Assembly (NCBI RefSeq): GCF_032814565.1
Contig: NZ_CP136521.1
Span: forward strand, 744,001 to 808,000
Source of the DNA: Hwangdonia lutea
Lineage (GTDB): Bacteria; Bacteroidota; Bacteroidia; Flavobacteriales; Flavobacteriaceae
Reading direction: 5' to 3'
Length of the DNA stretch: 64,000 nt
This document shows positions 1 through 64,000 of this stretch, piece by piece. Within the stretch, counting starts at the first letter, position 1, and each line of letters starts with the position of its first letter. Made by a program: the position numbers and the translations under genes. The notes beneath the pieces are model-generated. The model worked only from the letters and a program-made list of their open reading frames with translations, made no database searches and was not told the origin of the DNA.

Positions 1-338
1 GATTTCGAAAATTCGTTAAAAGCCAATTGCGGGTCTTCATAAGTTCCTAAATTATTCTCATTGAATGATTTACCAAAATAAAACCCCAACATAAGAACAG
101 CAACTGCAGCAACCGATAGCCATTTGTAATTAAATGTACGTTTGGTTTTTAATGGCACGTCTTTAGTAAATTGTTCTTGTTGATTTACCAAAAAATAGTC
201 GAACATAGGTTTGTACATTTCTAAATGTGGCGCTACCGTGTTGCTTGTAAAATAGTTTTTCAACACCTGCTCTTCTTTTAGTGATGTCTCACCGTTCTCG
301 TATTTTTCCAGTAATTTTTCTATATTATTTAATACCAT
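1..338 (-). CDS. Probable anti-sigma factor, partial (C-terminus beyond window)
   Basis: The first 112 codons of a gene run off the left edge of the window. The N-terminal ~65 residues are polar and predicted cytoplasmic (ENGETSLKEEQ region), followed by one hydrophobic segment at about residues 73-88 and a short extracytoplasmic stretch. This is the layout of a single-span anti-sigma factor. Its ATG lies inside the last codons of the sigma gene upstream, overlapping by 14 bases, so the two are translationally coupled. Sigma plus adjacent single-span protein is the usual flavobacterial ECF pair. The role is inferred from size, layout and position; no diagnostic motif is seen in the visible part. 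Confidence 0.65.
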   Translation of the reverse strand, partial: MVLNNIEKLLEKYENGETSLKEEQVLKNYFTSNTVAPHLEMYKPMFDYFLVNQQEQFTKDVPLKTKRTFNYKWLSVAAVAVLMLGFYFGKSFNENNLGTYEDPQLAFNEFSK

Positions 339-834
339 AATTATGTGTATTAGTTAATTTTTCTCGTATCGTTTTTCTTGCTCTCGATAAGTTTACACGA
401 ACCGCTGTATTATTCATATCCAGCATTTTTGCAATCTCATCGTAATCGTATTCTTCTATATCTCGCAGCTGAATAATCATCCGTTGCTGTTCAGGCAACT
501 CTTCAATAATCTTCGCTACCCAATTCACACTATCATTTAACTCAACTTGTTTTTGTAACGCGGTTTCATTGGCTTCGTAATTACTATGCACAATTTTTAA
601 ATTCTGTGCCTGTTTCGATTTTAACTTATCAAAACAAAAATTCTTTGTCATCGTCATCGAAAAAGCCTCCACATTTTTATACTCAGCAATCTTCCTTTTA
701 TTATTCCACAGCTTCATCAAAATCTCTTGCGTGGCATCTTCCGCTTCCTCAGTCGATATCAGCAACCGTTTCGCTAACCGAAATACTTTATCCTTAAAAG
801 GCATTACAATATTTAAAAACTCTGTTTGAGTCAT
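325..834 (-). CDS. ECF-type RNA polymerase sigma factor
   Basis: A 169-residue protein with the two-domain organisation of group 4 sigma factors. Region 2 spans about residues 15-75 (the EEAEDATQEILMKLW segment binds core polymerase and the -10 region) and region 4 about residues 105-160 (a helix-turn-helix around DYDEIAKMLDMNNTAVRV, followed by SRARKTIREKL). It has no region 1 or 3, as expected for ECF proteins. It probably directs transcription of a small envelope-stress or uptake regulon, held inactive by the overlapping downstream membrane protein. The regulon cannot be read from this window. Start is the ATG at 834; a clear TAnnTTTG box is not visible just upstream. Confidence 0.93.
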   Translation of the reverse strand: MTQTEFLNIVMPFKDKVFRLAKRLLISTEEAEDATQEILMKLWNNKRKIAEYKNVEAFSMTMTKNFCFDKLKSKQAQNLKIVHSNYEANETALQKQVELNDSVNWVAKIIEELPEQQRMIIQLRDIEEYDYDEIAKMLDMNNTAVRVNLSRARKTIREKLTNTHNYGIK

Positions 835-1206
835 TTTGGTTTGGTTTAGTAAAACAACTTAGTTAGGGCTGTTTAATGTTACGACGAGCATCTATTTGTT
901 TTGTTACATTTCAACTTAAAATAAATAAATATTTGGGCGTAACCCTCCCCGATAGCTATCGGGGAGGGTCGGGCTTTCCGCTACAAGTCCTCGCTTCGTC
1001 CCGATAACTATCGGGACTCGCTGTGGGCTTTTCACTGCAATCCCTTACGCGGGCATACTTGTTAAGTTTCTGTAAAACGCCATATTTCAGCTTAATTTAC
1101 AAAAGCTATAAAATTACATTCAACAAAATTTCGAGTGTTTATTTTTAATTAAACAATAATGTAAGTAAATTTAGGGTTTTATAGACTACTTATATAAAAT
1201 AATGCT
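835..1206. other. Intergenic region between divergent genes, holding a structured repeat
   Basis: No gene is seen. The left half up to ~934 is AT-rich and should carry the promoter of the minus-strand sigma operon. The middle (935-1052) is a GC-richer palindromic repeat element described separately. The right part (1053-1206) is AT-rich again and should hold the promoter of the S41 protease gene. Confidence 0.7.
935..1052 (-). repeat. Structured dispersed intergenic element, copy 1
   Basis: Read on the minus strand this ~118-base element begins GCGTAAGGGATTG, contains AAAAGCCC, GAAGCGAG and GGAAAGCCCGACC, and ends TTACGCC, so its ends are roughly complementary. Two strong internal hairpins are visible: one around CCCGATAGTTATCGGG and one around CCCTCCCCGATAGCTATC with its inverse. 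A second copy sharing the same ordered blocks but different hairpin sequences lies at 51444-51565. It is far richer in GC than the flanks. I regard it as a dispersed repeat common in Flavobacteriaceae; whether it is a transcribed RNA or a mobile unit is unknown. Confidence 0.75.
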
Positions 1207-2706
1207 ATGCGACATATTAAAGCCCTAATTGCACTATTTATAGTTTCCTCTTTTACGGTAAGCTGTTTTGAAGATAACGACGACAACCAAATTTCTGCCA
1301 GCCAAATAAACGATTTTGTTTGGAAAGGCATGAATACGTTTTATCTTTATAAAGACGATGTGCCAGACCTCGCCAACGACAGGTTTACCTCAGATGGAGA
1401 TTATGCCAACTATCTAAACACATTTTCAACCCCCGAAGATTTGTTTGAAAGCCTTATACACCAACGCCAAACGGTTGATAGATTCAGTTGGATTGTTAAC
1501 GATTATATTGCTTTGGAGCAACTATTTAGCGGTATCATTACCAGCAATGGTATGGAATTTGGCATATTCCGTTTTTCATCAACCGATACAGATGTTTACG
1601 GTTATGTACGCTATGTTTTACCCAACACAAGTGCTGCGAGCCAAGGTGTTAAACGGGGCGATATTTTTTATGGCATAAACGGCACGCAACTTACCACGGA
1701 AAATTGGAGAACCCTTACCGGTGCAGAAAACTATACGATTAACTTAGGAACCTACAATGATAAAGGTACGCCACAAACTACCGACGATTCGGTTAACAAT
1801 ACCACACAAACCATAGCGCTATCTAAAGCACAATACACTGAAAACCCTGTTTTAATTAGTAACGTTTTAGATGTTGGCAGCAATAAAGTGGCTTATTTAA
1901 TGTACAATGGTTTTACAGGAACCGACCAATTTAACGCCGAATTAAACGATATTTTTGGAGCCTATAAAAGCGCAAATGCTACCGAATTGGTTCTCGATTT
2001 ACGATATAACCCTGGTGGCTCGGTAAATACCGCCATCTTACTTGCAAGCTTGATTACCGGTCAATTTACGGGCGAAGTTTTCAGTACAGAAGAATGGAAT
2101 GCCGAAATTCAGCAGGTTTTTGAAAACGAAGACCCAGAGTTATTAATAAACAGATTTGTTGATAATAACGAAGGGGCAGCCTTAAACAGCTTAAACTTAT
2201 CTCGGGTTTTTGTGCTTACAACAAACTCCAGCGCCTCGGCAAGCGAATTGATAATTAATAGCTTAGACCCCTATATTGAGGTGGTGCAAATTGGTACGAC
2301 CACAAGAGGAAAGTATCAAGCATCACGAACTTTATACGATTCCCCAAATTTTAGTCGCTCGGGAGCAAACCCAAGCCATACATACGCGATGCAACCACTT
2401 ATTTTTAAATCCTTAAACGTTAACGGTGTAACCGATTATTTTAACGGACTTTCTCCAAATGCCAATAATGTTGTGGGCGAAAGCATTCATAATTTAGGTG
2501 TTTTAGGAGATGAAAACGAAACGTTACTTGCAAGAGCCATTAGCATTATTGATGGCTCAGGAAAATTCCCAATAAGCACACCTTCTAAAAGCGAAAATCT
2601 TATAGATATTACGGGCAGTAGTAAAGATTTACTTCCGCTTACAAACGACATGTATACCGATAAAGAGATTCCTGATGAATTGATTAAAAGAATACTGTTT
2701 GAATAA
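1207..2706 (+). CDS. S41 family (C-terminal processing type) peptidase, lipoprotein
   Basis: The 499-residue protein starts with a lipoprotein signal peptide (hydrophobic run ending in VSC at about residue 20), so it is probably membrane-anchored in the envelope. A PDZ-like segment covers roughly residues 110-190 (YVLPNTSAASQGVKRGDIF, GINGTQL). The S41 protease domain follows: LDLRYNPGG near residue 265, the nucleophile serine in NSSASASEL near 342 and the probable partner lysine in TTTRGKYQ near 367. It is therefore likely an active Ser/Lys endopeptidase acting on envelope proteins. Its stop codon overlaps the start of the next gene by 8 bases, implying cotranscription, although the two functions have no obvious link. 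Substrate unknown. Confidence 0.88.
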   Translation: MRHIKALIALFIVSSFTVSCFEDNDDNQISASQINDFVWKGMNTFYLYKDDVPDLANDRFTSDGDYANYLNTFSTPEDLFESLIHQRQTVDRFSWIVNDYIALEQLFSGIITSNGMEFGIFRFSSTDTDVYGYVRYVLPNTSAASQGVKRGDIFYGINGTQLTTENWRTLTGAENYTINLGTYNDKGTPQTTDDSVNNTTQTIALSKAQYTENPVLISNVLDVGSNKVAYLMYNGFTGTDQFNAELNDIFGAYKSANATELVLDLRYNPGGSVNTAILLASLITGQFTGEVFSTEEWNAEIQQVFENEDPELLINRFVDNNEGAALNSLNLSRVFVLTTNSSASASELIINSLDPYIEVVQIGTTTRGKYQASRTLYDSPNFSRSGANPSHTYAMQPLIFKSLNVNGVTDYFNGLSPNANNVVGESIHNLGVLGDENETLLARAISIIDGSGKFPISTPSKSENLIDITGSSKDLLPLTNDMYTDKEIPDELIKRILFE

Positions 2707-3415
2707 GCACAAAACCTATTTTAACTGGAGCACGGGCAAAGACTCCGCTTTAGCGTTATATCATTTATTAAAAGACGAACGCTTCTCGGTCGAAGAGTTA
2801 ATTACCACAATAAACAGCCATTACAATCGGGTATCGATGCACGGGTTACGAAAAGAGTTGCTCGTAGCGCAAACCGATGCCCTAAACATTCCGGCCAGTA
2901 TAATCGAGCTCCCCGAAATGCCAAGTATGGAAATTTATGAGCAGAAAATGCTGGAAACCGTTTCCCGATTAAAAAGCAAAGGTTTTACCCACAGTGCTTT
3001 TGGCGATATTTTTCTTGAAGATTTAAAACGCTATCGCGAAAAGCAACTCGCCAAACGGAATATAAAAACCGTATTTCCGCTTTGGAAAAGAGATACAAAA
3101 GAATTACTGAATGAGTTTTTAGATTTAGGTTTTAAAACCATTGTGGTTTGTGCCAATTCTAAATATTTTGATGAAGATTTTGTGGGCACTGTGATTGATA
3201 AAAATTTTATCGATAACCTACCAAAAGATGTTGACCCCTGTGGCGAAAATGGTGAATTCCACACCTTTTGTTTTGATGGTCCTATTTTCAATAACCCGAT
3301 TCCTTTTAAAATTGGCGAGAAAGTATATCGTGAATATGATGCACCCAAAACAGATGGTTCAATTTGCGAAGGCGATAAATATGGCGTTTGGTATTGCGAT
3401 TTGATGCCGACGTAA
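2699..3415 (+). CDS. Dph6-like PP-loop ATP pyrophosphatase (diphthine-ammonia ligase family)
   Basis: A 238-residue protein of the adenine nucleotide alpha-hydrolase-like fold. The PP-loop is STGKDSALALYHL at about residues 11-23 (variant of SGGKDS). The family hallmark DPCGENGEFHTF lies near residue 178. In eukaryotes and archaea relatives make diphthamide; bacteria lack diphthamide on EF-G, so the bacterial members are generally listed as diphthine-ammonia ligase-like proteins of unproven substrate. The start is a TTG inside the end of the upstream S41 gene, since no ATG occurs before the PP-loop. Gene ends just before a palindrome shared with the convergent btuB-like gene. Confidence 0.85.
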   Translation: MNKHKTYFNWSTGKDSALALYHLLKDERFSVEELITTINSHYNRVSMHGLRKELLVAQTDALNIPASIIELPEMPSMEIYEQKMLETVSRLKSKGFTHSAFGDIFLEDLKRYREKQLAKRNIKTVFPLWKRDTKELLNEFLDLGFKTIVVCANSKYFDEDFVGTVIDKNFIDNLPKDVDPCGENGEFHTFCFDGPIFNNPIPFKIGEKVYREYDAPKTDGSICEGDKYGVWYCDLMPT

Positions 3416-3422
3416 AGTTTAT

Positions 3423-3455
3423 AGACCTGTCAGGTTTTTAAAACCTGACAGGTCT
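3423..3455. repeat. 33-base palindrome, copy 1 (possible bidirectional terminator)
   Basis: Inverted repeat with arms AGACCTGTCAGGTTTT and AAACCTGACAGGTCT, nearly perfect. It sits between two convergent genes, where it could end transcription from both sides. Near-identical copies lie at 6900-6932 and 51374-51406. Confidence 0.85.
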
Positions 3456-3464
3456 TTGATTATG

Positions 3465-5333
3465 CTACAAATTAACATTTAACCCTAAATTTACATTTCT
3501 ACCTTTTGTAGTGTATCCTAAAATTTCAAAATAATCTTCGTTAAACACATTGGTTACACTTGCAAAAAGCTTCACCTTATTTTTAATGATTTTCTGACTA
3601 AAGTATAAATCAATCAACGAAAAAGACTCTAATTCTTCATTTGCAAAAGTTGAAAAATTGGTATCCGTTCTACTTCCTACAAATTGATAATTCACGGAGG
3701 CATACGTGTTATCACAAAAATTGTAACCTAAACTTGCATTGGCTTTATGCTTCGGGATACGCAAACGCACCCCATCTTTCAATTCAGTAAATGTATAATT
3801 GGCACTGAGTGTTACATCTGTAATCGTTTTCAATTCAGCTTCAACCTCAAACCCATGAACCGTCGCATCTTCCGTGGCATTTTCATAAGCTGTTGTGTAA
3901 ATTATCGTGTTTTCTTCTTTTCTGTTAAAGTAAACGCCATTTACCCGAAATCCGTTTCTATTCGAAAATTCCAATCCACCTTCAATCGTTACATTTTCCT
4001 CGGGTTTTAAATCAGGGTTAGCTCCAAAAAAACCGAATAACTGCGATAAATTGGGCGCAATAAACGAAGTCGCATACGAGCCAAAAATCTTGGCATATCC
4101 GGAGTTCACGGGCATACTAAACGACGGATTTAAGCTGTAAACCAACTGCGAACCATACGCACTGTGGTTATTAAATCGCGTTCCTGCATTAATGTTCAAT
4201 CCAAAATCCGATACATAAACCACATTCAAATACGGGTCAGTATTGGTGTAACTTTCTTCGTCGGCAAACTTACTTTTGTAATCGGAATAATTCACCCCAA
4301 TAATCGTATAAAACGTTTCATTAAACACATATTTGTTAAAGGCGTCAACCACAAAACTTTCGGCTTCGTTAATCGATCCAAATTCAGAAATGGTTTCTCT
4401 ATTTATTTTAGAGTACGCTGCATTAATTTGAATACTTCCTTTTTCATAACTAAACTTTGGCGCTATCCCGAAACGTGCCTGTTCCGAAATATATTTATCG
4501 TTGGTATCAGCAAAGGTGTAGGTTGGCGCCGGAAACCCATCAATATCGGTTTTAAACTTATCGTAACTGGCAAAAGCATCAAGCTGTATAGCATCGCTAA
4601 TCTCGTAACCCAATTTTAGGTTGGTATTAAATCTTGAAAACGGATCTTTTTCAGCATTATCCGCTTTTGCAGCCGATAAACCATCCGCATACCGATTGCC
4701 AAAACTAGCCAAATAGCTAAACTTGTTTAAACTGCCGTTAACCGACACATTGTTGGTAAAACTAGCGCCGTTATAATTCAAATCATCTTGGGTTTGATTG
4801 GTACCCACAACCGTTAAAAAACTGCCTGAAATTTGTTTTAACGATGCTTTTTTAGTGGTAATATTAATTACTGCAGTGGCCGCGGCATTGCCGTAAAGCG
4901 TACTTGCGGCACCTTTAATAATTTCGATGGATTCAACGGTGTTTAAATCTAACAAACGTAAATCCAATTCGTTATTTACCAAGGAAGGATCGTTTACTTG
5001 CAAACCGTCAATTAGTACTAAAACCTGCCGGTTATTTCCGCCTCTAATGAATCCAGAAATATTTTGCCCTTCAACACTTCTACTGCCGTTAATTTCAATA
5101 CCACTTTTGGTGTTAATTAACTCAGAAATACTTCTACCTTGATTATTTTCTATTTCTTTTTTTGAAATTTTAATAACCATTTTTCCCGAGTTTTCACGTT
5201 TAAGTTTAAAACGCGAATCGGTAACCACAACTTCGTCCAGTTGCTCTACTTTTGTTGAATCGACTTTTTGTTGTGCAAAACCAACCATTGATAATCCTAA
5301 ATAAAGGATACCAAAAACATTTACTTTTTTCAT
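3465..5333 (-). CDS. btuB: TonB-dependent outer-membrane receptor for cobalamin (BtuB-like)
   Basis: The 622-residue protein has a signal peptide (residues ~1-20, ending GFAQQ), a likely TonB box around LDEVVVTDSR, an N-terminal plug domain (about 45-155: IRGGNNRQVLVLIDGLQVND, IEIIKGAASTLYGNAA) and a C-terminal 22-strand-type beta barrel ending LGLNVNL. It is the length of BtuB (about 600), shorter than SusC-type receptors. Substrate assignment rests mainly on the cobalamin riboswitch in its 5' leader and on the divergent binding protein-permease-ATPase operon. It should bind B12 at the cell surface and import it using TonB energy. Expression is predicted to fall when intracellular cobalamin is high. 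Confidence 0.9.
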   Translation of the reverse strand: MKKVNVFGILYLGLSMVGFAQQKVDSTKVEQLDEVVVTDSRFKLKRENSGKMVIKISKKEIENNQGRSISELINTKSGIEINGSRSVEGQNISGFIRGGNNRQVLVLIDGLQVNDPSLVNNELDLRLLDLNTVESIEIIKGAASTLYGNAAATAVINITTKKASLKQISGSFLTVVGTNQTQDDLNYNGASFTNNVSVNGSLNKFSYLASFGNRYADGLSAAKADNAEKDPFSRFNTNLKLGYEISDAIQLDAFASYDKFKTDIDGFPAPTYTFADTNDKYISEQARFGIAPKFSYEKGSIQINAAYSKINRETISEFGSINEAESFVVDAFNKYVFNETFYTIIGVNYSDYKSKFADEESYTNTDPYLNVVYVSDFGLNINAGTRFNNHSAYGSQLVYSLNPSFSMPVNSGYAKIFGSYATSFIAPNLSQLFGFFGANPDLKPEENVTIEGGLEFSNRNGFRVNGVYFNRKEENTIIYTTAYENATEDATVHGFEVEAELKTITDVTLSANYTFTELKDGVRLRIPKHKANASLGYNFCDNTYASVNYQFVGSRTDTNFSTFANEELESFSLIDLYFSQKIIKNKVKLFASVTNVFNEDYFEILGYTTKGRNVNLGLNVNL

Positions 5334-5412
5334 TTTAATGATTAATTACTCGGAATAGCATGACATATCACACCAAAACTTTTATCCCGAAAGTTTGACT
5401 TATTTGTTTTGA

Positions 5413-5636
5413 AAATGGCAGGTCTCCTGACTTGCGTCTTCATGCTGGTCTTCCCAAAGATTACTCTTCAGTGACATCGAAGTTTAACACGAAGCTTTAT
5501 AGCTCACAGTTGCGGGAACAGTTCTGGACTTAACGAATTACGATTTGTTAATTACGATTTTTGAATTATTACTCATCAAAATCGTAAATCTAAAATCTGC
5601 AATCGTAAATCATTGCACCAGATTCCCTTTTAATTC
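5413..5636 (-). promoter_or_regulatory. Cobalamin (adenosylcobalamin-type) riboswitch
   Basis: On the minus strand the leader of the btuB-like gene contains, in order, AAAAGGGAATCTGGTGCAA (5636-5613), GTCCAGAACTGTTCCCGC and AACTGTGAGC (5529-5503), GGGAAG, and the B12 box AAGTCAGGAGACCTGCC (5433-5417). These are the conserved core segments of the Cobalamin riboswitch family in the correct order. Between the GGTGCAA and TCC segments lies an ~83-base AT-rich insertion that is not part of the usual core. Downstream, 5400-5334 carries an AT-rich hairpin (AAACTTT/AAAGTTT) and the start region of btuB, so translational control is likely, but the expression platform is not resolved. Confidence 0.95.
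5530..5612. repeat. Inverted-repeat insertion inside the riboswitch
   Basis: This ~83-base AT-rich stretch carries ATTACGATTT twice on the plus strand (near 5538 and 5552) and then the inverse, AATCGTAAAT, twice (near 5580 and 5601). The two pairs can form a long stem or alternative stems. It interrupts the riboswitch between the GGTGCAA segment and the TCC that normally follows after a short loop. Confidence 0.8.
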
Positions 5637-5672
5637 TTTTCAGTGAAAACTGAATGAAACCAAATTTCGCTG

Positions 5673-5680
5673 CAAAAATA
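5673..5680 (-). promoter_or_regulatory. -7 promoter box for riboswitch/btuB transcript
   Basis: TATTTTTG on the minus strand, an exact match to the Bacteroidota TAnnTTTG box, about 40 bases upstream of the first riboswitch core segment. No clear -33 TTTG is seen. It lies inside the longest reading frame of the divergent gene and argues against that gene starting at the ATG at 5654. Confidence 0.6.
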
Positions 5681-5721
5681 AACATTCTCTCGATTGTTTA
5701 TATTAAAACTTTAAATAATAT

Positions 5722-5729
5722 TACTTTTG
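5722..5729 (+). promoter_or_regulatory. -7 promoter box for the B12 transport operon
   Basis: TACTTTTG matches TAnnTTTG exactly, about 20 bases before the chosen TTG start at 5750, which would give a very short leader. A TTG at 5694-5696 may be a -33 element, with somewhat long spacing. No riboswitch core is present on this strand. Confidence 0.5.
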
Positions 5730-5749
5730 AAACTAATAAAGCACAAGCC

Positions 5750-6892
5750 TTGAAAAAAGCCATCTTTTTTTTATTTACAATCTTCGTTTTTTCTTGTAAA
5801 AATGAAACTGCCAAACCTATTGCAAAACCTGTTGACGGGCATCAACTTGAATTAAAATATGCCAAAGGGTTTTCGGTGACAGACTATTCAACGTTTAAGG
5901 TATTAAACATTAAAAACCCATGGCCCGATTCTGAAAAAAGCTATCGTTACGTTTTAATCAATAAAGAAAATGCGGCTAAAACAACCTTTGTGAAAGATGA
6001 ATTTGATGGTATTATTATTAATCCCATAAAAAAAATAGTGGTGACCTCAACCACACATATTCCCGCTTTAGAATTATTAAATGCCGAAGAAACGTTAGTT
6101 GGATTTCCTGGAACGGATTTTATTTCTTCTGAAAAAATAAGAATGCGAATTGACGAAGGAAAAATAAGGGAACTTGGTAAGAACGAAAGTATAAATACCG
6201 AGGTTTTATTAAGTTTAAACCCCAATGTGGTTATTGGCTTTGGTATTGACGGCAATAACAAAACCTTTGAAACCATAAAAAAATCTGGTATTCCTGTAAT
6301 TTACAATGGCGACTGGGTTGAAGATTCGCCTTTGGCAAAAGCCGAATGGATTAAGTTTTTTGGAACACTTTACCATAAAGAAAAAGAAGCCGATTCTATT
6401 TTTAATACCATTGAAAAAAATTATTTGGAAGCAAAAAAACTAGCACAAACCGTAAAAAACAAACCCACGATTTTAAGTGGTGCTATGCATAGCGATATTT
6501 GGTATTTACCAAACGGCACGAGTACCGAAGCACAACTTTTAAAAGATGCCAACACCAATTATCTATGGCAAAACAGCCAAGGTTCCGGAAGTTTAAAACT
6601 TAGTTTTGAAACTGTTTTCACAAAAGCCAAAGATGCTGATATTTGGATAAACCCTTCAAATTACACCAGTTTAAAAGCGCTTGAAAACTCAAGTTCGCAC
6701 AACACCATGTTTAGCGCATTTATAAATAAAAACATATATACCATTACCAATACCACTGGAAAAACAGGTGGTGTATTGTATTATGAATTAGGTTTCGCCA
6801 GACCTGATTTGGTATTAAAGGATCTTATTAAAATCTGTCATCCAGAACTACTAAAAGACTACAAACCATTCTTTTTTAAACCCTTAGAATAA
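5750..6892 (+). CDS. btuF: Cobalamin-binding periplasmic lipoprotein (BtuF-like)
   Basis: A substrate-binding protein of the iron-siderophore/cobalamin class (two-lobed fold joined by a helix). The open frame extends back to an ATG at 5654, but that would put 32 residues before a perfect lipoprotein signal (KKAIFFLFTIFVFSC) and place btuB promoter DNA inside the gene; I therefore choose the TTG at 5750, giving 380 residues. After the lipobox Cys, features typical of the family include IVVTSTTHIPALELL, GFPGTDF, VLLSLNPNVVIGF and a C-terminal GGVLYYELGFARPDLVLKDL. It should deliver B12 from the outer-membrane receptor to the permease encoded 63 bases downstream. Ligand assigned from context; a siderophore is possible. 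Confidence 0.85.
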   Translation: MKKAIFFLFTIFVFSCKNETAKPIAKPVDGHQLELKYAKGFSVTDYSTFKVLNIKNPWPDSEKSYRYVLINKENAAKTTFVKDEFDGIIINPIKKIVVTSTTHIPALELLNAEETLVGFPGTDFISSEKIRMRIDEGKIRELGKNESINTEVLLSLNPNVVIGFGIDGNNKTFETIKKSGIPVIYNGDWVEDSPLAKAEWIKFFGTLYHKEKEADSIFNTIEKNYLEAKKLAQTVKNKPTILSGAMHSDIWYLPNGTSTEAQLLKDANTNYLWQNSQGSGSLKLSFETVFTKAKDADIWINPSNYTSLKALENSSSHNTMFSAFINKNIYTITNTTGKTGGVLYYELGFARPDLVLKDLIKICHPELLKDYKPFFFKPLE

Positions 6893-6899
6893 AACCAAA

Positions 6900-6932
6900 A
6901 GACCTGTCAGGTTTTTGAAACCTGACAGGTCT
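6900..6932. repeat. 33-base palindrome, copy 2
   Basis: Same inverted repeat as at 3423-3455, with one base changed in the loop (TTTTTGAAA). It sits between the binding-protein gene and the permease gene of one operon, where it may trim or attenuate the transcript. Confidence 0.85.
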
Positions 6933-6955
6933 AACAGAAAGTATATTTTTGTAAA

Positions 6956-7981
6956 ATGACCTTAAGTTATAAATATTCGTTCCTAGCACTTACCCTCATA
7001 TTGATTTTGTGTTTTTTCGTAAACATAAGTTTAGGTTCGGTTTATATCCCAATAAAAGCCGTTTTTAATAGCCTTGTTGGAAGTGCAACAGAGCAAGATG
7101 CATGGCAACATATTATTACCAATTACAGATTACCAAAGGCTTTAACGGCCATTTTAGTCGGTTCCGGTTTGGGCATTTCAGGCCTTTTAATGCAAACACT
7201 TTTTAGAAATCCGTTAGCCGGTCCATTTGTATTGGGTATAAGCTCGGGCGCAAGTTTAGGTGTCGCGCTAATTATTTTAGGCACTGGTTTGTTTGGTGGA
7301 GTTTTCGCATCGTTATTCATATCGAAATGGAGCGTTGTAATCGCAGCAAGTTTAGGTAGTTTTTTAGTGCTTATAGCGGTTTTGGTGGTTTCCATTAAAG
7401 TGCGCGATACCATGGCTATTCTTATTATCGGCCTCATGTTTGCCAGTATCACGGCTGCAATTGTTAGTGTACTTTCTTATTTTGGATCTGCCGAACAATT
7501 ACAGCAATACATTTTTTGGGGCTTTGGAAGCCTCGGTAATTTATCGTGGTACGAGTTGTTTGTTTTTTCAGTCATATTTTGTTTGGGCATCTTGTTAAGT
7601 ATCATTTCCATCAAATCCTTAAACACATTACTTTTAGGCGAAAATTACGCGATAAGTTTAGGATTGAATATTAAAAGAAGTCGGTTAATTATTATTGCCG
7701 CCACAAGTTTATTGGCAGGAACCATTACTGCTTTTGCAGGCCCTATTGCGTTTATTGGTTTGGCTATTCCGCACATTACACGGCAAGTTTTTAACACCTC
7801 AAACCACAAAATATTATTACCGGCCGTATTTTTGTTTGGTGCGGTCGTTATGCTAATTTGCGATAGTATAGCCCAATTACCTAATAGCGATTACACCTTG
7901 CCCATTAATGCCATAACATCTTTAATTGGTGCTCCGGTTGTAATTTGGTTATTGGTTAGAAAACGGAAAATGGTGTTTTAA
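6956..7981 (+). CDS. btuC: FecCD-family ABC permease (BtuC-like)
   Basis: A 341-residue polytopic membrane protein of the FecCD/BtuC family with about ten membrane segments. Family marks seen are the N-terminal YRLPKALTAILVGSGLGISG, the LMQTLFRNPLAGPFVLGISSGASLG stretch (given here in part; it begins near residue 79), and the C-terminal coupling-helix region GPIAFIGLAIPHITR near residue 262. Two copies form the channel that moves B12 across the inner membrane, powered by the ATPase encoded next. A TATTTTTG sequence ends only 4 bases before the ATG; if used it would give an almost leaderless transcript. Confidence 0.92.
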   Translation: MTLSYKYSFLALTLILILCFFVNISLGSVYIPIKAVFNSLVGSATEQDAWQHIITNYRLPKALTAILVGSGLGISGLLMQTLFRNPLAGPFVLGISSGASLGVALIILGTGLFGGVFASLFISKWSVVIAASLGSFLVLIAVLVVSIKVRDTMAILIIGLMFASITAAIVSVLSYFGSAEQLQQYIFWGFGSLGNLSWYELFVFSVIFCLGILLSIISIKSLNTLLLGENYAISLGLNIKRSRLIIIAATSLLAGTITAFAGPIAFIGLAIPHITRQVFNTSNHKILLPAVFLFGAVVMLICDSIAQLPNSDYTLPINAITSLIGAPVVIWLLVRKRKMVF

Positions 7982-8039
7982 AAAGTTAGAAGATGGAAAT
8001 TAGAAGCACGAAGTTTTATTACATCTAAGCTTGAAATTT

Positions 8040-8834
8040 ATGAGTGTAAACAAATCACATAGCATCTTAAAAACCGAAAACCTATCGATTGGTTATTCTG
8101 CTAAAAAGCGGGAAACCGTTGTGGCTTCAAACATAAATATTGAACTAAAAAGAGGTGAATTGGTTGGTTTAATTGGCGCGAATGGCATCGGGAAATCCAC
8201 TTTAATTAGAACCATCACCAATGTTCAAAAACATTTAAACGGTGATATCTTTATAAATGAAACGCCTATTTCGGCGTACCTAGCGGTTGATTTGGCAAAA
8301 GTGATGAGTCTGGTTTTAACCGAACAAATAGCCTCGAAAAACCTAACCGTTTTTGAGGTGATTGCATTGGGCAGACAACCTTATACAAGTTGGATTGGTA
8401 ATCTTTCTGAAAACGACACAAGCATTATTAATAAGGCGATAAGGCAAACGAATATTGACAATTTAAAACATAAAAAATGTTTTGAATTAAGCGATGGCCA
8501 GTTGCAAAAAGTAATGATTGCGCGGGCTTTGGCGCAGGACACCGATTTAATTATTCTGGACGAACCCACAACGCATCTGGATATGTATCATAAAGCATAC
8601 ATTTTAAAACTGCTTCAAAAATTGGCTAAAGAAACGGGTAAAACCATTTTGTTTTCTTCGCACGAAATAGATTTGGCCATTCAGTTATGCGACAAACTTA
8701 TTGTAATGACCAAAGGTGAAGTGGTTTCTGACGAACCTTGCAATCTTATTTTAAAAGGCACTTTCGCTACTCTATTTCCTAAGGATTTAATAAGCTTTGA
8801 TAAAAACACGGGGAGTTTTAGAGTGAAAAAATAA
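8040..8834 (+). CDS. btuD: ABC transporter ATPase (BtuD-like)
   Basis: ATP-binding subunit for the preceding permease. Walker A is GANGIGKST near residue 47, the Q-loop region follows, the ABC signature is the variant LSDGQLQKVMIARAL (Asp in place of the usual first Gly), and Walker B is LIILDEPTTHLD, followed by the switch His in FSSHEIDLA. Length of 264 residues is normal for the BtuD/FhuC group. The frame opens at a TTG at 8031; the ATG three codons later is preferred. It closes the btuF-btuC-btuD operon, which is ordered as in many flavobacteria. Confidence 0.9.
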   Translation: MSVNKSHSILKTENLSIGYSAKKRETVVASNINIELKRGELVGLIGANGIGKSTLIRTITNVQKHLNGDIFINETPISAYLAVDLAKVMSLVLTEQIASKNLTVFEVIALGRQPYTSWIGNLSENDTSIINKAIRQTNIDNLKHKKCFELSDGQLQKVMIARALAQDTDLIILDEPTTHLDMYHKAYILKLLQKLAKETGKTILFSSHEIDLAIQLCDKLIVMTKGEVVSDEPCNLILKGTFATLFPKDLISFDKNTGSFRVKK

Positions 8835-8957
8835 AATTAGCCGCTGTTTTACTGTTTTATTTCACTAACTTTATCACATTCATTTTCAAGCCCTTAAACT
8901 ATTTTTAGATTCAAATCTACATCATTTTATGCATTACTAACCACTAATTTAAAAGTC

Positions 8958-10685
8958 ATGAAATTCAAAGCAGGTTTAATTCTTATAACAATTACATTTT
9001 TTATAGGGCTATTATTTTTTCAATTTAACAAGGAAAATGAATTTGATTATTCAAAAAAAGTAGGTACAAATGCTATTAAATGTATGCCTGCAAAATTCGT
9101 TCTTACAGACGTTGATTCAACAAAACAAATATCACCATTATTCGAAAATCTTGGAAATCACAGTTATAAAGTAAGCACCAAAAATGATTTGGCACAACGG
9201 TTTTTTAATCAAGGCTTACGGTTAACCTATGCTTTTAATCATGCCGAAGCTCATCGTTCCTTTATGGAAGCGGCGCGATTGGATCCGAATTTGGCCATGG
9301 CTTTTTGGGGGCAAGCCTATGCTTTAGGTCCAAATATTAACGACCCTTTTCCAGACGATAACCGAAAAAACAAATACAATGAGGCCATTTCCAAAGCGGT
9401 TAAATTATCACCCAATGCCTCGCAAAAAGAACAAGCTTTAATCGAAGCATTAACGCACAGATATTCGGACGACTTGGAAAAAGAAGTATCAGAATTAAAC
9501 CACAACTACATGCAATCCATGGCCGAAGTAGCCAAAACATATCCGAATGATTCAGATATTTTAACCCTTTATGCAGCCTCTGTTATGAATACGGTTCCTT
9601 GGAATTATTGGGATAATGAAGGCAATCCGTCACCAAATATACCAGAGGCCAAAGCGGCCTTAGAAAAAGCCATGACTATGAGTCCTGACAACCCCGGAGC
9701 GCACCATTATTACATTCACATGGTAGAACTGCCTAAGCCGGATTTAGCTGTTCCGAGCGCCGAAAAACTAGGAGGTTTAATGCCTACAGCGGGACATATT
9801 GTTCATATGCCATCGCATATCTTTATACGAGTTGGACGTTACAAAGACGCTGTTACCGCCAACCAAAAAGCGATTTTAGCTGATGAAGATTATATTTCAC
9901 AATGCCTTTCCCAAGGCATGTATCCGTTAGGGTATTATCCGCATAACATTCATTTTTTATGGTCCGCTTCAAGCTTTTTAGGAAATAGCGACCTCGCCAT
10001 TGATGCTGCAAAAAAAACGGCTGAAAAAGTTCCTGTGGGCGAAATGAAAGAACTACATTTTTTACAAAACTTTGCTGCAACCCCACTTTTGGCATACACC
10101 AGATTTGGTAAATGGAACGATATTTTAACCTATCCAAAACCTAACGACGGTATTAAGCATCTTAAACTTATATGGCATTATGCTAGAGGCGTTGCTTTTG
10201 TTAGAAAGAACAATATCAAGGAAGCCAAAGAAGAACTTGAGGCCATACAAGCATTGGTTGATGACCCCGAAATGGAAACCCTTGTAGCGACTGGTTTTGA
10301 CAACGGCACTACGATTGCAAAATTAGCTTACCAAGTGGTTGCGGGCGAAATCGCATTATTGGAAGAAAATTACAGTTTAGCGATTAATCATTTTGAAAAA
10401 GCCGTAGAAATGGAAGACAAGCTTATTTACAACGAGCCTGCCGCTTGGTATATTCCTCCGAGGCAAAACTTAGGAGCCGCTTTATTAAAAGCCGGAAAAT
10501 ATAGTGAGGCAGAAATGGTTTATCATAAAGATTTAGAAGATTTAAGACAAAATGGATGGTCGTTAATGGGCTTACATGAAAGCTTAAAGGCTCAAGGAAA
10601 ATTAAATGAAGCGGCCGGGGTTATGCAAGAGTTTAACCTGGCTTGGCAAGATGCAGATATAGAAATCAATACCTCTGTGCTTTAA
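8958..10685 (+). CDS. TPR-repeat protein with N-terminal membrane anchor
   Basis: The 575-residue protein has one N-terminal hydrophobic segment (residues ~5-24), an anchor or signal peptide, so the rest is predicted periplasmic. Several helical TPR-like units are visible, such as AEAHRSFMEAARLDPNLAMAF (start near residue 97), PEAKAALEKAMTMSPDNPGA and YSLAINHFEKAVEME. A conserved-looking motif HMPSHIFIRVGRY lies near residue 282 and is followed by a TPR-like helix pair. No catalytic domain is recognised; TPR arrays bind other proteins. Standing alone with ordinary intergenic spacing on both sides, its partner is unknown. Confidence 0.8.
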   Translation: MKFKAGLILITITFFIGLLFFQFNKENEFDYSKKVGTNAIKCMPAKFVLTDVDSTKQISPLFENLGNHSYKVSTKNDLAQRFFNQGLRLTYAFNHAEAHRSFMEAARLDPNLAMAFWGQAYALGPNINDPFPDDNRKNKYNEAISKAVKLSPNASQKEQALIEALTHRYSDDLEKEVSELNHNYMQSMAEVAKTYPNDSDILTLYAASVMNTVPWNYWDNEGNPSPNIPEAKAALEKAMTMSPDNPGAHHYYIHMVELPKPDLAVPSAEKLGGLMPTAGHIVHMPSHIFIRVGRYKDAVTANQKAILADEDYISQCLSQGMYPLGYYPHNIHFLWSASSFLGNSDLAIDAAKKTAEKVPVGEMKELHFLQNFAATPLLAYTRFGKWNDILTYPKPNDGIKHLKLIWHYARGVAFVRKNNIKEAKEELEAIQALVDDPEMETLVATGFDNGTTIAKLAYQVVAGEIALLEENYSLAINHFEKAVEMEDKLIYNEPAAWYIPPRQNLGAALLKAGKYSEAEMVYHKDLEDLRQNGWSLMGLHESLKAQGKLNEAAGVMQEFNLAWQDADIEINTSVL

Positions 10686-10738
10686 TATTAAAGCAAATAT
10701 ATCTCCTACATATTCTTTTTATCCTCAAGGTAAAAATT

Positions 10739-10746
10739 TATCTTTG
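10739..10746 (+). promoter_or_regulatory. -7 promoter box for rmuC
   Basis: TATCTTTG, an exact TAnnTTTG match, 18 bases before the ATG at 10765. No convincing -33 element. Confidence 0.5.
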
Positions 10747-10764
10747 GATAAACTTCTATTTTAA

Positions 10765-12096
10765 ATGAACGACAACGTAATTCTTATCATCGCTATTCTT
10801 ATTTCTGGTGGCATTGGTGCCTATTTGGGCATGCTATTTACCAAACTTAAAAGCAAAAGCGAACAAAGTACTTTAGAGGAACGCCAAAATCAAATGCATC
10901 AAACCATTGATGAATTAAAGCAAAATTTAAGCAAAATTGAAAACGAACGTGAAGCTATTCGTAACGAAAAAGACTTTTTAAATGCTGAATTAACACGAAG
11001 AAACACCGAATTCGAAAACCTGCAACAGTTAAATATAAAACGCGATGCCGAAATAGAAGAACGCCAAACGCAATTGCGAAAAGACTTCGAGCTTTTGGCT
11101 ACTAAAATACTTGATGAAAAAACGGAGAAATTCACGCTTCAAAATAAGGAGAACATCAAAAATATTTTAAATCCGCTTCAAGAAAAAATAAAAACTTTTG
11201 AGGAAAAAGTAGATCTAACCCAAAAGGAAAGCATCAGTATGCATTCGGCCTTAAAAGAGCAATTGTTAGGATTAAAAGACCTTAACCAACAAATGACCAA
11301 AGAAGCCACCAATTTAACCAGAGCCTTAAAAGGTGATAGCCAAATTCAAGGAAACTGGGGCGAAATCATTTTAACAAGAGTTTTGGAAAAATCTGGACTT
11401 AACGAAGGGAGAGAATATAGCCTACAAGACTCGCATATAGACGATGAGGGCAAGAGACTTAGAACCGATGTTTTAATACATCTTCCGGACGGAAAAAAAA
11501 TTGTGGTCGATAGTAAGGTGTCGCTAACTGATTTTGAACGATTCGTTTCTTCTGATGATGATAATGAAAAACAAATTCATTTAAAAAACCATATCAATTC
11601 AATTAAAAGACACGTCGATCAATTAAGTACAAAAAAATATCACTATTTATATGACGCAGGTCCAGATACCGTTTTTATGTTTATACCCATAGAACCTGCT
11701 TTTGCTTTAGCGTCTTCAAACGAACCTAAACTTTACGAAGAAGCATTTGGGAAACATGTTATTATTGTAACGCCATCGACTTTATTGGCGGCCTTAAAAT
11801 TAATTGAGAATTTATGGCAAAATGATAGACAAAAACAGAATGCTCTTGAAATTGCTACCCAAGCGGGAAAATTATATGATCAATTTGTAAACTTAACTAA
11901 CGACTTATTGAAGGTAGGCAACCAACTAAATACAGTAAAAGGTAGTTATGATTCAACTATGAAAAAACTAACTGGAAGAGGAAATTTACTTTCTAAAGTT
12001 GAAAATATAAAAAAACTTGGTATTAAGGCCAACAAGCAGGTTAATGAGAAGTTATTAAAAATCGCTGATGAAAATTCAGAAGACGACGACTTATAA
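10765..12096 (+). CDS. rmuC: DNA recombination protein RmuC
   Basis: A 443-residue protein with an N-terminal membrane segment (residues ~4-26), a long charged coiled coil (about 30-170, rich in Glu, Lys, Gln), and the RmuC nuclease-like domain (about 185-390) with the hallmarks QGNWGEIILTRVLEKSGL, DVLIHLPDGKKIVVDSKVSL and MFIPIEPAFALA. RmuC restrains inversions at short inverted repeats in E. coli and contains a PD-(D/E)xK-like core (here the D...DSK pattern). It is followed after 11 bases by the thioesterase gene, so the two are probably cotranscribed. Confidence 0.94.
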   Translation: MNDNVILIIAILISGGIGAYLGMLFTKLKSKSEQSTLEERQNQMHQTIDELKQNLSKIENEREAIRNEKDFLNAELTRRNTEFENLQQLNIKRDAEIEERQTQLRKDFELLATKILDEKTEKFTLQNKENIKNILNPLQEKIKTFEEKVDLTQKESISMHSALKEQLLGLKDLNQQMTKEATNLTRALKGDSQIQGNWGEIILTRVLEKSGLNEGREYSLQDSHIDDEGKRLRTDVLIHLPDGKKIVVDSKVSLTDFERFVSSDDDNEKQIHLKNHINSIKRHVDQLSTKKYHYLYDAGPDTVFMFIPIEPAFALASSNEPKLYEEAFGKHVIIVTPSTLLAALKLIENLWQNDRQKQNALEIATQAGKLYDQFVNLTNDLLKVGNQLNTVKGSYDSTMKKLTGRGNLLSKVENIKKLGIKANKQVNEKLLKIADENSEDDDL

Positions 12097-12107
12097 AATT
12101 TAAAACT

Positions 12108-12647
12108 ATGTTTAAACACATTAAAGATTCCCAAATCACAATTTCAGAATTAATGAAACCCATGTATTCCAATTTTAGTGGCAAAATTCATGGTGGTTAT
12201 ATTTTAAATTTAATGGATCAAATTGCTTTTGCTTGCGCTTCAAGGCATTCCAGACATTATTGTGTAACGGCATCTGTGAACAAAGTTAATTTTTTACATC
12301 CTATTGAAGTTGGCGAATTGGTAACCCTAAAAGCCTCTGTAAATTACACGGGGCGAACCTCGATGGTTATTGGTGTTCGGGTGGAATCTGAAAACATTCA
12401 TTCCGGAGAAATCAAACATTGCAACTCATCGTATTTTACCATGGTAGCAAAAGACGATGATGGAAACAATGTGCCCGTTCCCGGAATTATTTTAAACTCC
12501 AAAACGGCCATCCGCAGGTTTTCAAGAAGTATTACCAGACAGGAACATGCTAAAAAAAGATCTGAAAATTTTAAAGCTTCAAGTTTTAAGATTGAAGAGC
12601 ATTTAGAGTTACTTAAAGCAAATAACGTTAAAATAGAGTTTAGTTAA
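12108..12647 (+). CDS. Acyl-CoA thioesterase (hotdog fold, YciA/BACH type)
   Basis: A 179-residue hotdog-domain protein. The N-terminal MKPMYSNFSGKIHGGYILN and the helix LMDQIAFACASRHSRHYCVTA are typical of the cytosolic acyl-CoA thioester hydrolase group, where the Asp in the helix (MDQ) and nearby residues form the active site. The second half, VNFLHPIEVGELVTLKASVNYTGRTSM (partly quoted, begins near residue 61), is the beta-sheet edge of the fold. It hydrolyses acyl-CoAs to free acid and CoA. The ~40-residue C-terminal tail is basic and extends beyond the minimal fold. Substrate length not predictable. Confidence 0.88.
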   Translation: MFKHIKDSQITISELMKPMYSNFSGKIHGGYILNLMDQIAFACASRHSRHYCVTASVNKVNFLHPIEVGELVTLKASVNYTGRTSMVIGVRVESENIHSGEIKHCNSSYFTMVAKDDDGNNVPVPGIILNSKTAIRRFSRSITRQEHAKKRSENFKASSFKIEEHLELLKANNVKIEFS

Positions 12648-12650
12648 AAC

Positions 12651-12703
12651 CAAAAAATCGCACAACAATATGTTTGATTTGTTATGCGATTTAAACTACC
12701 AAC
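12651..12703. terminator. Possible bidirectional terminator
   Basis: Imperfect inverted repeat AAATCGCACAACA / TGTTATGCGATTT with one mismatch, lying between two convergent genes. The flanking A and T runs are short, so terminator activity is plausible but not certain. Confidence 0.5.
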
Positions 12704-12712
12704 ACTATTAAA

Positions 12713-13057
12713 TTAGCTACTAAGTTTAAACAATACATAAGCTGCAATGGCCATAACCAAATCACGTACGGCTACATCTAAATAATGACCGCTAAAAATT
12801 AGGGTCAAGGCAATTAATGCCAGCCATAATGCTACTATTATGGCACCTATTTTGGTTTTAACCAATACAATAATTCCTGCTACAATTTCAATAATTCCAA
12901 CAATAATCATAAAAGTTGAGGCATCAAAAGGCAATAAGTCTTGAAATCCAGAACTTAGGTACTGGCTCCAATCTGTTAAAATATTCGTAAATTTATCTAA
13001 TCCAGCCACAATGGGCACTAAACCAAAGGTATACTTCAGCAATGTTTGTTCATTCAT
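12713..13057 (-). CDS. Small DoxX-like membrane protein
   Basis: A 114-residue protein with about four hydrophobic segments (near residues 5-25, 45-65, 68-88 and 93-112). The pattern FGLVPIVAGLDKF at the start and GIIEIVAGIIVL in the middle resembles small DoxX/DoxD-like proteins that are common in flavobacteria and of unproven function. It is transcribed convergently with the thioesterase and divergently from the sigma factor at 13165. Family assignment is by resemblance only. Confidence 0.65.
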   Translation of the reverse strand: MNEQTLLKYTFGLVPIVAGLDKFTNILTDWSQYLSSGFQDLLPFDASTFMIIVGIIEIVAGIIVLVKTKIGAIIVALWLALIALTLIFSGHYLDVAVRDLVMAIAAYVLFKLSS

Positions 13058-13164
13058 AATATCATTATTTTAGTTATTCTATGCTTTTGATACCTAAACT
13101 TTAAAATAGTTACAAAATTTTGTAACTAATTGTTAGTAAACCCATCTAAAGAAAAAACAAACAC

Positions 13165-13824
13165 ATGAAAGCCATTAAAATAAATGATTATAACAATCAG
13201 ACTATTCATGATTTTGATGTTATTACACAAATTCTGAAAGGAGAAAAAGGCCTGTACGAAATTTTAATGCGAAGAAATAACCAGAAACTATATCGCGTTG
13301 TGCGGAGCTATATTAAGGATGAAAATGTGATAAAAGATATTATGCAGAACACGTATATAAAGGCTTACGAGAAACTTTATCAATTTAATAAAAAATCGGG
13401 GTTTTCAACGTGGTTGATTAGGATAGGAATTAATGAAGCGCTGCACGAATTGAAATCTAATCAGCGTAAAATGCTTATCCACCCAAATACCCAAAACCAT
13501 AAATCGTTTATAGAAGCATCAAAAAACATGAATCCTGAGCATCATATCATTCAAAAAGAAGCCCAATGGATTTTGGAAAAAATAATTGACCAGCTTCCAG
13601 AAAAGTATAAAGTGGTTTACATACTAAGCGAAGTTGAAAACATGAAAATTAAGGATATTAGTGATTGCCTTGATATTTCAATTAACAACGTTAAAGTAAG
13701 AACCCATCGGGCCAAACAAATGCTAAAAGACAATCTTTACGAATTATCGCAAAAACCAAATGTGTTTGAATTTGGGTTTGAAAAATGCGACAATTTGGTA
13801 AAAAATGTAAATAAAAATATTTAA
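13165..13824 (+). CDS. ECF-type RNA polymerase sigma factor
   Basis: A 219-residue sigma-70 family protein. Region 2 is at about residues 25-95 (IKDIMQNTYIKAYEKLYQF, FSTWLIRIGINEALHELK) and region 4 at about 130-190 (LPEKYKVVYILSEVENMKIKD, then the helix-turn-helix ending SINNVKVRTHRAKQML). A ~25-residue tail beyond region 4 is not typical. No anti-sigma gene is adjacent; the next five same-strand genes (OB-fold protein, cupredoxin, barrel, haem lipoprotein, YceI) are closely packed and are the obvious candidates for its target operon, although this is inference from position. Confidence 0.92.
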   Translation: MKAIKINDYNNQTIHDFDVITQILKGEKGLYEILMRRNNQKLYRVVRSYIKDENVIKDIMQNTYIKAYEKLYQFNKKSGFSTWLIRIGINEALHELKSNQRKMLIHPNTQNHKSFIEASKNMNPEHHIIQKEAQWILEKIIDQLPEKYKVVYILSEVENMKIKDISDCLDISINNVKVRTHRAKQMLKDNLYELSQKPNVFEFGFEKCDNLVKNVNKNI

Positions 13825-13858
13825 CCACGACTAAAACTAACATTAACCCTCCACTAAA

Positions 13859-14257
13859 ATGGTTAGTAGCAAAAATAAACGCAATTGGTTTTTATTAATA
13901 GTGCTATTAACTTTATGCGTGTTTGTTGGCTATCAATACATTTATCAAGACCATAGAGATATTGAAACTGAAAAGGCCGAATTCACTACAACACCTCAAA
14001 CTATTAGTGACGAATTTAAGCAAAACGCCCTTAAATCTGAACAAACTTACCTTAATAAAACCATTGAAATCTTAGGTATAGCTACCGAAATCAATAAGAA
14101 CAATATCACCTTAAACCACTTGGTTTTTTGTCAATTCAACGACATTTTAAACCAATCAATAAAAATCAATACTACTGTTAAAGTAAAAGGACGTTGCATA
14201 GGCTATGACGATTTGTTGGAGCAAGTTAAATTAGACCAATGCACCATTATTAATTAA
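13859..14257 (+). CDS. Membrane-anchored OB-fold (tRNA_anti-like) protein
   Basis: A 132-residue protein with one N-terminal membrane segment (residues ~9-26), then a short linker and a beta-rich domain of ~75 residues. The pattern YLNKTIEILGIATEINKNN...VKVKGRCIGYDDLLEQVKLDQCTI is that of the small OB-fold family called tRNA_anti-like, which is seen in periplasmic or lipoprotein contexts in Bacteroidota. A Cys pair (in CQFND and GRCIGYD) plus one in DQCTI is visible. It lies 34 bases after the sigma gene and 14 before the cupredoxin gene. Function unknown; perhaps a structural or redox-linked periplasmic factor. Confidence 0.65.
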   Translation: MVSSKNKRNWFLLIVLLTLCVFVGYQYIYQDHRDIETEKAEFTTTPQTISDEFKQNALKSEQTYLNKTIEILGIATEINKNNITLNHLVFCQFNDILNQSIKINTTVKVKGRCIGYDDLLEQVKLDQCTIIN

Positions 14258-14271
14258 CTAAAACTACAATT

Positions 14272-14844
14272 ATGAAAACAAAACTACTCGCATTAATGTT
14301 TTTAGGAATGTTAAGTGCACATGCTCAAACCACCCATAATCTTAATTGGGAAATTGGAATTGGAACCCTAGATTTAACTATTGATGAAGGTGATACTGTT
14401 ATTTGGACTTGGACGGACGGAGCGCCACACACCGTAACAAGCTTAGCAGGAAGTGCAGAAACTTTTGATAGTGGTTCAAAAACAGGAAACGGAATGACAT
14501 TTTCTAAAACCTTTAATGTTGTTGGTTCAAATCCGTACCAATGTAATTTTCATCCGTCAACCATGAAGGGTACCATAACCGTAGAAGGTGCGCTTAGTGT
14601 AGATGATTTTCGTTTAAAAGGATTTGCAATCCATCCAAACCCAGCAAATACCGTAATTTCGTTTAAACTTCCTAAAGGATTAAATTCGGGCACTATTAGC
14701 GTTTTCGATTTATTGGGCAAACAACTTTATTCAAACACTATAACCAAAACCACTTTGGATATTTCGGGTTTGAACAACGGATTATACGTTGTAAAAATCT
14801 CGTCTGAAGGCATCCATCACACAAAACGTTTTATAAAGCAATAA
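14272..14844 (+). CDS. Plastocyanin-like cupredoxin with T9SS type A sorting domain
   Basis: A signal peptide (residues 1-18, cut near AHAQ) is followed by a ~85-residue blue-copper domain and a C-terminal ~72-residue T9SS type A sorting domain (FAIHPNPANTVISFKLP, ISGLNNGLYVVKI, ending KRFIKQ). Type 1 copper ligands are visible: His53 (APHTV), Cys91, His94 and Met98 (YQCNFHPSTM). The protein should therefore be an electron-transfer copper protein carried across the outer membrane by the type IX system and either anchored at the surface or released. It sits directly before the barrel gene (6-base gap). Cupredoxins on the cell surface are unusual and suggest extracellular or outer-membrane redox work. 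Confidence 0.85.
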   Translation: MKTKLLALMFLGMLSAHAQTTHNLNWEIGIGTLDLTIDEGDTVIWTWTDGAPHTVTSLAGSAETFDSGSKTGNGMTFSKTFNVVGSNPYQCNFHPSTMKGTITVEGALSVDDFRLKGFAIHPNPANTVISFKLPKGLNSGTISVFDLLGKQLYSNTITKTTLDISGLNNGLYVVKISSEGIHHTKRFIKQ

Positions 14845-14850
14845 CAATTT

Positions 14851-15723
14851 ATGAAACTCGTATTTTTCATGCTTTGCTTTCCTTTGATTTGTTTTGCCCA
14901 AGATGATTTATTGGATGAAATTAATACCGATTCAACAGGAACACAATATGCAACCGCTGTGTTTAAAGGATTGAAAATTGTAAATTTTGAATCGACCAAA
15001 CTGGTCGCCAAAAAACAGTTAACCTTTATTGTGGCCCACCGTTTTGGCAGTATTGAAAATGGTTTTGACAGCTTTTTTGGTCTAGACGATGCGGTAACAC
15101 GTTTAAATTTTGTGTACGGTATTTCAAACGGTTTTAATATTGGAGCTTCCAGAAGTTCTTTTCAGAAAATTTACGAGTTTTCAGCAAAATACAGAATACT
15201 GAGACAAACCGAAAATAGTTTTCCTTTTACCGTAATTGGCTATAATTCGTTTTTAATAAACACCGCTTTAGATAAAAAAAATTTGCCCCTTTTAAAGTTT
15301 AAACACCGCTTAGGCTATACTGTTCAATTATTGATATCGAGAAAAATAAACACTGATTTTTCGGTTGAAATAGCACCAACTTTTTTCCATGATAATTTAA
15401 CAGCTTCATTTTATGCTGAAAATCAAGTAAAAATAAGCGAGCAGGACAACTCGCAATTTGCTTTGGGTTTTGGAGGTCGGTATAAACTAGGTAAACGCTG
15501 GTCTCTAAACATGGACTATGGTTGGCATTTGAACAGAGATAATAATTCGCCGTTTAAAAATCCGCTGTCCATAGGTCTGGATTTAGAAACTGGCGGACAT
15601 GTATTTCAAATGCATTTTACCAATGCACAGGGCATGAACACCAATACGTTTTTGGGCCAAGGTACAGGCGATTGGAGCGATGGCAACATTTATTTCGGAT
15701 TTAACCTTAGCAGAGTTTTTTAA
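14851..15723 (+). CDS. DUF5777-type outer-membrane beta-barrel protein
   Basis: A 290-residue protein with a signal peptide (residues ~1-16, ending CFAQD) and alternating hydrophobic strands through its length, ending in an aromatic strand (YFGFNLSRVF), the usual signal for barrel assembly. The stretch FIVAHRFGSIENGFDSFFGL, with its early HRFG motif, and the later GLDLETGGHVFQMHFTNAQ are marks I associate with the DUF5777 family of Bacteroidota. Function is undescribed. It overlaps nothing but is placed between the cupredoxin and the haem lipoprotein genes with 6- and 10-base gaps, so the three probably work together. Confidence 0.8.
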   Translation: MKLVFFMLCFPLICFAQDDLLDEINTDSTGTQYATAVFKGLKIVNFESTKLVAKKQLTFIVAHRFGSIENGFDSFFGLDDAVTRLNFVYGISNGFNIGASRSSFQKIYEFSAKYRILRQTENSFPFTVIGYNSFLINTALDKKNLPLLKFKHRLGYTVQLLISRKINTDFSVEIAPTFFHDNLTASFYAENQVKISEQDNSQFALGFGGRYKLGKRWSLNMDYGWHLNRDNNSPFKNPLSIGLDLETGGHVFQMHFTNAQGMNTNTFLGQGTGDWSDGNIYFGFNLSRVF

Positions 15724-15733
15724 ACCAACAGCT

Positions 15734-16099
15734 ATGAAAAAAGTAATTATAAGTTTAGGTTTAACATCACTCATTTTTTTGGGATGCACCAATACAAGTA
15801 CCGACGACTTGATTGACAAAGAAGCATTACCTAAATTAATTACTTATAATAGTGATGTAAAACCCATTATTGACAACAACTGTATTATGTGCCATAGCAA
15901 TCCGCCGGTAAACGGTGCACCAATTTCCTTAACCACTTATACCGAGGTGAAAAATGCAGTTCAAATCAATGGTTTAATTGGTCGGATTTCAAAACAAGCA
16001 GGAGAAGCTGGAGCCATGCCTTTGGGTGGTCCAAGGTTGCCACAAAACCTAATTGACCAAATTATACAATGGCAAGCTGATGGCTTATTGGAGCAGTAA
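15734..16099 (+). CDS. Mono-haem c-type cytochrome lipoprotein
   Basis: A 121-residue lipoprotein: signal peptide with lipobox LGC at Cys18, followed by a small cytochrome c fold. The haem c site is CIMCH (residues 49-53) and the likely distal ligand is Met94 in AMPLGG. The C-terminal helix LIDQIIQWQADGLLE is the usual last helix of such domains. The reading frame is open upstream to 15680 but the ATG at 15734 gives the clean signal peptide and avoids overlap with the barrel gene. It should carry single electrons at a membrane surface in the periplasm or at the outer membrane. Confidence 0.9.
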   Translation: MKKVIISLGLTSLIFLGCTNTSTDDLIDKEALPKLITYNSDVKPIIDNNCIMCHSNPPVNGAPISLTTYTEVKNAVQINGLIGRISKQAGEAGAMPLGGPRLPQNLIDQIIQWQADGLLEQ

Positions 16100-16131
16100 A
16101 TTTTAAGCAATAACCATGTAATTTTATAGTT

Positions 16132-16680
16132 ATGAAAAACATTTTTTGCATCTTGTTTTTAATTGGTTTTGGCTTGTCTGCGCAAACCAAATACATCACT
16201 AAAACAGGAATGGTTAATTTTGAAGCCTCAGTACCCACTTTTGAAAAAGTTAAAGCAACTCACAACTTAGTTACCGCTATAATAAATACCGATAATGGCG
16301 AATTTGCAGCATTAGCTTTAGTGAAAGGTTTTCGATTTAAAAATGCTTTGATGGAAGAGCATTTTAATGAAAACTATGCGGAATCCGATACGTTTCCAAA
16401 AGCTACTTTTAAAGGAACAATAAAGGATTTTGACATTACCGATTTGAAAACCGAAACCTTGCCTTATACTTTAAAAGGCGAATTGACTTTTCACGGAAAA
16501 ACAAAACACTTTAATGCTTTAAATATATCCATTTTAAAAGATAATAATAAGATTATTTTGTCGGGACATTTTAAAGCAAAAGCATCTGATTTTGATATTG
16601 AAATACCAAAAATAGTGCGGAATAAAATTTCCGAAACCATTGCCGTTTCATTCGAATTTAATATGAAAAAGAAGGAATAA
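16132..16680 (+). CDS. YceI family periplasmic protein
   Basis: A 182-residue protein with a signal peptide (residues ~1-17, ending LSAQT) and the lipocalin-like YceI domain: TKTGMVNFEASVPTFEKVKA, then HFNENYAESDTFPKATFKG and LKGELTFHGKTKHF. Characterised YceI relatives bind polyisoprenoid chains, including ubiquinone-like lipids, in a hydrophobic tunnel. This last gene of the cluster ends at a strong terminator. In context it may carry a quinone or other isoprenoid for the neighbouring redox proteins, but that is inference. Confidence 0.88.
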   Translation: MKNIFCILFLIGFGLSAQTKYITKTGMVNFEASVPTFEKVKATHNLVTAIINTDNGEFAALALVKGFRFKNALMEEHFNENYAESDTFPKATFKGTIKDFDITDLKTETLPYTLKGELTFHGKTKHFNALNISILKDNNKIILSGHFKAKASDFDIEIPKIVRNKISETIAVSFEFNMKKKE

Positions 16681-16707
16681 AAAAAGCCGCTTATTGCGGC
16701 TTTTTTT
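16681..16707. terminator. Bidirectional intrinsic terminator (yceI-like / carB)
   Basis: Perfect stem GCCGC-TTATT-GCGGC flanked by A5 on the left and T7 on the right, so it can act on both strands. It separates the convergent YceI and carB genes. Confidence 0.9.
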
Positions 16708-16717
16708 ATTCAAATTA

Positions 16718-19570
16718 TTATTTACTTAAATACATTTTTCGTCTCGAATACAAATCGTAAAACTGATCGTCTTTTAAGCTATCGATAAACAAAATACTTT
16801 CGCCTGTACTTTTCATTTCCGGCCCCAGTTTTTTATTCACATTTGGAAATTTATTAAATGAGAACACCGGTTGCTTTATTGCAAAACCATCTAATTTAGG
16901 ATTAAAATCGAAATCCTTAATTTTCTTTTCTCCCAACATCACTTTGGTGGCATAATTTACATAAGGTTCGCCGTAGGCTTTTGCTATAAATGGCACGGTA
17001 CGAGAGGCTCTTGGGTTAGCTTCAATAATGTAAACGATATCGTCTTTAATCGCAAATTGAATGTTTATCAGGCCAACCGTATTTAATGCTAAAGCAATCT
17101 TTTTAGTGTGATCTTTTATTTGTTGCATCACAAATTCGCCTATATTAAAAGGTGGCAGCGTTGAATTACTATCGCCCGAGTGAATTCCGCAAGGTTCAAT
17201 GTGTTCCATAATCCCAATAATGTAAACATCTTCGCCGTCGCAAATCGCATCAGCTTCAGCTTCAATAGCACCATCCAAATAATGGTCTAAAAGCAACTGA
17301 TTCCCTGGCATGCGGCGTAACAAATCAACCACATGTTTTTCTAATTCTTCTTTATTAATCACAATTTTCATGCCTTGCCCTCCTAAAACATAAGACGGAC
17401 GCACTAAAATCGGGAAATCTAAAACATCTGCAATGGCTGCAGCTTCATCGGCCGTGGTCGCAATATCAAATTGTGGATAAGGAATATTATTTTCCTTTAA
17501 TAATTTTGAGAAATTCCCTCTATCTTCAGCTAAATCCAACGATTCAAAACTGGTTCCTATAATTTTAATGCCGTATTTGGTTAGCTTTTCAGCAAGTTTC
17601 AAAGCGGTTTGCCCGCCCAATTGCACGATGACACCTTCTGGTTTTTCATGCTTGATAATGTCGTAAATATGCTCCCAAAAAACAGGCTCGAAATATAATT
17701 TATCTGCCGTGTCAAAATCGGTTGAAACGGTTTCAGGATTACAATTAATCATAATGGTTTCGTAACCACATTCAGCGGCTGCCAAAACCCCATGAACACA
17801 ACAATAATCGAACTCAATCCCTTGCCCTATTCTGTTGGGGCCAGAACCTAAAACGATTATTTTCTTCTTATCGGTTACAATACTTTCATTGTGCGCAAAA
17901 CGGTTGCCATCTGCGGTTTCCATATCACTTTCAAAAGTAGAATAATAATACGGTGTTTTGGCTTCAAACTCTGCGGCACATGTGTCAACCAATTTGTAAA
18001 CTCGATTGATGCCCAGTTCTTCCCTTTTATTATAAACCTGACTTTCTAAACAATTCAACATGTGCGCTATTTGGCGGTCGCCATAGCCTTTTTGTTTCGC
18101 TTCAAGCAATAAATCCTTTTGAATAGTATCAATGGTAAAGGTTGAAATTTCATTATTAAGGAAGTGCAGCTCTTCATATTGTTTTAAGAACCACATATCA
18201 ATTTTGGTGATTTCATGGATTCTACTTAGCGGAATGCCCATACGAATCGCATCGTAAATTATAAAAACACGATCCCAAGAGGCATAGGTTAGCTTCTCAA
18301 TGATTTGGTCGTAATTTTTATTTTCCTTTCCGTCTGCGCCTAAACCATTTCGTTTAATCTCCAATGACTGTGTGGCTTTATGCAGTGCTTCTTGAAAAGA
18401 ACGCCCAATACCCATAACTTCGCCAACGGATTTCATTTGAAGCCCTAAAGTCCGGTCGCTGCCTTCAAATTTATCGAAATTCCAACGTGGTATTTTCACA
18501 ATCACATAATCTAAAGTTGGCTCGAACAATGCCGATGTGGATTTTGTAATTTGATTGTTCAATTCATCTAAGTTGTAACCTAAAGCCAATTTAGCGGCAA
18601 TTTTTGCAATGGGGTAACCAGTTGCTTTACTTGCTAATGCCGAAGAACGCGATACACGTGGGTTAATCTCAATAGCGATAATATCTTCGTTTTCGTCTGG
18701 CGATACGGCAAATTGCACGTTACAACCACCGGCAAAATCGCCAATACTTCGCATCATATGGATGGCCATATCACGCATTTTCTGATAAGTTCTATCGCTT
18801 AAAGTCATTGCTGGAGCTACCGTAATGGAATCACCAGTATGAATTCCCATAGGGTCCATATTTTCAATAGAACATATAATAACCACGTTGTCATTGGCAT
18901 CTCTAAGCAACTCTAATTCGTACTCTTTCCAGCCAATAAGTGCTTTATCGATCATCACTTCGTGGATTGGTGAAATTTCTAAACCACGGGTTAACAATTC
19001 ATCAAATTCTTCCTCTTTATGCACAAAGGATGCGCCTGCTCCACCCAATGTATAAGACGCTCTAATTACCAATGGAAACCCGAATTCCTGTGCAATTTCT
19101 TTTCCTTTTAAATACGATGTTGCCGTAGCTTGAGGCGCCATGGGCACTCCAATTTTTAGCATCAGTTCTCTAAACTGCTCTCTATCTTCGGTGATATTAA
19201 TGGCATCAATATCCACACCAATAATTTCAACATCAAAATCTTCCCAGATTCCTTTTTCGTCGGCTTCAATACATAAATTAAGTGCCGTTTGTCCACCCAT
19301 AGTTGGTAAAACAGCATCGATTTGCGGGTGTTCCTTTAGTATTTTTACAAGCGATTTTGTGGTAAGTGGCAACAAGTAAATATGATCAGCCATTGAAGGG
19401 TCTGTCATAATTGTTGCTGGATTGGAATTAATCAATACCGTTTCTATTCCATCTTCCCGCAACGATCGTAATGCTTGAGATCCTGAGTAATCAAATTCGC
19501 ATGCTTGCCCTATAATAATTGGACCAGAACCAATAATTAAAATAGATTTTAGTGTTTCGTTTTTCGGCAT
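16718..19570 (-). CDS. carB: Carbamoyl-phosphate synthase large subunit
   Basis: The 950-residue protein contains both homologous synthetase halves: N-terminal ATP-grasp (SILIIGSGPIIIGQACEFDY at residue ~10, NPRVSRSSALASKATGYPIA near 306) and C-terminal ATP-grasp (VLGSGPNRIGQGIEFDY near 575, EANPRASRTVPFIAKA near 870). It makes carbamoyl phosphate from glutamine-derived ammonia, bicarbonate and two ATP for pyrimidines and arginine. It ends at ...YSRRKMYLSK, so the C-terminal ~120-residue methylglyoxal-synthase-like allosteric domain of the E. coli enzyme (1073 residues) is absent; this short form is usual in Bacteroidota as far as I recall. carA is not in the window. Confidence 0.97.
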   Translation of the reverse strand: MPKNETLKSILIIGSGPIIIGQACEFDYSGSQALRSLREDGIETVLINSNPATIMTDPSMADHIYLLPLTTKSLVKILKEHPQIDAVLPTMGGQTALNLCIEADEKGIWEDFDVEIIGVDIDAINITEDREQFRELMLKIGVPMAPQATATSYLKGKEIAQEFGFPLVIRASYTLGGAGASFVHKEEEFDELLTRGLEISPIHEVMIDKALIGWKEYELELLRDANDNVVIICSIENMDPMGIHTGDSITVAPAMTLSDRTYQKMRDMAIHMMRSIGDFAGGCNVQFAVSPDENEDIIAIEINPRVSRSSALASKATGYPIAKIAAKLALGYNLDELNNQITKSTSALFEPTLDYVIVKIPRWNFDKFEGSDRTLGLQMKSVGEVMGIGRSFQEALHKATQSLEIKRNGLGADGKENKNYDQIIEKLTYASWDRVFIIYDAIRMGIPLSRIHEITKIDMWFLKQYEELHFLNNEISTFTIDTIQKDLLLEAKQKGYGDRQIAHMLNCLESQVYNKREELGINRVYKLVDTCAAEFEAKTPYYYSTFESDMETADGNRFAHNESIVTDKKKIIVLGSGPNRIGQGIEFDYCCVHGVLAAAECGYETIMINCNPETVSTDFDTADKLYFEPVFWEHIYDIIKHEKPEGVIVQLGGQTALKLAEKLTKYGIKIIGTSFESLDLAEDRGNFSKLLKENNIPYPQFDIATTADEAAAIADVLDFPILVRPSYVLGGQGMKIVINKEELEKHVVDLLRRMPGNQLLLDHYLDGAIEAEADAICDGEDVYIIGIMEHIEPCGIHSGDSNSTLPPFNIGEFVMQQIKDHTKKIALALNTVGLINIQFAIKDDIVYIIEANPRASRTVPFIAKAYGEPYVNYATKVMLGEKKIKDFDFNPKLDGFAIKQPVFSFNKFPNVNKKLGPEMKSTGESILFIDSLKDDQFYDLYSRRKMYLSK

Positions 19571-19603
19571 TTTATTTGTATTGTGTTTTATTTAAAAGTG
19601 TTA

Positions 19604-19611
19604 CAAAAATA
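19604..19611 (-). promoter_or_regulatory. -7 promoter box for carB
   Basis: TATTTTTG on the minus strand, exact TAnnTTTG match, 34 bases before the carB ATG. Confidence 0.55.
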
Positions 19612-19626
19612 CTGTTTAGTAGATAT

Positions 19627-19660
19627 AAAAAAAGGCGTTACCGTTAAGTAACACCTTTTA
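19627..19660 (-). terminator. Intrinsic terminator of rpmH
   Basis: On the minus strand AGGTGTTAC-TTAACG-GTAACGCCT is followed by seven T. One G-T pair in the stem. It lies 22 bases after the rpmH stop and separates it from carB. Confidence 0.85.
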
Positions 19661-19682
19661 AATTATCAACAATTGTTAATCA

Positions 19683-19844
19683 TTATTTCTTATGTCTAAT
19701 TTCAGATGACACAGATAATTTTTTTCTTCCTTTAGCTCTTCTGCGAGCTAGTACCTTTCTGCCGTTGGCAGAAGCCATTCTTTCTCTAAAACCATGTTTG
19801 TTTTTTCTCTTTCTCTTAGATGGCTGAAATGTTCTTTTACTCAT
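19683..19844 (-). CDS. rpmH: 50S ribosomal protein L34
   Basis: A 53-residue, strongly basic protein translated from the minus strand: it starts [20 protein letters not shown], contains [20 protein letters not shown] and ends SEIRHKK. These are the diagnostic L34 sequences; the C-terminal tail is a few residues longer than in E. coli (46), as usual in Bacteroidota. It is too short for many gene finders. It has its own well-formed promoter and a terminator, so it is a single-gene unit here rather than next to rnpA and dnaA. Confidence 0.97.
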
Positions 19845-19910
19845 TATCTTATATCTTTAAATCTGAATTGTAATTTTTATAATGTATTAGGCTCCCCTAA
19901 AAACCGAGGG

Positions 19911-19942
19911 CAAATATACAAAGCCTTTATTACTTTGACAAA
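19911..19942 (-). promoter_or_regulatory. Promoter of rpmH with both -33 and -7 elements
   Basis: On the minus strand TTTG (19942-19939), a 20-base spacer, and TATATTTG (19918-19911). This matches the flavobacterial TTTG-N17-23-TAnnTTTG promoter. It predicts a leader of about 60 bases for rpmH. Confidence 0.8.
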
Positions 19943-20143
19943 CCTTATTTTAAAATATTTTTAATTTATTTTTTAAAAGAAAAAATGCTTGCCACACCTT
20001 TATTTATTTGGGATAACCCTTGGTTTTTGTTGCCATTGAATCTTCTTTTATTGATAAAAATTTAGTTTCTTTGCAGTTACAAAACAACAAAAAAAGATTA
20101 TTTTCAATAAAAATCTTCTAAACCTTATTTCAAATTACGCAAC

Positions 20144-20719
20144 ATGTACAATAAAATTATAAAACTAATTATTGCAGCGGGAATTATTGCTTATGCCGTT
20201 TACCAATTTACCGAAGGTTATATTGGCAATGGTATTATGTTTATTTTGTTATCCTTAATTTTTGTGTTCCTTTATTTTAAAAATGAATTTATTTTACTGG
20301 CATTTTTAAGATTGCGTAAACAAGATTTTGATGGCGCAAAAAAATGGTTGAGCAAAATTAAAAATCCTGAATCGGCCTTGGTAAGAAAACAGCAAGGCTA
20401 TTACAATTACCTGCACGGTTTAATGGTATCTCAAAGCAATATGAATGAAGCCGAAAAATATTTTAAAAAGGCGATTTCATTGGGCTTATCCATGGATCAT
20501 GATTTAGCTATGGCCAAATTGAATTTATCAGGTATCGCATTTTCCAAACGAAGAAAACAAGAGGCACAAAAACTATTATCTGAAGCTCAAAAACTAGATA
20601 AACAAGGCATGCTTACCGATCAGATTAAAATGATGAAACAAAATATGAAGCGCGCTGCCGGACCGAACCAACATTATGGGGCTGGCGGCTCATTAAGGGC
20701 CCAAAAACGCAGAGGTTAA
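20144..20719 (+). CDS. Membrane protein with TPR-like helices
   Basis: A 191-residue protein with two N-terminal membrane segments (residues ~5-22 and 28-46 IMFILLSLIFVFLYF), followed by a soluble helical part containing TPR-like pairs (KQQGYYNYLHGLMVSQSNMN, AEKYFKKAISLGLSMDHD, KLNLSGIAFSKRRKQEAQ) and a basic Gly-rich tail ending RAQKRRG. The soluble part probably faces the cytoplasm. I know similar proteins only as hypothetical TPR proteins in flavobacteria. The upstream region has TAGTTTCTTTG, a near-match to the -7 box, at about 20062-20072. It ends 4 bases past the stop of the convergent cls gene. Confidence 0.75.
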   Translation: MYNKIIKLIIAAGIIAYAVYQFTEGYIGNGIMFILLSLIFVFLYFKNEFILLAFLRLRKQDFDGAKKWLSKIKNPESALVRKQQGYYNYLHGLMVSQSNMNEAEKYFKKAISLGLSMDHDLAMAKLNLSGIAFSKRRKQEAQKLLSEAQKLDKQGMLTDQIKMMKQNMKRAAGPNQHYGAGGSLRAQKRRG

Positions 20720-22173
20720 ATGAGCGGAGACCACAGTCTGCAATACGATTCTTTTAATTTTTCAAAGTTGGAGCGATTTAAATACGTATTATAATTTACG
20801 GCATCGCTATTTTCCATATCTTCTAAAAAGTGCTTTTTAATGATTTTACTTTGGGTTTTATCATAAATAAAAGTATTTATTTCAAAGTTTATGTTAAAGC
20901 TACGGTAATCCATATTTGATGTACCAACGGTAGAAAATATATCGTCCACCACCATAGTTTTCGCATGTACAAAGCCTTTATTATATTTATACACTTTAAC
21001 ACCTGCTTTTAACAAAGCACCCAAATACGAGTTTGAGGCGTGTTTAACAATCCAAGAATCTGATTTTTTTGGAATGATCAACCTAACATCAATTCCACTT
21101 TTAGCCGCAATTTGTAAAGCGGTTATTATCTGCTCATTGGGCACAAAATATGGTGTTGTAATATAAATATAGTCGCTTGCCGTAACAATGGCCGTAAAAA
21201 TAACCTCCATAATATTTGCCCAATCGGTATCTGGTCCGCTCGCAGCAATCTGTAAAGCAACGTTGCCGTTTTCGATATCAACCTCTGGAAAAAACGTTTT
21301 ATAAACTGCCAGCCTTTCATCCGACACAAAATCCCAAGTGGATAAAAAATGGATTTGCAATGATTTTACAGCTTCTCCTTCAATACGCATGTGGGTGTCG
21401 CGCCAAAAACGGTCGGTATCGTTTTCATTAAGATATTCGTCTGCGATATTAATACCACCAACATAACCAATCTTACCATCTATTATCGCAATTTTCCTGT
21501 GGTTTCTGTAATTCATTTTTCCTGTGAATTTGGAAAAAAGAACGGGCATGAACGGATGGTGCTTTACTCCAGAATTGGTTAGTTTACGCTTCATTTGGGT
21601 TGATATTTTACTACCAACATCATCGTAAATCAATCTCACTTTCAGACCAGCTTCTGCTTGCTCGCAAAGCACACTTAACACTTGCCTTCCAATATCATCA
21701 TCTTTTACAATATAATATTCTAAGTGAATATGATGTTCTGCTTTTTTTAGATCGCTTAAAAGATGTTTGAATTTTACATCGCCGTTTTTAAGTATTTCAA
21801 TTTTATTTTTTAAGGTTAAAGGCTCATCATCACTTTGGTAAAGCAGTTTTACCAGTTTTACCTTATCGTCTAAATAATTATCAACCTTTTTAACTTGGGC
21901 TTTGCTAAACTCAAATTCCTTATTGATGTTTTTTACAATACTTTTATTGAGAATATGTTTTCTGCTAAAAATTTTATTTTTCCGATACTCTTGACCAAAG
22001 AGATAATAAACCAGCAAACCCAAAAACGGAAAAAACACCAAAACAATAATATAGGATAACGTTTTGGTGGGATTTATGCGTTTTAAAAAAACGGTAATTA
22101 CTGCAGATATAGCCAATATGTAATTGATTATAATGAGTAAATACCAAATGTTTTCTTTTATAAAATCGAGCAT
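20716..22173 (-). CDS. cls: Cardiolipin synthase (phospholipase D family)
   Basis: The 485-residue protein has two N-terminal membrane segments (about residues 9-30 and 38-62) and two phospholipase D domains. Each carries an HxKx4D active-site motif: HRKIAIID near residue 226 and HAKTMVVD near residue 401, each followed by a conserved Gly and Asn/Ser pattern (GGINIADEYL, GTSNMDYRSF). It condenses two phosphatidylglycerol molecules to cardiolipin and glycerol at the inner membrane. Its ATG follows the stop of the lytic transglycosylase gene with no gap, so it is the third gene of a likely hydrolase-transglycosylase-cls operon. Confidence 0.95.
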   Translation of the reverse strand: MLDFIKENIWYLLIIINYILAISAVITVFLKRINPTKTLSYIIVLVFFPFLGLLVYYLFGQEYRKNKIFSRKHILNKSIVKNINKEFEFSKAQVKKVDNYLDDKVKLVKLLYQSDDEPLTLKNKIEILKNGDVKFKHLLSDLKKAEHHIHLEYYIVKDDDIGRQVLSVLCEQAEAGLKVRLIYDDVGSKISTQMKRKLTNSGVKHHPFMPVLFSKFTGKMNYRNHRKIAIIDGKIGYVGGINIADEYLNENDTDRFWRDTHMRIEGEAVKSLQIHFLSTWDFVSDERLAVYKTFFPEVDIENGNVALQIAASGPDTDWANIMEVIFTAIVTASDYIYITTPYFVPNEQIITALQIAAKSGIDVRLIIPKKSDSWIVKHASNSYLGALLKAGVKVYKYNKGFVHAKTMVVDDIFSTVGTSNMDYRSFNINFEINTFIYDKTQSKIIKKHFLEDMENSDAVNYNTYLNRSNFEKLKESYCRLWSPLI

Positions 22174-23103
22174 TTATGGACCGGTCTGGTAAAAGCCGTC
22201 TTTAGGAATATCAATCTTATACAGTTTTCTGGATTTGTTGTTAAGATGAGGTTCGCGTAACCAGGGATTGTGCAGTTTTAATATTTTGTAATTGATACCA
22301 AAATCTTGTGCGAATTTGGCAAAATTGGTAACTGCCGTATCCACTTCTACTTTATAAGTTGGTATATTTTTGTATAAATCCTTTTCTCTAAAATTAAACC
22401 CGTATTTATTGGGGTTTGATAAAATTTCTTTTAAAGCGACAATTCTAAACAGGTAGCGACCAGTTTCTTCGCCTAGTAGCAAATCGTAGTAATTATTAAC
22501 ATTTTGGGCTTTTAAACGTCTGGACATCCCCGCGATACCACCATTATAAGCTGCCGCTGCCAAAGTCCAAGAACCTAATTTTTCTTTTGATTTTTTTAAA
22601 TATTTACAGGCTACTTCGGTGGCTTTTTCCAAATTATAACGCTCGTCAACATTGGTATTAATTTCCAATCCGTTTTCTCTTCCTGTAGATTTCATAATTT
22701 GCCAAACACCTCGTGCTCCAGCGGGCGAAACGGCATTTGTTAATCCGCTTTCAATAACTGCCAAATACTTAAAATCGTCTGGAATACCATGTTTTGCCAA
22801 AATAGGCTCAATAACCGGGAAGTATTTTTTGGCACGTTTAAACATTAACAATCCGTTAGATTGCCAATAAGTGTTAACCAACAGCTCTCTGTCCATGCGC
22901 TCTAAAATATCAGGATTTTGCAGTGGCAATGGCTCGCCAGCAAAATTCAAATTATCGGGAACTTGAAGCGCATATACGTTATAATCGTTAATTAATTTGG
23001 TTTCAAAATTTTCATCGGTGGGAGCATCTTGTAGGGCATAAATAAATAATCCGCATAAACTTAATAATCCTACAAACGCAAGTGCTTTCTGTAATATCTT
23101 CAT
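22174..23103 (-). CDS. Membrane-anchored lytic transglycosylase (SLT/MltD-type)
   Basis: A 309-residue protein with an N-terminal hydrophobic segment (residues ~7-25) and a lysozyme-like SLT domain (about 95-230). The catalytic Glu is in LAVIESGLTNAVSPAGARG near residue 117, followed by GVWQIM and later AAAAYNGGIAGMSRRL, all marks of family 1 lytic transglycosylases. It cleaves peptidoglycan glycan strands, leaving 1,6-anhydro ends. No LysM repeats are seen, unlike classical MltD. It is placed directly before cls, linking wall turnover with membrane lipid supply. Confidence 0.92.
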   Translation of the reverse strand: MKILQKALAFVGLLSLCGLFIYALQDAPTDENFETKLINDYNVYALQVPDNLNFAGEPLPLQNPDILERMDRELLVNTYWQSNGLLMFKRAKKYFPVIEPILAKHGIPDDFKYLAVIESGLTNAVSPAGARGVWQIMKSTGRENGLEINTNVDERYNLEKATEVACKYLKKSKEKLGSWTLAAAAYNGGIAGMSRRLKAQNVNNYYDLLLGEETGRYLFRIVALKEILSNPNKYGFNFREKDLYKNIPTYKVEVDTAVTNFAKFAQDFGINYKILKLHNPWLREPHLNNKSRKLYKIDIPKDGFYQTGP

Positions 23104-23137
23104 TTTTAAAAAGTTTTTTTAAAGGTAAAAAAAAGGA

Positions 23138-23803
23138 TTATGTTTCTAAAATAATACGAGGTAAATTTTCGTTAAACCACTTATATTTATTAATAATCAT
23201 AATATGTGTACCGCCTTGTAGGGTAATACATTGCTTTATATTTTTTAACGGAAAAACCGGATCGTTATCGCCGTGGATATGTATTATTTTAGGATCAAAA
23301 TCCTTCTGGTTCCAACACACCATATTTTTAATGGCCCAACTTAAATATACGCTATCGTTTACCGATAAATATTTTTTATAAAGCTCTAAGCGTTTATTAA
23401 TATTGCCTCCAAAAGCGAGTTTAGCAAAAGCATCGATATTGCTAGCCAGTTGGGTTGGTATTAACCTATAAGCCTTTGTGGCTTTGGTGATAAGCATGCG
23501 TTTTGGCAGCTCGTGCATCGATTTTACACTAGAAATGATAATGAGTTTTCTAACCTTGATATGCTTCGCCATTTCTTGCACCAAAACACCTCCAAACGAT
23601 ACGCCTATTAAGACGACATTGTTGTGTTTGATATGCTTTGAAAGACGTAGTGCATATGCGCTTAACAATTCGTTTTTTAAAGGAATCATCCACTCTAAAT
23701 AGTGCATTTCAAACTGATTTTCGGGCAAATTAATATGCTCAAAAATTTTAGGGCTTGCCGCCATTCCCGGCATAAAATACACAGGTATTATCTCTTGACT
23801 CAT
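23138..23803 (-). CDS. Alpha/beta hydrolase
   Basis: A 221-residue alpha/beta-hydrolase without signal peptide. The nucleophile elbow is GVSFGGVLVQEMA near residue 67, the acidic residue is probably in HIHGDNDPVFPL near 177 and the catalytic His in QGGTHIMI near 196. Length and pattern resemble small carboxylesterase or thioesterase-like members common in flavobacteria. It is the first gene upstream of the lytic transglycosylase (34-base gap) and divergent from the acetyltransferase gene. Substrate unknown. Confidence 0.82.
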   Translation of the reverse strand: MSQEIIPVYFMPGMAASPKIFEHINLPENQFEMHYLEWMIPLKNELLSAYALRLSKHIKHNNVVLIGVSFGGVLVQEMAKHIKVRKLIIISSVKSMHELPKRMLITKATKAYRLIPTQLASNIDAFAKLAFGGNINKRLELYKKYLSVNDSVYLSWAIKNMVCWNQKDFDPKIIHIHGDNDPVFPLKNIKQCITLQGGTHIMIINKYKWFNENLPRIILET

Positions 23804-23848
23804 AAGGCTTTAACCTCTTAAACTGTTAATGGTATCGTTTTTTTTTCG

Positions 23849-23856
23849 TACCTTTG
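23849..23856 (+). promoter_or_regulatory. -7 promoter box for the small acetyltransferase gene
   Basis: TACCTTTG, exact TAnnTTTG match, 62 bases before the ATG at 23919, directly after a run of eight or more T. Confidence 0.6.
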
Positions 23857-23918
23857 CACAAAGTTATAAAATAGTACTCGCTATTTTAAAAATTCCTAAG
23901 AAATTAAATTAATACATT

Positions 23919-24215
23919 ATGGTTGATACTCCCGAATTAATTGACAATGATTTTTTACGTCAATATGAAATTAAAATTGATGACCATTTGGCAAAAATTG
24001 AATATTCTTTACAAGAACGAAAGATTTTTTTAACCAAACTTATTATTCCGGAAGGCATAAAAGACGAAAATTTTAAGAAAGAATTTTTAACCCTTGTTTT
24101 TGAACAAATTCAAGAGCGCAATTTAAGCGTAGTTCCAACAAGCCCCGAAATTGCTAAGTTTGTAAGAAGCAACAGAAAATACAAACGTATGCTTCCGGTT
24201 GGTGTGAGGATATAG
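23919..24215 (+). CDS. Small GNAT-like acetyltransferase (YjdJ-type)
   Basis: A 98-residue protein resembling the minimal GCN5-related fold of about 90 residues (Acetyltransf_CG family). The segment AKIEYSLQERKIFLTKLIIPE is the central beta region, and the following KKEFLTLVFEQIQERNLSVVP plus FVRSNRKYKRM resemble the helix and final strand. The usual His-thiol or acetyl-CoA motif is weak. It is conserved by impression in flavobacteria; actual activity and substrate are unknown. It ends 26 bases before a strong terminator. Confidence 0.6.
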   Translation: MVDTPELIDNDFLRQYEIKIDDHLAKIEYSLQERKIFLTKLIIPEGIKDENFKKEFLTLVFEQIQERNLSVVPTSPEIAKFVRSNRKYKRMLPVGVRI

Positions 24216-24240
24216 GAAGTTAGAAATTACAAGAAATATT

Positions 24241-24273
24241 AAATCCGAAGTTAAATAAGCTTCGGATTTTTTT
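24241..24273 (+). terminator. Intrinsic terminator
   Basis: Perfect 10-base stem AAATCCGAAG / CTTCGGATTT with a 9-10 base loop followed by a T run. It ends the plus-strand acetyltransferase gene and is only 5 bases from the stop of convergent mtaB, which it may also terminate. Confidence 0.88.
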
Positions 24274-24277
24274 GTTT

Positions 24278-25603
24278 TTACAGGGCCAGTGCTTTTTCAA
24301 ATTCAAACCTCACCAAGCCATCTTCGTCAATTTTGGTTAGTTCAATATCGTGCAGCGTATTTACCAATGCAGGGTTCCAAGGTGTTTTTACCTTAATATA
24401 GTTTTCAGTAAACCCATGAATATATCCATCTTTATTTTCACTTTCAAATAAAACGGTTCTTCGGCTTCCTATTTGATTTTCATAAAAGGCACGACGCTTT
24501 TTCACCGATAAACCACGAAGCATTTTACTGCGCTTGCTCCTTACATTCATAGGCACTACACCTTCCATTTCTGCCGCTTCGGTATTATCGCGTTCAGAAT
24601 ACGTAAATACGTGTAAATACGAAATATCCAATTCGTTTAAAAAATTATAGGTTTCTAAAAAATGCTCGTCGGTTTCACCTGGGAATCCAACAATTACATC
24701 AACACCAATGCAAGCATGAGGCATCACTTCTTTTATTTTTGAAACGCGATCTATATACAACTCGCGCATATAACGACGCTTCATTTTTTTTAGAATGGCA
24801 TTGCTTCCCGATTGTAAGGGTATGTGAAAATGAGGCACAAAAGCCCTGGATTTTGAAACCAAATCGATGGTTTCATTCTTTAAAAGATTAGGTTCAATGG
24901 AAGAGATGCGCAAACGCTCAATACCTTCAACCTTATCTAGCTCGGTAACCAAATCTAAAAAAGTGTGTTCGTGCTTTTTATTGCCAAATTCACCTTTACC
25001 GTAATCACCAATATTAACACCCGTTAAAACAATTTCCTTAATGTTTTGTTTTGCGATGTCTTTAGCGTTTTTCAACACGTTCTCCAAAGCATCGCTTCGC
25101 GAAATACCTCGAGCCAACGGAATGGTGCAATAGGTACATTTATAATCGCAGCCATCCTGTACTTTTAAAAAAGCGCGGGTTCTATCGCCTATGGAATAAC
25201 TGCCAACATAAAAATCGGCATCTTCAATTTCGCAGGAATGAACTTCGCCAAAATCGTTTTTCGACAAATCGTTTAAGTAGTCGGTAATCTTGAATTTTTC
25301 GGTAGCGCCAAGTACCAAATCCACGCCGTTAACATCGGCTAATTCTTGTGGTTTAAGTTGCGCATAACAGCCCACCGCAGCAACAAAAGCTTCAGGGTTC
25401 GCTTTTTGCGCTTGCTTAACAATGGTTTTAAAACGCTTGTCGGCATTTTCGGTAACCGAACAGGTATTGATAACATATATATCGGCTTTTTCAGAAAAAT
25501 CGACGCGGTTAAAACCTTCATCGGTAAAATTCCTGGCAATGGTTGAAGTTTCAGAAAAATTAAGCTTACAACCTAGAGTATAAAACGCGACTTTCTTTTT
25601 CAT
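24278..25603 (-). CDS. mtaB: tRNA t(6)A37 methylthiotransferase MtaB
   Basis: A 441-residue radical SAM methylthiotransferase. The N-terminal domain (residues ~3-120) has three cluster-binding Cys (in YTLGCKLN, INTCSVTE, AAVGCYAQ). The radical SAM CxxxCxxC is CDYKCTYC near residue 152, and the C-terminal TRAM domain is about 380-436. GSNAILKKMKRRYMRELY matches the family. It converts t6A37 to ms2t6A37 in tRNAs reading ANN codons. The order of motifs and length fit MtaB better than MiaB or RimO. Confidence 0.94.
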   Translation of the reverse strand: MKKKVAFYTLGCKLNFSETSTIARNFTDEGFNRVDFSEKADIYVINTCSVTENADKRFKTIVKQAQKANPEAFVAAVGCYAQLKPQELADVNGVDLVLGATEKFKITDYLNDLSKNDFGEVHSCEIEDADFYVGSYSIGDRTRAFLKVQDGCDYKCTYCTIPLARGISRSDALENVLKNAKDIAKQNIKEIVLTGVNIGDYGKGEFGNKKHEHTFLDLVTELDKVEGIERLRISSIEPNLLKNETIDLVSKSRAFVPHFHIPLQSGSNAILKKMKRRYMRELYIDRVSKIKEVMPHACIGVDVIVGFPGETDEHFLETYNFLNELDISYLHVFTYSERDNTEAAEMEGVVPMNVRSKRSKMLRGLSVKKRRAFYENQIGSRRTVLFESENKDGYIHGFTENYIKVKTPWNPALVNTLHDIELTKIDEDGLVRFEFEKALAL

Positions 25604-25668
25604 GTATTTGTTTTAGATTTTCACATAAGGAAAACCCTGTTATATAACCTGTTTCTATTAAAAGACTG

Positions 25669-25676
25669 CAAATTTA
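25669..25676 (-). promoter_or_regulatory. -7 promoter box for mtaB
   Basis: TAAATTTG on the minus strand, exact TAnnTTTG match, 66 bases before the mtaB ATG. A -33 element is not clear. Confidence 0.55.
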
Positions 25677-25748
25677 CAACTAATATATTATATTGAAAAA
25701 CGGAAAGGATTAAAGAAATGGCAATGGCTTTATTGCGGAATATATGAG

Positions 25749-26480
25749 TTAAAAGACATTAATTTTATCATCAAATTTTTCTACCTTTTCGTGTTCGGAT
25801 TCTTTTTCGTTTAAAATACCAAAAACTATGGCATATAGTCCAACCCCATAAAACAGCGAACTTAAAAATTCCTGCATGGGAAACATGCCTTTAAACAACT
25901 GCACTGCCTGCATGCCTTCGCTTGCAACATAGGCCAATACACCTATAAAAACAAATGTAAAACTCTTTTTATTGAATACAACTTTTCTTAAAAAAGCAAA
26001 CTGAAGCATGAGGAGAGATATAAAGAATGAACCTAATGCTGGTATAAAAAAATCTTTGAGATCATCATAGAGAAACCAAGTCATAAAAACGGTATAAACA
26101 AATAAAATTGAAGTAAAGGGGATTAAGGTTGAAACACTAAAATCTTTATTATGGGAGAATTTATAACTTAAAAACAATTTGGCTGCGGTAAAAAAAACGA
26201 TGGTTAAACCTAAAAGAACAACGCTATCTCCTTTTAACAAGATAATTAAATCGCCCAAAAGAAATGACAACAATGCCCAAAACACCATTTTGTGTTTTCT
26301 ATCATTTTTATTATTTACATGGAAATAAAAATAATACAATAAAATTACAATTATCCAAGGTTTGGACATAAACCTATAAGGAAACTGAGAACAATTTAGC
26401 TTTACAACAATATCGATTGATAACACGATAAAATAAAGTAATGCAAATTGTTTATGGTTTAAAAAAACACGTTTTATCAT
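25749..26480 (-). CDS. Lysoplasmalogenase-like (YhhN family) membrane protein
   Basis: A 243-residue protein with about eight membrane segments, of the YhhN/TMEM86 family. The pattern SKPWIIVILLYYFYF near the start, KMVFWALLSFLLGDLIILL and the Asp in GDLI, then AKLFLSYKF fit the family, whose characterised members hydrolyse the vinyl-ether bond of lysoplasmalogen. The frame opens at a TTG at 26492; the ATG four codons later is chosen. It has no close operon partner. Bacterial substrate is uncertain. Confidence 0.75.
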   Translation of the reverse strand: MIKRVFLNHKQFALLYFIVLSIDIVVKLNCSQFPYRFMSKPWIIVILLYYFYFHVNNKNDRKHKMVFWALLSFLLGDLIILLKGDSVVLLGLTIVFFTAAKLFLSYKFSHNKDFSVSTLIPFTSILFVYTVFMTWFLYDDLKDFFIPALGSFFISLLMLQFAFLRKVVFNKKSFTFVFIGVLAYVASEGMQAVQLFKGMFPMQEFLSSLFYGVGLYAIVFGILNEKESEHEKVEKFDDKINVF

Positions 26481-26657
26481 TATTTGGGGCAATGATGAAT
26501 AACGCCGAAAATAATAAAAATACCGATTAAAATATATTTTGTAGTAAAATAAATATAATAATTTCTATTTCCTCCAGTTTATTTCGTCGACAACTGGTCT
26601 TTATACTTGCAATGAATGCCTTTTTTATGCTAAACGGCAATAAGAAAATCACATAAT

Positions 26658-26982
26658 TCATTCATGTTTTCCAATATCATTAATCTCATCTTTAATAACG
26701 ACCACGGTTTTTTTCCATTTTCTTTCCAATAAAATATAAAACAAGTACACGAAGCCCAATCCAAATGGCACCGTTATTACACCAATAACAAAAGTGTTAT
26801 TAAGGTCTAAATCCATAATGCCTAACCCAATCAAAACACCTAAAACCAATCCAGCCAAAATAGTTCCTGTGTAATAAACAACAACACTTAATATGGCATA
26901 CAGCCATTTATTTTGCTGATAATCTACAGATAAATCATAAAACCTTTTTCCAATAAAAATAAATAAGTAAAATTCCTAACAT
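26658..26982 (-). pseudogene. Small two-span membrane protein gene with a frameshift
   Basis: The downstream frame (26858-26658) encodes a hydrophobic peptide that has no sensible start: its only candidate is a TTG in the middle of a membrane segment. Upstream, the same frame stays open and reads IGKRFYDLSVDYQQNKWLYA but has no ATG before a stop. A good ATG at 26982 in another frame encodes MLGILLIYFYW and then stops at a TGA. Removing one T from the T5 run near 26955 joins the two into one 107-residue protein with two or three membrane segments. I read this as one gene broken by a +1 frameshift, or a homopolymer sequencing error. Function unknown. Confidence 0.55.
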
Positions 26983-27024
26983 TACAATCTTGGGTTTAAT
27001 ATGAATTTCTAAATATAGTTATTA

Positions 27025-27936
27025 TCAATTTATCGTAAAATAATAAACATCATCATCGCCTTTTCCTTCAATTCTTTTAGATGAAAAGTAACCTGTTTTG
27101 TTTTGAGCGTCGATTATAAAAGAAAAATCGTCCTTATTGCTATTTATGGGTTTTGGCATTTTTGTGGCTTTTAAAAATGTGCCATCGGTATGTATTTCGC
27201 TTTTGTAAATATCGAATCCACCATGACCGTTTGGTCTGTTTGATGCAAAATACAAGGTGTTATCGGCACTTATAAACGGAAACATTTCCCTGCTATACGA
27301 GTTTACTTTACTGCCCAAATTTTTAGGTTCGCTATACTTGCCGTTTTCTAAAATTTCAACTTTAAAAATATCCGATCCGCCTTTTGTGGTTTCTTTACCG
27401 CCCCGAATATTGGCAATAAAATACAGGGTTTTGCCATCGGCACTTAAACTAGGATGTGCATACGAAAACTTAGGCTTACAAAAGGGCAATACTTTAAAGT
27501 TTGTCCAACCTAAAGCTTCATTGTATTCGCCTACTTTTATATGGAAATTAGTGTCTTTAAAATTACCTTCAGGCCTGTTTTTATCATTATAATTTGTAGT
27601 TAAGTAGAGTTGTTTTCCGTTAGGTGAAATTGTGGCACTTGTAATGTGCGACATGCCAAATTGAGCATCAATATCGATGGGTGTAATATTGGCTATTTGT
27701 CCGTTTGCAGCAAATTCACCTTTAAAAATAGTTAGCACAGGATTTCTTGCAATCTTCTTTACTTTTCCTTTTTTGTTTAACTGGTATGAAGTGAAAATAA
27801 TGGTATTTGCATTGGCATACATCAACCCAAAATGCGGGTGCACGTTATTTATTTCTAAATTGGTTATCTTATACCTTTCAGTTTGAGAAAACCCAAAGCA
27901 GCCAACAAATAAAAGGAGATAGCAGCATAACTTCAT
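27025..27936 (-). CDS. Secreted PD40/TolB-like beta-propeller protein
   Basis: A 303-residue protein with a signal peptide (residues ~1-18, ending GFSQTE) and repeated WD40-like (PD40) units. Units are recognisable by their repeats of the type ISPNGKQLYLTTN, LSADGKTLYFIAN, ISADNTLYFASNRPNGHGGFDIY and GYFSSKRIEGKGDDDVY. The last two are like the PD40 units found before OmpA domains in Bacteroidota, but here no OmpA domain follows. Probably a periplasmic binding propeller. Partner unknown. Confidence 0.8.
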   Translation of the reverse strand: MKLCCYLLLFVGCFGFSQTERYKITNLEINNVHPHFGLMYANANTIIFTSYQLNKKGKVKKIARNPVLTIFKGEFAANGQIANITPIDIDAQFGMSHITSATISPNGKQLYLTTNYNDKNRPEGNFKDTNFHIKVGEYNEALGWTNFKVLPFCKPKFSYAHPSLSADGKTLYFIANIRGGKETTKGGSDIFKVEILENGKYSEPKNLGSKVNSYSREMFPFISADNTLYFASNRPNGHGGFDIYKSEIHTDGTFLKATKMPKPINSNKDDFSFIIDAQNKTGYFSSKRIEGKGDDDVYYFTIN

Positions 27937-27953
27937 AAAAAAAGGTTTAAAAA

Positions 27954-27961
27954 CAAATATA
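27954..27961 (-). promoter_or_regulatory. -7 promoter box for the PD40 gene
   Basis: TATATTTG on the minus strand, exact TAnnTTTG match, 18 bases before the ATG. Confidence 0.5.
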
Positions 27962-28016
27962 ATATTTTGAATTTTAACCTATTGAGAGCTAGTCACCACT
28001 TCAGTATATCTCTATA

Positions 28017-29192
28017 CTAATCTCTTCTGAATTTTTTAGTTTCTTCGAAAATGTGCTCAAATATGGCTTTGTCTTTTTCCGTGAATTCTAATTTCTTTCT
28101 TCCTATTACCACTTGAGCTACCTCGATGGCCTTTGATAGTTTATAGGTTGTAAAGCCGGCATTTCCGCCCCAACTGAAACTCGGAATAAAATTTCTTGGA
28201 AAACCGCTACCATAAATATTGGCGTTAACACCAACTACGGTGCCGGTGTTAAACATAGTGTTTATACCGCATTTGCTGTGGTCGCCCATCATGAGTCCGC
28301 AAAATTGCAATCCAGTTTTAGCAAAGCCTTCGGTTTCATAATCCCAAAGGCGTACTTCGGCATAATTATTTTTAAGATTGGAATTATTGGTATCGGCTCC
28401 TAAATTACACCACTCGCCTATGACCGAGTTACCCAAATAACCTTCGTGTCCTTTATTAGAGTTTTCAAAAATCACAGCATTTTTAATCTCCCCACCAACT
28501 TTACTACAAGGCCCAATGGTTGTTGGCCCGTAAATTTTAGTACCCATTTTTATTCCTGCCCTATCGCACAAAGCCAACGGACCGCGAATGAGGGCACCTT
28601 CCATAATTACAGCATCTTTACCAATATATATTGGCCCAAGACTGGCGTTAAGTGTTGCAAACTCTACCGTTGCACCTTCTTCTATGAAAATATGTTCTGG
28701 CGCCACAATATTGTTGGTAGCCGAAATGGGTTGTGATTTTCTGTTTTTTGTAATTAGGTTAAAATCCTCTTGAATGGCTTCTCCGTTTTTAGAAAAAATA
28801 TCCCAAGTGTGCTCTATTTTTATAACGTCACTACTAAGCTCAACGGATTCGTAGGTATCAAAGTCTATATCTTCTTGGGTATCTTTGGCATAAAAGGCAA
28901 CCACTTGGTCTCCATCAAAAACAGCTTGGTTTTCCTTTAAATTTTCAACCAGATACACTAAGGTTTCGTTGGGTAGGTAGGAGGCGTTTATCATTACATT
29001 CTCGTCCATCTCTACCATCGGATATTTATCTGACAAATAATCTTCGGTTACCGTTGTTATTGTTGAGCCTAAATAGGTTTCCCATTTTTCTCGAATGGTT
29101 AAAACACCTACTCTAATATCTGCAACTGGTCTTGTAAAGGTAAATGGCAATAAATTAACACGCGAAGGACCATCAAATAGAATGTAGTTCAT
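28017..29192 (-). CDS. GlmU-like sugar nucleotidyltransferase / left-handed beta-helix protein
   Basis: The 391-residue protein belongs to the Bacteroidota GlmU family. The N-terminal ~180 residues (YILFDGPSRVNLLPFTFTRP, VGVLTIREKWE) are a divergent nucleotidyltransferase domain, and the rest (about 180-370) is a left-handed beta-helix of hexapeptide repeats (APEHIFIEEGATVEFATLNA, IYGPTTIGPCSKVGGEIKNA, NLGADTNNSNLKNNY). The domains suggest it makes UDP-GlcNAc or a related activated sugar for wall and LPS synthesis, as an alternative GlmU, but the substrate has not been shown from this sequence. It has its own promoter box upstream. Confidence 0.85.
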   Translation of the reverse strand: MNYILFDGPSRVNLLPFTFTRPVADIRVGVLTIREKWETYLGSTITTVTEDYLSDKYPMVEMDENVMINASYLPNETLVYLVENLKENQAVFDGDQVVAFYAKDTQEDIDFDTYESVELSSDVIKIEHTWDIFSKNGEAIQEDFNLITKNRKSQPISATNNIVAPEHIFIEEGATVEFATLNASLGPIYIGKDAVIMEGALIRGPLALCDRAGIKMGTKIYGPTTIGPCSKVGGEIKNAVIFENSNKGHEGYLGNSVIGEWCNLGADTNNSNLKNNYAEVRLWDYETEGFAKTGLQFCGLMMGDHSKCGINTMFNTGTVVGVNANIYGSGFPRNFIPSFSWGGNAGFTTYKLSKAIEVAQVVIGRKKLEFTEKDKAIFEHIFEETKKFRRD

Positions 29193-29215
29193 CTATAAAT
29201 TTATTTTTTAGACGC

Positions 29216-29223
29216 CAAATATA
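29216..29223 (-). promoter_or_regulatory. -7 promoter box for the GlmU-like gene
   Basis: TATATTTG on the minus strand, exact TAnnTTTG match, 24 bases before the ATG. Confidence 0.5.
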
Positions 29224-29303
29224 AACATTACAGCAAAAAGTTTTACCTCATTTTACCTAGTAAAACAGCAACTTATCGTTGTGTTCGAGAACACTAATGT
29301 GCA

Positions 29304-29340
29304 CAAAAAAAGCCTTTCAATAATTTTGAAAGGCTTTTAA
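29304..29340 (-). terminator. Intrinsic terminator of rpmE2
   Basis: On the minus strand AAAAGCCTTTCAA / TTGAAAGGCTTTT with a short AT loop and a run of seven T. It lies 19 bases downstream of rpmE2. Confidence 0.9.
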
Positions 29341-29358
29341 ATATTTATGCGACTAAAT

Positions 29359-29610
29359 TTATTTTTTAAACTTAGCGTATTTATTTTTAAATTTATCGAT
29401 ACGACCAGCTGTATCTATCAATTTAGATTTACCAGTATAGTAAGGGTGAGATGTTCTTGAAATCTCCATTTTTACAAGCGGATATTCAACGCCATCAACC
29501 TCTAAAGTTTCATTAGTAACTGCAGTAGATTTAGTTAAAAACACATCATCGTTAGACATGTCTTTAAATGCTACTAATCTATAATTTTCCGGATGTATAC
29601 CTTTTCTCAT
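29359..29610 (-). CDS. rpmE2: 50S ribosomal protein L31 type B
   Basis: An 83-residue protein starting [20 protein letters not shown] and containing [26 protein letters not shown] (in two parts). This is the type B L31 that lacks the zinc-binding CxxC and is used alone or under zinc limitation. It carries a complete promoter upstream and a strong terminator downstream, so it is a single-gene unit. Confidence 0.97.
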
Positions 29611-29647
29611 CGCTAAACGCTTTTTATTCTTTATAATTTTCGAGCTG

Positions 29648-29677
29648 CAAATTTAAGCATTTTTTACAAATGCACAA
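29648..29677 (-). promoter_or_regulatory. Promoter of rpmE2 with -33 and -7 elements
   Basis: On the minus strand TTG (29677-29675), a 19-base spacer and TAAATTTG (29655-29648), fitting the flavobacterial consensus. Leader about 30 bases. Confidence 0.7.
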
Positions 29678-29722
29678 TACTTTTTAATATTTTTTATTCG
29701 CATTAAAAATGTAACGTTTTGT

Positions 29723-29730
29723 TATCTTTG
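29723..29730 (+). promoter_or_regulatory. -7 promoter box for the DUF4199 gene
   Basis: TATCTTTG, exact TAnnTTTG match, 38 bases before the ATG at 29769. Confidence 0.6.
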
Positions 29731-29768
29731 AATACTAACTAATCAACTAACAAATTAAACAAAATATT

Positions 29769-30299
29769 ATGGAAAAATCTATTAAATCTATTGCTACAAA
29801 TTATGGTTTGTATTTGGGTATTGTCCTATCGTTATTAACCTTATTGGGGTATGTTAATCTCGATTTATTTACGAAATGGTGGTTTGGTATTGGCATGCTC
29901 ATAATAATTATCATTTTCGGGATTATCTCTTCCATGAAATCCAGGGGTGCTTTAAACGGATTTATTAGCTACAAACAAGCATTTACTTCATATTTTATTA
30001 CCGTGGCTCTAGGTTTAGCCATAAGTACAGTGGTGAGTATTTTGATTTTTAATTTTATTGACCCAGACGCGGCAGTCGCTTTAAAAGAAAAAATATTAGA
30101 TTCAACGGTTGAAATGATGCGTAGTTTTAACGCACCGGAAGAAGCGATTGCCGAAACCGTAGAAAAAATGGAGGCCGACGAAAGCATGTTTGCCATTGGC
30201 AAGGTTTTGCAATCTTTAGCTTTTCAGCTAATCGGATACAGTCTTGTTGGGTTAATCGTAGCTTTAGTTGTTAAAAAAAATAATCCAGACGAAGCATAA
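29769..30299 (+). CDS. DUF4199 membrane protein
   Basis: A 176-residue protein with about four membrane segments (near residues 12-30, 34-54, 68-96 and 146-168) and a charged loop of ~45 residues between the third and fourth (EEAIAETVEKMEADES). The pattern of the first half (NYGLYLGIVLSLLTLLGYV and GFISYKQAFTSYFITVALG) is that of the DUF4199 family, widespread in Bacteroidota and of unknown function. It lies 39 bases before the GT2 gene; in many flavobacteria the two occur together. Confidence 0.85.
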   Translation: MEKSIKSIATNYGLYLGIVLSLLTLLGYVNLDLFTKWWFGIGMLIIIIIFGIISSMKSRGALNGFISYKQAFTSYFITVALGLAISTVVSILIFNFIDPDAAVALKEKILDSTVEMMRSFNAPEEAIAETVEKMEADESMFAIGKVLQSLAFQLIGYSLVGLIVALVVKKNNPDEA

Positions 30300-30305
30300 T
30301 TTCAT

Positions 30306-30313
30306 TACTTTTG
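30306..30313 (+). promoter_or_regulatory. Possible -7 box for the GT2 gene
   Basis: TACTTTTG, exact TAnnTTTG match, in the 39-base gap between the DUF4199 and GT2 genes, 25 bases before the ATG. It could give independent transcription of the second gene. Confidence 0.4.
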
Positions 30314-30338
30314 ACATGTAAAATCTTGACACCTATAC

Positions 30339-31286
30339 ATGAATATATCTGTAGTTATACCACTACTTAACGAACAAGAATCCCTAACAGAACTAAATGA
30401 TTGGATTGCCAAAGTTATGCAGTCCAATCATTTTTCGTATGAAGTTATTTTTATAGACGATGGCAGTACCGATGATTCCTGGCAAATTATTAGCCACTTA
30501 TCGAAGCAAAACAGCCACGTTAAAGGTATTCGGTTTTTAAAAAACTTTGGAAAATCACAAGCCCTACACGCAGGTTTCGAAAAAGCCCAAGGCGATGTGG
30601 TGATTACCATGGATGCCGATTTACAAGACAATCCAAACGAAATTCCAGAACTGTACAACATGATAGTTAACGACGGCTTCGATTTGGTTTCGGGCTGGAA
30701 AAAGAAACGCTACGATTCGGTACTGGCAAAAAATTTACCATCAAAATTATTTAATTGGGCGGCCAGAAAAACCTCAGGTGTAAAACTGAACGATTTTAAT
30801 TGCGGCCTTAAAGCCTACAAACTGGATGTTGTAAAAAACATTGATGTTAATGGCGAAATGCACCGCTATATTCCTGTGCTTTCTAAAAATGCTGGATTCA
30901 CAAAAATTGGCGAAAAAATTGTGCAGCACCAAGCTAGAAAATACGGTGAAACCAAATTTGGAATGAACCGTTTTGTACACGGTTTTTTAGATTTAATAAC
31001 CATTTGGTTTTTGTCACGGTTTGGCAAACGCCCCATGCATTTGTTTGGCGCATTAGGCTTTTTAATGTTTGCCATTGGATTCGGCTTTGCTACTTATTTG
31101 GGCATAGACAAGTTATTTTTAAACCCCATGGGACGACTCATTACCCAACGCCCCCAATTTTACATAGCACTTGTTACAATGATAATTGGTACCCAGTTTT
31201 TTGTGGCTGGCTTTTTAGGCGAAATTATTTTACGCACCAAGCAAAATAAAAAACGCTATTTAATTAAAGACGAATTGAATTTTTAA
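30339..31286 (+). CDS. GT2 glycosyltransferase (dolichol-phosphate mannosyltransferase-like, GtrB/ArnC type)
   Basis: A 315-residue membrane glycosyltransferase. The N-terminal GT-A domain (residues ~1-220) has VVIPLLNEQESL, the UDP-binding DDGSTDDSW and the metal-binding DADLQDNP; GWKKKRYDSVLAKNLPSKLF follows. Two C-terminal membrane segments (about 232-256 and 268-296) match the GtrB/DPMS1-like arrangement. It should transfer a sugar from a nucleotide to a polyprenyl phosphate on the cytoplasmic face. Located just before the phosphohexomutase, which could supply its sugar phosphate pathway. Confidence 0.9.
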   Translation: MNISVVIPLLNEQESLTELNDWIAKVMQSNHFSYEVIFIDDGSTDDSWQIISHLSKQNSHVKGIRFLKNFGKSQALHAGFEKAQGDVVITMDADLQDNPNEIPELYNMIVNDGFDLVSGWKKKRYDSVLAKNLPSKLFNWAARKTSGVKLNDFNCGLKAYKLDVVKNIDVNGEMHRYIPVLSKNAGFTKIGEKIVQHQARKYGETKFGMNRFVHGFLDLITIWFLSRFGKRPMHLFGALGFLMFAIGFGFATYLGIDKLFLNPMGRLITQRPQFYIALVTMIIGTQFFVAGFLGEIILRTKQNKKRYLIKDELNF

Positions 31287-31404
31287 TTAAATTATTAGAG
31301 CGAAATTATTATAATTATAAAAATTATATTTCTTAAATTTAAAACAATAAACTAACTAACGAAATGCTTATTTTAGCGTTTGTTTAACTTATCAATGCTT
31401 AAAG

Positions 31405-33135
31405 ATGATTCATATTAAACCTGAAATTTTAGACCGAATAAACTCGTGGTTAACCCCAACTTTCGATGAAGAAACGCAGCAAACCATCAAAGATAGCATT
31501 GCCAATAATCCAAAGGATATCCAGGAAAGTTTTTATAAAAACCTAGAATTCGGAACTGGAGGAATGCGTGGCATTATGGGTGTTGGCACCAACAGAATCA
31601 ACAAATATACCCTAGGAAAAAACACCCAAGGTTTAAGTGATTATTTACATAAATCTTTCCCTAACGAAACCCCAAAAGCCGTAATTGCTTACGATTGCAG
31701 GCATAATAGTAAATCGTTAGCCAAAGTAGTGGCCGATGTGTTTTCGGCAAACGGCATTAAAGTCTATTTATTTGAAGATTTAAGACCCACTCCAGAATTA
31801 TCATTCGCATTAAAACACCTCAACTGCCACTGTGGCATCGTGTTAACGGCATCGCACAACCCACCAGAATATAACGGCTATAAAGTGTATTGGCGAGATG
31901 GCGGGCAACTGGTACCCCCGCATGACAATGCCATTATTAATGAGATAGAAAGTCTAGACTACACCGACATTAAATTTGAAGCCAATAACGATTTAATCCA
32001 ATACATAGGAAAAGAGGTTGACGACGCGTTTATAGATGCTTCGGTACGCAACGGAAGCTTTAACACGCCCCAAGCCGCGAAAGACGATTTAACTATTGTT
32101 TTTACGTCGCTTCATGGCACCTCAATTACAGCAGTACCCGAAACCTTAAAACGTGCGGGTTACAAAAACGTGCACATTGTTAAAGAGCAGGAAGTGCCCA
32201 ATGGCGATTTCCCAACCGTAGCTTCACCAAATCCGGAAGAGCCCGCGGCATTAAAAATGGCATTGGAACTAGCCGAAAAAGTGAACGCCGATATTGTTAT
32301 TGGTACCGACCCCGATTGCGACAGATTAGGTATTGCCGTGCGCAACACAAAAAACGAATTACAGTTGCTTAACGGTAATCAAACTATGTTGGTAATGACG
32401 CAGTTTTTGTTAAAACAATGGGAAAAACAAGGCAAAATTACAGGTAAGGAATTCATTGCCTCTACCATCGTTTCAACACCCTTGTTAAGCACACTTGCGG
32501 CTTCATATAATGTAGAGAGTAAAATTGTACTTACTGGTTTTAAATGGATAGCCCAGTTAATCCACGAAAACAAAAATCTTAATTTTATTGGTGGTGGCGA
32601 AGAAAGTTTCGGCTATATGGTTGGCGATTTTGTACGCGACAAAGATGCGGTAACCTCAACGCTTTTAGCTTGCGAAATTGCAGCTCAAGCCAATGCAAAT
32701 GGCAGTTCGGTTTATAAAGAGTTAATAGATTTGTACGTTGAACATGGTTTTTACAAAGAACACCTAATCGCATTAACCAAAAAAGGGATTGAAGGCGCCG
32801 AAGAAATAAAACAAATGATGATTGATGCCCGCGAGAATCCGCTAACCGAAGTAAACGGCTCCAAAGTTACTAAAATTGAAGACTATCAATTATCGGTTTC
32901 AAAAAATATGATTACTGGAGAAGAAAGCCCTATTAACCTCCCAAAATCCAATGTGCTTATTTATTACACCGAAGATGGTACTCAAGTGGCATTAAGACCA
33001 AGTGGTACCGAGCCAAAAATTAAATTTTATATGAGTGTTAACACCAATTTAAATTCTGCCTCAGAATATAAAACCGTAGAAGCGCAACTCGACAAAAAAA
33101 TAGCGGCCATTGTAAAAGACATGAAATTGAGTTAA
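31405..33135 (+). CDS. Phosphoglucomutase/phosphomannomutase family enzyme
   Basis: A 576-residue alpha-D-phosphohexomutase. The active-site serine loop is [14 protein letters not shown] near residue 148, the metal-binding loop [10 protein letters not shown] near 298, the sugar-binding loop [20 protein letters not shown] near 395 and the phosphate-binding loop [12 protein letters not shown] near 533. The longer length and [20 protein letters not shown] pattern (partly quoted) match the phosphoglucomutase/mannomutase type 2 group. It interconverts hexose 1- and 6-phosphates. Its stop overlaps the next start by one base (TAATG), so it is translationally coupled to the ABC exporter. Confidence 0.94.
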
Positions 33136-34991
33136 TGAATCACTTTATAAATATTTTAAAATACGCAAAACCTTATAAGCGTTATGCCATAGGACACATT
33201 ATTTCTAATGTGTTTTTTGCTTTATTTGGCACCCTTTCATTTGTAGCATTAAAGCCCATGCTGGATGTTATTTTTAAGAAAGACCCTCTTGATGATTTGG
33301 GGCAACCCACTGCACAAATAATTCCTACAGAACCGGTTTATACAGGCTTAATGGAAATTGACGATTACGTTGAAAAACTATTGGCATACAACATGCACCA
33401 ATTTACCGGTGGAGACGACTCGAAGGCTTTAATTTTTGTGGTTGCACTTATAGTTGTTATGTTTTTATTGAAAAATATTTTTGGCTATTTAGCGAATTAT
33501 TTTTTAGTATTTCTTAGAAATGGTGTAATTAGGGACATTAGAAATAAAGTTTACAAAAAAACGGTTGAATTACCACTTTCATATTTTTCCGAGCAACGAA
33601 AAGGCGATATTTTATCGCGGGTAACCAGCGATGTTTTAGATTTACAATATTCGTTTTTATCGGTTTTAGAGCTTATTGTTAGGGAGCCTTTAACCATTAT
33701 TTTCACCATCACAATCATGCTGTACATCAGTCCGCAGCTCACCCTATTTATTTTCATTTTCATCCCTGTAATGGGTTTTATCATTTCAAAAATTGGTAAA
33801 AGTTTAAAACGAAAATCAGATCGTGTTCAAAAAGAACAAGGCATATTTCTCTCCGCATTGGAAGAAACACTTACGGGACTGCGCATCATTAAGGGTTTTA
33901 ATGCCGAAGAAAAATTTAACGAACGGTTTCAAGAGTCGACCACAAGGTTTTATCATTTTTCAAACAAGTTACTCAACCGTCAAAATCTAGCATCGCCAAG
34001 CAGCGAATTCTTGGGCATTCTCATGATTGCCGTTATTTTATGGTACGGTGGTAATTTGGTGCTTACTGGCGATTCTGAATTAGACGGCAGTACATTTCTC
34101 GTTTATATGGGGCTATCATACAATATATTGACACCGGCAAAAGCCATTTCGAGGGCGCTTTACAACATTAAAAAAGGTGGTGCTGCCGCAGAACGTATTC
34201 AAGAAATCATCGATACGCCAAATCCTTTAAAGGATAAAGAAAATGCTATTGAAAAAAACAGTTTCGACTCTGAAATTAAATTTGACAATATTTCCTTTAA
34301 ATATCAAGACGACTATGTTTTAAAGGATTTTTCTTTAACCATTCCCAAAGGGAAAACCGTTGCGCTTGTTGGGCAATCCGGTAGTGGAAAATCGACCATC
34401 GCCAATTTGATTACCCGTTTTTACGATGTTAACAAAGGGCAAATTTTAATTGATGGCATCGATATTCGCGACTTATCCACAGGCTCTTTACGCGCACAAT
34501 TGGGCATTGTAACCCAAGATGCTATTTTGTTTAACGAAAGCATAAAAAACAATATGACATTGGGTAAAGACAATGCTACCGACGAAGAAATTATTGAAGC
34601 CCTAAAAGTAGCCAATGCTTGGGAGTTTGTTAAAGATTTACCAGAAGGCATCAATACCAATATTGGCGATTCCGGAAACAAGCTTTCTGGCGGACAAAAA
34701 CAACGTTTAAGTATTGCCCGCGCCGTATTAAAAAGTCCACCCATTATGGTTTTAGACGAAGCCACATCGGCACTCGATACCGAAAGCGAACGCTTGGTAC
34801 AAGTCGCTTTGGAAAATATGATGAAAAATAGAACATCCATTGTTATTGCACACCGTTTATCAACCATTCAAAATGCCGATGAAATTGTGGTTTTAAATAA
34901 GGGTCAAATTGATGAACAGGGGCAACACAACGAACTCATTGCCAAAAATGGTACCTACAAAAAATTAGTGGAAATGCAGAGTTTTGAATAA
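33135..34991 (+). CDS. ABC transporter, fused permease and ATPase (MsbA-like)
   Basis: A 618-residue half-transporter. The six-helix membrane domain spans about residues 18-340 and the ATPase 380-615. Walker A is GQSGSGKST near residue 413, the signature LSGGQKQRLSIARA near 516 and Walker B IMVLDEATSALD near 537, followed by the switch His in AHRLST. Homodimers of this type flip lipids or lipid-linked sugars (MsbA for lipid A core). An insertion of ~50 residues between helices one and two (LDDLGQPTAQIIPTEPVYTG) is a common Bacteroidota feature. Coupling to a phosphohexomutase points to a glycolipid pathway. Confidence 0.92.
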   Translation: MNHFINILKYAKPYKRYAIGHIISNVFFALFGTLSFVALKPMLDVIFKKDPLDDLGQPTAQIIPTEPVYTGLMEIDDYVEKLLAYNMHQFTGGDDSKALIFVVALIVVMFLLKNIFGYLANYFLVFLRNGVIRDIRNKVYKKTVELPLSYFSEQRKGDILSRVTSDVLDLQYSFLSVLELIVREPLTIIFTITIMLYISPQLTLFIFIFIPVMGFIISKIGKSLKRKSDRVQKEQGIFLSALEETLTGLRIIKGFNAEEKFNERFQESTTRFYHFSNKLLNRQNLASPSSEFLGILMIAVILWYGGNLVLTGDSELDGSTFLVYMGLSYNILTPAKAISRALYNIKKGGAAAERIQEIIDTPNPLKDKENAIEKNSFDSEIKFDNISFKYQDDYVLKDFSLTIPKGKTVALVGQSGSGKSTIANLITRFYDVNKGQILIDGIDIRDLSTGSLRAQLGIVTQDAILFNESIKNNMTLGKDNATDEEIIEALKVANAWEFVKDLPEGINTNIGDSGNKLSGGQKQRLSIARAVLKSPPIMVLDEATSALDTESERLVQVALENMMKNRTSIVIAHRLSTIQNADEIVVLNKGQIDEQGQHNELIAKNGTYKKLVEMQSFE

Positions 34992-35013
34992 GTGAACAAA
35001 CATTAAAAAAAAC

Positions 35014-35051
35014 AAAAAAGGATAGAGATTTGGGGCTTCTATCCTTTTTTT
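35014..35051 (+). terminator. Intrinsic terminator after the ABC exporter
   Basis: Stem AAAAAAGGATAGA / TCTATCCTTTTTT with a ~11-base loop and a T run, 22 bases past the stop. Confidence 0.9.
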
Positions 35052-35290
35052 ATTCATTGCTAGACTTGGGGACAAAACTAGCAACATAAGTAGGTTTCTG
35101 GTACAAACATAAAGTAAAAAAACAGACTACACAAGAAAAAAATGCATTTAATCGTATTTAAAATACACTTCATCGATGTTTTTTGGTTTAATTAATTGTC
35201 TATCAGTGTTTTATGATATTGAGAAAATAATAAAAAAATTCACATTAAACTTTTATTATATTTAATAGTCTAAAAACCAAACCATTTTCT

Positions 35291-35833
35291 TTGATTGACG
35301 ACGCACAGCTATTAGAACAATTGCAATCTAAAACCTATAAAGAGCAAGCTTTCAAAACTTTGCTAACGCTTTATAAGGAACGCTTATATTGGCATATTCG
35401 CAACATTGTTAAATCGCACGATGATGCTGATGATGTGCTTCAAAACACGTTCATAAAAATTTATAAAAATATTAATAACTTTAAGGGGGAAAGTAAACTG
35501 TATTCTTGGATGTACAGAATAGCCACAAACGAATCGATTACGTTCATTAATAAAAATGCAAAACGCTTACAGGTAAGTAATGAAGAGGTGCAGCAAATGG
35601 CCATAAACAATTTAACCACCGATGTGTATTTTGAGGGCGATGCCATTCAGTTAAAATTACAACAAGCCATCGCAACGCTACCGCAAAAGCAGCAATTGGT
35701 TTTTAATATGAAGTATTTTGAGGATATTAAATATAAAGATATGGCAGAAATTTTAGAAACCAGCGAAGGCGCGCTAAAAGCATCATACCATATAGCCGTT
35801 AAAAAAATTGAAGACTATTTAACTAAAAATTAA
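35291..35833 (+). CDS. ECF-type RNA polymerase sigma factor
   Basis: A 180-residue ECF sigma factor. Region 2 is about residues 18-85 (HDDADDVLQNTFIKIYKNINNF, SWMYRIATNESITFIN) and region 4 about 115-172 (LPQKQQLVFNMKYFEDIKYKDMA, then the helix-turn-helix up to ASYHIAVKKIEDYL). The start is a TTG, since no ATG precedes region 2 in frame. It forms a three-gene unit with a predicted anti-sigma factor 33 bases downstream and a small secreted protein, the usual arrangement for an envelope stress response. Confidence 0.93.
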   Translation: MIDDAQLLEQLQSKTYKEQAFKTLLTLYKERLYWHIRNIVKSHDDADDVLQNTFIKIYKNINNFKGESKLYSWMYRIATNESITFINKNAKRLQVSNEEVQQMAINNLTTDVYFEGDAIQLKLQQAIATLPQKQQLVFNMKYFEDIKYKDMAEILETSEGALKASYHIAVKKIEDYLTKN

Positions 35834-35866
35834 ACCTTTTAAGCATAAAATAGTCCAACTAATACC

Positions 35867-36376
35867 ATGAAAAACAAGAATTTACATAACATGAAATCCT
35901 CGGGCTTTAAAACGCCAGACAACTATTTTGAGTCTTTTGATGACAAACTTTTAGCCAAGTTAAAAGCTCAAAATAAATTAGATGACATTAAAACAACAGG
36001 GTTTAAAGTGCCAAACGATTATTTTGAAACGATTGACGACGCTATTTTGAGTACGGTTCAAAATCAAAAAGACACCAAAGTCGTTTCGTTATTTTCTTGG
36101 AGGAAAATGGCATATGCATCTGCAGTTGCGGCAAGTATAATACTTATGTTTAACCTATTTTTTAATACGCCTGAAAAATTAACTTTCGATTCGTTGGAAA
36201 TCGCATCCATAGAAAATTATTTAGCTGAGGAAGGTTTTACAACTTACGAATTAGCCACTTTATTAACAGACGAAGAATTAAATTCCGAAGCTTTTACAAA
36301 CACCCAAATCACAGAAGATTCGTTAGAAGATTATTTATTGAATAACGCAAACATTGAAGATTTATTAATAGATTAA
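35867..36376 (+). CDS. Predicted anti-sigma factor with tandem N-terminal repeats
   Basis: A 169-residue protein with a cytoplasmic N-terminal part, one membrane segment (about residues 81-99, YASAVAASIILMFNLFF) and an acidic extracytoplasmic C-terminus. The N-terminal part contains the same ~32-residue unit twice: SGFKTPDNYFESFDDKLLAK and TGFKVPNDYFETIDDAILST. This tandem repeat is likely the sigma-binding region. The topology and position directly after a sigma gene support an anti-sigma role; no zinc-finger motif (HxxxCxxC) is present. The gene 15 bases downstream encodes a secreted Spy-like protein. Confidence 0.75.
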   Translation: MKNKNLHNMKSSGFKTPDNYFESFDDKLLAKLKAQNKLDDIKTTGFKVPNDYFETIDDAILSTVQNQKDTKVVSLFSWRKMAYASAVAASIILMFNLFFNTPEKLTFDSLEIASIENYLAEEGFTTYELATLLTDEELNSEAFTNTQITEDSLEDYLLNNANIEDLLID

Positions 36377-36391
36377 ACCTATAAACTAAGC

Positions 36392-36847
36392 ATGAAAAAG
36401 ATTATTATAACAGTGCTTTTCGCGAGTTTAACACTAACTGCCTTTTCTCAAGAGAATGATAGAAGAGAGCATATTAAAGCACTTAAAGTAGCGCATATTA
36501 CAGAAACATTAAACCTGTCTGCACAAGAAGCACAACAGTTTTGGCCCATATATAATACTTACGACGATAATATTCATAAGTTAAAACACCAAGACATTAG
36601 AAGCATTCGTAAAGAGATTAAAGACAATTATGAAACACTTACCGATAAAAAATCTCAAGAATTATTGGATAGGTTGTATCAAGCTGAAAACAGTATGCAC
36701 AACGAGCGTGTTACATTAGCTAATAAACTAAAAACCATCATTTCTCCAAAAAAGATTCTTTTATTGCAGATTGCGGAAGAAAGCTTTAAAAGAAAACTAT
36801 TTGAGCAATATAAAAAAAGAAGACAAGAAGGTAAAAAAAGGAATTAG
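36392..36847 (+). CDS. Spy/CpxP-like periplasmic protein
   Basis: A 151-residue protein with a signal peptide (residues ~1-19, ending AFSQE), then an all-alpha, highly charged domain: HITETLNLSAQEAQQFWPIY, NTYDDNIHKLKHQD, LLDRLYQAENSMHNERV and a basic C-terminus ending KKRN. Helical periplasmic proteins with an NLSxxQ-xxF-pattern resemble the Spy/CpxP and heavy-metal-sensor group, which act as chaperones or as sensors that control an envelope stress system. As third gene after sigma and anti-sigma it may be the periplasmic sensor or an output of the system. Ends the operon. Confidence 0.75.
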   Translation: MKKIIITVLFASLTLTAFSQENDRREHIKALKVAHITETLNLSAQEAQQFWPIYNTYDDNIHKLKHQDIRSIRKEIKDNYETLTDKKSQELLDRLYQAENSMHNERVTLANKLKTIISPKKILLLQIAEESFKRKLFEQYKKRRQEGKKRN

Positions 36848-36869
36848 AATGCCGCTATCTGAAAGGTCT

Positions 36870-36954
36870 AATTCTATGTCATATTGAGCTTGTCGAAATA
36901 TTTTGACTTACTGATAATCAAGATTGGTTTCGACAAGCTCAACCTGACACATAC
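36870..36954. repeat. Long inverted repeat of a dispersed flavobacterial family
   Basis: The arms are TGTCATATTGAGCTTGTCGA (with AA next) and, ~31 bases later, TTTCGACAAGCTCAACCTGA (with CA next). Twenty of 22 positions pair. Located between the convergent Spy-like and YCF48-like genes. A half-unit of the same family, TGTCATGCTGAGCGCAGTCG on the minus strand, is at 45040-45063. Confidence 0.75.
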
Positions 36955-36981
36955 AATTCGAAAAGACTTTTTTAGACAAAT

Positions 36982-38037
36982 TCATTGCTCCCTAAACGTG
37001 AGCTTAGAAATTCTTCCTGCGCCAGCAGCATAAGCCACACTATCGTTTAAAAACCTGATGGTATAAAAACCCTCATCACTTAAACGCTTCCAAGTATTCC
37101 CGGAATCGTTACTATAATCAATCCCTTTAAAACCTATGGCAACAAGCTCCTTCCCTTTTCCGCTTGGCATGTATTGCACACAGCTTCGGTAACCGGGATT
37201 TTGGTTTTGTGCCACCAGATCCCAGGTTTTTCCGCCATCGGTTGTCCTTATTTTATTGGCAGCATTATCGTCCGGCTTGGTGTAATCGCCACCTATGGCA
37301 AACCCATTTAAATCATCATAAAAATCGATGGAATAAATACCCGTGGTTTCCAATCCTTGAATAATTGGTGTTTCAAAAACGTCCCACGTTTTGCCTTTAT
37401 CTGGCGAATATAAAACCCTGCTCGCCTTCCCTCCTGTGGCCACCCAAGTATTATCGCCAACAATAGCAATATTGGTATCGCTGGCAGCAAATGCCGCTTC
37501 GCCATCTTTAGCTTTTGGTAAATCGTCGCAGGATAGTTTAGTCCAAGTTTCCCCGCCATCGCGGGTGATGATGATACTCATGCAATCCTCGGTTGGATCG
37601 CCAATGGCAATGCCTTCGTTGTCGTTCCAAAAATCCATGGAATCGTAAAAAGCTTTGGGGTGGTTTTCTATATAGTTAATGGAATCTGTATACATAGTTA
37701 CCTTATATAATAAAGATGGTGAAGAAATACTTAAAACATAAACCGCTTGGGAAGTCAATGCTAGCGATCTAAAATTTGGAACAATGGAGTCATATTGTAT
37801 TTGATAAGCTAATCCACTTTTATTACTATCAAAGGCAAAAGCACCAAACTCTCCATTTGAAGTAGCAAAAACACCAATACTATCTTTTTTGTGTAATTCG
37901 ATTGCCCTAACATTCAACAAAGAATCTTCTACAATATGCTCAATTTCAACCTTATAAAAATTCCTAGACTTAAACTTATCTTCCTTTTTACAAGAAAAAA
38001 ACACCATAACGACTAACACAAATACAATACGTTTCAT
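36982..38037 (-). CDS. YCF48/HCF136-like beta-propeller lipoprotein
   Basis: A ~351-residue lipoprotein. The frame is open to 38079, but that start lies inside a terminator hairpin; the ATG at 38037 gives a signal peptide with lipobox FFSC at about residue 16. Repeated BNR/YCF48-like units follow: SIIITRDGGETWTKLSC, RVLYSPDKGKTWDVFET, KIRTTDGGKTWDLVAQ and DYSNDSGNTWKRLSDE. These Asp-box motifs mark a propeller similar to the photosystem II assembly factor YCF48, but Bacteroidota use is unrelated and unknown. Some databases label these proteins oxidoreductases, with no basis seen here. Confidence 0.82.
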   Translation of the reverse strand: MKRIVFVLVVMVFFSCKKEDKFKSRNFYKVEIEHIVEDSLLNVRAIELHKKDSIGVFATSNGEFGAFAFDSNKSGLAYQIQYDSIVPNFRSLALTSQAVYVLSISSPSLLYKVTMYTDSINYIENHPKAFYDSMDFWNDNEGIAIGDPTEDCMSIIITRDGGETWTKLSCDDLPKAKDGEAAFAASDTNIAIVGDNTWVATGGKASRVLYSPDKGKTWDVFETPIIQGLETTGIYSIDFYDDLNGFAIGGDYTKPDDNAANKIRTTDGGKTWDLVAQNQNPGYRSCVQYMPSGKGKELVAIGFKGIDYSNDSGNTWKRLSDEGFYTIRFLNDSVAYAAGAGRISKLTFREQ

Positions 38038-38061
38038 TTTAAAAAGATTTTCATAAAAATA

Positions 38062-38093
38062 GAAAAGCTCCGTAAACAATCACGAAGCTTTTA
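38062..38093 (-). terminator. Intrinsic terminator of the esterase-aminopeptidase-ATP-grasp operon
   Basis: On the minus strand AAAGCTTCGT / ACGGAGCTTT (one G-T pair), loop of 8 bases, followed by a TTTTCTATTTTT tail. It lies ~48 bases downstream of the ATP-grasp gene. Confidence 0.7.
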
Positions 38094-38140
38094 AAATTAT
38101 TTTTACCATTGCTATGACATGTAAAACTAAAAAAATTCAG

Positions 38141-39343
38141 CTAATCCCTTAAACTATCTGGTGCCGGTAAACTCGCGTGAAATTCGTTGGCAATACGGCT
38201 TGTGTACATGTCTAACAACTCCAGTACACGCTCACTGGATTCCGACACCACAATAAGACCTATGTGCCATGGTTTGTGCATACGCCATACGATTTCCTCA
38301 TCGGTAAAACTAGAGGTATCTGGATATTCATAGCGACTTAAAGACACCACTATACCAGCGTATTTATTGTGGGTTTTTGGTAATTTATAGGTTTGCTTTT
38401 TTAGAGTGTCCGATTCAATTCGTGCCCATTCAGTCCATAAGTTAACGCCCGAAGCGAAGGCCACCATTTCTGCTAAATTAGCACCTCCAACCCTAGACGA
38501 CGTTTCTAAAAAAAACAGTTCGCCCGTAGCTTTTGAAGCAATAAACTCGGTATGTGATGCGCCAAATTGCATACCGAAAGCTTTCATAACTTCAGCATTC
38601 ATTTTGGTTAACGCTTTTTCAGTTTTTGACCCGATTTCACAAGTGGCCGATCTAAAAATACCGCCGCCATGGGCAACCTCAAAAGGCGTGTCTAAATATT
38701 TACTAACCCGAGAAAAAAGGACTTTACCGTCAACATTTAATCCGTCGACATGATACACATCACCCGGAGCAAATTTTTCAACTAAAAAATCGTCGCGCTC
38801 ATCGCCCAAACTATGCACGACTTCCCAAAGTTCGTCTTTAGAATGTATTTTTTTTATTCCAGCTGCCGAAGCTTCCGAACGTGGTTTTAGCAACCAAGGC
38901 GGACTAACATTATCGGCATAATTATTTATAGCACCATCATTAAACAAGGCTGTAAACTCTGGCACATTTATCCCTTCTTCCTTCGCTTTGATACGCATAG
39001 CCAATTTATCTCTAAAATAGCGCGCCGTAGTACTGCCCATTCCAGGCATTCTAAAATGTTCGCGAATGGCAGCTACATTTTCTACATCAAAATCGTCTAA
39101 TGCTACAAAGCGGTCAAACTTAATGCTTCTGTATTTGTACGCCAATCCTTTAATAACATCGGTATCATTCCAATTTTCAACATAAAACACATCATCTATT
39201 GCTTCCCACGGCCAATTTTCATGTTCTAAATTTTTCATGGTTAACAAATACACTTGATTGCCCTCGGCTTTGCATTGTTTTATAAAATCTTCACCTTTAA
39301 AATAAGTGGAAATACAAATGAAATTGAGCGGCTGCATAGACAT
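38141..39343 (-). CDS. ATP-grasp enzyme, carboxylate-amine/thiol ligase-like
   Basis: A 400-residue ATP-grasp protein. N-terminal Rossmann-like part residues ~8-95, then the ATP-grasp fold: PPWLLKPRSEASAAGIKKI near residue 155 (ATP-binding Lys), FLVEKFAPGDVYHVDGL near 190 and the metal-binding FFLETSSRVGGANLAEM near 275. The Asn of the usual ExNxR motif is replaced by Ser (ETSSR). Such enzymes join a carboxylate to an amine through an acyl phosphate. It is the last of three closely spaced genes with an M17 aminopeptidase and an esterase, so it may make or modify a small peptide. Substrates unknown. Confidence 0.82.
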   Translation of the reverse strand: MSMQPLNFICISTYFKGEDFIKQCKAEGNQVYLLTMKNLEHENWPWEAIDDVFYVENWNDTDVIKGLAYKYRSIKFDRFVALDDFDVENVAAIREHFRMPGMGSTTARYFRDKLAMRIKAKEEGINVPEFTALFNDGAINNYADNVSPPWLLKPRSEASAAGIKKIHSKDELWEVVHSLGDERDDFLVEKFAPGDVYHVDGLNVDGKVLFSRVSKYLDTPFEVAHGGGIFRSATCEIGSKTEKALTKMNAEVMKAFGMQFGASHTEFIASKATGELFFLETSSRVGGANLAEMVAFASGVNLWTEWARIESDTLKKQTYKLPKTHNKYAGIVVSLSRYEYPDTSSFTDEEIVWRMHKPWHIGLIVVSESSERVLELLDMYTSRIANEFHASLPAPDSLRD

Positions 39344-39349
39344 GTTTTT

Positions 39350-40756
39350 TTAGTTTAAAGATTTTACATAATTGGTAATTAATTGCACACCAAAACCAGA
39401 AGCACTTTTCATTTTTGAATAGGGCGAATCGCCAAAAGACACACCTGCAATGTCCAAATGCATCCAGTTTTTATGAGACTCCGTAAACGCTTCTAAAAAT
39501 TTAGCGGCATTAATGGCTCCCGCAATGGGTTTACCACTAAAGTTACGCAAATCTGCAATATCTGAGTGCAAATCGGCTTCAAAATCTTCAAATAAAGGCA
39601 GTTGCCACACACGCTCGTTGGTTTTATAACCAATATCCGACATGGTTTTTGCCATTTCGGTATTATTGGTAAACATTCCTGCTGCTGAAAATGCCAAAGT
39701 CCGCACCACACTTCCTGTTAATGTGGCAATATCAATAATTTTTTCCGGCCGAAATTCCTTTATTAAATAACTCAATCCATCAGCTAAAACCAAACGTCCT
39801 TCGGCATCGGTATCGATAATTTCGATGGTTTTGCCCGAATATGAGTTAATCACATCGCCCGGTCTGTAACTGTTTTTGTCTACGGCATTTTCCGCGGAAG
39901 CGACAATACCGACCATATTCACATCCAATTTTAATTTGGCAACCAATTCCACAACGCCCAAAACCACGGCAGCACCACCCATATCGCTTTTCATATAGTG
40001 CAAATTGGTGGATGGTTTTATGGATAGTCCGCCCGTATCAAAGGTGATGCCCTTGCCCACCAAACCAATATCTATTTTGGCATTTGGTTTTGTAATGTAT
40101 TCAGTAACGATAACCACCGGCGGATTAACACTGCCCTGGCCAACCGCAATTACAGCATCGAAACCTTGTTTTTTTAATTCGTTTTGATGTAAAACGGTAC
40201 ATTTATAATTGTATGTTTTAGCCGATTTTGTTGCCCAATCGCCTAAAAATTCAGGCGTTTTATAATTTGCCGGTGCATCAACCAAAGCTTTTATTTGGTT
40301 GGTGGTTTCGCCTGTGTATTTGCCCTCTTTAAGCTGAATTGTAATATCTTTTTTTGATATGAAATTGATTTCTAGTTTGGACTGTTTTTTCTTCTCGGAT
40401 TTAAACTGACCGATTTCATAATTAGACAATTCCAAACCAATAACCGCTTGTTTAACCGCATCTTCCGACAGTGATTGCGCATCAACCTGAATGCTTTTGC
40501 TCCAATTCTTTTTAGTATTAAAAGCTAGTTTCCTAAAGGCTTCTTCAATTTTTACGGCATCCTTCTCTTCGCCCAATCCTAAAAGATAAATTCTATTTCC
40601 AGCATCACCATAAATAAGTTGATGGGTTGACAATTCACCCTCAAAATCAAGGTTTTTTATAGAAGTGAATTCTTCCAGACAATCAAGTTTTCCCTTTTTA
40701 CAAGGAATTATGATGTCCTTATTATTATCTAAGTTTTGTGTGTGTTTAAATTTCAT
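39350..40756 (-). CDS. pepA: Leucyl aminopeptidase (M17 family)
   Basis: A 468-residue M17 metallopeptidase. The N-terminal domain (residues ~1-150) is divergent; the catalytic domain carries LVGKGITFDTGGLSIKPS near 242, MKSDMGGAAVVLG near 263 and the signature DTDAEGRLVLADGL near 327. The Lys, Asp and Glu ligands for two metal ions are all present. It cleaves N-terminal residues from peptides. Its ATG overlaps the stop of the esterase by 4 bases and it ends 6 bases before the ATP-grasp start, so the three genes are tightly coupled. Gene symbol by family, not proven orthology. Confidence 0.93.
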   Translation of the reverse strand: MKFKHTQNLDNNKDIIIPCKKGKLDCLEEFTSIKNLDFEGELSTHQLIYGDAGNRIYLLGLGEEKDAVKIEEAFRKLAFNTKKNWSKSIQVDAQSLSEDAVKQAVIGLELSNYEIGQFKSEKKKQSKLEINFISKKDITIQLKEGKYTGETTNQIKALVDAPANYKTPEFLGDWATKSAKTYNYKCTVLHQNELKKQGFDAVIAVGQGSVNPPVVIVTEYITKPNAKIDIGLVGKGITFDTGGLSIKPSTNLHYMKSDMGGAAVVLGVVELVAKLKLDVNMVGIVASAENAVDKNSYRPGDVINSYSGKTIEIIDTDAEGRLVLADGLSYLIKEFRPEKIIDIATLTGSVVRTLAFSAAGMFTNNTEMAKTMSDIGYKTNERVWQLPLFEDFEADLHSDIADLRNFSGKPIAGAINAAKFLEAFTESHKNWMHLDIAGVSFGDSPYSKMKSASGFGVQLITNYVKSLN

Positions 40757-41532
40757 GTTTTTTTATTAAAGAAAAGCCATTTTACAGCTTTGGGAAACTC
40801 CTCGCGCCAATGTACTTCGGAATGATCGCCCGATTCCTTCACTGAAAAATGAAAATCTATGTTATGCCCCTTTTCCATTTTGTTTCTAATAATGGTATCC
40901 AACATTCTGGCATTTGGCAAGTGCTCTTTACTTTCTTGTCCGCCAGCGTACAAATAAATTTTAGATTCGTTTAAGGGCGAAAAGGTTTTGGTGTTGTTAA
41001 AAATCATTCTCGAAATCCATAAACTAGGTGAAAAAATCATCATTTTACCAAAAACCCCGGGATTTGATAAACCGGCGTGTAAACTTATTAATCCACCCAT
41101 AGAACTACCGCCAATACCGGTGTGCTCAAAATCGGTTAATGTTCGGTAATGACTGTTAATGTAAGGAATTAATTTATCAATCATAAATTGGATATAAAAA
41201 TTTCCTTTGCCTTTGCCAAAACGTGGGTGATAATACGGCAAGTATTCAATAATACGTTCCTCTTCACCGTGATCTATGGCTATAATTATAATATCGCTCA
41301 GCCCTTCTTCGGCCAATTTTGCCATCGATTTATCAATCGCCCAATCGCCGTATTTAGCTAACGGATTAAAAAGGTTTTGCCCATCTTGAAGGTATAAAAC
41401 TGGATATTTTTTATCGGTTTCGTAATAATCGTGTGGTAATAATGCCGATATTTTTCTGGTGGCATTTAAGTGGGGTACTTCATAAGCCTCTTCTATAACT
41501 TCTATAATAGGCTCAAACTCAGTCATTGTCAT
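40753..41532 (-). CDS. Esterase D / IroE-like alpha/beta hydrolase
   Basis: A ~259-residue alpha/beta-hydrolase of the putative esterase family. The nucleophile is in GIGGSSMGGLISLHA near residue 137, and the C-terminal half contains the likely acid and His (SGDHSEVHW near 234). YPVLYLQDGQNLFNP near residue 45 is typical of esterase D-like enzymes. The frame extends two codons upstream to a TTG; the ATG at 41532 is chosen. First gene of the three-gene unit. Relatives hydrolyse siderophores, trehalose-type esters or S-formylglutathione; substrate here unknown. Confidence 0.85.
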   Translation of the reverse strand: MTMTEFEPIIEVIEEAYEVPHLNATRKISALLPHDYYETDKKYPVLYLQDGQNLFNPLAKYGDWAIDKSMAKLAEEGLSDIIIIAIDHGEEERIIEYLPYYHPRFGKGKGNFYIQFMIDKLIPYINSHYRTLTDFEHTGIGGSSMGGLISLHAGLSNPGVFGKMMIFSPSLWISRMIFNNTKTFSPLNESKIYLYAGGQESKEHLPNARMLDTIIRNKMEKGHNIDFHFSVKESGDHSEVHWREEFPKAVKWLFFNKKT

Positions 41533-41633
41533 TTGCAAAATTTTAAAAGGCGAAAATACATTTTTACGTCATTATATGCTATAAAAATTTTTATGGAAAT
41601 ATTATAAATAAATAAGTTAGTTTTTAGGCCGCC

Positions 41634-42650
41634 TTAGCTTTTTACCTTAAACGTATATGTGGAAATTAAATCGTCACCAAGTAAAAAATGCACATCGTAA
41701 AAACCGGTGTATTTGAATTTATATTCAAAAGTTAAAGATTCGTTTTTTACAACAGTTGATTCTGGACGTATGGTTTTACTGTTATTCCCGCTATCAATTA
41801 AAAGTGTTACGTCTTTTGCGTTTGCCGGTTTAAGAAGCTGAAACTTAAAGGTGATTTTTTCGTTTTTCTGAATGGTGTTGTGCATCTTTTTAGGCTGAAT
41901 ATGGTTGCTGAGATTCGCATAAGCCTGTCCGTAAATTATTGGTGATTCTATAAACGTTTCAAACGAAGATGTATTGATATCATCTAAAAGCAACCATTTT
42001 TCGTCGACCGGAAAATGGTCGATAACAAACAGTTTGGGGTTGGCCAAAAAGAAGCCGTCATTATAAAGAAATTGAAATTGAAAGGTTTCTGGATTGGGAA
42101 TGCCACTCGCCCAAGTGGGGTCGCACAAATACCATTTGCCATTTAATCTAACCGCATTCCAAGTGTGGTTTGGCATGTCGAGCGATTCGATATTTATCGT
42201 GCTTGTTTTGGCAAAACCATGCACCATTTCGCATTCAATGTTGGCTAAATTCGCAAGCTCCTTTAACAGATAAGCGTAACCCGTGCAAATGGTTCTATTG
42301 TTTTTTAGGAGTTTTTTAAGGGTCGCTTTTCTAAATTCGGTATTCCAGTTTTCAAGCTTAACACTATCGTTTTTAAAGCGTTGCCGTTTTCGCATATTTT
42401 TTGAATACATGCCGTAGTCATTGGCAATATTATTGCAAACCCAAGTAAAAATGGCTCTAAAACGCTCTACATCGGTAGTTAAATTCGAGGTAAGTTTGTG
42501 TACCAATTCGGGTAATTTATCAAGCCTTTCATTTTTGTATTCCAACGCTATTCTATCGGCTTTCTTAAAATCAATAGTTTCAAAATCAGAAATTTGAGCA
42601 TGCGATTGGAGCACAAAAATGAACAAAAATAAACAGCGTATAATTTTCAT
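41634..42650 (-). CDS. Secreted transglutaminase-like cysteine protease domain protein
   Basis: A 338-residue protein with a signal peptide (residues ~1-18, ending SHAQIS) and a transglutaminase-like core (about 55-190). The Cys-His-Asp triad is visible in RTICTGYAYLL, MPNHTWNAVRL and YLCDPTWASG. The C-terminal ~130 residues are beta-rich and immunoglobulin-like. This arrangement resembles kyphoscoliosis-peptidase-like proteins. It may act as a periplasmic protease or cross-linker. Not in an obvious operon: 94 bases separate it from the esterase gene. Confidence 0.85.
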   Translation of the reverse strand: MKIIRCLFLFIFVLQSHAQISDFETIDFKKADRIALEYKNERLDKLPELVHKLTSNLTTDVERFRAIFTWVCNNIANDYGMYSKNMRKRQRFKNDSVKLENWNTEFRKATLKKLLKNNRTICTGYAYLLKELANLANIECEMVHGFAKTSTINIESLDMPNHTWNAVRLNGKWYLCDPTWASGIPNPETFQFQFLYNDGFFLANPKLFVIDHFPVDEKWLLLDDINTSSFETFIESPIIYGQAYANLSNHIQPKKMHNTIQKNEKITFKFQLLKPANAKDVTLLIDSGNNSKTIRPESTVVKNESLTFEYKFKYTGFYDVHFLLGDDLISTYTFKVKS

Positions 42651-42678
42651 TTAAACAAGGCTATCAAAATGCTAATTA

Positions 42679-43113
42679 TTAATTAGACCGTTTGGATTTA
42701 TAAGGTTTATTGGAATTTAAAGCACCCACGAATTCAATTAAATCTTCGCTTAACACTGGTCTAATAAAAGTGGTATCGTCCTTAATTTTTACGGCAATGG
42801 TTTCGTAACCCAAATAGTTAATAAGCAGAACATCGCCTGTTTTTAGTGCTTGCGGAAATGTAAATTCGCCTTTGCTGTTAGACACCGTTCCTACTTTAGA
42901 ACCTTTTAAGGTAATGCTGGCGCTCTCCACAGGCCCTTCATCATTGGTGATAATGCCTTTAACGATGCGCTCGTTTTGCTGCACTTCGGTAGAATTCGCT
43001 TCTTCTGTTTGTCCGTAAACCGGATTAAACATAAGGGTTGTAATCATTAATACGGTTACAAAACCTAAAGTGTTGATTACTTTTTTTGGGGTGAGTTTTA
43101 ATTGTGTTTTCAT
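42679..43113 (-). CDS. Secreted CarboxypepD_reg-like domain protein
   Basis: A 144-residue protein with a long N-terminal signal or anchor (residues ~12-34) and one carboxypeptidase-regulatory-like Ig domain: RIVKGIITNDEGPVESASIT, LKGSKVGTVSNSKGEFTFPQ, DVLLINYLGYETIAVKI. This domain normally precedes SusC-type TonB receptors, but here it stands alone and no barrel follows. It lies 28 bases upstream of the transglutaminase gene on the same strand, so the two may be cotranscribed. Function unknown, perhaps an adhesion or docking module. Confidence 0.8.
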   Translation of the reverse strand: MKTQLKLTPKKVINTLGFVTVLMITTLMFNPVYGQTEEANSTEVQQNERIVKGIITNDEGPVESASITLKGSKVGTVSNSKGEFTFPQALKTGDVLLINYLGYETIAVKIKDDTTFIRPVLSEDLIEFVGALNSNKPYKSKRSN

Positions 43114-43417
43114 TTGTTTATTTGTATTTTTTTATAGGTCAAATGTAATTCGCCAATAAACCTTTGTGTTAGTATCAACTTAGTTTTTATGGCTCATTTC
43201 ATAATTCTATATATTTTGTTTTCATCAAATCTATCCCAAGACAGATTGTTGTGAAAGTTATATTGAGTGAATAATCGATTTGACTGAGTAAAGATACTAA
43301 ATTTTGAAATGAAGGACAATCTAAGAGTTAATATTCAGCAATTTACATTTTAAATTAACAGCCTATTGTATTTATTGATAGTTTTATCAATTATTCGCAT
43401 TAGCTAAAACACTCACT
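43114..43417. other. AT-rich intergenic region, nothing recognised
   Basis: About 300 bases with no open frame of note, no tRNA and no strong hairpin. It must hold the promoter of the minus-strand CarboxypepD_reg-like gene near its left end, but I do not see an exact TAnnTTTG there. Confidence 0.6.
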
Positions 43418-44497
43418 CTATTTTTTAACAAACTTAAACGTATTGTTGTTGGCTATTTCTAAAAAATAAAGACCACTTTTTAATTGACTAATGGTTATTT
43501 TGTGATTTGGCACTAAATTACCTTTAGCTACCTCCACACCCAAAGTGTTATATATTTTGTAGTTTTCCGTTCGAGTTAAACCTGAAATTTGCAAATATTG
43601 CAGTGATGGGTTAGGAAAAACAGATAGTTCTTCAAATACTGAGGCACTTACAGAAAGTGCATTTAAAGAGAATTTAGAAATTTTATTTAATGACAATTGA
43701 GCTATGTACATATCGCTGCCAACAAGCAATATATCTGCAGGGTTAGATATAGATGGAATTACTGTTGTTGCAGTAGTTTGCGGCATAACCGTTATATCAA
43801 TTTTCGAGATTTTGTTACCACCTCCACCAGCCGCTGTATAGTGGCTTATGTACAAATCGTTCCCATCTAAAGCCAATCCAATAGGTGCGGGCATTCCTGT
43901 TATTTCATCTGTTAAAACAGGCGTAGCGGCTGTTATGTCAACTTTAGATATTTTATTTCCTTGATATACTGCAATGTACATATAGTTGCCAGTAATCCAT
44001 AGATCCTTTGCGGTTCTTACACCAGTAACAAAAGTGCTTAGTGTGGGGGTTGGTTGAGAAACATCTACTTTATAAATTTTTTTATTATTAACCGGTGGGG
44101 CATTGGGGTCTTCAGCTATATATAAAGCGTTTCCATGTAATACCATCCTGCCCGGGTTGGTTATCCCTGTTATTAAGTCTGTTTTGGTTGGCGTTACATC
44201 TGTAACGTTTATTTTGGAAATCTTGTTCTCAGAATTCTCAGATATGTACAACTCATCGCCATTAAACACTAAACCCCTAGGAGCATTTACCCCTGTTATT
44301 ACGGTAATTGGTGTTGGGTTTGAAATAGTTAAATCAATTTTAGAGATTTTATTACCATTAAGTTCAGCTATGTATAAATAATCACCTTTTACTGCTAAAC
44401 AATTTGGAGAATTTAACCCCGTTGCAACATCTGTAACCTGTGCAAAAGTTGATAGAGTTAAAAATAAACTGAGGCAAGCAATGTAAATTTTTTTCAT
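43418..44497 (-). CDS. Beta-propeller protein with T9SS type A sorting domain
   Basis: A ~359-residue protein secreted by the type IX system. Signal peptide at residues ~1-18 (LTLSTFAQV), then six repeats of ~45-50 residues of the type LYIxENGNKISKIDIT...TGVNAPRGLxFxGD, forming an NHL-like propeller, and a C-terminal sorting domain (VFPNPSLQYLQISGLT, LKSGLYFLEIANNNTFKFVKK). The frame opens at 44551 but that is inside a terminator; the ATG at 44497 gives a clean signal. Probably surface-bound or released and binding a ligand. No enzyme motif. Confidence 0.86.
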   Translation of the reverse strand: MKKIYIACLSLFLTLSTFAQVTDVATGLNSPNCLAVKGDYLYIAELNGNKISKIDLTISNPTPITVITGVNAPRGLVFNGDELYISENSENKISKINVTDVTPTKTDLITGITNPGRMVLHGNALYIAEDPNAPPVNNKKIYKVDVSQPTPTLSTFVTGVRTAKDLWITGNYMYIAVYQGNKISKVDITAATPVLTDEITGMPAPIGLALDGNDLYISHYTAAGGGGNKISKIDITVMPQTTATTVIPSISNPADILLVGSDMYIAQLSLNKISKFSLNALSVSASVFEELSVFPNPSLQYLQISGLTRTENYKIYNTLGVEVAKGNLVPNHKITISQLKSGLYFLEIANNNTFKFVKK

Positions 44498-44540
44498 GTT
44501 GATTTGTTTTCTTAAAGCACTAATATAGATTTTTTTTACA

Positions 44541-44572
44541 AAAAAACCCAAAGCAACAAACTTTGGGTTTTT
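44541..44572 (-). terminator. Intrinsic terminator of the HMA protein gene
   Basis: Perfect stem AAAAACCCAAAG / CTTTGGGTTTTT with a 7-base loop; on the minus strand it is followed by further T. It lies about 20 bases after the HMA gene stop. Confidence 0.9.
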
Positions 44573-44592
44573 AATATTAAAAGTGAATTTTT

Positions 44593-44970
44593 CTAGTTTT
44601 TTGGTTTTTCTTCACCCTCGTCTTTATGGTCGTCAATCACCTTATCATCGCGATATTTACAACATGGGTGTACAGAAGCATAAGCCTCGTCGGTTGCTTT
44701 TACCTCTTTAGTATCGTGCCCCACTTTAGCGATAGTTTTCTGTATGGCTTTTAAATCGGTTTTACGGGCGTCGTAAATCAGTTTTAACTCGTGGGTTTTC
44801 ACGTTCCAATCGGCCGACTTTACACCTTTTGAGGTTAAGCAGGCTTTTTCAATGCGGTTTTTACACATCATACAAACACCATCGACTTCAATGGAGGCTT
44901 TTTGGTTTTTGTTTTGTGCAAAGGTTGTTGTTCCTATTAGCATAAGTGCTAAAATCATTATTTTTTTCAT
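44593..44970 (-). CDS. Periplasmic heavy-metal-associated (HMA) domain protein
   Basis: A 125-residue protein with a signal peptide (residues ~1-18, ending TFAQN) and one HMA domain. The metal-binding CxxC is in VCMMCKNRIEKAC, and the rest of the ferredoxin-like fold follows (VKSADWNVKTHELKLIYD, AIQKTIAKVGHDTKEV). The C-terminus carries a CC motif (HPCCKYRDDK) and a charged tail. Such proteins bind Cu(I) or similar soft ions. It ends a strand-shared group with the TonB receptor and the Cys-rich small protein. Confidence 0.88.
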   Translation of the reverse strand: MKKIMILALMLIGTTTFAQNKNQKASIEVDGVCMMCKNRIEKACLTSKGVKSADWNVKTHELKLIYDARKTDLKAIQKTIAKVGHDTKEVKATDEAYASVHPCCKYRDDKVIDDHKDEGEEKPKN

Positions 44971-44985
44971 AATTAAGTTTTTTTC

Positions 44986-45063
44986 ATTCCCGTGAAGACG
45001 GGAATCTCATTTAATATTTATAATTTTTTTTAATAAGATGCTTCGACTGCGCTCAGCATGACA
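44986..45063. repeat. Two short dispersed repeat units
   Basis: ATTCCCGTGAAGACGGGAAT (44987-45006, perfect hairpin CCCGT/ACGGG) and, after an AT-rich spacer, TGCTTCGACTGCGCTCAGCA with TGACA (45040-45063). Both belong to hairpin families frequent in Bacteroidota intergenic DNA. A degenerate copy of the first (TCATTCCCATAAAAATAGGA) is near 49770. Confidence 0.6.
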
Positions 45064-45116
45064 GGTTTATATATTAGTTCCATTTATAAAACTCCCTCCT
45101 TGGAGGGAATGACTGA

Positions 45117-47354
45117 TTATTCTATTTTAAACCGTAATCCGGCATAATAACTTGCTCCAAAAATGGGGCCATAAACAAAAGTAGTATCAAAATTTGAACC
45201 AAAAGGATCATTTGCTCCTAAAATGGGATTATCTTGTTTTACGTTTGTTATGTTTTCACCGCCTAAATATACTTCAAATTTAGGAGAAAACACTTTAGTT
45301 ATTTGCGCATTTAAAGTACCAAGTGTTGGTGTGTTTTCAGGTAATTGATATTGAATAGGATTTCCCGTGGTTGACGAAAAACGCTGTTCGCCCAACCAAT
45401 TAAAGGTAGTATCAAATTTCCATCGGGCACCATTTTCTTTCATATTCGTTTCGTAAGATGCATTGGCAAAAAAACGGTTTGTGGGCACTAATGGTTTTGA
45501 GAGTTTACCAGAATTATAATCGGTTTTAACATCGTAATATTTGTACGCCAATCGTAAATCGAAATGCTCGAAAGCATTGTAATTCCATTCAATTTGAAAG
45601 CTATTGGCGTAACTATCGCCGTCTAAATTATAAAAATTGACCTCTTGTGGGTTTTCGAAATCTACGACCACTTGATTTTGAAAATCGGTACGGTAATAAT
45701 CTAAAGTAATATCTGCTTTTCTGTTAAAAAGATTAAATCCCTGTAAAAAAGACACCCCGTAATTCCAGGCAATTTCTGGGTCTAATCCATAAATAGCACC
45801 ACCGGTATTTAAAATATTAATTGCCCGTGAGGTTGAGAATATACTTTGATTTTCGGCAAAAATATTGGCACTGCGTATACCGCGACCGAATGACGCACGT
45901 AACGCCGATTTTTCCCAAGGTGTGTATCGCGCATGAAACCTAGGCGTAATAAACGTGCCCATTAAATTATGGTTGTCTACGCGAATTCCGGCCGTTAAAT
46001 TCAGTTTCTCCAGATTATCAAAATTATACTCGAAAAACGCACCGACTGAACGCTCGGTTCTTTCGTAATCATTGGTGTTTACAAACTCATCGTAATGATC
46101 GTACGTATAGCTAATTCCTGTTTTAACCTTATGTCTGGAATCGCTAATAATCGAATTATAAATAGCATTGGCATACAAACTATTATGTGTTATATCGTAT
46201 TGATTTAAACCAAAATACGATGCTTGCTTATGGTTGCTATAAGCCGTTTGCAAGCTTATACTTTGCCATGTTAGTTCTGGATTTACATACCCAAATTTTG
46301 TCGATACTTCGTAACGTCGGGTATCAATTTCGCTACCCCAAGCATTGGTTGTGCCCTTATCGGTTTTAGGATTGAAGCTTTCTTGTCCCGTTTGTTTTTC
46401 ATCATTTAAAAACTTCAGATTTATAAAAGATACAAAGCCTTTTTCAGTATCGATATATTGCCATCTGTTCATGATGTTTATCTGTTCCTGCAAAGGCATA
46501 TCTAAAAAAGTATCGTTATTATTATCGTGCTTGGTGTCTCTTAAATTTCCGTGTAAATAAAGGCCTGTACTCCACTTCTCGTTAACCGCCGTGTTTAAAT
46601 GGGTGTTTAATTCCAAGCGTCCGTTGGCATTGGTGTACGCATTTACAAATAATCTTGCATCGGTGGTTGGCTTAACCAATTCCGCATTTATTTGTCCCGC
46701 AATACTCTCGAAACCATTAACGGCACTTCCCGCACCTTTGGTAATTTGAATACTCTCTACCCAAGTCCCGGGTATAAAACTCATCCCGAACGCTTGCGAT
46801 GCACCGCGAATTGACGGAATGTTTTCAGTCGCTATTAAAATATAGGGACTCGTTAAACCCAGCATTTTTATTTGTCGCGTACCTGAAACGGCATCGGCAA
46901 AATTAACATCGATGGATGGATTGGTTTCAAAACTTTCAGACAAATTACAGCATGCCGCTTTAAGCAATTCGTCGCTACTCACGGTAAACACGTTTGTGGC
47001 TTGCAAGTACGATTTTGATGTGGCTTGTTTTCGGGAAGTTATAGTAACTGCATCTAAATTATCTGTAGATTGCAACCAATGTCGCACTACTTTTGGCTCG
47101 TTTACGGTAATGGTATCGGTTTTAAAACCCACATAACTAATCACCAATTGGCTGTATTCGTTTTTATAAGGTATCGTGAATTTCCCATCGATATCAGTTA
47201 CCGATCCAACCGAGGTGTCCAGCCAATAAACATTTGCGCCGGCTAACCCTATAGGCTCGTTTTTATCGTTTGCTTCCAGAATCAATCCGCTTATCTTGTC
47301 TTGCGAAAAGCTGAGCATAGGAAGTATAAATAGTATATATATGATTTGTTTCAT
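45117..47354 (-). CDS. TonB-dependent receptor, probable copper or metal transporter
   Basis: A 745-residue outer-membrane receptor: signal peptide (~1-17), CarboxypepD_reg-like domain (about 20-95), plug domain (about 115-235, VESIQITKGAGSAVNGFESI) and a beta barrel to the C-terminal YYAGLRFKIE. The motif KAACCNLSESFETNPS just before the plug, with a Cys pair, is seen in a Bacteroidota subfamily found beside HMA and HYC_CC_PP proteins, which suggests metal binding. It lies between these two genes on the same strand (113-base and ~146-base gaps). Copper is the most likely substrate, inferred from neighbours only. Confidence 0.88.
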   Translation of the reverse strand: MKQIIYILFILPMLSFSQDKISGLILEANDKNEPIGLAGANVYWLDTSVGSVTDIDGKFTIPYKNEYSQLVISYVGFKTDTITVNEPKVVRHWLQSTDNLDAVTITSRKQATSKSYLQATNVFTVSSDELLKAACCNLSESFETNPSIDVNFADAVSGTRQIKMLGLTSPYILIATENIPSIRGASQAFGMSFIPGTWVESIQITKGAGSAVNGFESIAGQINAELVKPTTDARLFVNAYTNANGRLELNTHLNTAVNEKWSTGLYLHGNLRDTKHDNNNDTFLDMPLQEQINIMNRWQYIDTEKGFVSFINLKFLNDEKQTGQESFNPKTDKGTTNAWGSEIDTRRYEVSTKFGYVNPELTWQSISLQTAYSNHKQASYFGLNQYDITHNSLYANAIYNSIISDSRHKVKTGISYTYDHYDEFVNTNDYERTERSVGAFFEYNFDNLEKLNLTAGIRVDNHNLMGTFITPRFHARYTPWEKSALRASFGRGIRSANIFAENQSIFSTSRAINILNTGGAIYGLDPEIAWNYGVSFLQGFNLFNRKADITLDYYRTDFQNQVVVDFENPQEVNFYNLDGDSYANSFQIEWNYNAFEHFDLRLAYKYYDVKTDYNSGKLSKPLVPTNRFFANASYETNMKENGARWKFDTTFNWLGEQRFSSTTGNPIQYQLPENTPTLGTLNAQITKVFSPKFEVYLGGENITNVKQDNPILGANDPFGSNFDTTFVYGPIFGASYYAGLRFKIE

Positions 47355-47468
47355 TTATTAGAAATATTGTAAAATTTTGATGTTTGATTAAAAGTTGTGT
47401 GCCAAAAAATTTCGACCTTAACTTCGGTAAACTTAGTGTGGCACGTAGGAATTACAAAAAACAATAAA

Positions 47469-47870
47469 TCAAATCAGGAAAGTATCGTGAAGCACCTGTA
47501 TATCTGAGACCAGAATGGGTGGCGCATAATCTTTATGAGGAACAATCTCTTTTTTAAGTATTTTGAAAAGATTGGTGAATGAATAAACAAAGGATGCTAA
47601 AAACTGTTGGTGTTTGAAATCTAAATCATCAAACGAAGACACATTTAATTCGTCTTGCCCAACAATCACTTTTATGACGTCTTTACAGCAAGTCATTTTC
47701 TGCTGAATTGCAAACGCTTCCATTTCGCATTTTTCGGCTTCGGCAAACATCGCAACATCAATTAAAACATCGCCACAAAAGTGCTTTTCAATAGTAAAAG
47801 ATACAGTTGAAAATAGCACCAAAAAGGCTAGTAATAAAGAAAAGCTTTTATGTAAGATTTGTTTTATCAT
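47469..47870 (-). CDS. HYC_CC_PP-like small secreted protein
   Basis: A 133-residue protein with an N-terminal signal or anchor (residues ~9-27). It carries the pattern HFCGDVLIDVAMF, a Cys in EAEKCEME and a CC pair in KMTCCKDVIKV, matching the Bacteroidota family named for HYC, CC and PP motifs; the PP is seen in YAPPILV at the C-terminus (here H-F-C instead of H-Y-C). It is the first gene of the metal locus, upstream of the TonB receptor. Probably a periplasmic metal-binding accessory. Confidence 0.82.
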   Translation of the reverse strand: MIKQILHKSFSLLLAFLVLFSTVSFTIEKHFCGDVLIDVAMFAEAEKCEMEAFAIQQKMTCCKDVIKVIVGQDELNVSSFDDLDFKHQQFLASFVYSFTNLFKILKKEIVPHKDYAPPILVSDIQVLHDTFLI

Positions 47871-47940
47871 TCCTATAGCTATCGAAGCAAAAATACAAAA
47901 ACTTAAAAATATTCACTCGCTTTTATAAAAGGATTAACAG

Positions 47941-48369
47941 TTAATTTTTTAGTCTATTATAATAAAACGCTGGCAATAAAAGGATTAGGATTATTGGCTG
48001 AATTAAAAATCGGCGCACATTAAAAAAGATGTAATAGGTTTCCTGTTTTGGGTTTAAAACAAAGTATAAATAGCCAATCAAGAGTAAAACAAAAGCCAAA
48101 ATATAAATAAACCCAGAAAACTTGATGACACTTTTATCTTTAAAAACAACAAACAAAATAGCTAAAGAAATAAGGGTATTTAATGTGTATCGTATAATGG
48201 TAAACATGGTTAATTTGAAAACTTCAACATTCGGGCTATCGGCATATAAATAATCATTTTTAAAAAAGGCTAAATACGGGTCGTAAAACAAGTCGTTTTC
48301 AAACCATCGGATAAAAATCAGTATTCCAAACAACAAAAAAAGCAGCATGTATTTCACCAATTTACCCAT
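47941..48369 (-). CDS. Exosortase F system-associated membrane protein
   Basis: A 142-residue protein with about four membrane segments (near residues 7-22, 50-70, 78-101 and 120-138). It contains IRWFENDLFYDPYLAFFKND near residue 19, characteristic of the small protein found directly downstream of xrtF in flavobacteria. It overlaps the xrtF stop by 8 bases, so it is translationally coupled to it. Its role in sorting is not known. Confidence 0.87.
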   Translation of the reverse strand: MGKLVKYMLLFLLFGILIFIRWFENDLFYDPYLAFFKNDYLYADSPNVEVFKLTMFTIIRYTLNTLISLAILFVVFKDKSVIKFSGFIYILAFVLLLIGYLYFVLNPKQETYYIFFNVRRFLIQPIILILLLPAFYYNRLKN

Positions 48370-48913
48370 GCTTGTTTTTTAAGTTCGAAAACCGATTCAC
48401 CCAGAAAATCCACAATAAAAAAACCATGCCGTAAATAATTGCAGGAAACAGCACACCATGTAAAAACTCTTGATGCTCCGGGTAATGATACAGGGCGATG
48501 CATATTATGGCAATCCGAATTAAATTAACGGTGTATATTAAAACACTGCCCGAAAGCATAAAAAACAATGTGGTTTTAAGTTTGCCCGAAAATGCCACAA
48601 CAAAAGACACAAACAAGATAATAACGCTTGCCGCATTACACCCTTCAATAACCCGTGCTACGTAGCTGCCGTTAACAACAACCTTCATCGAAGGCTCGTC
48701 CGGGTGCGGTAAAACCTGTGCGCTGTAACCAAAACCATTCAACAAATCTTCAGTTTGTTTGGCCACTAAATGAGTAATATAATCCGGATAGAATTTAGAA
48801 CCTTCAGAAAATTCCAAATAAAAATGGTACAACAACGAAAAAACCACATACACAACCAAAAACGTGAATATGAATTTTACAACGGCTCTATATTTTATAA
48901 AAAGTGCTTTCAA
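48362..48913 (-). CDS. xrtF: Exosortase family protein XrtF
   Basis: A 183-residue membrane protein of the exosortase/archaeosortase family with about five membrane segments. The catalytic triad is visible as Cys92 (VIEGCNAASV), Arg133 (NLIRIAI) and His152 (FLHGVLFP). Exosortases cleave C-terminal sorting signals of exported proteins in the inner membrane and attach them to polysaccharide-linked carriers. No PEP-CTERM-like signal is seen in proteins of this window, in keeping with the unknown substrate of XrtF. It is divergent from the GAF gene. Confidence 0.93.
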   Translation of the reverse strand: MKALFIKYRAVVKFIFTFLVVYVVFSLLYHFYLEFSEGSKFYPDYITHLVAKQTEDLLNGFGYSAQVLPHPDEPSMKVVVNGSYVARVIEGCNAASVIILFVSFVVAFSGKLKTTLFFMLSGSVLIYTVNLIRIAIICIALYHYPEHQEFLHGVLFPAIIYGMVFLLWIFWVNRFSNLKNKHG

Positions 48914-49095
48914 AGAAAGTATTAAATTAAAAAATCCAATGTTAGTTCGAGTATTTTTTTGCTTGCGTTTTTATTTTTCAACCTGCATCAAAAAATTATA
49001 TCGAGAACACAAAAACAGGTATAATGTTAAAATTATCTGAAACTAAATATCGAATGTACACCTTTTTAAATACTTTTACCAAAAGTTTTTTATTT

Positions 49096-49551
49096 ATGAA
49101 TTTTGAAGCCCTTAAACCTCAGGTTGAAACCATAATTTCCAATGCCAATAAAACTACCGACGAACGATTATTATCGATTTGCCAGTTATTGGAACGCCAC
49201 ATCGAATATTACAATTGGGTAGGCTTTTATTTTGCCGATAGCGCTAAAAAAGAATTGCATTTAGGCCCTTATGTAGGCGAACCCACCGACCACACCGTAA
49301 TTCCGTTTGGAAAAGGCATTTGCGGACAAGTGGCCCTAAGCAACCAAAATTTTGTGGTGCCCGATGTGGCAGCTCAAGATAATTATATTGCGTGCAGCAT
49401 TACCGTAAAGGCTGAAATTGTAGTGCCCATTTTTGTAAATGGGGAAAATATTGGTCAAATAGACATCGACTCCAATACAGCAGATCCGTTTACCGAAGCA
49501 GACGAACGCTTTTTAGAGTTTGTTTGTACGCAAGTAGCTCAGCTATTTTAA
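49096..49551 (+). CDS. GAF-domain free methionine-(R)-sulfoxide reductase-like protein
   Basis: A 151-residue protein consisting of one GAF domain, of the fRMsr type. FGKGICGQVALSNQNFVVPD and NYIACSITVKAEIVVPIF carry two of the Cys of the family (in ICG and IACS); these and the NWVGFY and GPY patterns fit the enzyme that reduces free Met-(R)-sulfoxide. The frame opens at 49024, but the ATG at 49096 matches the family start (MNFEALKPQ). Divergent from xrtF. Confidence 0.85.
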   Translation: MNFEALKPQVETIISNANKTTDERLLSICQLLERHIEYYNWVGFYFADSAKKELHLGPYVGEPTDHTVIPFGKGICGQVALSNQNFVVPDVAAQDNYIACSITVKAEIVVPIFVNGENIGQIDIDSNTADPFTEADERFLEFVCTQVAQLF

Positions 49552-49710
49552 GTTTAAAGTTCAAAATTCCGGGTTCATTATTTCTACCTATAGCAACTTT
49601 GAATTTTAAACTTTGAGCTTTGAACTCTTAATGTTAACAACTCAGGCTTATCGTTAAAAAAACAGCACTTTTTTTGCAGTTTTCATACTTCCATTTTTAG
49701 TTGAAATAAC

Positions 49711-49718
49711 TACTTTTG
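49711..49718 (+). promoter_or_regulatory. -7 promoter box for purH
   Basis: TACTTTTG, exact TAnnTTTG match, about 90 bases before the ATG at 49810. The leader then carries a degenerate dispersed hairpin unit near 49770. Confidence 0.55.
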
Positions 49719-49809
49719 CATTTTTAAAACAGCACGTTCAATGCTATGCATTGAAAAACCTTAAACCTGTCATTCCCATAAAAATAGGAATCAAACACAA
49801 CACACTAAA

Positions 49810-51342
49810 ATGAGCAACGAAAAAACCATTAAATCTGCATTAATATCTGTTTTTAGTAAAGACGGATTAGCCCCCATCGTAAAAAAATTAAACGAACAGG
49901 GTGTCACTATTTATTCCACCGGAGGAACCGAAAAATTTATTAACGATTTAGGTATTGATGTCGTTCCGGTTGAGGAGGTTACATCGTACCCTTCCATTCT
50001 TGGTGGTCGTGTAAAAACATTGCATCCTAAAGTTTTTGGAGGAATTTTAAATAGACAAAACCATGAAGGCGACGTTGCAGAATTGGCCGAATATGAGATT
50101 CCGCAAATCGATGTCGTTATTGTTGATTTATATCCGTTTGAAAAAACAGTGGCATCGGGTGCGAGCGAACAGGATATTATTGAAAAGATTGATATTGGTG
50201 GTATTTCGTTAATCCGTGCTGCAGCGAAAAATTTTGCCGATGTTATTTGTGTATCCTCGGTTGATGATTATGCGGAGTTTTTGGAATTGATTTCTGAAAA
50301 CAACGGTAGCATTTCTGAAGCAGACAGAAAACGTTTTGCCGCAAAAGCTTTTAATGTGTCCTCGCATTACGATACGGCTATTTTTAATTACTTCAACAAA
50401 AATCACGATGAAGCGGTTTTAAAAATTAGCGAGCCAAATGGCAAGGTGTTACGCTACGGCGAAAACCCTCACCAAAAAGGCTTTTTCTTTGGAGATTTTG
50501 ATGAGCTATTCACAAAACTCCACGGAAAAGAATTAAGCTACAACAACCTTTTGGATGTTGATGCTGCAGTAAATTTAATGTTAGAGTTTAAAAACGACGC
50601 CCCTACTTTTGCTATTTTAAAGCATAACAATGCCTGTGGTTTAGCGCAACGCGACAACTTACACCAAGCATACCTTGACGCTTTGGCTGGCGATCCTGTT
50701 TCGGCTTTTGGTGGTGTTTTAATTAGCAATAAGGAAATTGATTTGGCTACGGCTGAGGAAATTCACAAGTTATTCTGCGAGGTAGTTATTGCACCTTCTT
50801 TTGCTGCCGATGCTTTAGAGATTTTAAAAGGCAAGAAGAACAGGATTTTATTGAAAATTCATGATGTGGAGATGCCAAAAACCAATGTAAGAAGTTGTTT
50901 AAACGGTGTTTTGGTGCAAGACAGAAACAATATTACCGATAAAGCTGAGGACTTAAAGCCAGTTACAAACCTAGCGCCAACCCAAGCTCAAATTGACGAT
51001 TTAATTTTTGCTTCTAAAATATGTAAGCACACCAAATCGAACACCATTGTTTTGGCAAAAAACAAACAATTGTGTGCTAGTGGCACGGGGCAAACCAGTC
51101 GTGTTGATGCTTTAGAGCAAGCCATACACAAAGCTGGAACTTTTAAGTTTGATTTAAACGGTGCTGTAATGGCGAGTGATGCATTTTTCCCATTCCCCGA
51201 TTGTGTGGAGATTGCTAAAAAAGCAGGAATTTCTGCGGTAATTCAACCGGGTGGCTCGATAAAAGATCAATTAAGTATTGATTATTGCAACGACAATAAT
51301 GTGGCGATGGTGATGACGGGTACACGCCATTTTAAGCATTAA
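49810..51342 (+). CDS. purH: Bifunctional AICAR formyltransferase / IMP cyclohydrolase
   Basis: A 510-residue enzyme for the last two steps of IMP synthesis. The N-terminal cyclohydrolase (MGS-like) domain is about residues 5-195 (ALISVFSKDGLAPIVKKL, TSYPSILGGRVKTLHPKVFG) and the C-terminal formyltransferase domain about 200-510 (LRYGENPHQKGFF, LKHNNACGLA, GSIKDQLSIDYCN, ending VMTGTRHFKH). The Lys-His motif of the transferase (KHNN) is present. Length slightly shorter than E. coli PurH (529). Confidence 0.97.
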   Translation: MSNEKTIKSALISVFSKDGLAPIVKKLNEQGVTIYSTGGTEKFINDLGIDVVPVEEVTSYPSILGGRVKTLHPKVFGGILNRQNHEGDVAELAEYEIPQIDVVIVDLYPFEKTVASGASEQDIIEKIDIGGISLIRAAAKNFADVICVSSVDDYAEFLELISENNGSISEADRKRFAAKAFNVSSHYDTAIFNYFNKNHDEAVLKISEPNGKVLRYGENPHQKGFFFGDFDELFTKLHGKELSYNNLLDVDAAVNLMLEFKNDAPTFAILKHNNACGLAQRDNLHQAYLDALAGDPVSAFGGVLISNKEIDLATAEEIHKLFCEVVIAPSFAADALEILKGKKNRILLKIHDVEMPKTNVRSCLNGVLVQDRNNITDKAEDLKPVTNLAPTQAQIDDLIFASKICKHTKSNTIVLAKNKQLCASGTGQTSRVDALEQAIHKAGTFKFDLNGAVMASDAFFPFPDCVEIAKKAGISAVIQPGGSIKDQLSIDYCNDNNVAMVMTGTRHFKH

Positions 51343-51373
51343 AATTATTGTTTCAATAACTTACTAAAAAGCA

Positions 51374-51406
51374 AGACCTGTCAGGTTTTAAAAACCTGAC
51401 AGGTCT
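51374..51406. repeat. 33-base palindrome, copy 3
   Basis: Same arms as copies at 3423 and 6900 (AGACCTGTCAGGTTTT / AAACCTGACAGGTCT), with a shifted loop (TTTTAAAAA). About 30 bases after purH, it may act as its terminator. Confidence 0.85.
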
Positions 51407-51443
51407 AACTTTAAATGATAATGTTGAATTATAGCAGACATTT

Positions 51444-51565
51444 GCGTTAGGGATTGAACGGCCTGTTTGAGCTCGCCGACGTAGGAGGAAGCGAGTAGTG
51501 AAAGCCCGACCGAAGCGATCCTGCAAGGTTTTGAAAACCTTGTAGGTATGAGCGTAGGGAACGCC
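51444..51565 (+). repeat. Structured dispersed intergenic element, copy 2
   Basis: Begins GCGTTAGGGATTGAACGGCC, has GAAGCGAG, TGAAAGCCCGACC, and ends AGCGTAGGGAACGCC, so its ends pair (GCGTT/AACGC). It shares ordered blocks with 935-1052 (read on the minus strand). The variable part contains an internal palindrome, CCTGCAAGG / CCTTGTAGG (51520-51546), which resembles another short hairpin family. Confidence 0.75.
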
Positions 51566-51726
51566 ATAAATTATAAAATAAAACCATCCAAAAACCGATA
51601 AACTGCGTATAAGTGTAAGCACCTATTGTTAATTTGAATTTTGAGTAGCTTAAAACTCATATATTTATTTACTTTTATTACATTTACAAGATTTGTTAAC
51701 AACCCTTTAAAAACTACTAATAGCAC

Positions 51727-52755
51727 ATGGGCTTTTTTGACTTCTTAACCGAAGAGATTGCAATAGATTTAGGTACTGCAAATACACTTATTATACACAA
51801 CGACAAAGTTGTTGTTGATGCGCCATCGATAGTTGCGCGCGATAGAATTACCGGAAAAATAATTGCCGTTGGCCAACAAGCGAGTTTGATGCAAGGCAAA
51901 ACGCATGAAAACATTAAAACAATTCGCCCGTTAAAAGACGGGGTAATTGCCGATTTTGATGCATCGGAACAAATGATAAGCATGTTTATTAAAAACATTC
52001 CGGCATTGAAAAAGAAATTTTTTACACCGGCGTTGCGCATGGTTATTTGTATTCCGTCGGGCATTACCGAAGTTGAAATGCGTGCGGTAAAAGAAAGTGC
52101 CGAACGTGTTAACGGTAAAGAAGTATATTTAATACACGAACCCATGGCGGCCGCTATTGGTATTGGCGTTGATATTATGCAGCCCAAAGGTAATATGGTG
52201 GTTGATATAGGTGGTGGTACCACCGAAATTGCGGTGATTGCCCTTGGTGGCATTGTTTGCGATAAATCGGTTAAGATTGCCGGTGATGTATTTACAAATG
52301 ACATTGTGTATTACATGCGTACCCAACACAACTTGTATGTGGGTGAGCGTACTGCCGAAAAAATAAAAATACAGATTGGTGCGGCTACCGAAGATTTGGA
52401 ACTTCCGCCAGAAGATATGAGCGTTCAAGGACGTGATTTGTTAACGGGAAAACCCAAGCAAGTGTCCATTTCGTACCGTGAAATTGCCAAAGCTTTGGAT
52501 AAATCTATTTTACGTATTGAAGATGCGGTTATGGAAACCCTTTCGCAGACCCCTCCGGAATTGGCTGCCGATATTTACAACACAGGTATTTATTTAGCGG
52601 GTGGCGGATCGATGTTGCGAGGTTTGGATAAGCGCTTATCGCAAAAAACAGACCTTCCTGTTTATATTGCCGAAGACCCATTGCGTGCTGTAGTTAGAGG
52701 TACCGGAATTACACTTAAAAATTTACCTAAATACAAAAGTGTATTGATTAAATAA
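51727..52755 (+). CDS. mreB: Rod-shape-determining actin homologue MreB
   Basis: A 342-residue MreB. ATPase motifs of the actin fold are visible: phosphate 1 IDLGTANTLI near residue 13, phosphate 2 MVVDIGGGTTEIAVIALGG near 158 and the adenosine motif GIYLAGGGSMLRGLD near 283. It polymerises under the inner membrane and guides wall synthesis along the cylinder. First gene of the mreB-mreC-mreD-mrdA-rodA operon, with 23 bases to mreC. Confidence 0.98.
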   Translation: MGFFDFLTEEIAIDLGTANTLIIHNDKVVVDAPSIVARDRITGKIIAVGQQASLMQGKTHENIKTIRPLKDGVIADFDASEQMISMFIKNIPALKKKFFTPALRMVICIPSGITEVEMRAVKESAERVNGKEVYLIHEPMAAAIGIGVDIMQPKGNMVVDIGGGTTEIAVIALGGIVCDKSVKIAGDVFTNDIVYYMRTQHNLYVGERTAEKIKIQIGAATEDLELPPEDMSVQGRDLLTGKPKQVSISYREIAKALDKSILRIEDAVMETLSQTPPELAADIYNTGIYLAGGGSMLRGLDKRLSQKTDLPVYIAEDPLRAVVRGTGITLKNLPKYKSVLIK

Positions 52756-52778
52756 AAGCATAAAACAGTCCCTAAATC

Positions 52779-53594
52779 ATGCAACAGATTATTAATTTTA
52801 TAATAAGAAACAAAAGGTTTTTGTTGTTCTTGTTGCTGTTTTCGGTGTCTATAGTTTTTACCATTCAATCGCATTCGTATCACAAAAGCAAGTTTATAAA
52901 TTCCGCCAATTTTTTAACTGGTGGCATTTACAATTCTATCAACAACATTAGCGAATATGTTAATTTAAAATCTCACAATCAAGTTTTAGCCGAAGAAAAC
53001 AATCGGTTAAAAGCGCTTTTGTTTAATGCTGAAAACAAATTGGATTCAAGCTATATAGACAGCGTTACCTATAATGGAAGGTATAAAATTCAAACGGCAA
53101 AAATTATAAAGAACAGCTATTCTTTAACCGACAACTTTTTACTTATCGATAAAGGCACAAACGATAGTATTAAAGAGGATTTTGGGGTGATAACCAGTAA
53201 GGGTATTTTAGGTATTATTGACAACTCAAGCAAAAACTATTCAACGGTTATTTCGGTGCTAAACACCACGAGCAACATTAGTGCCGGATTAAAAAAAACA
53301 AACCATATAGGCTCTTTAACTTGGAATGGCGAATCGCCAAACATTGTTCAGTTAATAGATGTTGAAAAAATTGCACCGGTTGCCATCGGCGATACGATTG
53401 TTACCTCGGGGCGCTCATCAATTTTTCCAAAAAACATTGATATAGGCGTTGTACAGGATTTTGAATTGGATATTGCCGAAAATTATTATGAGATTAATGT
53501 GAAGCTTTTTAACGACATGACAAACCTTGAGCATGTTCATATTATAGAAAATAAGGATTTTAAGGAAATTACAAATTTGTTAAATTCCCGTTAA
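52779..53594 (+). CDS. mreC: Rod-shape-determining protein MreC
   Basis: A 271-residue protein with one N-terminal membrane segment (about residues 11-30), a coiled coil (about 65-90, HNQVLAEENNRLKALLFNAE) and a two-barrel periplasmic domain (about 105-265) with GILGIIDNSSKNYSTVISVL and IPxDIGVV-like KNIDIGVVQDF. MreC links MreB to PBP2 and regulates it. The next gene starts immediately after the stop with no gap. Confidence 0.95.
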   Translation: MQQIINFIIRNKRFLLFLLLFSVSIVFTIQSHSYHKSKFINSANFLTGGIYNSINNISEYVNLKSHNQVLAEENNRLKALLFNAENKLDSSYIDSVTYNGRYKIQTAKIIKNSYSLTDNFLLIDKGTNDSIKEDFGVITSKGILGIIDNSSKNYSTVISVLNTTSNISAGLKKTNHIGSLTWNGESPNIVQLIDVEKIAPVAIGDTIVTSGRSSIFPKNIDIGVVQDFELDIAENYYEINVKLFNDMTNLEHVHIIENKDFKEITNLLNSR

Positions 53595-54101
53595 ATGAAT
53601 AGTATCATTTCTTTAAATAGCATCCGCTTTGTTGGGCTTGTTTTAATTCAGGTTTTAATATGCAGCCATATTAATTTTTTAGGCTATATCAATCCGTATA
53701 TTTATGTGCTTTTCATCATTTTATTTCCGGTGAAAAACAACCGCTCTTTATTTATTTTCCTGAGTTTTTTATTGGGTTTAACGGTCGATTTATTTTTAGA
53801 TTCCGGTGGTATCAATGCCGCGGCATCTGTATTTATAGCTTATGCTAGACCTGTTGCTTTAAAGTTCTCGTTTGGTATGCTTTACGAACACCAAAACCTA
53901 AAATTCAATACTGTAGATTTTGGTTCAAAACTTGTCTACATGACCATAATGGTGGTGGCGCATCACTTAATTTTATTTTCTTTAGAAATTTTTAGCATTT
54001 CTAAAATAATTTTAATCCTTCAAAAAACGTTATTCTCAAGTATATTTACTATAATACTTTGTGTTTTAATAACTATTATATTTAGTCGAAAATCTAAATG
54101 A
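53595..54101 (+). CDS. mreD: Rod-shape-determining membrane protein MreD
   Basis: A 168-residue protein with about five membrane segments. It is divergent in sequence, but GYINPYIYVLFIILFPVKNN, the later GLTVDLFLDSGGINAAASVF and its place between mreC and mrdA identify it. It works with MreC in the elongasome. Overlaps the mrdA start by 4 bases (ATGA). Confidence 0.93.
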   Translation: MNSIISLNSIRFVGLVLIQVLICSHINFLGYINPYIYVLFIILFPVKNNRSLFIFLSFLLGLTVDLFLDSGGINAAASVFIAYARPVALKFSFGMLYEHQNLKFNTVDFGSKLVYMTIMVVAHHLILFSLEIFSISKIILILQKTLFSSIFTIILCVLITIIFSRKSK

Positions 54102-56035
54102 GACAACTTTTATTATTCATATCGGTAATTTTTGTTGGTTTTGTGTTTATCGCAAGGCTTTTCTACTTGCAGGTATATACTTCAAATACACATAATTTAT
54201 TTGAGGACAATGCCATTAGAAAAGTTTACGATTACCCAAAGCGCGGTTTTGTTTACGACAGAAACGGACGCCTTTTAGTGGCCAATCAACCCTCTTACGA
54301 TGTGATGGTGATTCCGCGCGAAGTAGAACCTTTAGACACGCTTGAGTTTTGTAATTTGTTAAAAATTGATAAAGCACAATTTATAAAAACATATAATAAA
54401 GCCTATCGTTATTCGCCCCGATTACCATCGGTTTTCCTTTCGCATTTATCAAAAGAAGACTATGCCGTTTTACAGGAAAAAATGCGAAAATTTGATGGCT
54501 TTTACATTCAAAAGCGATCGCTCAGAAAATACGAAACCACAATTGGAGCCAATGTTTTAGGCGATATTGGCGAAGTTAACACCAGGGATATTAAAAGGGA
54601 CCCGTATTACAGAATGGGCGATTTAATTGGCAAACAAGGCGTTGAAGCTTCATACGAAGACATATTGAGAGGTGTAAAAGGCATAAAATTTATTCAAAAA
54701 GACCGATTCAACAGAAATATTGGCCCATATAAAGATGGAGCCTTTGATACCATTCCAGAGCAAGGTAAAGACATAACCATTACCATTGATGCCAAATTAC
54801 AGGAATACGGTGAATTGCTAATGCAAAATAAGCGCGGTGGTGTTATCGCCATAGAACCCTCAACGGGCGAAATATTGGCTATGGTGGCTGCCCCAACTTA
54901 CAATCCTAACGATTTAGTTGGTAGGCAACGCTCTAAAAACTTCACTAAACTTTATAACGACTCAATTGCAAAACCACTTTTTAACAGAAGTCTACAAGGA
55001 GTTTATGAGCCTGGGTCGCCGTTTAAACTCATGAATGCTTTAATTGGCCTGCAAGAGGACGTTTTAACACCCAACGAAACCGTAACCTGCTATGCAGGCT
55101 ACAGATACGGCAATAGGTTTATGAAATGCCATTGCTACATTGGTAAACGCAATAATATGATTAGCGGAATTCAAGAATCTTGCAACGCATATTTTGCCAC
55201 AGCATACAGAAGAATTTTAGATAAAACGGGTAGTGCTTCAAAAGGCATTGACGTATGGAGCAATCATGCCAAAAGTTTTGGTTTGGGCAACTTTTTGGGC
55301 TACGATTTAAAGGTGGGACAAAAAGGAAGAATCCCCGATAGAGACTATTACAAAAGAGTATACCCTAGAACGTTTTATTCAACATACACCATCTCTAATG
55401 CCATTGGTCAGGGCGAAGTGGCCACAACACCCATTCAACTGGCAAATATGACGGCCGCAATCGCCAACAGAGGGTATTATTACACGCCACATATCATTAA
55501 ATCCATTAAAGGCGATACGCTACCCAATAAATTTACGACCCGAAAATATACAAGTATTGACAAACAGCATTTTGAGCCCGTAATTGAAGGCATGCACCAA
55601 GTGTATAAAAACGGTACCGCAAAATGGATTCAAGTTAAAGACATTGATATTTGCGGAAAAACAGGAACGGTTGAAAATTTTGCTATTATCGATAGTGTTA
55701 AAACGCAATTAACCGATCATTCTATTTTTGTAGCCTTTGCACCCAAAGACAATCCAAAAATAGCAATTGCCGTTTTTGTTGAAAATGGGTATTGGGGAAG
55801 CCGCTTTGCTGGAAAAATTGCCAGTTTAATGATTGAAAAGCATATTAAAGGCGAAATTACCAGAACCGATTTAGAAGATTGGCTCTTAAAACACAGTTTG
55901 GAAGACGAATACGCCAAACCTTATTCTGGAGAGCCTTTTAAAATTAACGGACAAACCACATTACAACTTGTTGACGACAAGGAATATTACCGTTTAAAGA
56001 GGCATTTAAACACTATTAGCAAAGGCACAGATTAA
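54098..56035 (+). CDS. mrdA: Penicillin-binding protein 2 (elongasome transpeptidase)
   Basis: A 645-residue class B PBP. Membrane anchor at residues ~4-21, dimerisation/pedestal domain about 50-210, transpeptidase domain about 235-600. Active-site motifs are SPFK (Ser307, in YEPGSPFKLMNALIG), SCN near residue 361 (ESCNAYFATAY) and KTG near 520 (CGKTGTVEN). It cross-links new peptidoglycan in lateral wall growth with RodA. The region before KTG is usual; the C-terminal tail of ~45 residues extends beyond the fold. Overlaps rodA by one base. Confidence 0.96.
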   Translation: MRQLLLFISVIFVGFVFIARLFYLQVYTSNTHNLFEDNAIRKVYDYPKRGFVYDRNGRLLVANQPSYDVMVIPREVEPLDTLEFCNLLKIDKAQFIKTYNKAYRYSPRLPSVFLSHLSKEDYAVLQEKMRKFDGFYIQKRSLRKYETTIGANVLGDIGEVNTRDIKRDPYYRMGDLIGKQGVEASYEDILRGVKGIKFIQKDRFNRNIGPYKDGAFDTIPEQGKDITITIDAKLQEYGELLMQNKRGGVIAIEPSTGEILAMVAAPTYNPNDLVGRQRSKNFTKLYNDSIAKPLFNRSLQGVYEPGSPFKLMNALIGLQEDVLTPNETVTCYAGYRYGNRFMKCHCYIGKRNNMISGIQESCNAYFATAYRRILDKTGSASKGIDVWSNHAKSFGLGNFLGYDLKVGQKGRIPDRDYYKRVYPRTFYSTYTISNAIGQGEVATTPIQLANMTAAIANRGYYYTPHIIKSIKGDTLPNKFTTRKYTSIDKQHFEPVIEGMHQVYKNGTAKWIQVKDIDICGKTGTVENFAIIDSVKTQLTDHSIFVAFAPKDNPKIAIAVFVENGYWGSRFAGKIASLMIEKHIKGEITRTDLEDWLLKHSLEDEYAKPYSGEPFKINGQTTLQLVDDKEYYRLKRHLNTISKGTD

Positions 56036-57312
56036 TGGTAAGGGACACGAATAAACATTTTAAGTTCGATTGGATTACCATTATTCTTTTCTTATTATTA
56101 GTGGGCTTTGGTTATCTGAATATTTTGTCGGCTTCGCATTCGGGAAACACCATCGACTATTTCGATTTCTCACAGCCTTACGGCAAACAACTCATTTTTA
56201 TATTTCTAACTTTTGGGTTAATCGTGCTTTTATTGGCTATTGATGCCAAATTTTACGAACGCTTTTCCAGTATTATTTATATTATTTCGATGCTGTCTTT
56301 ACTCGGGCTTTTCATTTTTGGAAAAAACGTTAATGGTGCCACATCGTGGTACGCCATTGGAGGCATGACCATACAACCCAGCGAGTTTGCAAAAATGGCA
56401 ACCGCCCTCGCAATAGCAAAGCATGTTAGCGATTTAAACACCAATATCAATACGCTAAAAGATCAGTTAAAAGCGCTTATTATTATTGCCATTCCAGCCA
56501 TTTTAGTGCTCTTACAAAACGATACGGGTAGCACGATTGTTTACGGTGCCTTCTTTTTTGTTTTGTACCGAGAAGGACTTCCCAAATATTATTTAGCCAT
56601 AGGTATTTCAATAATTATAGTCTCCATTTTATCATTAAAGTTTGGTGCTATAATTACCTCAACAATAGCGCTAATATTGCTTGTGGGTTTTCATTTTTTA
56701 AGAAAAAAGAAACTACGTATATATCAATCTATACTTATTTTAATCGTAACTATTGCGGTTTCCTTTGGAATAAAATTCTTTTACCAAAATATCTTAAAAC
56801 CTCACCAACAAGACCGTATAAGTCTTTGGCTTCGCTTGGAAAAAGACCCTGACAAATTAGAGGAAATGAAGAAAACGTTTGCCTATAATTTGAATGAATC
56901 TGAAAAAGCCATAAGCTCTGGCGGATTAACAGGAAGAGGTTTTATGGAAGGCACTCGAACCACAGGAAAATTTGTACCAGAACAACATACCGATTATATT
57001 TTTAGTACCGTGGGCGAAGAGTGGGGCTTTTTAGGAACCACCTTTGTAGTTGTTCTTTTTGTGCTGCTTATTATACGTATTCTACATTTAGCCGAACGCC
57101 AAAAAACACAGTTTAGTAGAGTGTATGGTTACGGTGTTGCATCCATAATTTTTATACATTTTCTTATTAATATTGGTATGGTAATGGGCTTAATTCCAAC
57201 CATTGGTATTCCTCTGCCTATGTTTAGTTACGGTGGTTCCGGACTTTGGGCCTTCACCATTTTACTGTTTATTTTCATCAAACTGGACTCTAATAAAATC
57301 AATGAATGGTAG
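56035..57312 (+). CDS. rodA: Rod-shape SEDS peptidoglycan glycosyltransferase RodA
   Basis: A 425-residue SEDS-family membrane protein with about ten membrane segments. Hallmarks: GATSWYAIGGMTIQPSEFAKM near residue 102, the polymerase Asp region near LQNDTGSTIVYGAFF (residue ~162), FVPEQHTDYIFSTVGEEWGF near 307 and GIPLPMFSYGGSG near 394. It polymerises lipid II and forms a complex with PBP2. Last gene of the rod operon. It is ~50 residues longer than E. coli RodA because of an inserted cytoplasmic-side segment (about 210-260). Confidence 0.95.
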   Translation: MVRDTNKHFKFDWITIILFLLLVGFGYLNILSASHSGNTIDYFDFSQPYGKQLIFIFLTFGLIVLLLAIDAKFYERFSSIIYIISMLSLLGLFIFGKNVNGATSWYAIGGMTIQPSEFAKMATALAIAKHVSDLNTNINTLKDQLKALIIIAIPAILVLLQNDTGSTIVYGAFFFVLYREGLPKYYLAIGISIIIVSILSLKFGAIITSTIALILLVGFHFLRKKKLRIYQSILILIVTIAVSFGIKFFYQNILKPHQQDRISLWLRLEKDPDKLEEMKKTFAYNLNESEKAISSGGLTGRGFMEGTRTTGKFVPEQHTDYIFSTVGEEWGFLGTTFVVVLFVLLIIRILHLAERQKTQFSRVYGYGVASIIFIHFLINIGMVMGLIPTIGIPLPMFSYGGSGLWAFTILLFIFIKLDSNKINEW

Positions 57313-57354
57313 CCCTATTTACATTCCAAAAAATTAAATTTTAAGAACCAAACA

Positions 57355-57388
57355 GAACTTTGAACTTTGAACTTTGAACTTTGAACTG
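57355..57388. repeat. Heptanucleotide tandem repeat
   Basis: GAACTTT repeated four times, then GAACTG. It lies between convergent rodA and gldC. Heptamer-based DNA with the same unit in degenerate form (AACTTTG) flanks the 3' end of the GAF gene at about 49553-49628. Confidence 0.85.
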
Positions 57389-57393
57389 TAAAA

Positions 57394-57729
57394 CTACTTT
57401 TTCAGCTCTAATTTTTCTGCGAAATAATCACAGAAATCTTTCATGGTTGCTGTCATTTTTTCATCTTGTGTCGCTCTATTAAAGGTATCGCTCATAGTTA
57501 CTAATGTTTGATGAAAAAACACTTTCATTTCATCTACGGGCATATCTTTGGTCCATAAATCAATGCGCAGTGTTTCTTGGCTTTCGGCATCCCAAACCGA
57601 AAGCATCATCGCTTTGGCTTCTTGGTTTGTAATGCCGCCATCTTCAGCGGTCCATTGTAAGCTTTCTGGAATTCTGTTTTCATCCAATTCAACCTTCAGT
57701 TCTATTTTAGAGGTATGATTTTTTGCCAT
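57394..57729 (-). CDS. gldC: Gliding motility protein GldC
   Basis: A 111-residue cytoplasmic protein starting MAKNHTSKIELKVELDENRI and containing PESLQWTAEDGGITNQEAKA and MMLSVWDAESQETLRIDLWT. This is the GldC family, required for full gliding motility in Flavobacterium johnsoniae. Stop and start overlap with gldB by one base. Its exact molecular role is unknown. Confidence 0.95.
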   Translation of the reverse strand: MAKNHTSKIELKVELDENRIPESLQWTAEDGGITNQEAKAMMLSVWDAESQETLRIDLWTKDMPVDEMKVFFHQTLVTMSDTFNRATQDEKMTATMKDFCDYFAEKLELKK

Positions 57730-58691
57730 TATTTACGTGGTTTAAATTTGGTGTTATTAAATATGTCTTCAGTAGATTTTATAAGCATGTCCTTTAAAGC
57801 TACATCGTTTTGCTGCATGTATGCGCGCACAATCTGCCAACCTATAAATTGCCCTAATCGCCCCGGTGAATCGGCATCGATTTCTTCTAAATAAAATTTG
57901 GTAAAAGGTGCAGGGTTTATAAATCGGCTTGGTAATTTTGAGTCGGTGCTAAACAATAATTCGCGCTCCACAAAATAGCGCCAAATATAACTCTCGTTGG
58001 CAATAGCCCAACGTAACTGCTCGGGCGAATACCCCATACGTTCCGCTTCCGTTTTAAAAGGAATAACCTTATCTTTAAAATACAGCAGTTTACCAGCATA
58101 AATCATTTCGTCTAGCAAGGTTCTTTTTTGCGTTTGATGGATATATTTCTTCGCGTAGGCATCAGCCAAATCCACAACCAGCTGTTCTTTAACAAAATGA
58201 GCTCTAAGGTATTTAGGAATGCTACCGTAAAACTCGTGGTCGCTTCCCAAATAATTATCCAAAGCAATTAAAGCAATGGTATCGGTAACAATTACCCTGT
58301 GTCTGTAATCTACATCGTTGGTTACCGTAATAATTCTGGGCGGATTGAACTCCGGAAAATAGTATTTTAGATGATTGAACAGCGATTCGATTTCAGTTTC
58401 TACGTCGTTAAAGTCAGTGAATGTTTTATCAACCTCGTTAAACAATTGAATTTGTAAAGTATCGGCTTTTTTGGCAATCCAAAATGAATCTGAATATTTT
58501 TCAGAAAACATAAAAGGGTATGCTTGTTTTAGCTTTGGTAAATCTTTTGAATTGGCCTCGGCAAACAGCCTATCAAAACGTTCAATTTTAATATCTGTGT
58601 TTATTTTAGCTATGTTTTTTTGTAACGTATTGTCTTTTTTACAAGAAATGGTTAACAAAACAATACTAAATAACAAGATTGCATTTTTCAT
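57729..58691 (-). CDS. gldB: Gliding motility lipoprotein GldB
   Basis: A 320-residue lipoprotein: signal peptide with lipobox TISC at Cys17. The body has KIERFDRLFAEANSKDLPKL, DLADAYAKKYIHQTQKRTL and GYSPEQLRWAIANESYIWRY, characteristic of GldB, which has a weakly zinc-metalloprotease-like core (HFVKEQ). It is required for gliding and, with GldC, lies beside nadE as in F. johnsoniae. Transcribed as gldB-gldC, divergent from nadE. Confidence 0.95.
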   Translation of the reverse strand: MKNAILLFSIVLLTISCKKDNTLQKNIAKINTDIKIERFDRLFAEANSKDLPKLKQAYPFMFSEKYSDSFWIAKKADTLQIQLFNEVDKTFTDFNDVETEIESLFNHLKYYFPEFNPPRIITVTNDVDYRHRVIVTDTIALIALDNYLGSDHEFYGSIPKYLRAHFVKEQLVVDLADAYAKKYIHQTQKRTLLDEMIYAGKLLYFKDKVIPFKTEAERMGYSPEQLRWAIANESYIWRYFVERELLFSTDSKLPSRFINPAPFTKFYLEEIDADSPGRLGQFIGWQIVRAYMQQNDVALKDMLIKSTEDIFNNTKFKPRK

Positions 58692-58781
58692 CTACTTAAA
58701 ATTTTAAAAACAATTTTTACCATTCTTCGCGTTTAAATATAACTTAAACGACATAGATTTTTATTAATTGGACGTTTCCTT

Positions 58782-58789
58782 TATTTTTG
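58782..58789 (+). promoter_or_regulatory. -7 promoter box for nadE
   Basis: TATTTTTG, exact TAnnTTTG match, 41 bases before the ATG at 58831. Confidence 0.55.
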
Positions 58790-58830
58790 TCTGCAAAGGT
58801 ACTATTCTTAGATTAAAAACCGTGTTAAAT

Positions 58831-59619
58831 ATGCAAACAGAAAAAGTGGTAAATCACATTGTTAATTGGCTAAAAGATTACGCGACAAATGCGGGTGTAA
58901 ACGGATTTGTAATTGGTATTTCGGGCGGTATCGATTCTGCGGTAACCTCAACTTTATGTGCCAAAACAGGTTTAAACGTACTGTGTGTTGAAATGCCCAT
59001 ACACCAAGCCGAAAGCCATGTGACCAGAGCCCAAGAACATATTGCGCTATTAAAACAACGATTTGATAATGTTGACGACACACGCACCAATTTAACACCT
59101 GTTTTTGAAACCTTTAAAACCGAAGTGTTTTTTGATGGAGACCAAGCCACCATTGATATGGCTTTGGCAAATACCCGAGCGCGCTTGCGCATGACCACCC
59201 TTTACTATTACGCAGGACTTTACAAATTATTAGTGGCCGGAACCGGAAATAAAGTTGAAGATTTTGGCGTTGGTTTTTACACCAAATACGGCGATGGTGG
59301 CGTAGATTTAAGCCCTATTGCAGATTTATTAAAGTCTGAAGTTTACGCATTAGGTGAGTTTTTAGAGGTTCCGGAATCTATTATGAAAGCGGCGCCGAGT
59401 GATGGTTTATTTGGCGATGCCCGCAGTGATGAAGACCAGATTGGAGCCTCGTACCCAGAACTTGAATGGGCCATGAAAATGGATAATTTGGGTAAAAAAG
59501 AAACTGATTTTTCTGGTAGGGAACAAGAGGTTTTTAAAATCTACAAGCGTTTTAACGCGGCTAATAAACACAAAATGATTGCAATACCTATTTGTGAAAT
59601 TCCCATAAATTTGAAATAA
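58831..59619 (+). CDS. nadE: NAD+ synthase (ammonia-dependent)
   Basis: A 262-residue enzyme of the N-type ATP pyrophosphatase fold. The ATP loop SGGIDSAVTSTLCA is near residue 32, TRARLRMTTLYYYAG near 115, and GTGNKVEDFGVGFYTKYGDG (start near 138) and DLSPIADLLKSEVYAL complete the family. The frame opens at 58768; the ATG at 58831 gives the normal N-terminus (MQTEKVVNHIVNWL). There is no glutaminase domain, so it uses ammonia. It converts nicotinate adenine dinucleotide to NAD+. Confidence 0.96.
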   Translation: MQTEKVVNHIVNWLKDYATNAGVNGFVIGISGGIDSAVTSTLCAKTGLNVLCVEMPIHQAESHVTRAQEHIALLKQRFDNVDDTRTNLTPVFETFKTEVFFDGDQATIDMALANTRARLRMTTLYYYAGLYKLLVAGTGNKVEDFGVGFYTKYGDGGVDLSPIADLLKSEVYALGEFLEVPESIMKAAPSDGLFGDARSDEDQIGASYPELEWAMKMDNLGKKETDFSGREQEVFKIYKRFNAANKHKMIAIPICEIPINLK

Positions 59620-59721
59620 ATATTGCTTTGTTAGCAAAAAAACCTATCTTTACACCCATATAACTCTCTCAATTATAGCTGTAAACCTCTCACAGCTATA
59701 ATAGTATAAAAACCCTTAATA

Positions 59722-60351
59722 ATGATAAAATTACTAATAGCAGACAATCATCCAATTATCAGAAAGGGTCTAGAACATCTATTTTCGGCATCTTCAGACA
59801 TTAAAATTGTGGGAAGTGTTAACGATGGCGATGATATTTTAGACTTTGTAAAAAACAATGACGTAGACATTATTTTAACAGAAGTAGATTTCCCAAAACT
59901 TAACGGTTTAACCGTTTTGCGTTATTTAAAGAAAGATTATCCTAACGTAAAAACCCTTATTTTTAGTGGCCAGCCCGAAGAGGTATATGGCATAAACGCC
60001 ATTAAAGCGGGGGCTTCAGGATTCATTTCTAAATCAGTTAACATCATTACCATTAACGAGGCCATTTTAAAGGTTCACGAAGGTGGTATTTATTTAAGTG
60101 ATGCCTTAACGCAACAATTAGCTTTTGGTGCTAAAAGCAACAAATCGGGATCTTTTTACAAAAAACTATCAACGCGCGAGTCAGAAGTTTTAAAGCTTCT
60201 TACTATTGGTAGAAAAAACAAAGAGATTTCTAAAGAGCTAAACATTAACGAGAAAACCGTAAGTACGTACAAAGCGCGCTTAATGAGAAAACTAAAGGTA
60301 ACCAATTTAGTGGATCTTGTTAATCAAGCTAAACTTTCAGCAGAGCTATAA
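59722..60351 (+). CDS. LuxR-type response regulator with atypical receiver
   Basis: A 209-residue protein with a receiver domain (residues ~1-120) and a C-terminal LuxR/NarL helix-turn-helix (about 143-203: KKLSTRESEVLKLLTIGRKN, INEKTVSTYKARLMRKLKV). In the receiver the phosphoacceptor Asp is replaced by Glu54 (DIILTEVDFP), the acidic pair is Asp8-Asn9 rather than Asp-Asp, but the Ser/Thr (FSG) and Lys104 (ISKSV) switch residues remain. It may be locked in an active-like state or controlled without phosphorylation. No histidine kinase is adjacent. Followed by convergent dnaG, with which it overlaps by 6 bases. Confidence 0.92.
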   Translation: MIKLLIADNHPIIRKGLEHLFSASSDIKIVGSVNDGDDILDFVKNNDVDIILTEVDFPKLNGLTVLRYLKKDYPNVKTLIFSGQPEEVYGINAIKAGASGFISKSVNIITINEAILKVHEGGIYLSDALTQQLAFGAKSNKSGSFYKKLSTRESEVLKLLTIGRKNKEISKELNINEKTVSTYKARLMRKLKVTNLVDLVNQAKLSAEL

Positions 60352-62304
60352 TACGCGATTAAGCTTTCTGGACAATAACATTTTTAGACTCGAATAGTCT
60401 TTTACTTCTTCAAGTATATTTCTGTTCGAGTCTATTTTGTTATGCAAGGTTTCTTGCTGAAATTCTTTTACTTTCTGGTCAATTAAAAAACAGCGTAAAC
60501 TTAAAATGGTTTCGCTAACCAGTTGCGCCACACTAGTGGTTTTTTCTTTTGGAAAAATATTCATCCTATTCCAATCGTCCAAAGCATAACGTTCGTCGTC
60601 CATTAAAATGGTGGTAATTTCGTTTGCCATATCTTGGTCTACCGAATTGATAAAAGTTTTTAACTCAAAATCCTCAGTTTGGTTAAGCCTATCAATAATG
60701 GTATAATACAATGTCTTAAATTGTGGGTTCGAAAATTGCATTTCATCATCTTGTAAATCTAAAAACACTTTTTCGAAAACTTTGGCCCGTTGTATTACGG
60801 GTTCTAAAATAAGTTCGTTTTTATCATTTTCCTTTAAAACCAAATCTTCAAAATCTTCGGTTTTGTTTCCATAAAGTAATAATACCTCAATTATTTTTCG
60901 TTCTAAAACATACTGCACGTCAACCTTTTTTACGGGCTGCTCGTGCTTTATGACATCAAAAGCTTTTTGTTCATTTTTTTGTTTTTTAGCTTCTTCTTGA
61001 AATTCCTTTTTATTGATTTGTGCCAAGGTACTAAACAAAACGGTTTCGCTAATGTCCATAATTCTGGCACATTCTTGAACGTAGATTTCTTTTTTAATAC
61101 GATCGGGAATTTTAGAAATACTATTAACAATATCCCTAACCGTTTCGGCTTTTTTTATAGGATCGTTTTTAGATTCTTCAAACAAAACCGAAGCTTTAAA
61201 CTGAATAAAGTCTTTAGAGTTTTCATCTAAATACAGCGCAAGCTCTTCAAGAGAATTCTTTTTGGCAAAGCTATCGGGGTCTTCGCCATCGGGAAATGCA
61301 CATACTTTTACATTCATCCCCTGTTCCAAAATTAAATCGATACCGCGAAGTGAAGCGCGCATACCTGCCGCATCGCTATCAAACAATACCGTAATGTTTT
61401 TGGTTAACCTATTTATAATCCTGATTTGATCTGAGGTTAGCGCCGTTCCAGACGAAGACACCACGTTTTTTATACCCGTTTGGTGAAACTGAATAACATC
61501 GGTATAACCTTCAACTAAATAACAATTATCCTCTTTGGCAATGCTTTGTTTGGCATGGTAAATACCGTACAGCACTTTACTTTTATGATAAATATCGCTC
61601 TCTGGGGAATTTAAGTATTTAGCGGCTTTTTTATCGTTGATCAATATACGCCCGCCGAATCCCAATACACGACCGCTCATACTTTTTATGGGGAATAAAA
61701 CACGCCCCTTAAACCTGTCGAAACGCTTTTCGCCCTTAACAATGGTGAGCCCTGTTTTTTCAAGATAATCGATGTTATAACCTTGTTTTAAGGCCTCATC
61801 TGTAAAAGCTTGCCACTCGTCGAGCGCATATCCTAAATCAAACGTTTTAATGGTTTCTTCAGTAAATCCGCGCTCTTTAAAATAGCTTAATCCTATCGAT
61901 TTTCCCTGATCGGTTTTATGCAATATATTTTGAAAATATTTACTCGCATACTCGCTTACCAAATACAAACTTTCCCTTTCGTTAGCGGCTTGTTTTTGCT
62001 CGTCGGACTGCACGGTTTCTTCAATTTCAATATTGTATTTTTTAGCCAAATACCTAATGGCCTCGGGATAAGTAAAATGCTCGTGTTCCATTAAAAACGC
62101 CACGACATTACCCCCTTTTCCACTGGAAAAATCCTTCCAAATTTGCTTTACGGGCGATACCATAAAACTTGGTGAGCGCTCATCGGAAAACGGACTTAAA
62201 CCCTTAAAGTTACTGCCTGCTTTTTTTAACTGAACAAAATCACCAATAACCTCTTCTACACGGGCGGTTTCGAATACTTGGTCTATGGACGATGCTGATA
62301 TCAA
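60346..62304 (-). CDS. dnaG: DNA primase
   Basis: A 652-residue primase: N-terminal zinc-binding-type domain (residues ~1-100), RNA polymerase core with the TOPRIM subdomain (NCYLVEGYTDVIQFHQTG near 262, LFDSDAAGMRASLRGIDL near 311) and a C-terminal DnaB-interacting domain (about 440-650). In the first domain the four zinc ligands C-H-C-C are replaced: S37 and S40 (GLSPFSDERSPSF) and D58 and S61 (KDFSSGKGGN). The fold is otherwise recognisable. Start is a TTG at 62304. It makes RNA primers for replication. Confidence 0.95.
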   Translation of the reverse strand: MISASSIDQVFETARVEEVIGDFVQLKKAGSNFKGLSPFSDERSPSFMVSPVKQIWKDFSSGKGGNVVAFLMEHEHFTYPEAIRYLAKKYNIEIEETVQSDEQKQAANERESLYLVSEYASKYFQNILHKTDQGKSIGLSYFKERGFTEETIKTFDLGYALDEWQAFTDEALKQGYNIDYLEKTGLTIVKGEKRFDRFKGRVLFPIKSMSGRVLGFGGRILINDKKAAKYLNSPESDIYHKSKVLYGIYHAKQSIAKEDNCYLVEGYTDVIQFHQTGIKNVVSSSGTALTSDQIRIINRLTKNITVLFDSDAAGMRASLRGIDLILEQGMNVKVCAFPDGEDPDSFAKKNSLEELALYLDENSKDFIQFKASVLFEESKNDPIKKAETVRDIVNSISKIPDRIKKEIYVQECARIMDISETVLFSTLAQINKKEFQEEAKKQKNEQKAFDVIKHEQPVKKVDVQYVLERKIIEVLLLYGNKTEDFEDLVLKENDKNELILEPVIQRAKVFEKVFLDLQDDEMQFSNPQFKTLYYTIIDRLNQTEDFELKTFINSVDQDMANEITTILMDDERYALDDWNRMNIFPKEKTTSVAQLVSETILSLRCFLIDQKVKEFQQETLHNKIDSNRNILEEVKDYSSLKMLLSRKLNRVL

Positions 62305-62357
62305 AGGAGAAAACTTAATTTATGTGTAAATGTAATATAATCTATTTTGAAGTAAAA

Positions 62358-62390
62358 CAAAAAGAGCTTCAATATTGAAACTCTTTTATT
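62358..62390 (-). terminator. Intrinsic terminator of the beta-barrel gene
   Basis: On the minus strand AAGAGTTTCAA / TTGAAGCTCTT (one G-T pair) followed by TTTTTGTTTT, ~22 bases past the stop. Confidence 0.85.
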
Positions 62391-62411
62391 TTATAAATAG
62401 ACTTTCAAATA

Positions 62412-63503
62412 TCAATCCATATCAAACCTAACGCCTAGCGATATGTTATTCTGGTCTGCAATTTGGTCTTTAAAAATAGGTGATAAATCGTATTTTACAT
62501 ATAATGCCGTACTGCCAACAGCTATATAACTGCTAATGCCGTACACCAAATTGGTGGTATTTAAACCGCCTTTTATCTTATCTTTTTGTCGGTTTCCGTC
62601 AACTGAATATTTTAACTTTTGCCGTGTCCCAATATTAAATCCCGCATATCCTCCAAGGCCAATTTTAAACTTATTTCGCGTTGAATATCTAAAATAATCG
62701 TCCTTTTCAATTTTTTTGGATGGTCCAAACTCAAAATGTACAGGAAATACTAAATTGGTTATGGACAACTTCGACTTTTTAAGGTTTTCAGGAAACACAT
62801 CCAACATGGTTTGGTTGCCTTGACTTACAAAATATTGATTGTCGGTTGGTTTCAATCCGTTTATTTGAAACGAATACCCATATTTAAAACGTAAAAAGTT
62901 TGAGTTTTTAAACACCCGGGTTTTCCACGCCCAACCTATTTCGAAAAACCGAGAACCTCCAAACTTATAGGGCGAATTGTCAAGGTTGTCGCCTTCAACA
63001 ATGGCATTGTTTAAACCAAAGGCCAGCACCAAATCGCTGGTGGTTCGTCTATCGTATTTTCGGTGTCTATGCTTGTCGCGTCGCTTTGTCCCAAAAAATA
63101 TAAATTCGTCATCGGTTTCGCCTTTTCCAATTCTAAAAACAAATTGATCGTCGGCTTCCGCTTCTTCACTATTGTAAACAGAATCATTTCGTTGTAAAAG
63201 AGAAAGTTTATTATTAATAATGGCTATTCGGTTTTCAATGTTTAAGGCATGTTTTTTGGCCGCTTCCTTTTTTAGTTTTTCGGCTTCCTGAAAGGTAATT
63301 TCATTGCCATCCAATTGCTTGTTTATGGCTTCAACCTCAGTTTTTAATAACTCGCGTTCCTCGGTTTTAATCTTATCCTTTAAAGCTCTAAGAGTCTTTA
63401 TTTGTTCTTGATTATTGGTGTTGGAAATGGTGTCTTGCGCAGTGATTAAGTGCACATTTAAACACAGCACCGCTAGTGCTAAATACTTTGTAATGGTTTG
63501 CAT
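62412..63503 (-). CDS. Outer-membrane beta-barrel protein with N-terminal coiled coil
   Basis: A 363-residue protein: signal peptide (residues ~1-22, ending LITAQD), a charged coiled coil of about 90 residues (KTEERELLKTEVEAINKQLD, FQEAEKLKKEAAKKHALNIE), then a beta-barrel domain (about 160-363, starting after the basic linker RRDKHRHRKYDRR) ending SLGVRFDMD. Similar proteins follow sigma-factor genes in flavobacteria and are annotated only as outer-membrane beta-barrel proteins. Preceded on the same strand by a partial coiled-coil gene 60 bases upstream, probably the same operon. Function unknown. Confidence 0.8.
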   Translation of the reverse strand: MQTITKYLALAVLCLNVHLITAQDTISNTNNQEQIKTLRALKDKIKTEERELLKTEVEAINKQLDGNEITFQEAEKLKKEAAKKHALNIENRIAIINNKLSLLQRNDSVYNSEEAEADDQFVFRIGKGETDDEFIFFGTKRRDKHRHRKYDRRTTSDLVLAFGLNNAIVEGDNLDNSPYKFGGSRFFEIGWAWKTRVFKNSNFLRFKYGYSFQINGLKPTDNQYFVSQGNQTMLDVFPENLKKSKLSITNLVFPVHFEFGPSKKIEKDDYFRYSTRNKFKIGLGGYAGFNIGTRQKLKYSVDGNRQKDKIKGGLNTTNLVYGISSYIAVGSTALYVKYDLSPIFKDQIADQNNISLGVRFDMD

Positions 63504-63563
63504 AACTGTTCGTTTTTTGCCCTAATTGGGTATTGATTTATAAATTGAATTTTGATGAAATTA

Positions 63564-64000
63564 TTAGTCGTTACGTTGCGCCACAGCTGTTTTTACCGTA
63601 ATGAAATTTTCTTTTAAAGCTTTAAAAACCTTATCTCTAAAGGATTCGTCCAGCTCGTTCTCAACATCCTGAAGCAATGCCAAGGCATCAACTTTTTTTG
63701 TGCTTTCGTTGTACAATCGTTTTAATTTAATGTCGTTTTGAGCTTCAATTAACAAGGCTTCAATCTCATTTTCTGTAACTTGGTTTTCGTCATTTTTTAA
63801 GGTATTGGCTTGAGCTATGACTTCTTGTATTTTCTGCTCTTCGAGTGTTAACTTTTCTGGAATTATTTTGACAGGTTCAACATGGGTTTCTTTTGTGTTT
63901 TGAATATCTTTTTCTTCAGCGACAAGCGTTGTTTCTTTAATTGAATTAGTATGGATTACCGTTGATTTTTTTTGAATTTGATTGGGTTGATTACCTTCTT
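63564..64000 (-). CDS. Polar, Glu/Lys-rich protein, partial (N-terminus beyond window)
   Basis: The last ~145 codons of a gene read from the right edge of the window. The frame is open to 64000 without a stop, so the TTG at 63755 is not the real start. The visible part is low in hydrophobic residues: a linker rich in Thr, Val, Lys and Glu (ETTLVAEEKDIQNTKETHVE), then a helical end (LTLEEQKIQEVIAQANTLKN, LIEAQNDIKLKRLYNE, DVENELDESFRDKVFKALK). It could be the extracytoplasmic part of an anti-sigma-like protein, given the barrel gene downstream. Not otherwise recognised. Confidence 0.7.
   Translation of the reverse strand, partial: EGNQPNQIQKKSTVIHTNSIKETTLVAEEKDIQNTKETHVEPVKIIPEKLTLEEQKIQEVIAQANTLKNDENQVTENEIEALLIEAQNDIKLKRLYNESTKKVDALALLQDVENELDESFRDKVFKALKENFITVKTAVAQRND

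Follow-up and report, generated by a model that had tools for sequence, protein, structure and literature searches.

A DUF5777 barrel with exchangeable redox partners: a possible outer-membrane electron transfer module in Bacteroidota

What might a small outer-membrane barrel, whose family entry carries no function, be doing in one run of genes with a copper protein, a putative haem lipoprotein and a YceI protein? The question is raised by a 64-kb stretch of the Hwangdonia lutea genome (the window), in which a first-pass annotation had read six neighbouring genes as a sigma-linked set that could form an outer-membrane redox module, an interpretation that is partly supported by the present analysis. 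The gene set itself is real: all six ORFs lie on the plus strand at 13165-16680 where they had been placed, Pfam agrees with the assignments of all but the haem protein, and together they form one run. The intergenic gaps are, from 5' to 3', 34, 14, 6, 10 and 32 bases, so the range of 6-35 bases given earlier holds at its lower end and shrinks to 34 at its upper end. As had also been proposed, the run ends at one strong terminator-like hairpin (16675-16711, plus strand) with a 16-pair stem and T runs, which is readable on both strands and sits at the junction with a convergent gene.

The constant member of the set is the fourth gene (14851-15723, plus strand), a full-length DUF5777 outer-membrane beta-barrel (PF19089, E 2.2e-88; 296.1 bits against a curated cut-off of 23.1, profile positions 1-247 of 247). 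It is followed by a putative mono-haem c lipoprotein (15734-16099, plus strand), the core carrier, with a lipobox-like Cys and a CxxCH at residue 50, and by a YceI family protein of the isoprenoid-binding lipocalin type (16132-16680, plus strand; PF04264, E 2.4e-12), which is core in most families. Upstream of the barrel, on the same plus strand, lie a secreted cupredoxin with a T9SS type A sorting domain, a candidate surface electron carrier (14272-14844; PF00127 Copper-bind, E 8.3e-8; PF18962 Por_Secre_tail, E 1.6e-12), a membrane-anchored OB-fold protein (13859-14257; PF12869 tRNA_anti-like, E 1.5e-10) and an accessory ECF sigma factor (13165-13824; Sigma70_r2 and r4_2 by Pfam). Carrier and barrel are separate genes here, not fused.

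To see which of these neighbours travel with the barrel, we compared 134 DUF5777 loci from 108 Bacteroidota genomes, 24 families and 61 genera (137 loci plus the window, less L055, L085, L122 and L166, whose barrel ORF was missed; nine weak DUF5777 matches with E above 1e-8 stand outside the set). Two of the dropped loci, L055 and L085, do carry the haem protein and YceI. Gene calls came from a simple longest-ORF script, and the window with its neighbours supplied the seeds for the family profiles, so that "redox" in all counts means only the families profiled. A redox protein or YceI lies within five genes of DUF5777, or is fused to it, at 130 of the 134 loci (129 near, plus the fusion L167), and in 22 of the 24 families at least one of the two is near. 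The same-strand run that includes the barrel holds a redox protein in 105/134 cases, YceI in 101/134 and both in 88/134. YceI is found within five genes at 113/134 loci of this set and at 80/80 of a second, named set, the best-scoring 80 of at least 586 DUF5777 relatives and all of them close relatives; the 586 were confirmed in a genome scan and include many named flavobacteria. The association is short-ranged. Among genes up to two places from the barrel, 120/531 are redox proteins and 111/531 are YceI; at six or more places the figures fall to 1/578 and 2/578, a roughly 60-fold enrichment of YceI and a more than 100-fold enrichment of the redox families near the barrel, with the reservation that Fisher tests over these loci are not independent because paralogues and related genomes are among them. 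Across the 134 neighbourhoods, then, barrel, YceI and carrier stay together in most, and the pattern that the first-pass annotation had named as refuting its reading, genes conserved separately and not together, did not occur. DUF5777 was found in 115/296 sampled Bacteroidota genomes; COX1, present in 285/296, is uninformative and cannot separate its carriers from the rest. We hold it likely that a conserved redox module is built round DUF5777.

In seven genomes a mono-haem domain of the CX4CH type and DUF5777 share one ORF, the haem domain at the N-terminus and the barrel after it. Such carrier-barrel fusions, like the short-range enrichment across 22 families, are hard to square with unrelated envelope genes that share a transcription unit and are held together by co-regulation only. 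That reading would accommodate the variability of sigma type, OB protein, T9SS cargo and gene order, but we regard it as very unlikely. No YceI was detected at the six fusion loci scanned, two of them within stretches no longer than 8 kb. More widely, 13 of the 101 runs with YceI have no recognised carrier, and 21/134 loci have no YceI within five genes; in 17 of these 21 a haem protein belongs to the run or lies close to it.

The carrier that accompanies the barrel is exchangeable among haem c, cupredoxin and Rieske proteins, and its ligands are nearly always intact. The haem lipoprotein of the window has one CxxCH only, as had been noted, and its Pfam cytochrome matches all fall below curated cut-offs; the distal ligand, put at Met94 before, has Met95 as its candidate. 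Its family numbers 207 proteins in the loci, every one with CX2CH or CX4CH and 205 with a downstream M[PGA]. We considered loss of haem in members that lack CxxCH and rejected it, for these carry CX4CH instead (57/207). Searches against PDB sequences gave no convincing match for the haem protein and nothing at E 0.01 for YceI. The cupredoxin retains its copper ligands His53, Cys91, His94 and Met98 exactly as described, and among the cupredoxins of the loci the first His is kept in 24/24 and the Cys, His and Met in 23/24, the odd one being a fragment. A Rieske protein occurs in 11 loci of six families, in 10 of them with no haem protein in the run, and the haem protein is likewise absent from 3 of the 7 cupredoxin loci; ligands are intact in 11/12 Rieske and 20/20 DOMON-type proteins. 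On the barrel tree (FastTree; two rows are long, the fusion being one) at least three changes are needed for Rieske and four for cupredoxin. One clade of barrels combines the mono-haem lipoprotein with NrfD, plus a 4Fe-4S protein where this was scanned (L116, L124), and as the NrfD association is confined to that single clade it amounts to nearly one event.

The T9SS cargo is less regular. The tailed cupredoxin is present in the window, but few loci have one: cupredoxins occur in the run at 7/134 loci of the phylum set and at 16/80 of the best-scoring named loci, and in the near relatives L171, L173, L175, L178 and L046 its slot is filled by a T9SS protein with no recognised redox domain. The tailed redox partners of the barrel include the cupredoxin of the window, a cytochrome (L109) and DOMON-type proteins, the last assigned mostly by a local profile (of seven put to Pfam, L218 and L219 pass, four fall below the cut-off and L100 has no match). 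In L149 and L153 the tailed proteins are Temptin_C by Pfam, and haem there means a CxxCH motif only. A redox profile match or haem motif is found in 44/81 T9SS cargo proteins near the barrel, against 1/18 further off. The host genome encodes SprA of the T9SS (TIGR04189, 2763.6 bits; the sole T9SS component searched) as well as Cytochrom_C_asm family proteins.

The sigma factor is present in the run, as the phrase "sigma-linked" implied, but it is a local addition and not part of the conserved core. It scores 205.4 bits against NCBIfam NF008888 (cut-off 204) and is preceded, in the divergent region before the gene, by a perfect 20-base palindrome, AGTTACAAAATTTTGTAACT (13108-13127), an accessory element and possible operator of a sigma/DoxX cassette, which has a single match in the 64-kb window allowing up to three mismatches (0.01 expected). 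L168 and L170 each have an identical copy of the palindrome ahead of the matching sigma gene, and among 218 loci examined only these two combine the sigma gene, the divergent DoxX gene and the palindrome; the sigma factor was rejected as a core member on this ground. An ECF sigma factor occurs in the run of 21/134 loci, other DUF5777 loci having different ECF genes or none within the run. In L061 the ECF gene is found with FecR and a TonB-plug protein, and in L121 with an anti-sigma-like protein whose end is an OMP barrel domain. The OB-fold protein is a frequent partner of the module in Flavobacteriaceae, lying in the run at 30/134 loci of the phylum set and at 71/80 of the best-scoring named loci. 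Its AF2 model (pLDDT 93.7) has an N-terminal helix and an OB-like beta domain, with 3f1z as the best fold match (Z 11.5, rmsd 2.5, 98 aligned). A CcmE-like haem chaperone was considered, and the fold matches do not discriminate, CcmE itself (1j6q; Z 9.0, rmsd 2.7, 84 aligned) being tied with tRNA synthetase and RPA-type OB folds.

For the barrel, the AF2 model (pLDDT 86.6, pTM 0.80) has 12 strands, and the folds that match it best belong to barrels for transport or export: FapF (Z 18.0), KdgM (17.7), NanC (16.8) and the COG4313 channel (16.7). A weak match to PF13557 (21.1 bits, cut-off 22) would fit the last of these, PF13557 and COG4313 presumably being one family, and is no proof of kinship; against PDB sequences the DUF5777 profile finds only two designed barrels, both with E above 0.5. 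Six residues are invariant (H63, F65, H250, F252, F284 and R288) and map to what is probably the lipid-facing, apolar side of strands 11, 12 and 1, faces and contacts being deduced from residue alternation. Such a His/Arg/Phe patch would be as suitable for binding a lipid or quinone as for electron transfer. Porin-like fold matches could also point to a barrel that imports or exports copper or haem, which the small proteins would bind and deliver. The full ligand sets of the cupredoxins would agree with such handling, as would the MbnP and MauG-type di-haem pair that adjoins the fusion in L272 and the place of CcmE, tied with other OB folds, among the matches of the anchored OB-like protein. 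Against it, the cofactor varies between haem c, copper and 2Fe-2S while the barrel stays, leaving a redox role as the common denominator, and the annotated neighbours include no metal transporter except the TonB-plug protein in L061. We consider metal or cofactor handling quite unlikely.

A closer rival is an antioxidant system. The lipid-facing patch could serve this purpose, with DUF5777 giving lipid or quinone access to the outer membrane, a YceI quinol quenching lipid peroxyl radicals, and the haem, copper or Rieske protein re-reducing the quinol, so that no electrons leave the cell. There is a precedent in BcnA, a YceI lipocalin that acts with LcoA, a cytochrome b561, in protection from lipid peroxidation (PMC9113575). 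The near-constancy of YceI (113/134 within five genes) and the ECF sigma factor in some runs (21/134) would fit as well. Left unexplained, however, are the redox partners with a T9SS tail, the 21 loci that lack YceI within five genes (17 of them with a haem protein in or close to the run) and the cytochrome-barrel fusions, where YceI was seen in 0/6 scanned. A search of the entire host genome that finds 8/14 controls yields no cytochrome b561 (PF01292) at E 0.001, so an antioxidant system of this kind would need another reductant. We judge this account somewhat unlikely.

A small barrel accompanied by, and sometimes fused to, single-electron carriers hints at a so far unstudied route for electrons at the cell surface, and the reading we prefer is that the cupredoxin, DUF5777 barrel, haem lipoprotein and YceI protein are on balance probably one copy of an undescribed Bacteroidota outer-membrane module for one-electron transfer. 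The constant part would be the 12-strand DUF5777 barrel, at whose periplasmic mouth a single-cofactor carrier may dock: usually the mono-haem lipoprotein, at other loci a cupredoxin, a Rieske protein or a mono-haem domain that forms one protein with the barrel. YceI could link this carrier to isoprenoid quinone in the outer membrane or periplasm; one barrel clade has, in place of YceI, a putative NrfD/4Fe-4S quinol unit of the inner membrane. At loci that encode a redox protein with a T9SS tail, as the window does with its cupredoxin, this protein would act as the cell-surface partner and might exchange electrons with the periplasmic carrier by a path through the barrel or along it. That electrons do cross the outer membrane is possible, but we would lean slightly against it. 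More doubtful is the wider proposal that DUF5777 is a minimal conduit of 12 strands that is independent of both MtrB and Cyc2 and serves many Bacteroidota as the general gateway from the quinone pool to T9SS-secreted surface redox proteins, with interchangeable carriers (haem c, copper, 2Fe-2S, DOMON-type) and a lipid-facing His/Arg/Phe patch at the barrel seam that binds YceI-supplied quinone. Counting against a conduit are the narrow 12-strand barrel, its transport and export fold matches, the 13 YceI runs without a carrier and the non-redox T9SS slot.

Surface electron exchange is well described in bacteria with multihaem conduits or Cyc2. If the module is what it appears to be, DUF5777 marks, in 115 of 296 sampled Bacteroidota genomes and in many named flavobacteria, small and inexpensive redox equipment of the outer membrane that screens for multihaem proteins would overlook. 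The module provides a first functional hypothesis for DUF5777 and a defined partner for YceI, and is testable with two-gene or, as a fusion, single-gene constructs. The Pfam entry calls PF19089 a "membrane bound beta barrel domain", and a text search found neither "DUF5777" nor "PF19089" in open-licence PMC papers; as far as those papers show, the partners described here are new for the family. The literature on YceI, cytochromes, barrels and surface electron transfer in Bacteroidota, in the titles and abstract openings of open-licence PMC papers, likewise does not describe the module. A YceI gene stands in an expression table of a Riemerella iron study, the available part of which establishes no link to the module.

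Several known systems share elements with it. BcnA-LcoA resembles it in pairing YceI with a redox protein and in having natural fusions within the system; its redox partner, as given in the available part of the source, is a membrane cytochrome b561, which was not found in the host genome, and that part names no outer-membrane barrel as a component, unlike the DUF5777 module. Cbp2D and Cbp2E of Cellvibrio japonicus also have a YceI-like quinone-binding domain, joined in Cbp2D by two mono-haem domains, among them X183, which reduces LPMOs; but these are multidomain secreted proteins with a carbohydrate-binding module and no barrel. The analogy to MtrCAB and other porin-cytochrome conduits, drawn in the first-pass annotation, stands in overall plan (periplasmic carrier, barrel, surface redox protein) and fails for the barrel: that of MtrCAB has 26 strands and holds a decahaem cytochrome, whereas the one here, with only 12 predicted strands and single-cofactor carriers (one CxxCH), would hardly accommodate a cytochrome domain in the manner of MtrB. 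The iron oxidase Cyc2 is like the DUF5777 fusions in plan, a mono-haem c domain coming before the outer-membrane barrel in the chain. It differs in having 16 predicted strands and CXXCH, against 12 and, in the fusions, CX4CH, and in being one fused protein, whereas carrier and barrel of the DUF5777 module are separate genes in most genomes. Judging from the predicted barrel, a Cyc2-like periplasmic plug would be a nearer plan for the module than an MtrB-type cytochrome inside the barrel.

The six-gene run at 13165-16680 lies wholly on the plus strand, with gaps of 34, 14, 6, 10 and 32 bases, and encodes in order an ECF sigma factor, an anchored OB-fold protein, a cupredoxin with a T9SS tail, a DUF5777 (PF19089) barrel (14851-15723), a CxxCH lipoprotein and a YceI protein. 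The run closes at a hairpin that resembles a terminator (16675-16711). The copper ligands named for the cupredoxin in the first-pass annotation (His53, Cys91, His94, Met98) are correct, and in the haem lipoprotein a Met that could be the distal ligand is present, at residue 95 rather than at 94. The genome encodes one DUF5777 gene, five YceI genes, SprA and three Cytochrom_C_asm proteins, and a whole-genome profile search gave no match to cytochrome b561 (PF01292). The best named relatives of the barrel, among the matches listed, are from Flavobacteriaceae.

The neighbourhood of the barrel is conserved across the phylum. PF19089 was found in 115 of 296 genomes of a phylum-wide sample and in 0 of 14 control genomes; 137 neighbourhoods were retrieved and the window was added, and 134 of the 138 proved analysable; these cover 24 families (61 genera). 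Of the 134 same-strand runs, 101 include YceI, 91 a haem c protein from the family seen in the window, 105 any recognised redox protein and 88 a redox protein together with YceI; 13 of the 101 runs with YceI have no recognised carrier. Within five genes of the barrel, YceI occurs at 113/134 loci and a redox protein at 117/134 (in 22 of the 24 families); one or the other occurs at 129, or 130 with a haem-barrel fusion (L167) that the count missed, and two of the remaining four loci (L042, L156) are on contigs of at most 5.6 kb. Up to two places from the barrel, 120 of 531 genes encode redox proteins and 111 YceI, versus 1 and 2 of 578 at six or more places, the Fisher values for these counts coming from tests that are not independent. 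Among the named loci, the best 80 of at least 586 relatives, YceI lies within five genes in 80/80 and a redox protein in 75/80.

The sigma gene is less constant. A sigma gene of some kind is in the run in 21 of the 134 loci (window counted), with other ECF genes than the window's elsewhere, and in 2 of the 80 named loci, L168 and L170. Only these two and the window, among 218 loci examined, combine this sigma gene with a divergent DoxX-like gene (12713-13057, minus strand, a sub-threshold Pfam match) and, between the two, the perfect palindrome AGTTACAAAATTTTGTAACT (13108-13127), which is identical at the corresponding position in L168 and L170 and is likely a regulator site. Because the combination is confined to these three loci, the gene set first described as sigma-linked, which does hold a sigma gene in the window, is so only as a local cassette. 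The DoxX-like gene is near the module only in L168 and L170 besides the window and appears to move together with the sigma gene. At L110, L121, L125 and L127 a short ECF sigma factor is followed by a protein of 413-452 residues resembling an anti-sigma factor with a terminal OMP barrel domain (by Pfam in L121 only). Among other neighbours, L240:8921-9966 encodes, immediately after DUF5777, two small proteins (144 and 196 residues) that match no Pfam family; proteins of similar size occupy this place in several Flavobacterium loci.

The carrier, a one-cofactor redox protein near the barrel, is exchangeable between loci. The commonest is the mono-haem lipoprotein, present in the majority; a Rieske protein is in the run at 11 loci, 10 of them without a haem protein (Pfam directly backs the identity of six of the Rieske proteins), a cupredoxin at 7, three without a haem protein, and di-haem proteins are partners at six. 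The tree of 134 barrels requires at least three changes for Rieske and four for cupredoxin, whose loci fall in two far-apart clades. The ligands of the carriers are nearly always intact: cupredoxins keep the first His in 24/24 and Cys, His and Met each in 23/24 (the exception is a 68-residue fragment), haem proteins have CX2CH (150) or CX4CH (57) in 207/207 with a downstream M[PGA] in 205/207, and the Rieske motif is intact in 11/12. Haem c, copper and 2Fe-2S proteins have one-electron transfer in common. The chief reason for assigning a redox function to the constant partners is that the exchanged carriers all perform it.

T9SS cargo near the barrel tends to be redox, as a tendency and not a rule: 44 of 81 such proteins are redox by profile or motif (19 cupredoxin, 19 DOMON-type, 6 by motif only), and 1 of 18 further off. 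DOMON-type proteins were recognised by a local profile at 20 loci (including L060, L203, L212, L218 and L219); of seven scanned with Pfam, two exceeded the cut-off (L218, L219), four fell under it and L100 had no match. All 20 are T9SS-tailed and share a single invariant Met, next to the start, and a single invariant His, which would correspond to the haem ligands of DOMON domains. Further partners are a T9SS-tailed cytochrome (L109) and T9SS-tailed proteins with a CxxCH motif; since Pfam assigns those of L149 and L153 to Temptin_C and that of L237 to Reeler, only the motif points to haem in these three. In five relatives (L046, L171, L173, L175 and L178) the T9SS protein encoded between the OB and DUF5777 genes lacks any recognised redox domain; two of them give a weak lamin-tail match. 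The DOMON-type protein of L060 adjoins an ankyrin-repeat protein, and L197:9111-10334, between two module copies in one run, encodes Lipoprotein_15 repeats followed by a domain that looks cupredoxin-like by eye.

An AF2 model of the barrel (70 sequences; pLDDT 86.6, pTM 0.80) has 12 strands and resembles FapF (Z 18.0, rmsd 3.6, 207 aligned), KdgM (Z 17.7, 2.0, 166), NanC (Z 16.8, 3.2, 190) and the COG4313 channel 4rl8 (Z 16.7, 4.0, 214). DUF5777 is thus predicted to be a 12-strand porin-like barrel and, by analogy, would be too small to enclose a cytochrome domain. H63, F65, H250, F252, G283, F284 and R288 are conserved at 99-100% in the 134 barrels, and residue alternation places all but G283 on the more apolar face of strands 1, 11 and 12, strands expected to adjoin at the barrel seam. 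In a plain diffusion channel a lipid-facing patch made up of two His, one Arg and Phe would be unusual; it could be where a quinone, lipid or partner binds.

At L167 the haem domain is fused to the barrel, a single 411-residue ORF joining a CX4CH domain (44-140, local profile) to DUF5777 (160-408), the latter being the only part seen by Pfam. When 99 relatives of the L167 genome were searched, seven genomes proved to have this architecture, and fusions L248-L254 were verified by translation. A second CX4CH family protein is nearby on the same strand in six of the seven; the seventh (L250) stops at a contig edge. YceI was absent from all six fusion loci scanned (L271 left out). At the fusion loci L272 and L273 there is also a protein carrying two CxxCH motifs; Pfam classes the one at L272 as MauG-type, and its neighbours there are MbnP and a molybdopterin oxidoreductase. 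In L272:46-8450 and L273 the fusion closes a run of NHL-repeat, CX4CH, MbnP, MauG-type di-haem and Tat-like molybdopterin oxidoreductase proteins (by Pfam in L272 only).

YceI is also missing within five genes of the barrel in all nine members of one supported clade of the tree, six of which have an NrfD protein in or near the run. L116 encodes in this order, by Pfam, an EB_dh protein, a mono-haem lipoprotein, DUF5777, a small protein with a Tat-like start, a 4Fe-4S protein, NrfD, an unassigned protein and a cytochrome c; the 4Fe-4S and NrfD pair is likewise found in L124. NrfD proteins swap electrons with quinones in known complexes. The absence of YceI where a quinol unit is present, nearly one event, fits YceI as a quinone supplier. 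The strongest rival to surface electron transfer is an antioxidant function, as in Burkholderia, where according to the available text of PMC9113575 the YceI lipocalin BcnA and the cytochrome b561 LcoA shield membranes from lipid peroxyl radicals; most YceI structures, according to that paper, contain an isoprenoid such as ubiquinone-8. It accounts well for YceI but leaves the surface carriers, the YceI-free loci and the haem-barrel fusion unexplained.

Established here are the module's components and how far they are conserved, the swapping of carriers whose ligands stay intact, the fusion and, as a prediction, a barrel of 12 strands. On the likeliest reading, YceI would deliver an isoprenoid quinone, and electrons or a small redox compound would cross the barrel to a surface cupredoxin exported by the T9SS. 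The literature searched contained no mention of DUF5777 or PF19089 and, in the text available, no description of such a module. Cbp2D, in which the available text of PMC8981238 describes a YceI-like quinone domain joined to mono-haem domains, one of them reducing LPMOs, is a further precedent. The fusions have the domain order described for Cyc2 in the available text of PMC8406198, a mono-haem domain and then a barrel; the Cyc2 barrel is predicted at 16 strands. Because Cyc2 and the porin-cytochrome systems have the same plan, the DUF5777 module belongs, as an outer-membrane redox module, to a kind already known; a plan that combines a predicted 12-strand barrel with exchangeable carriers of one cofactor each is new, to the extent of our searches.
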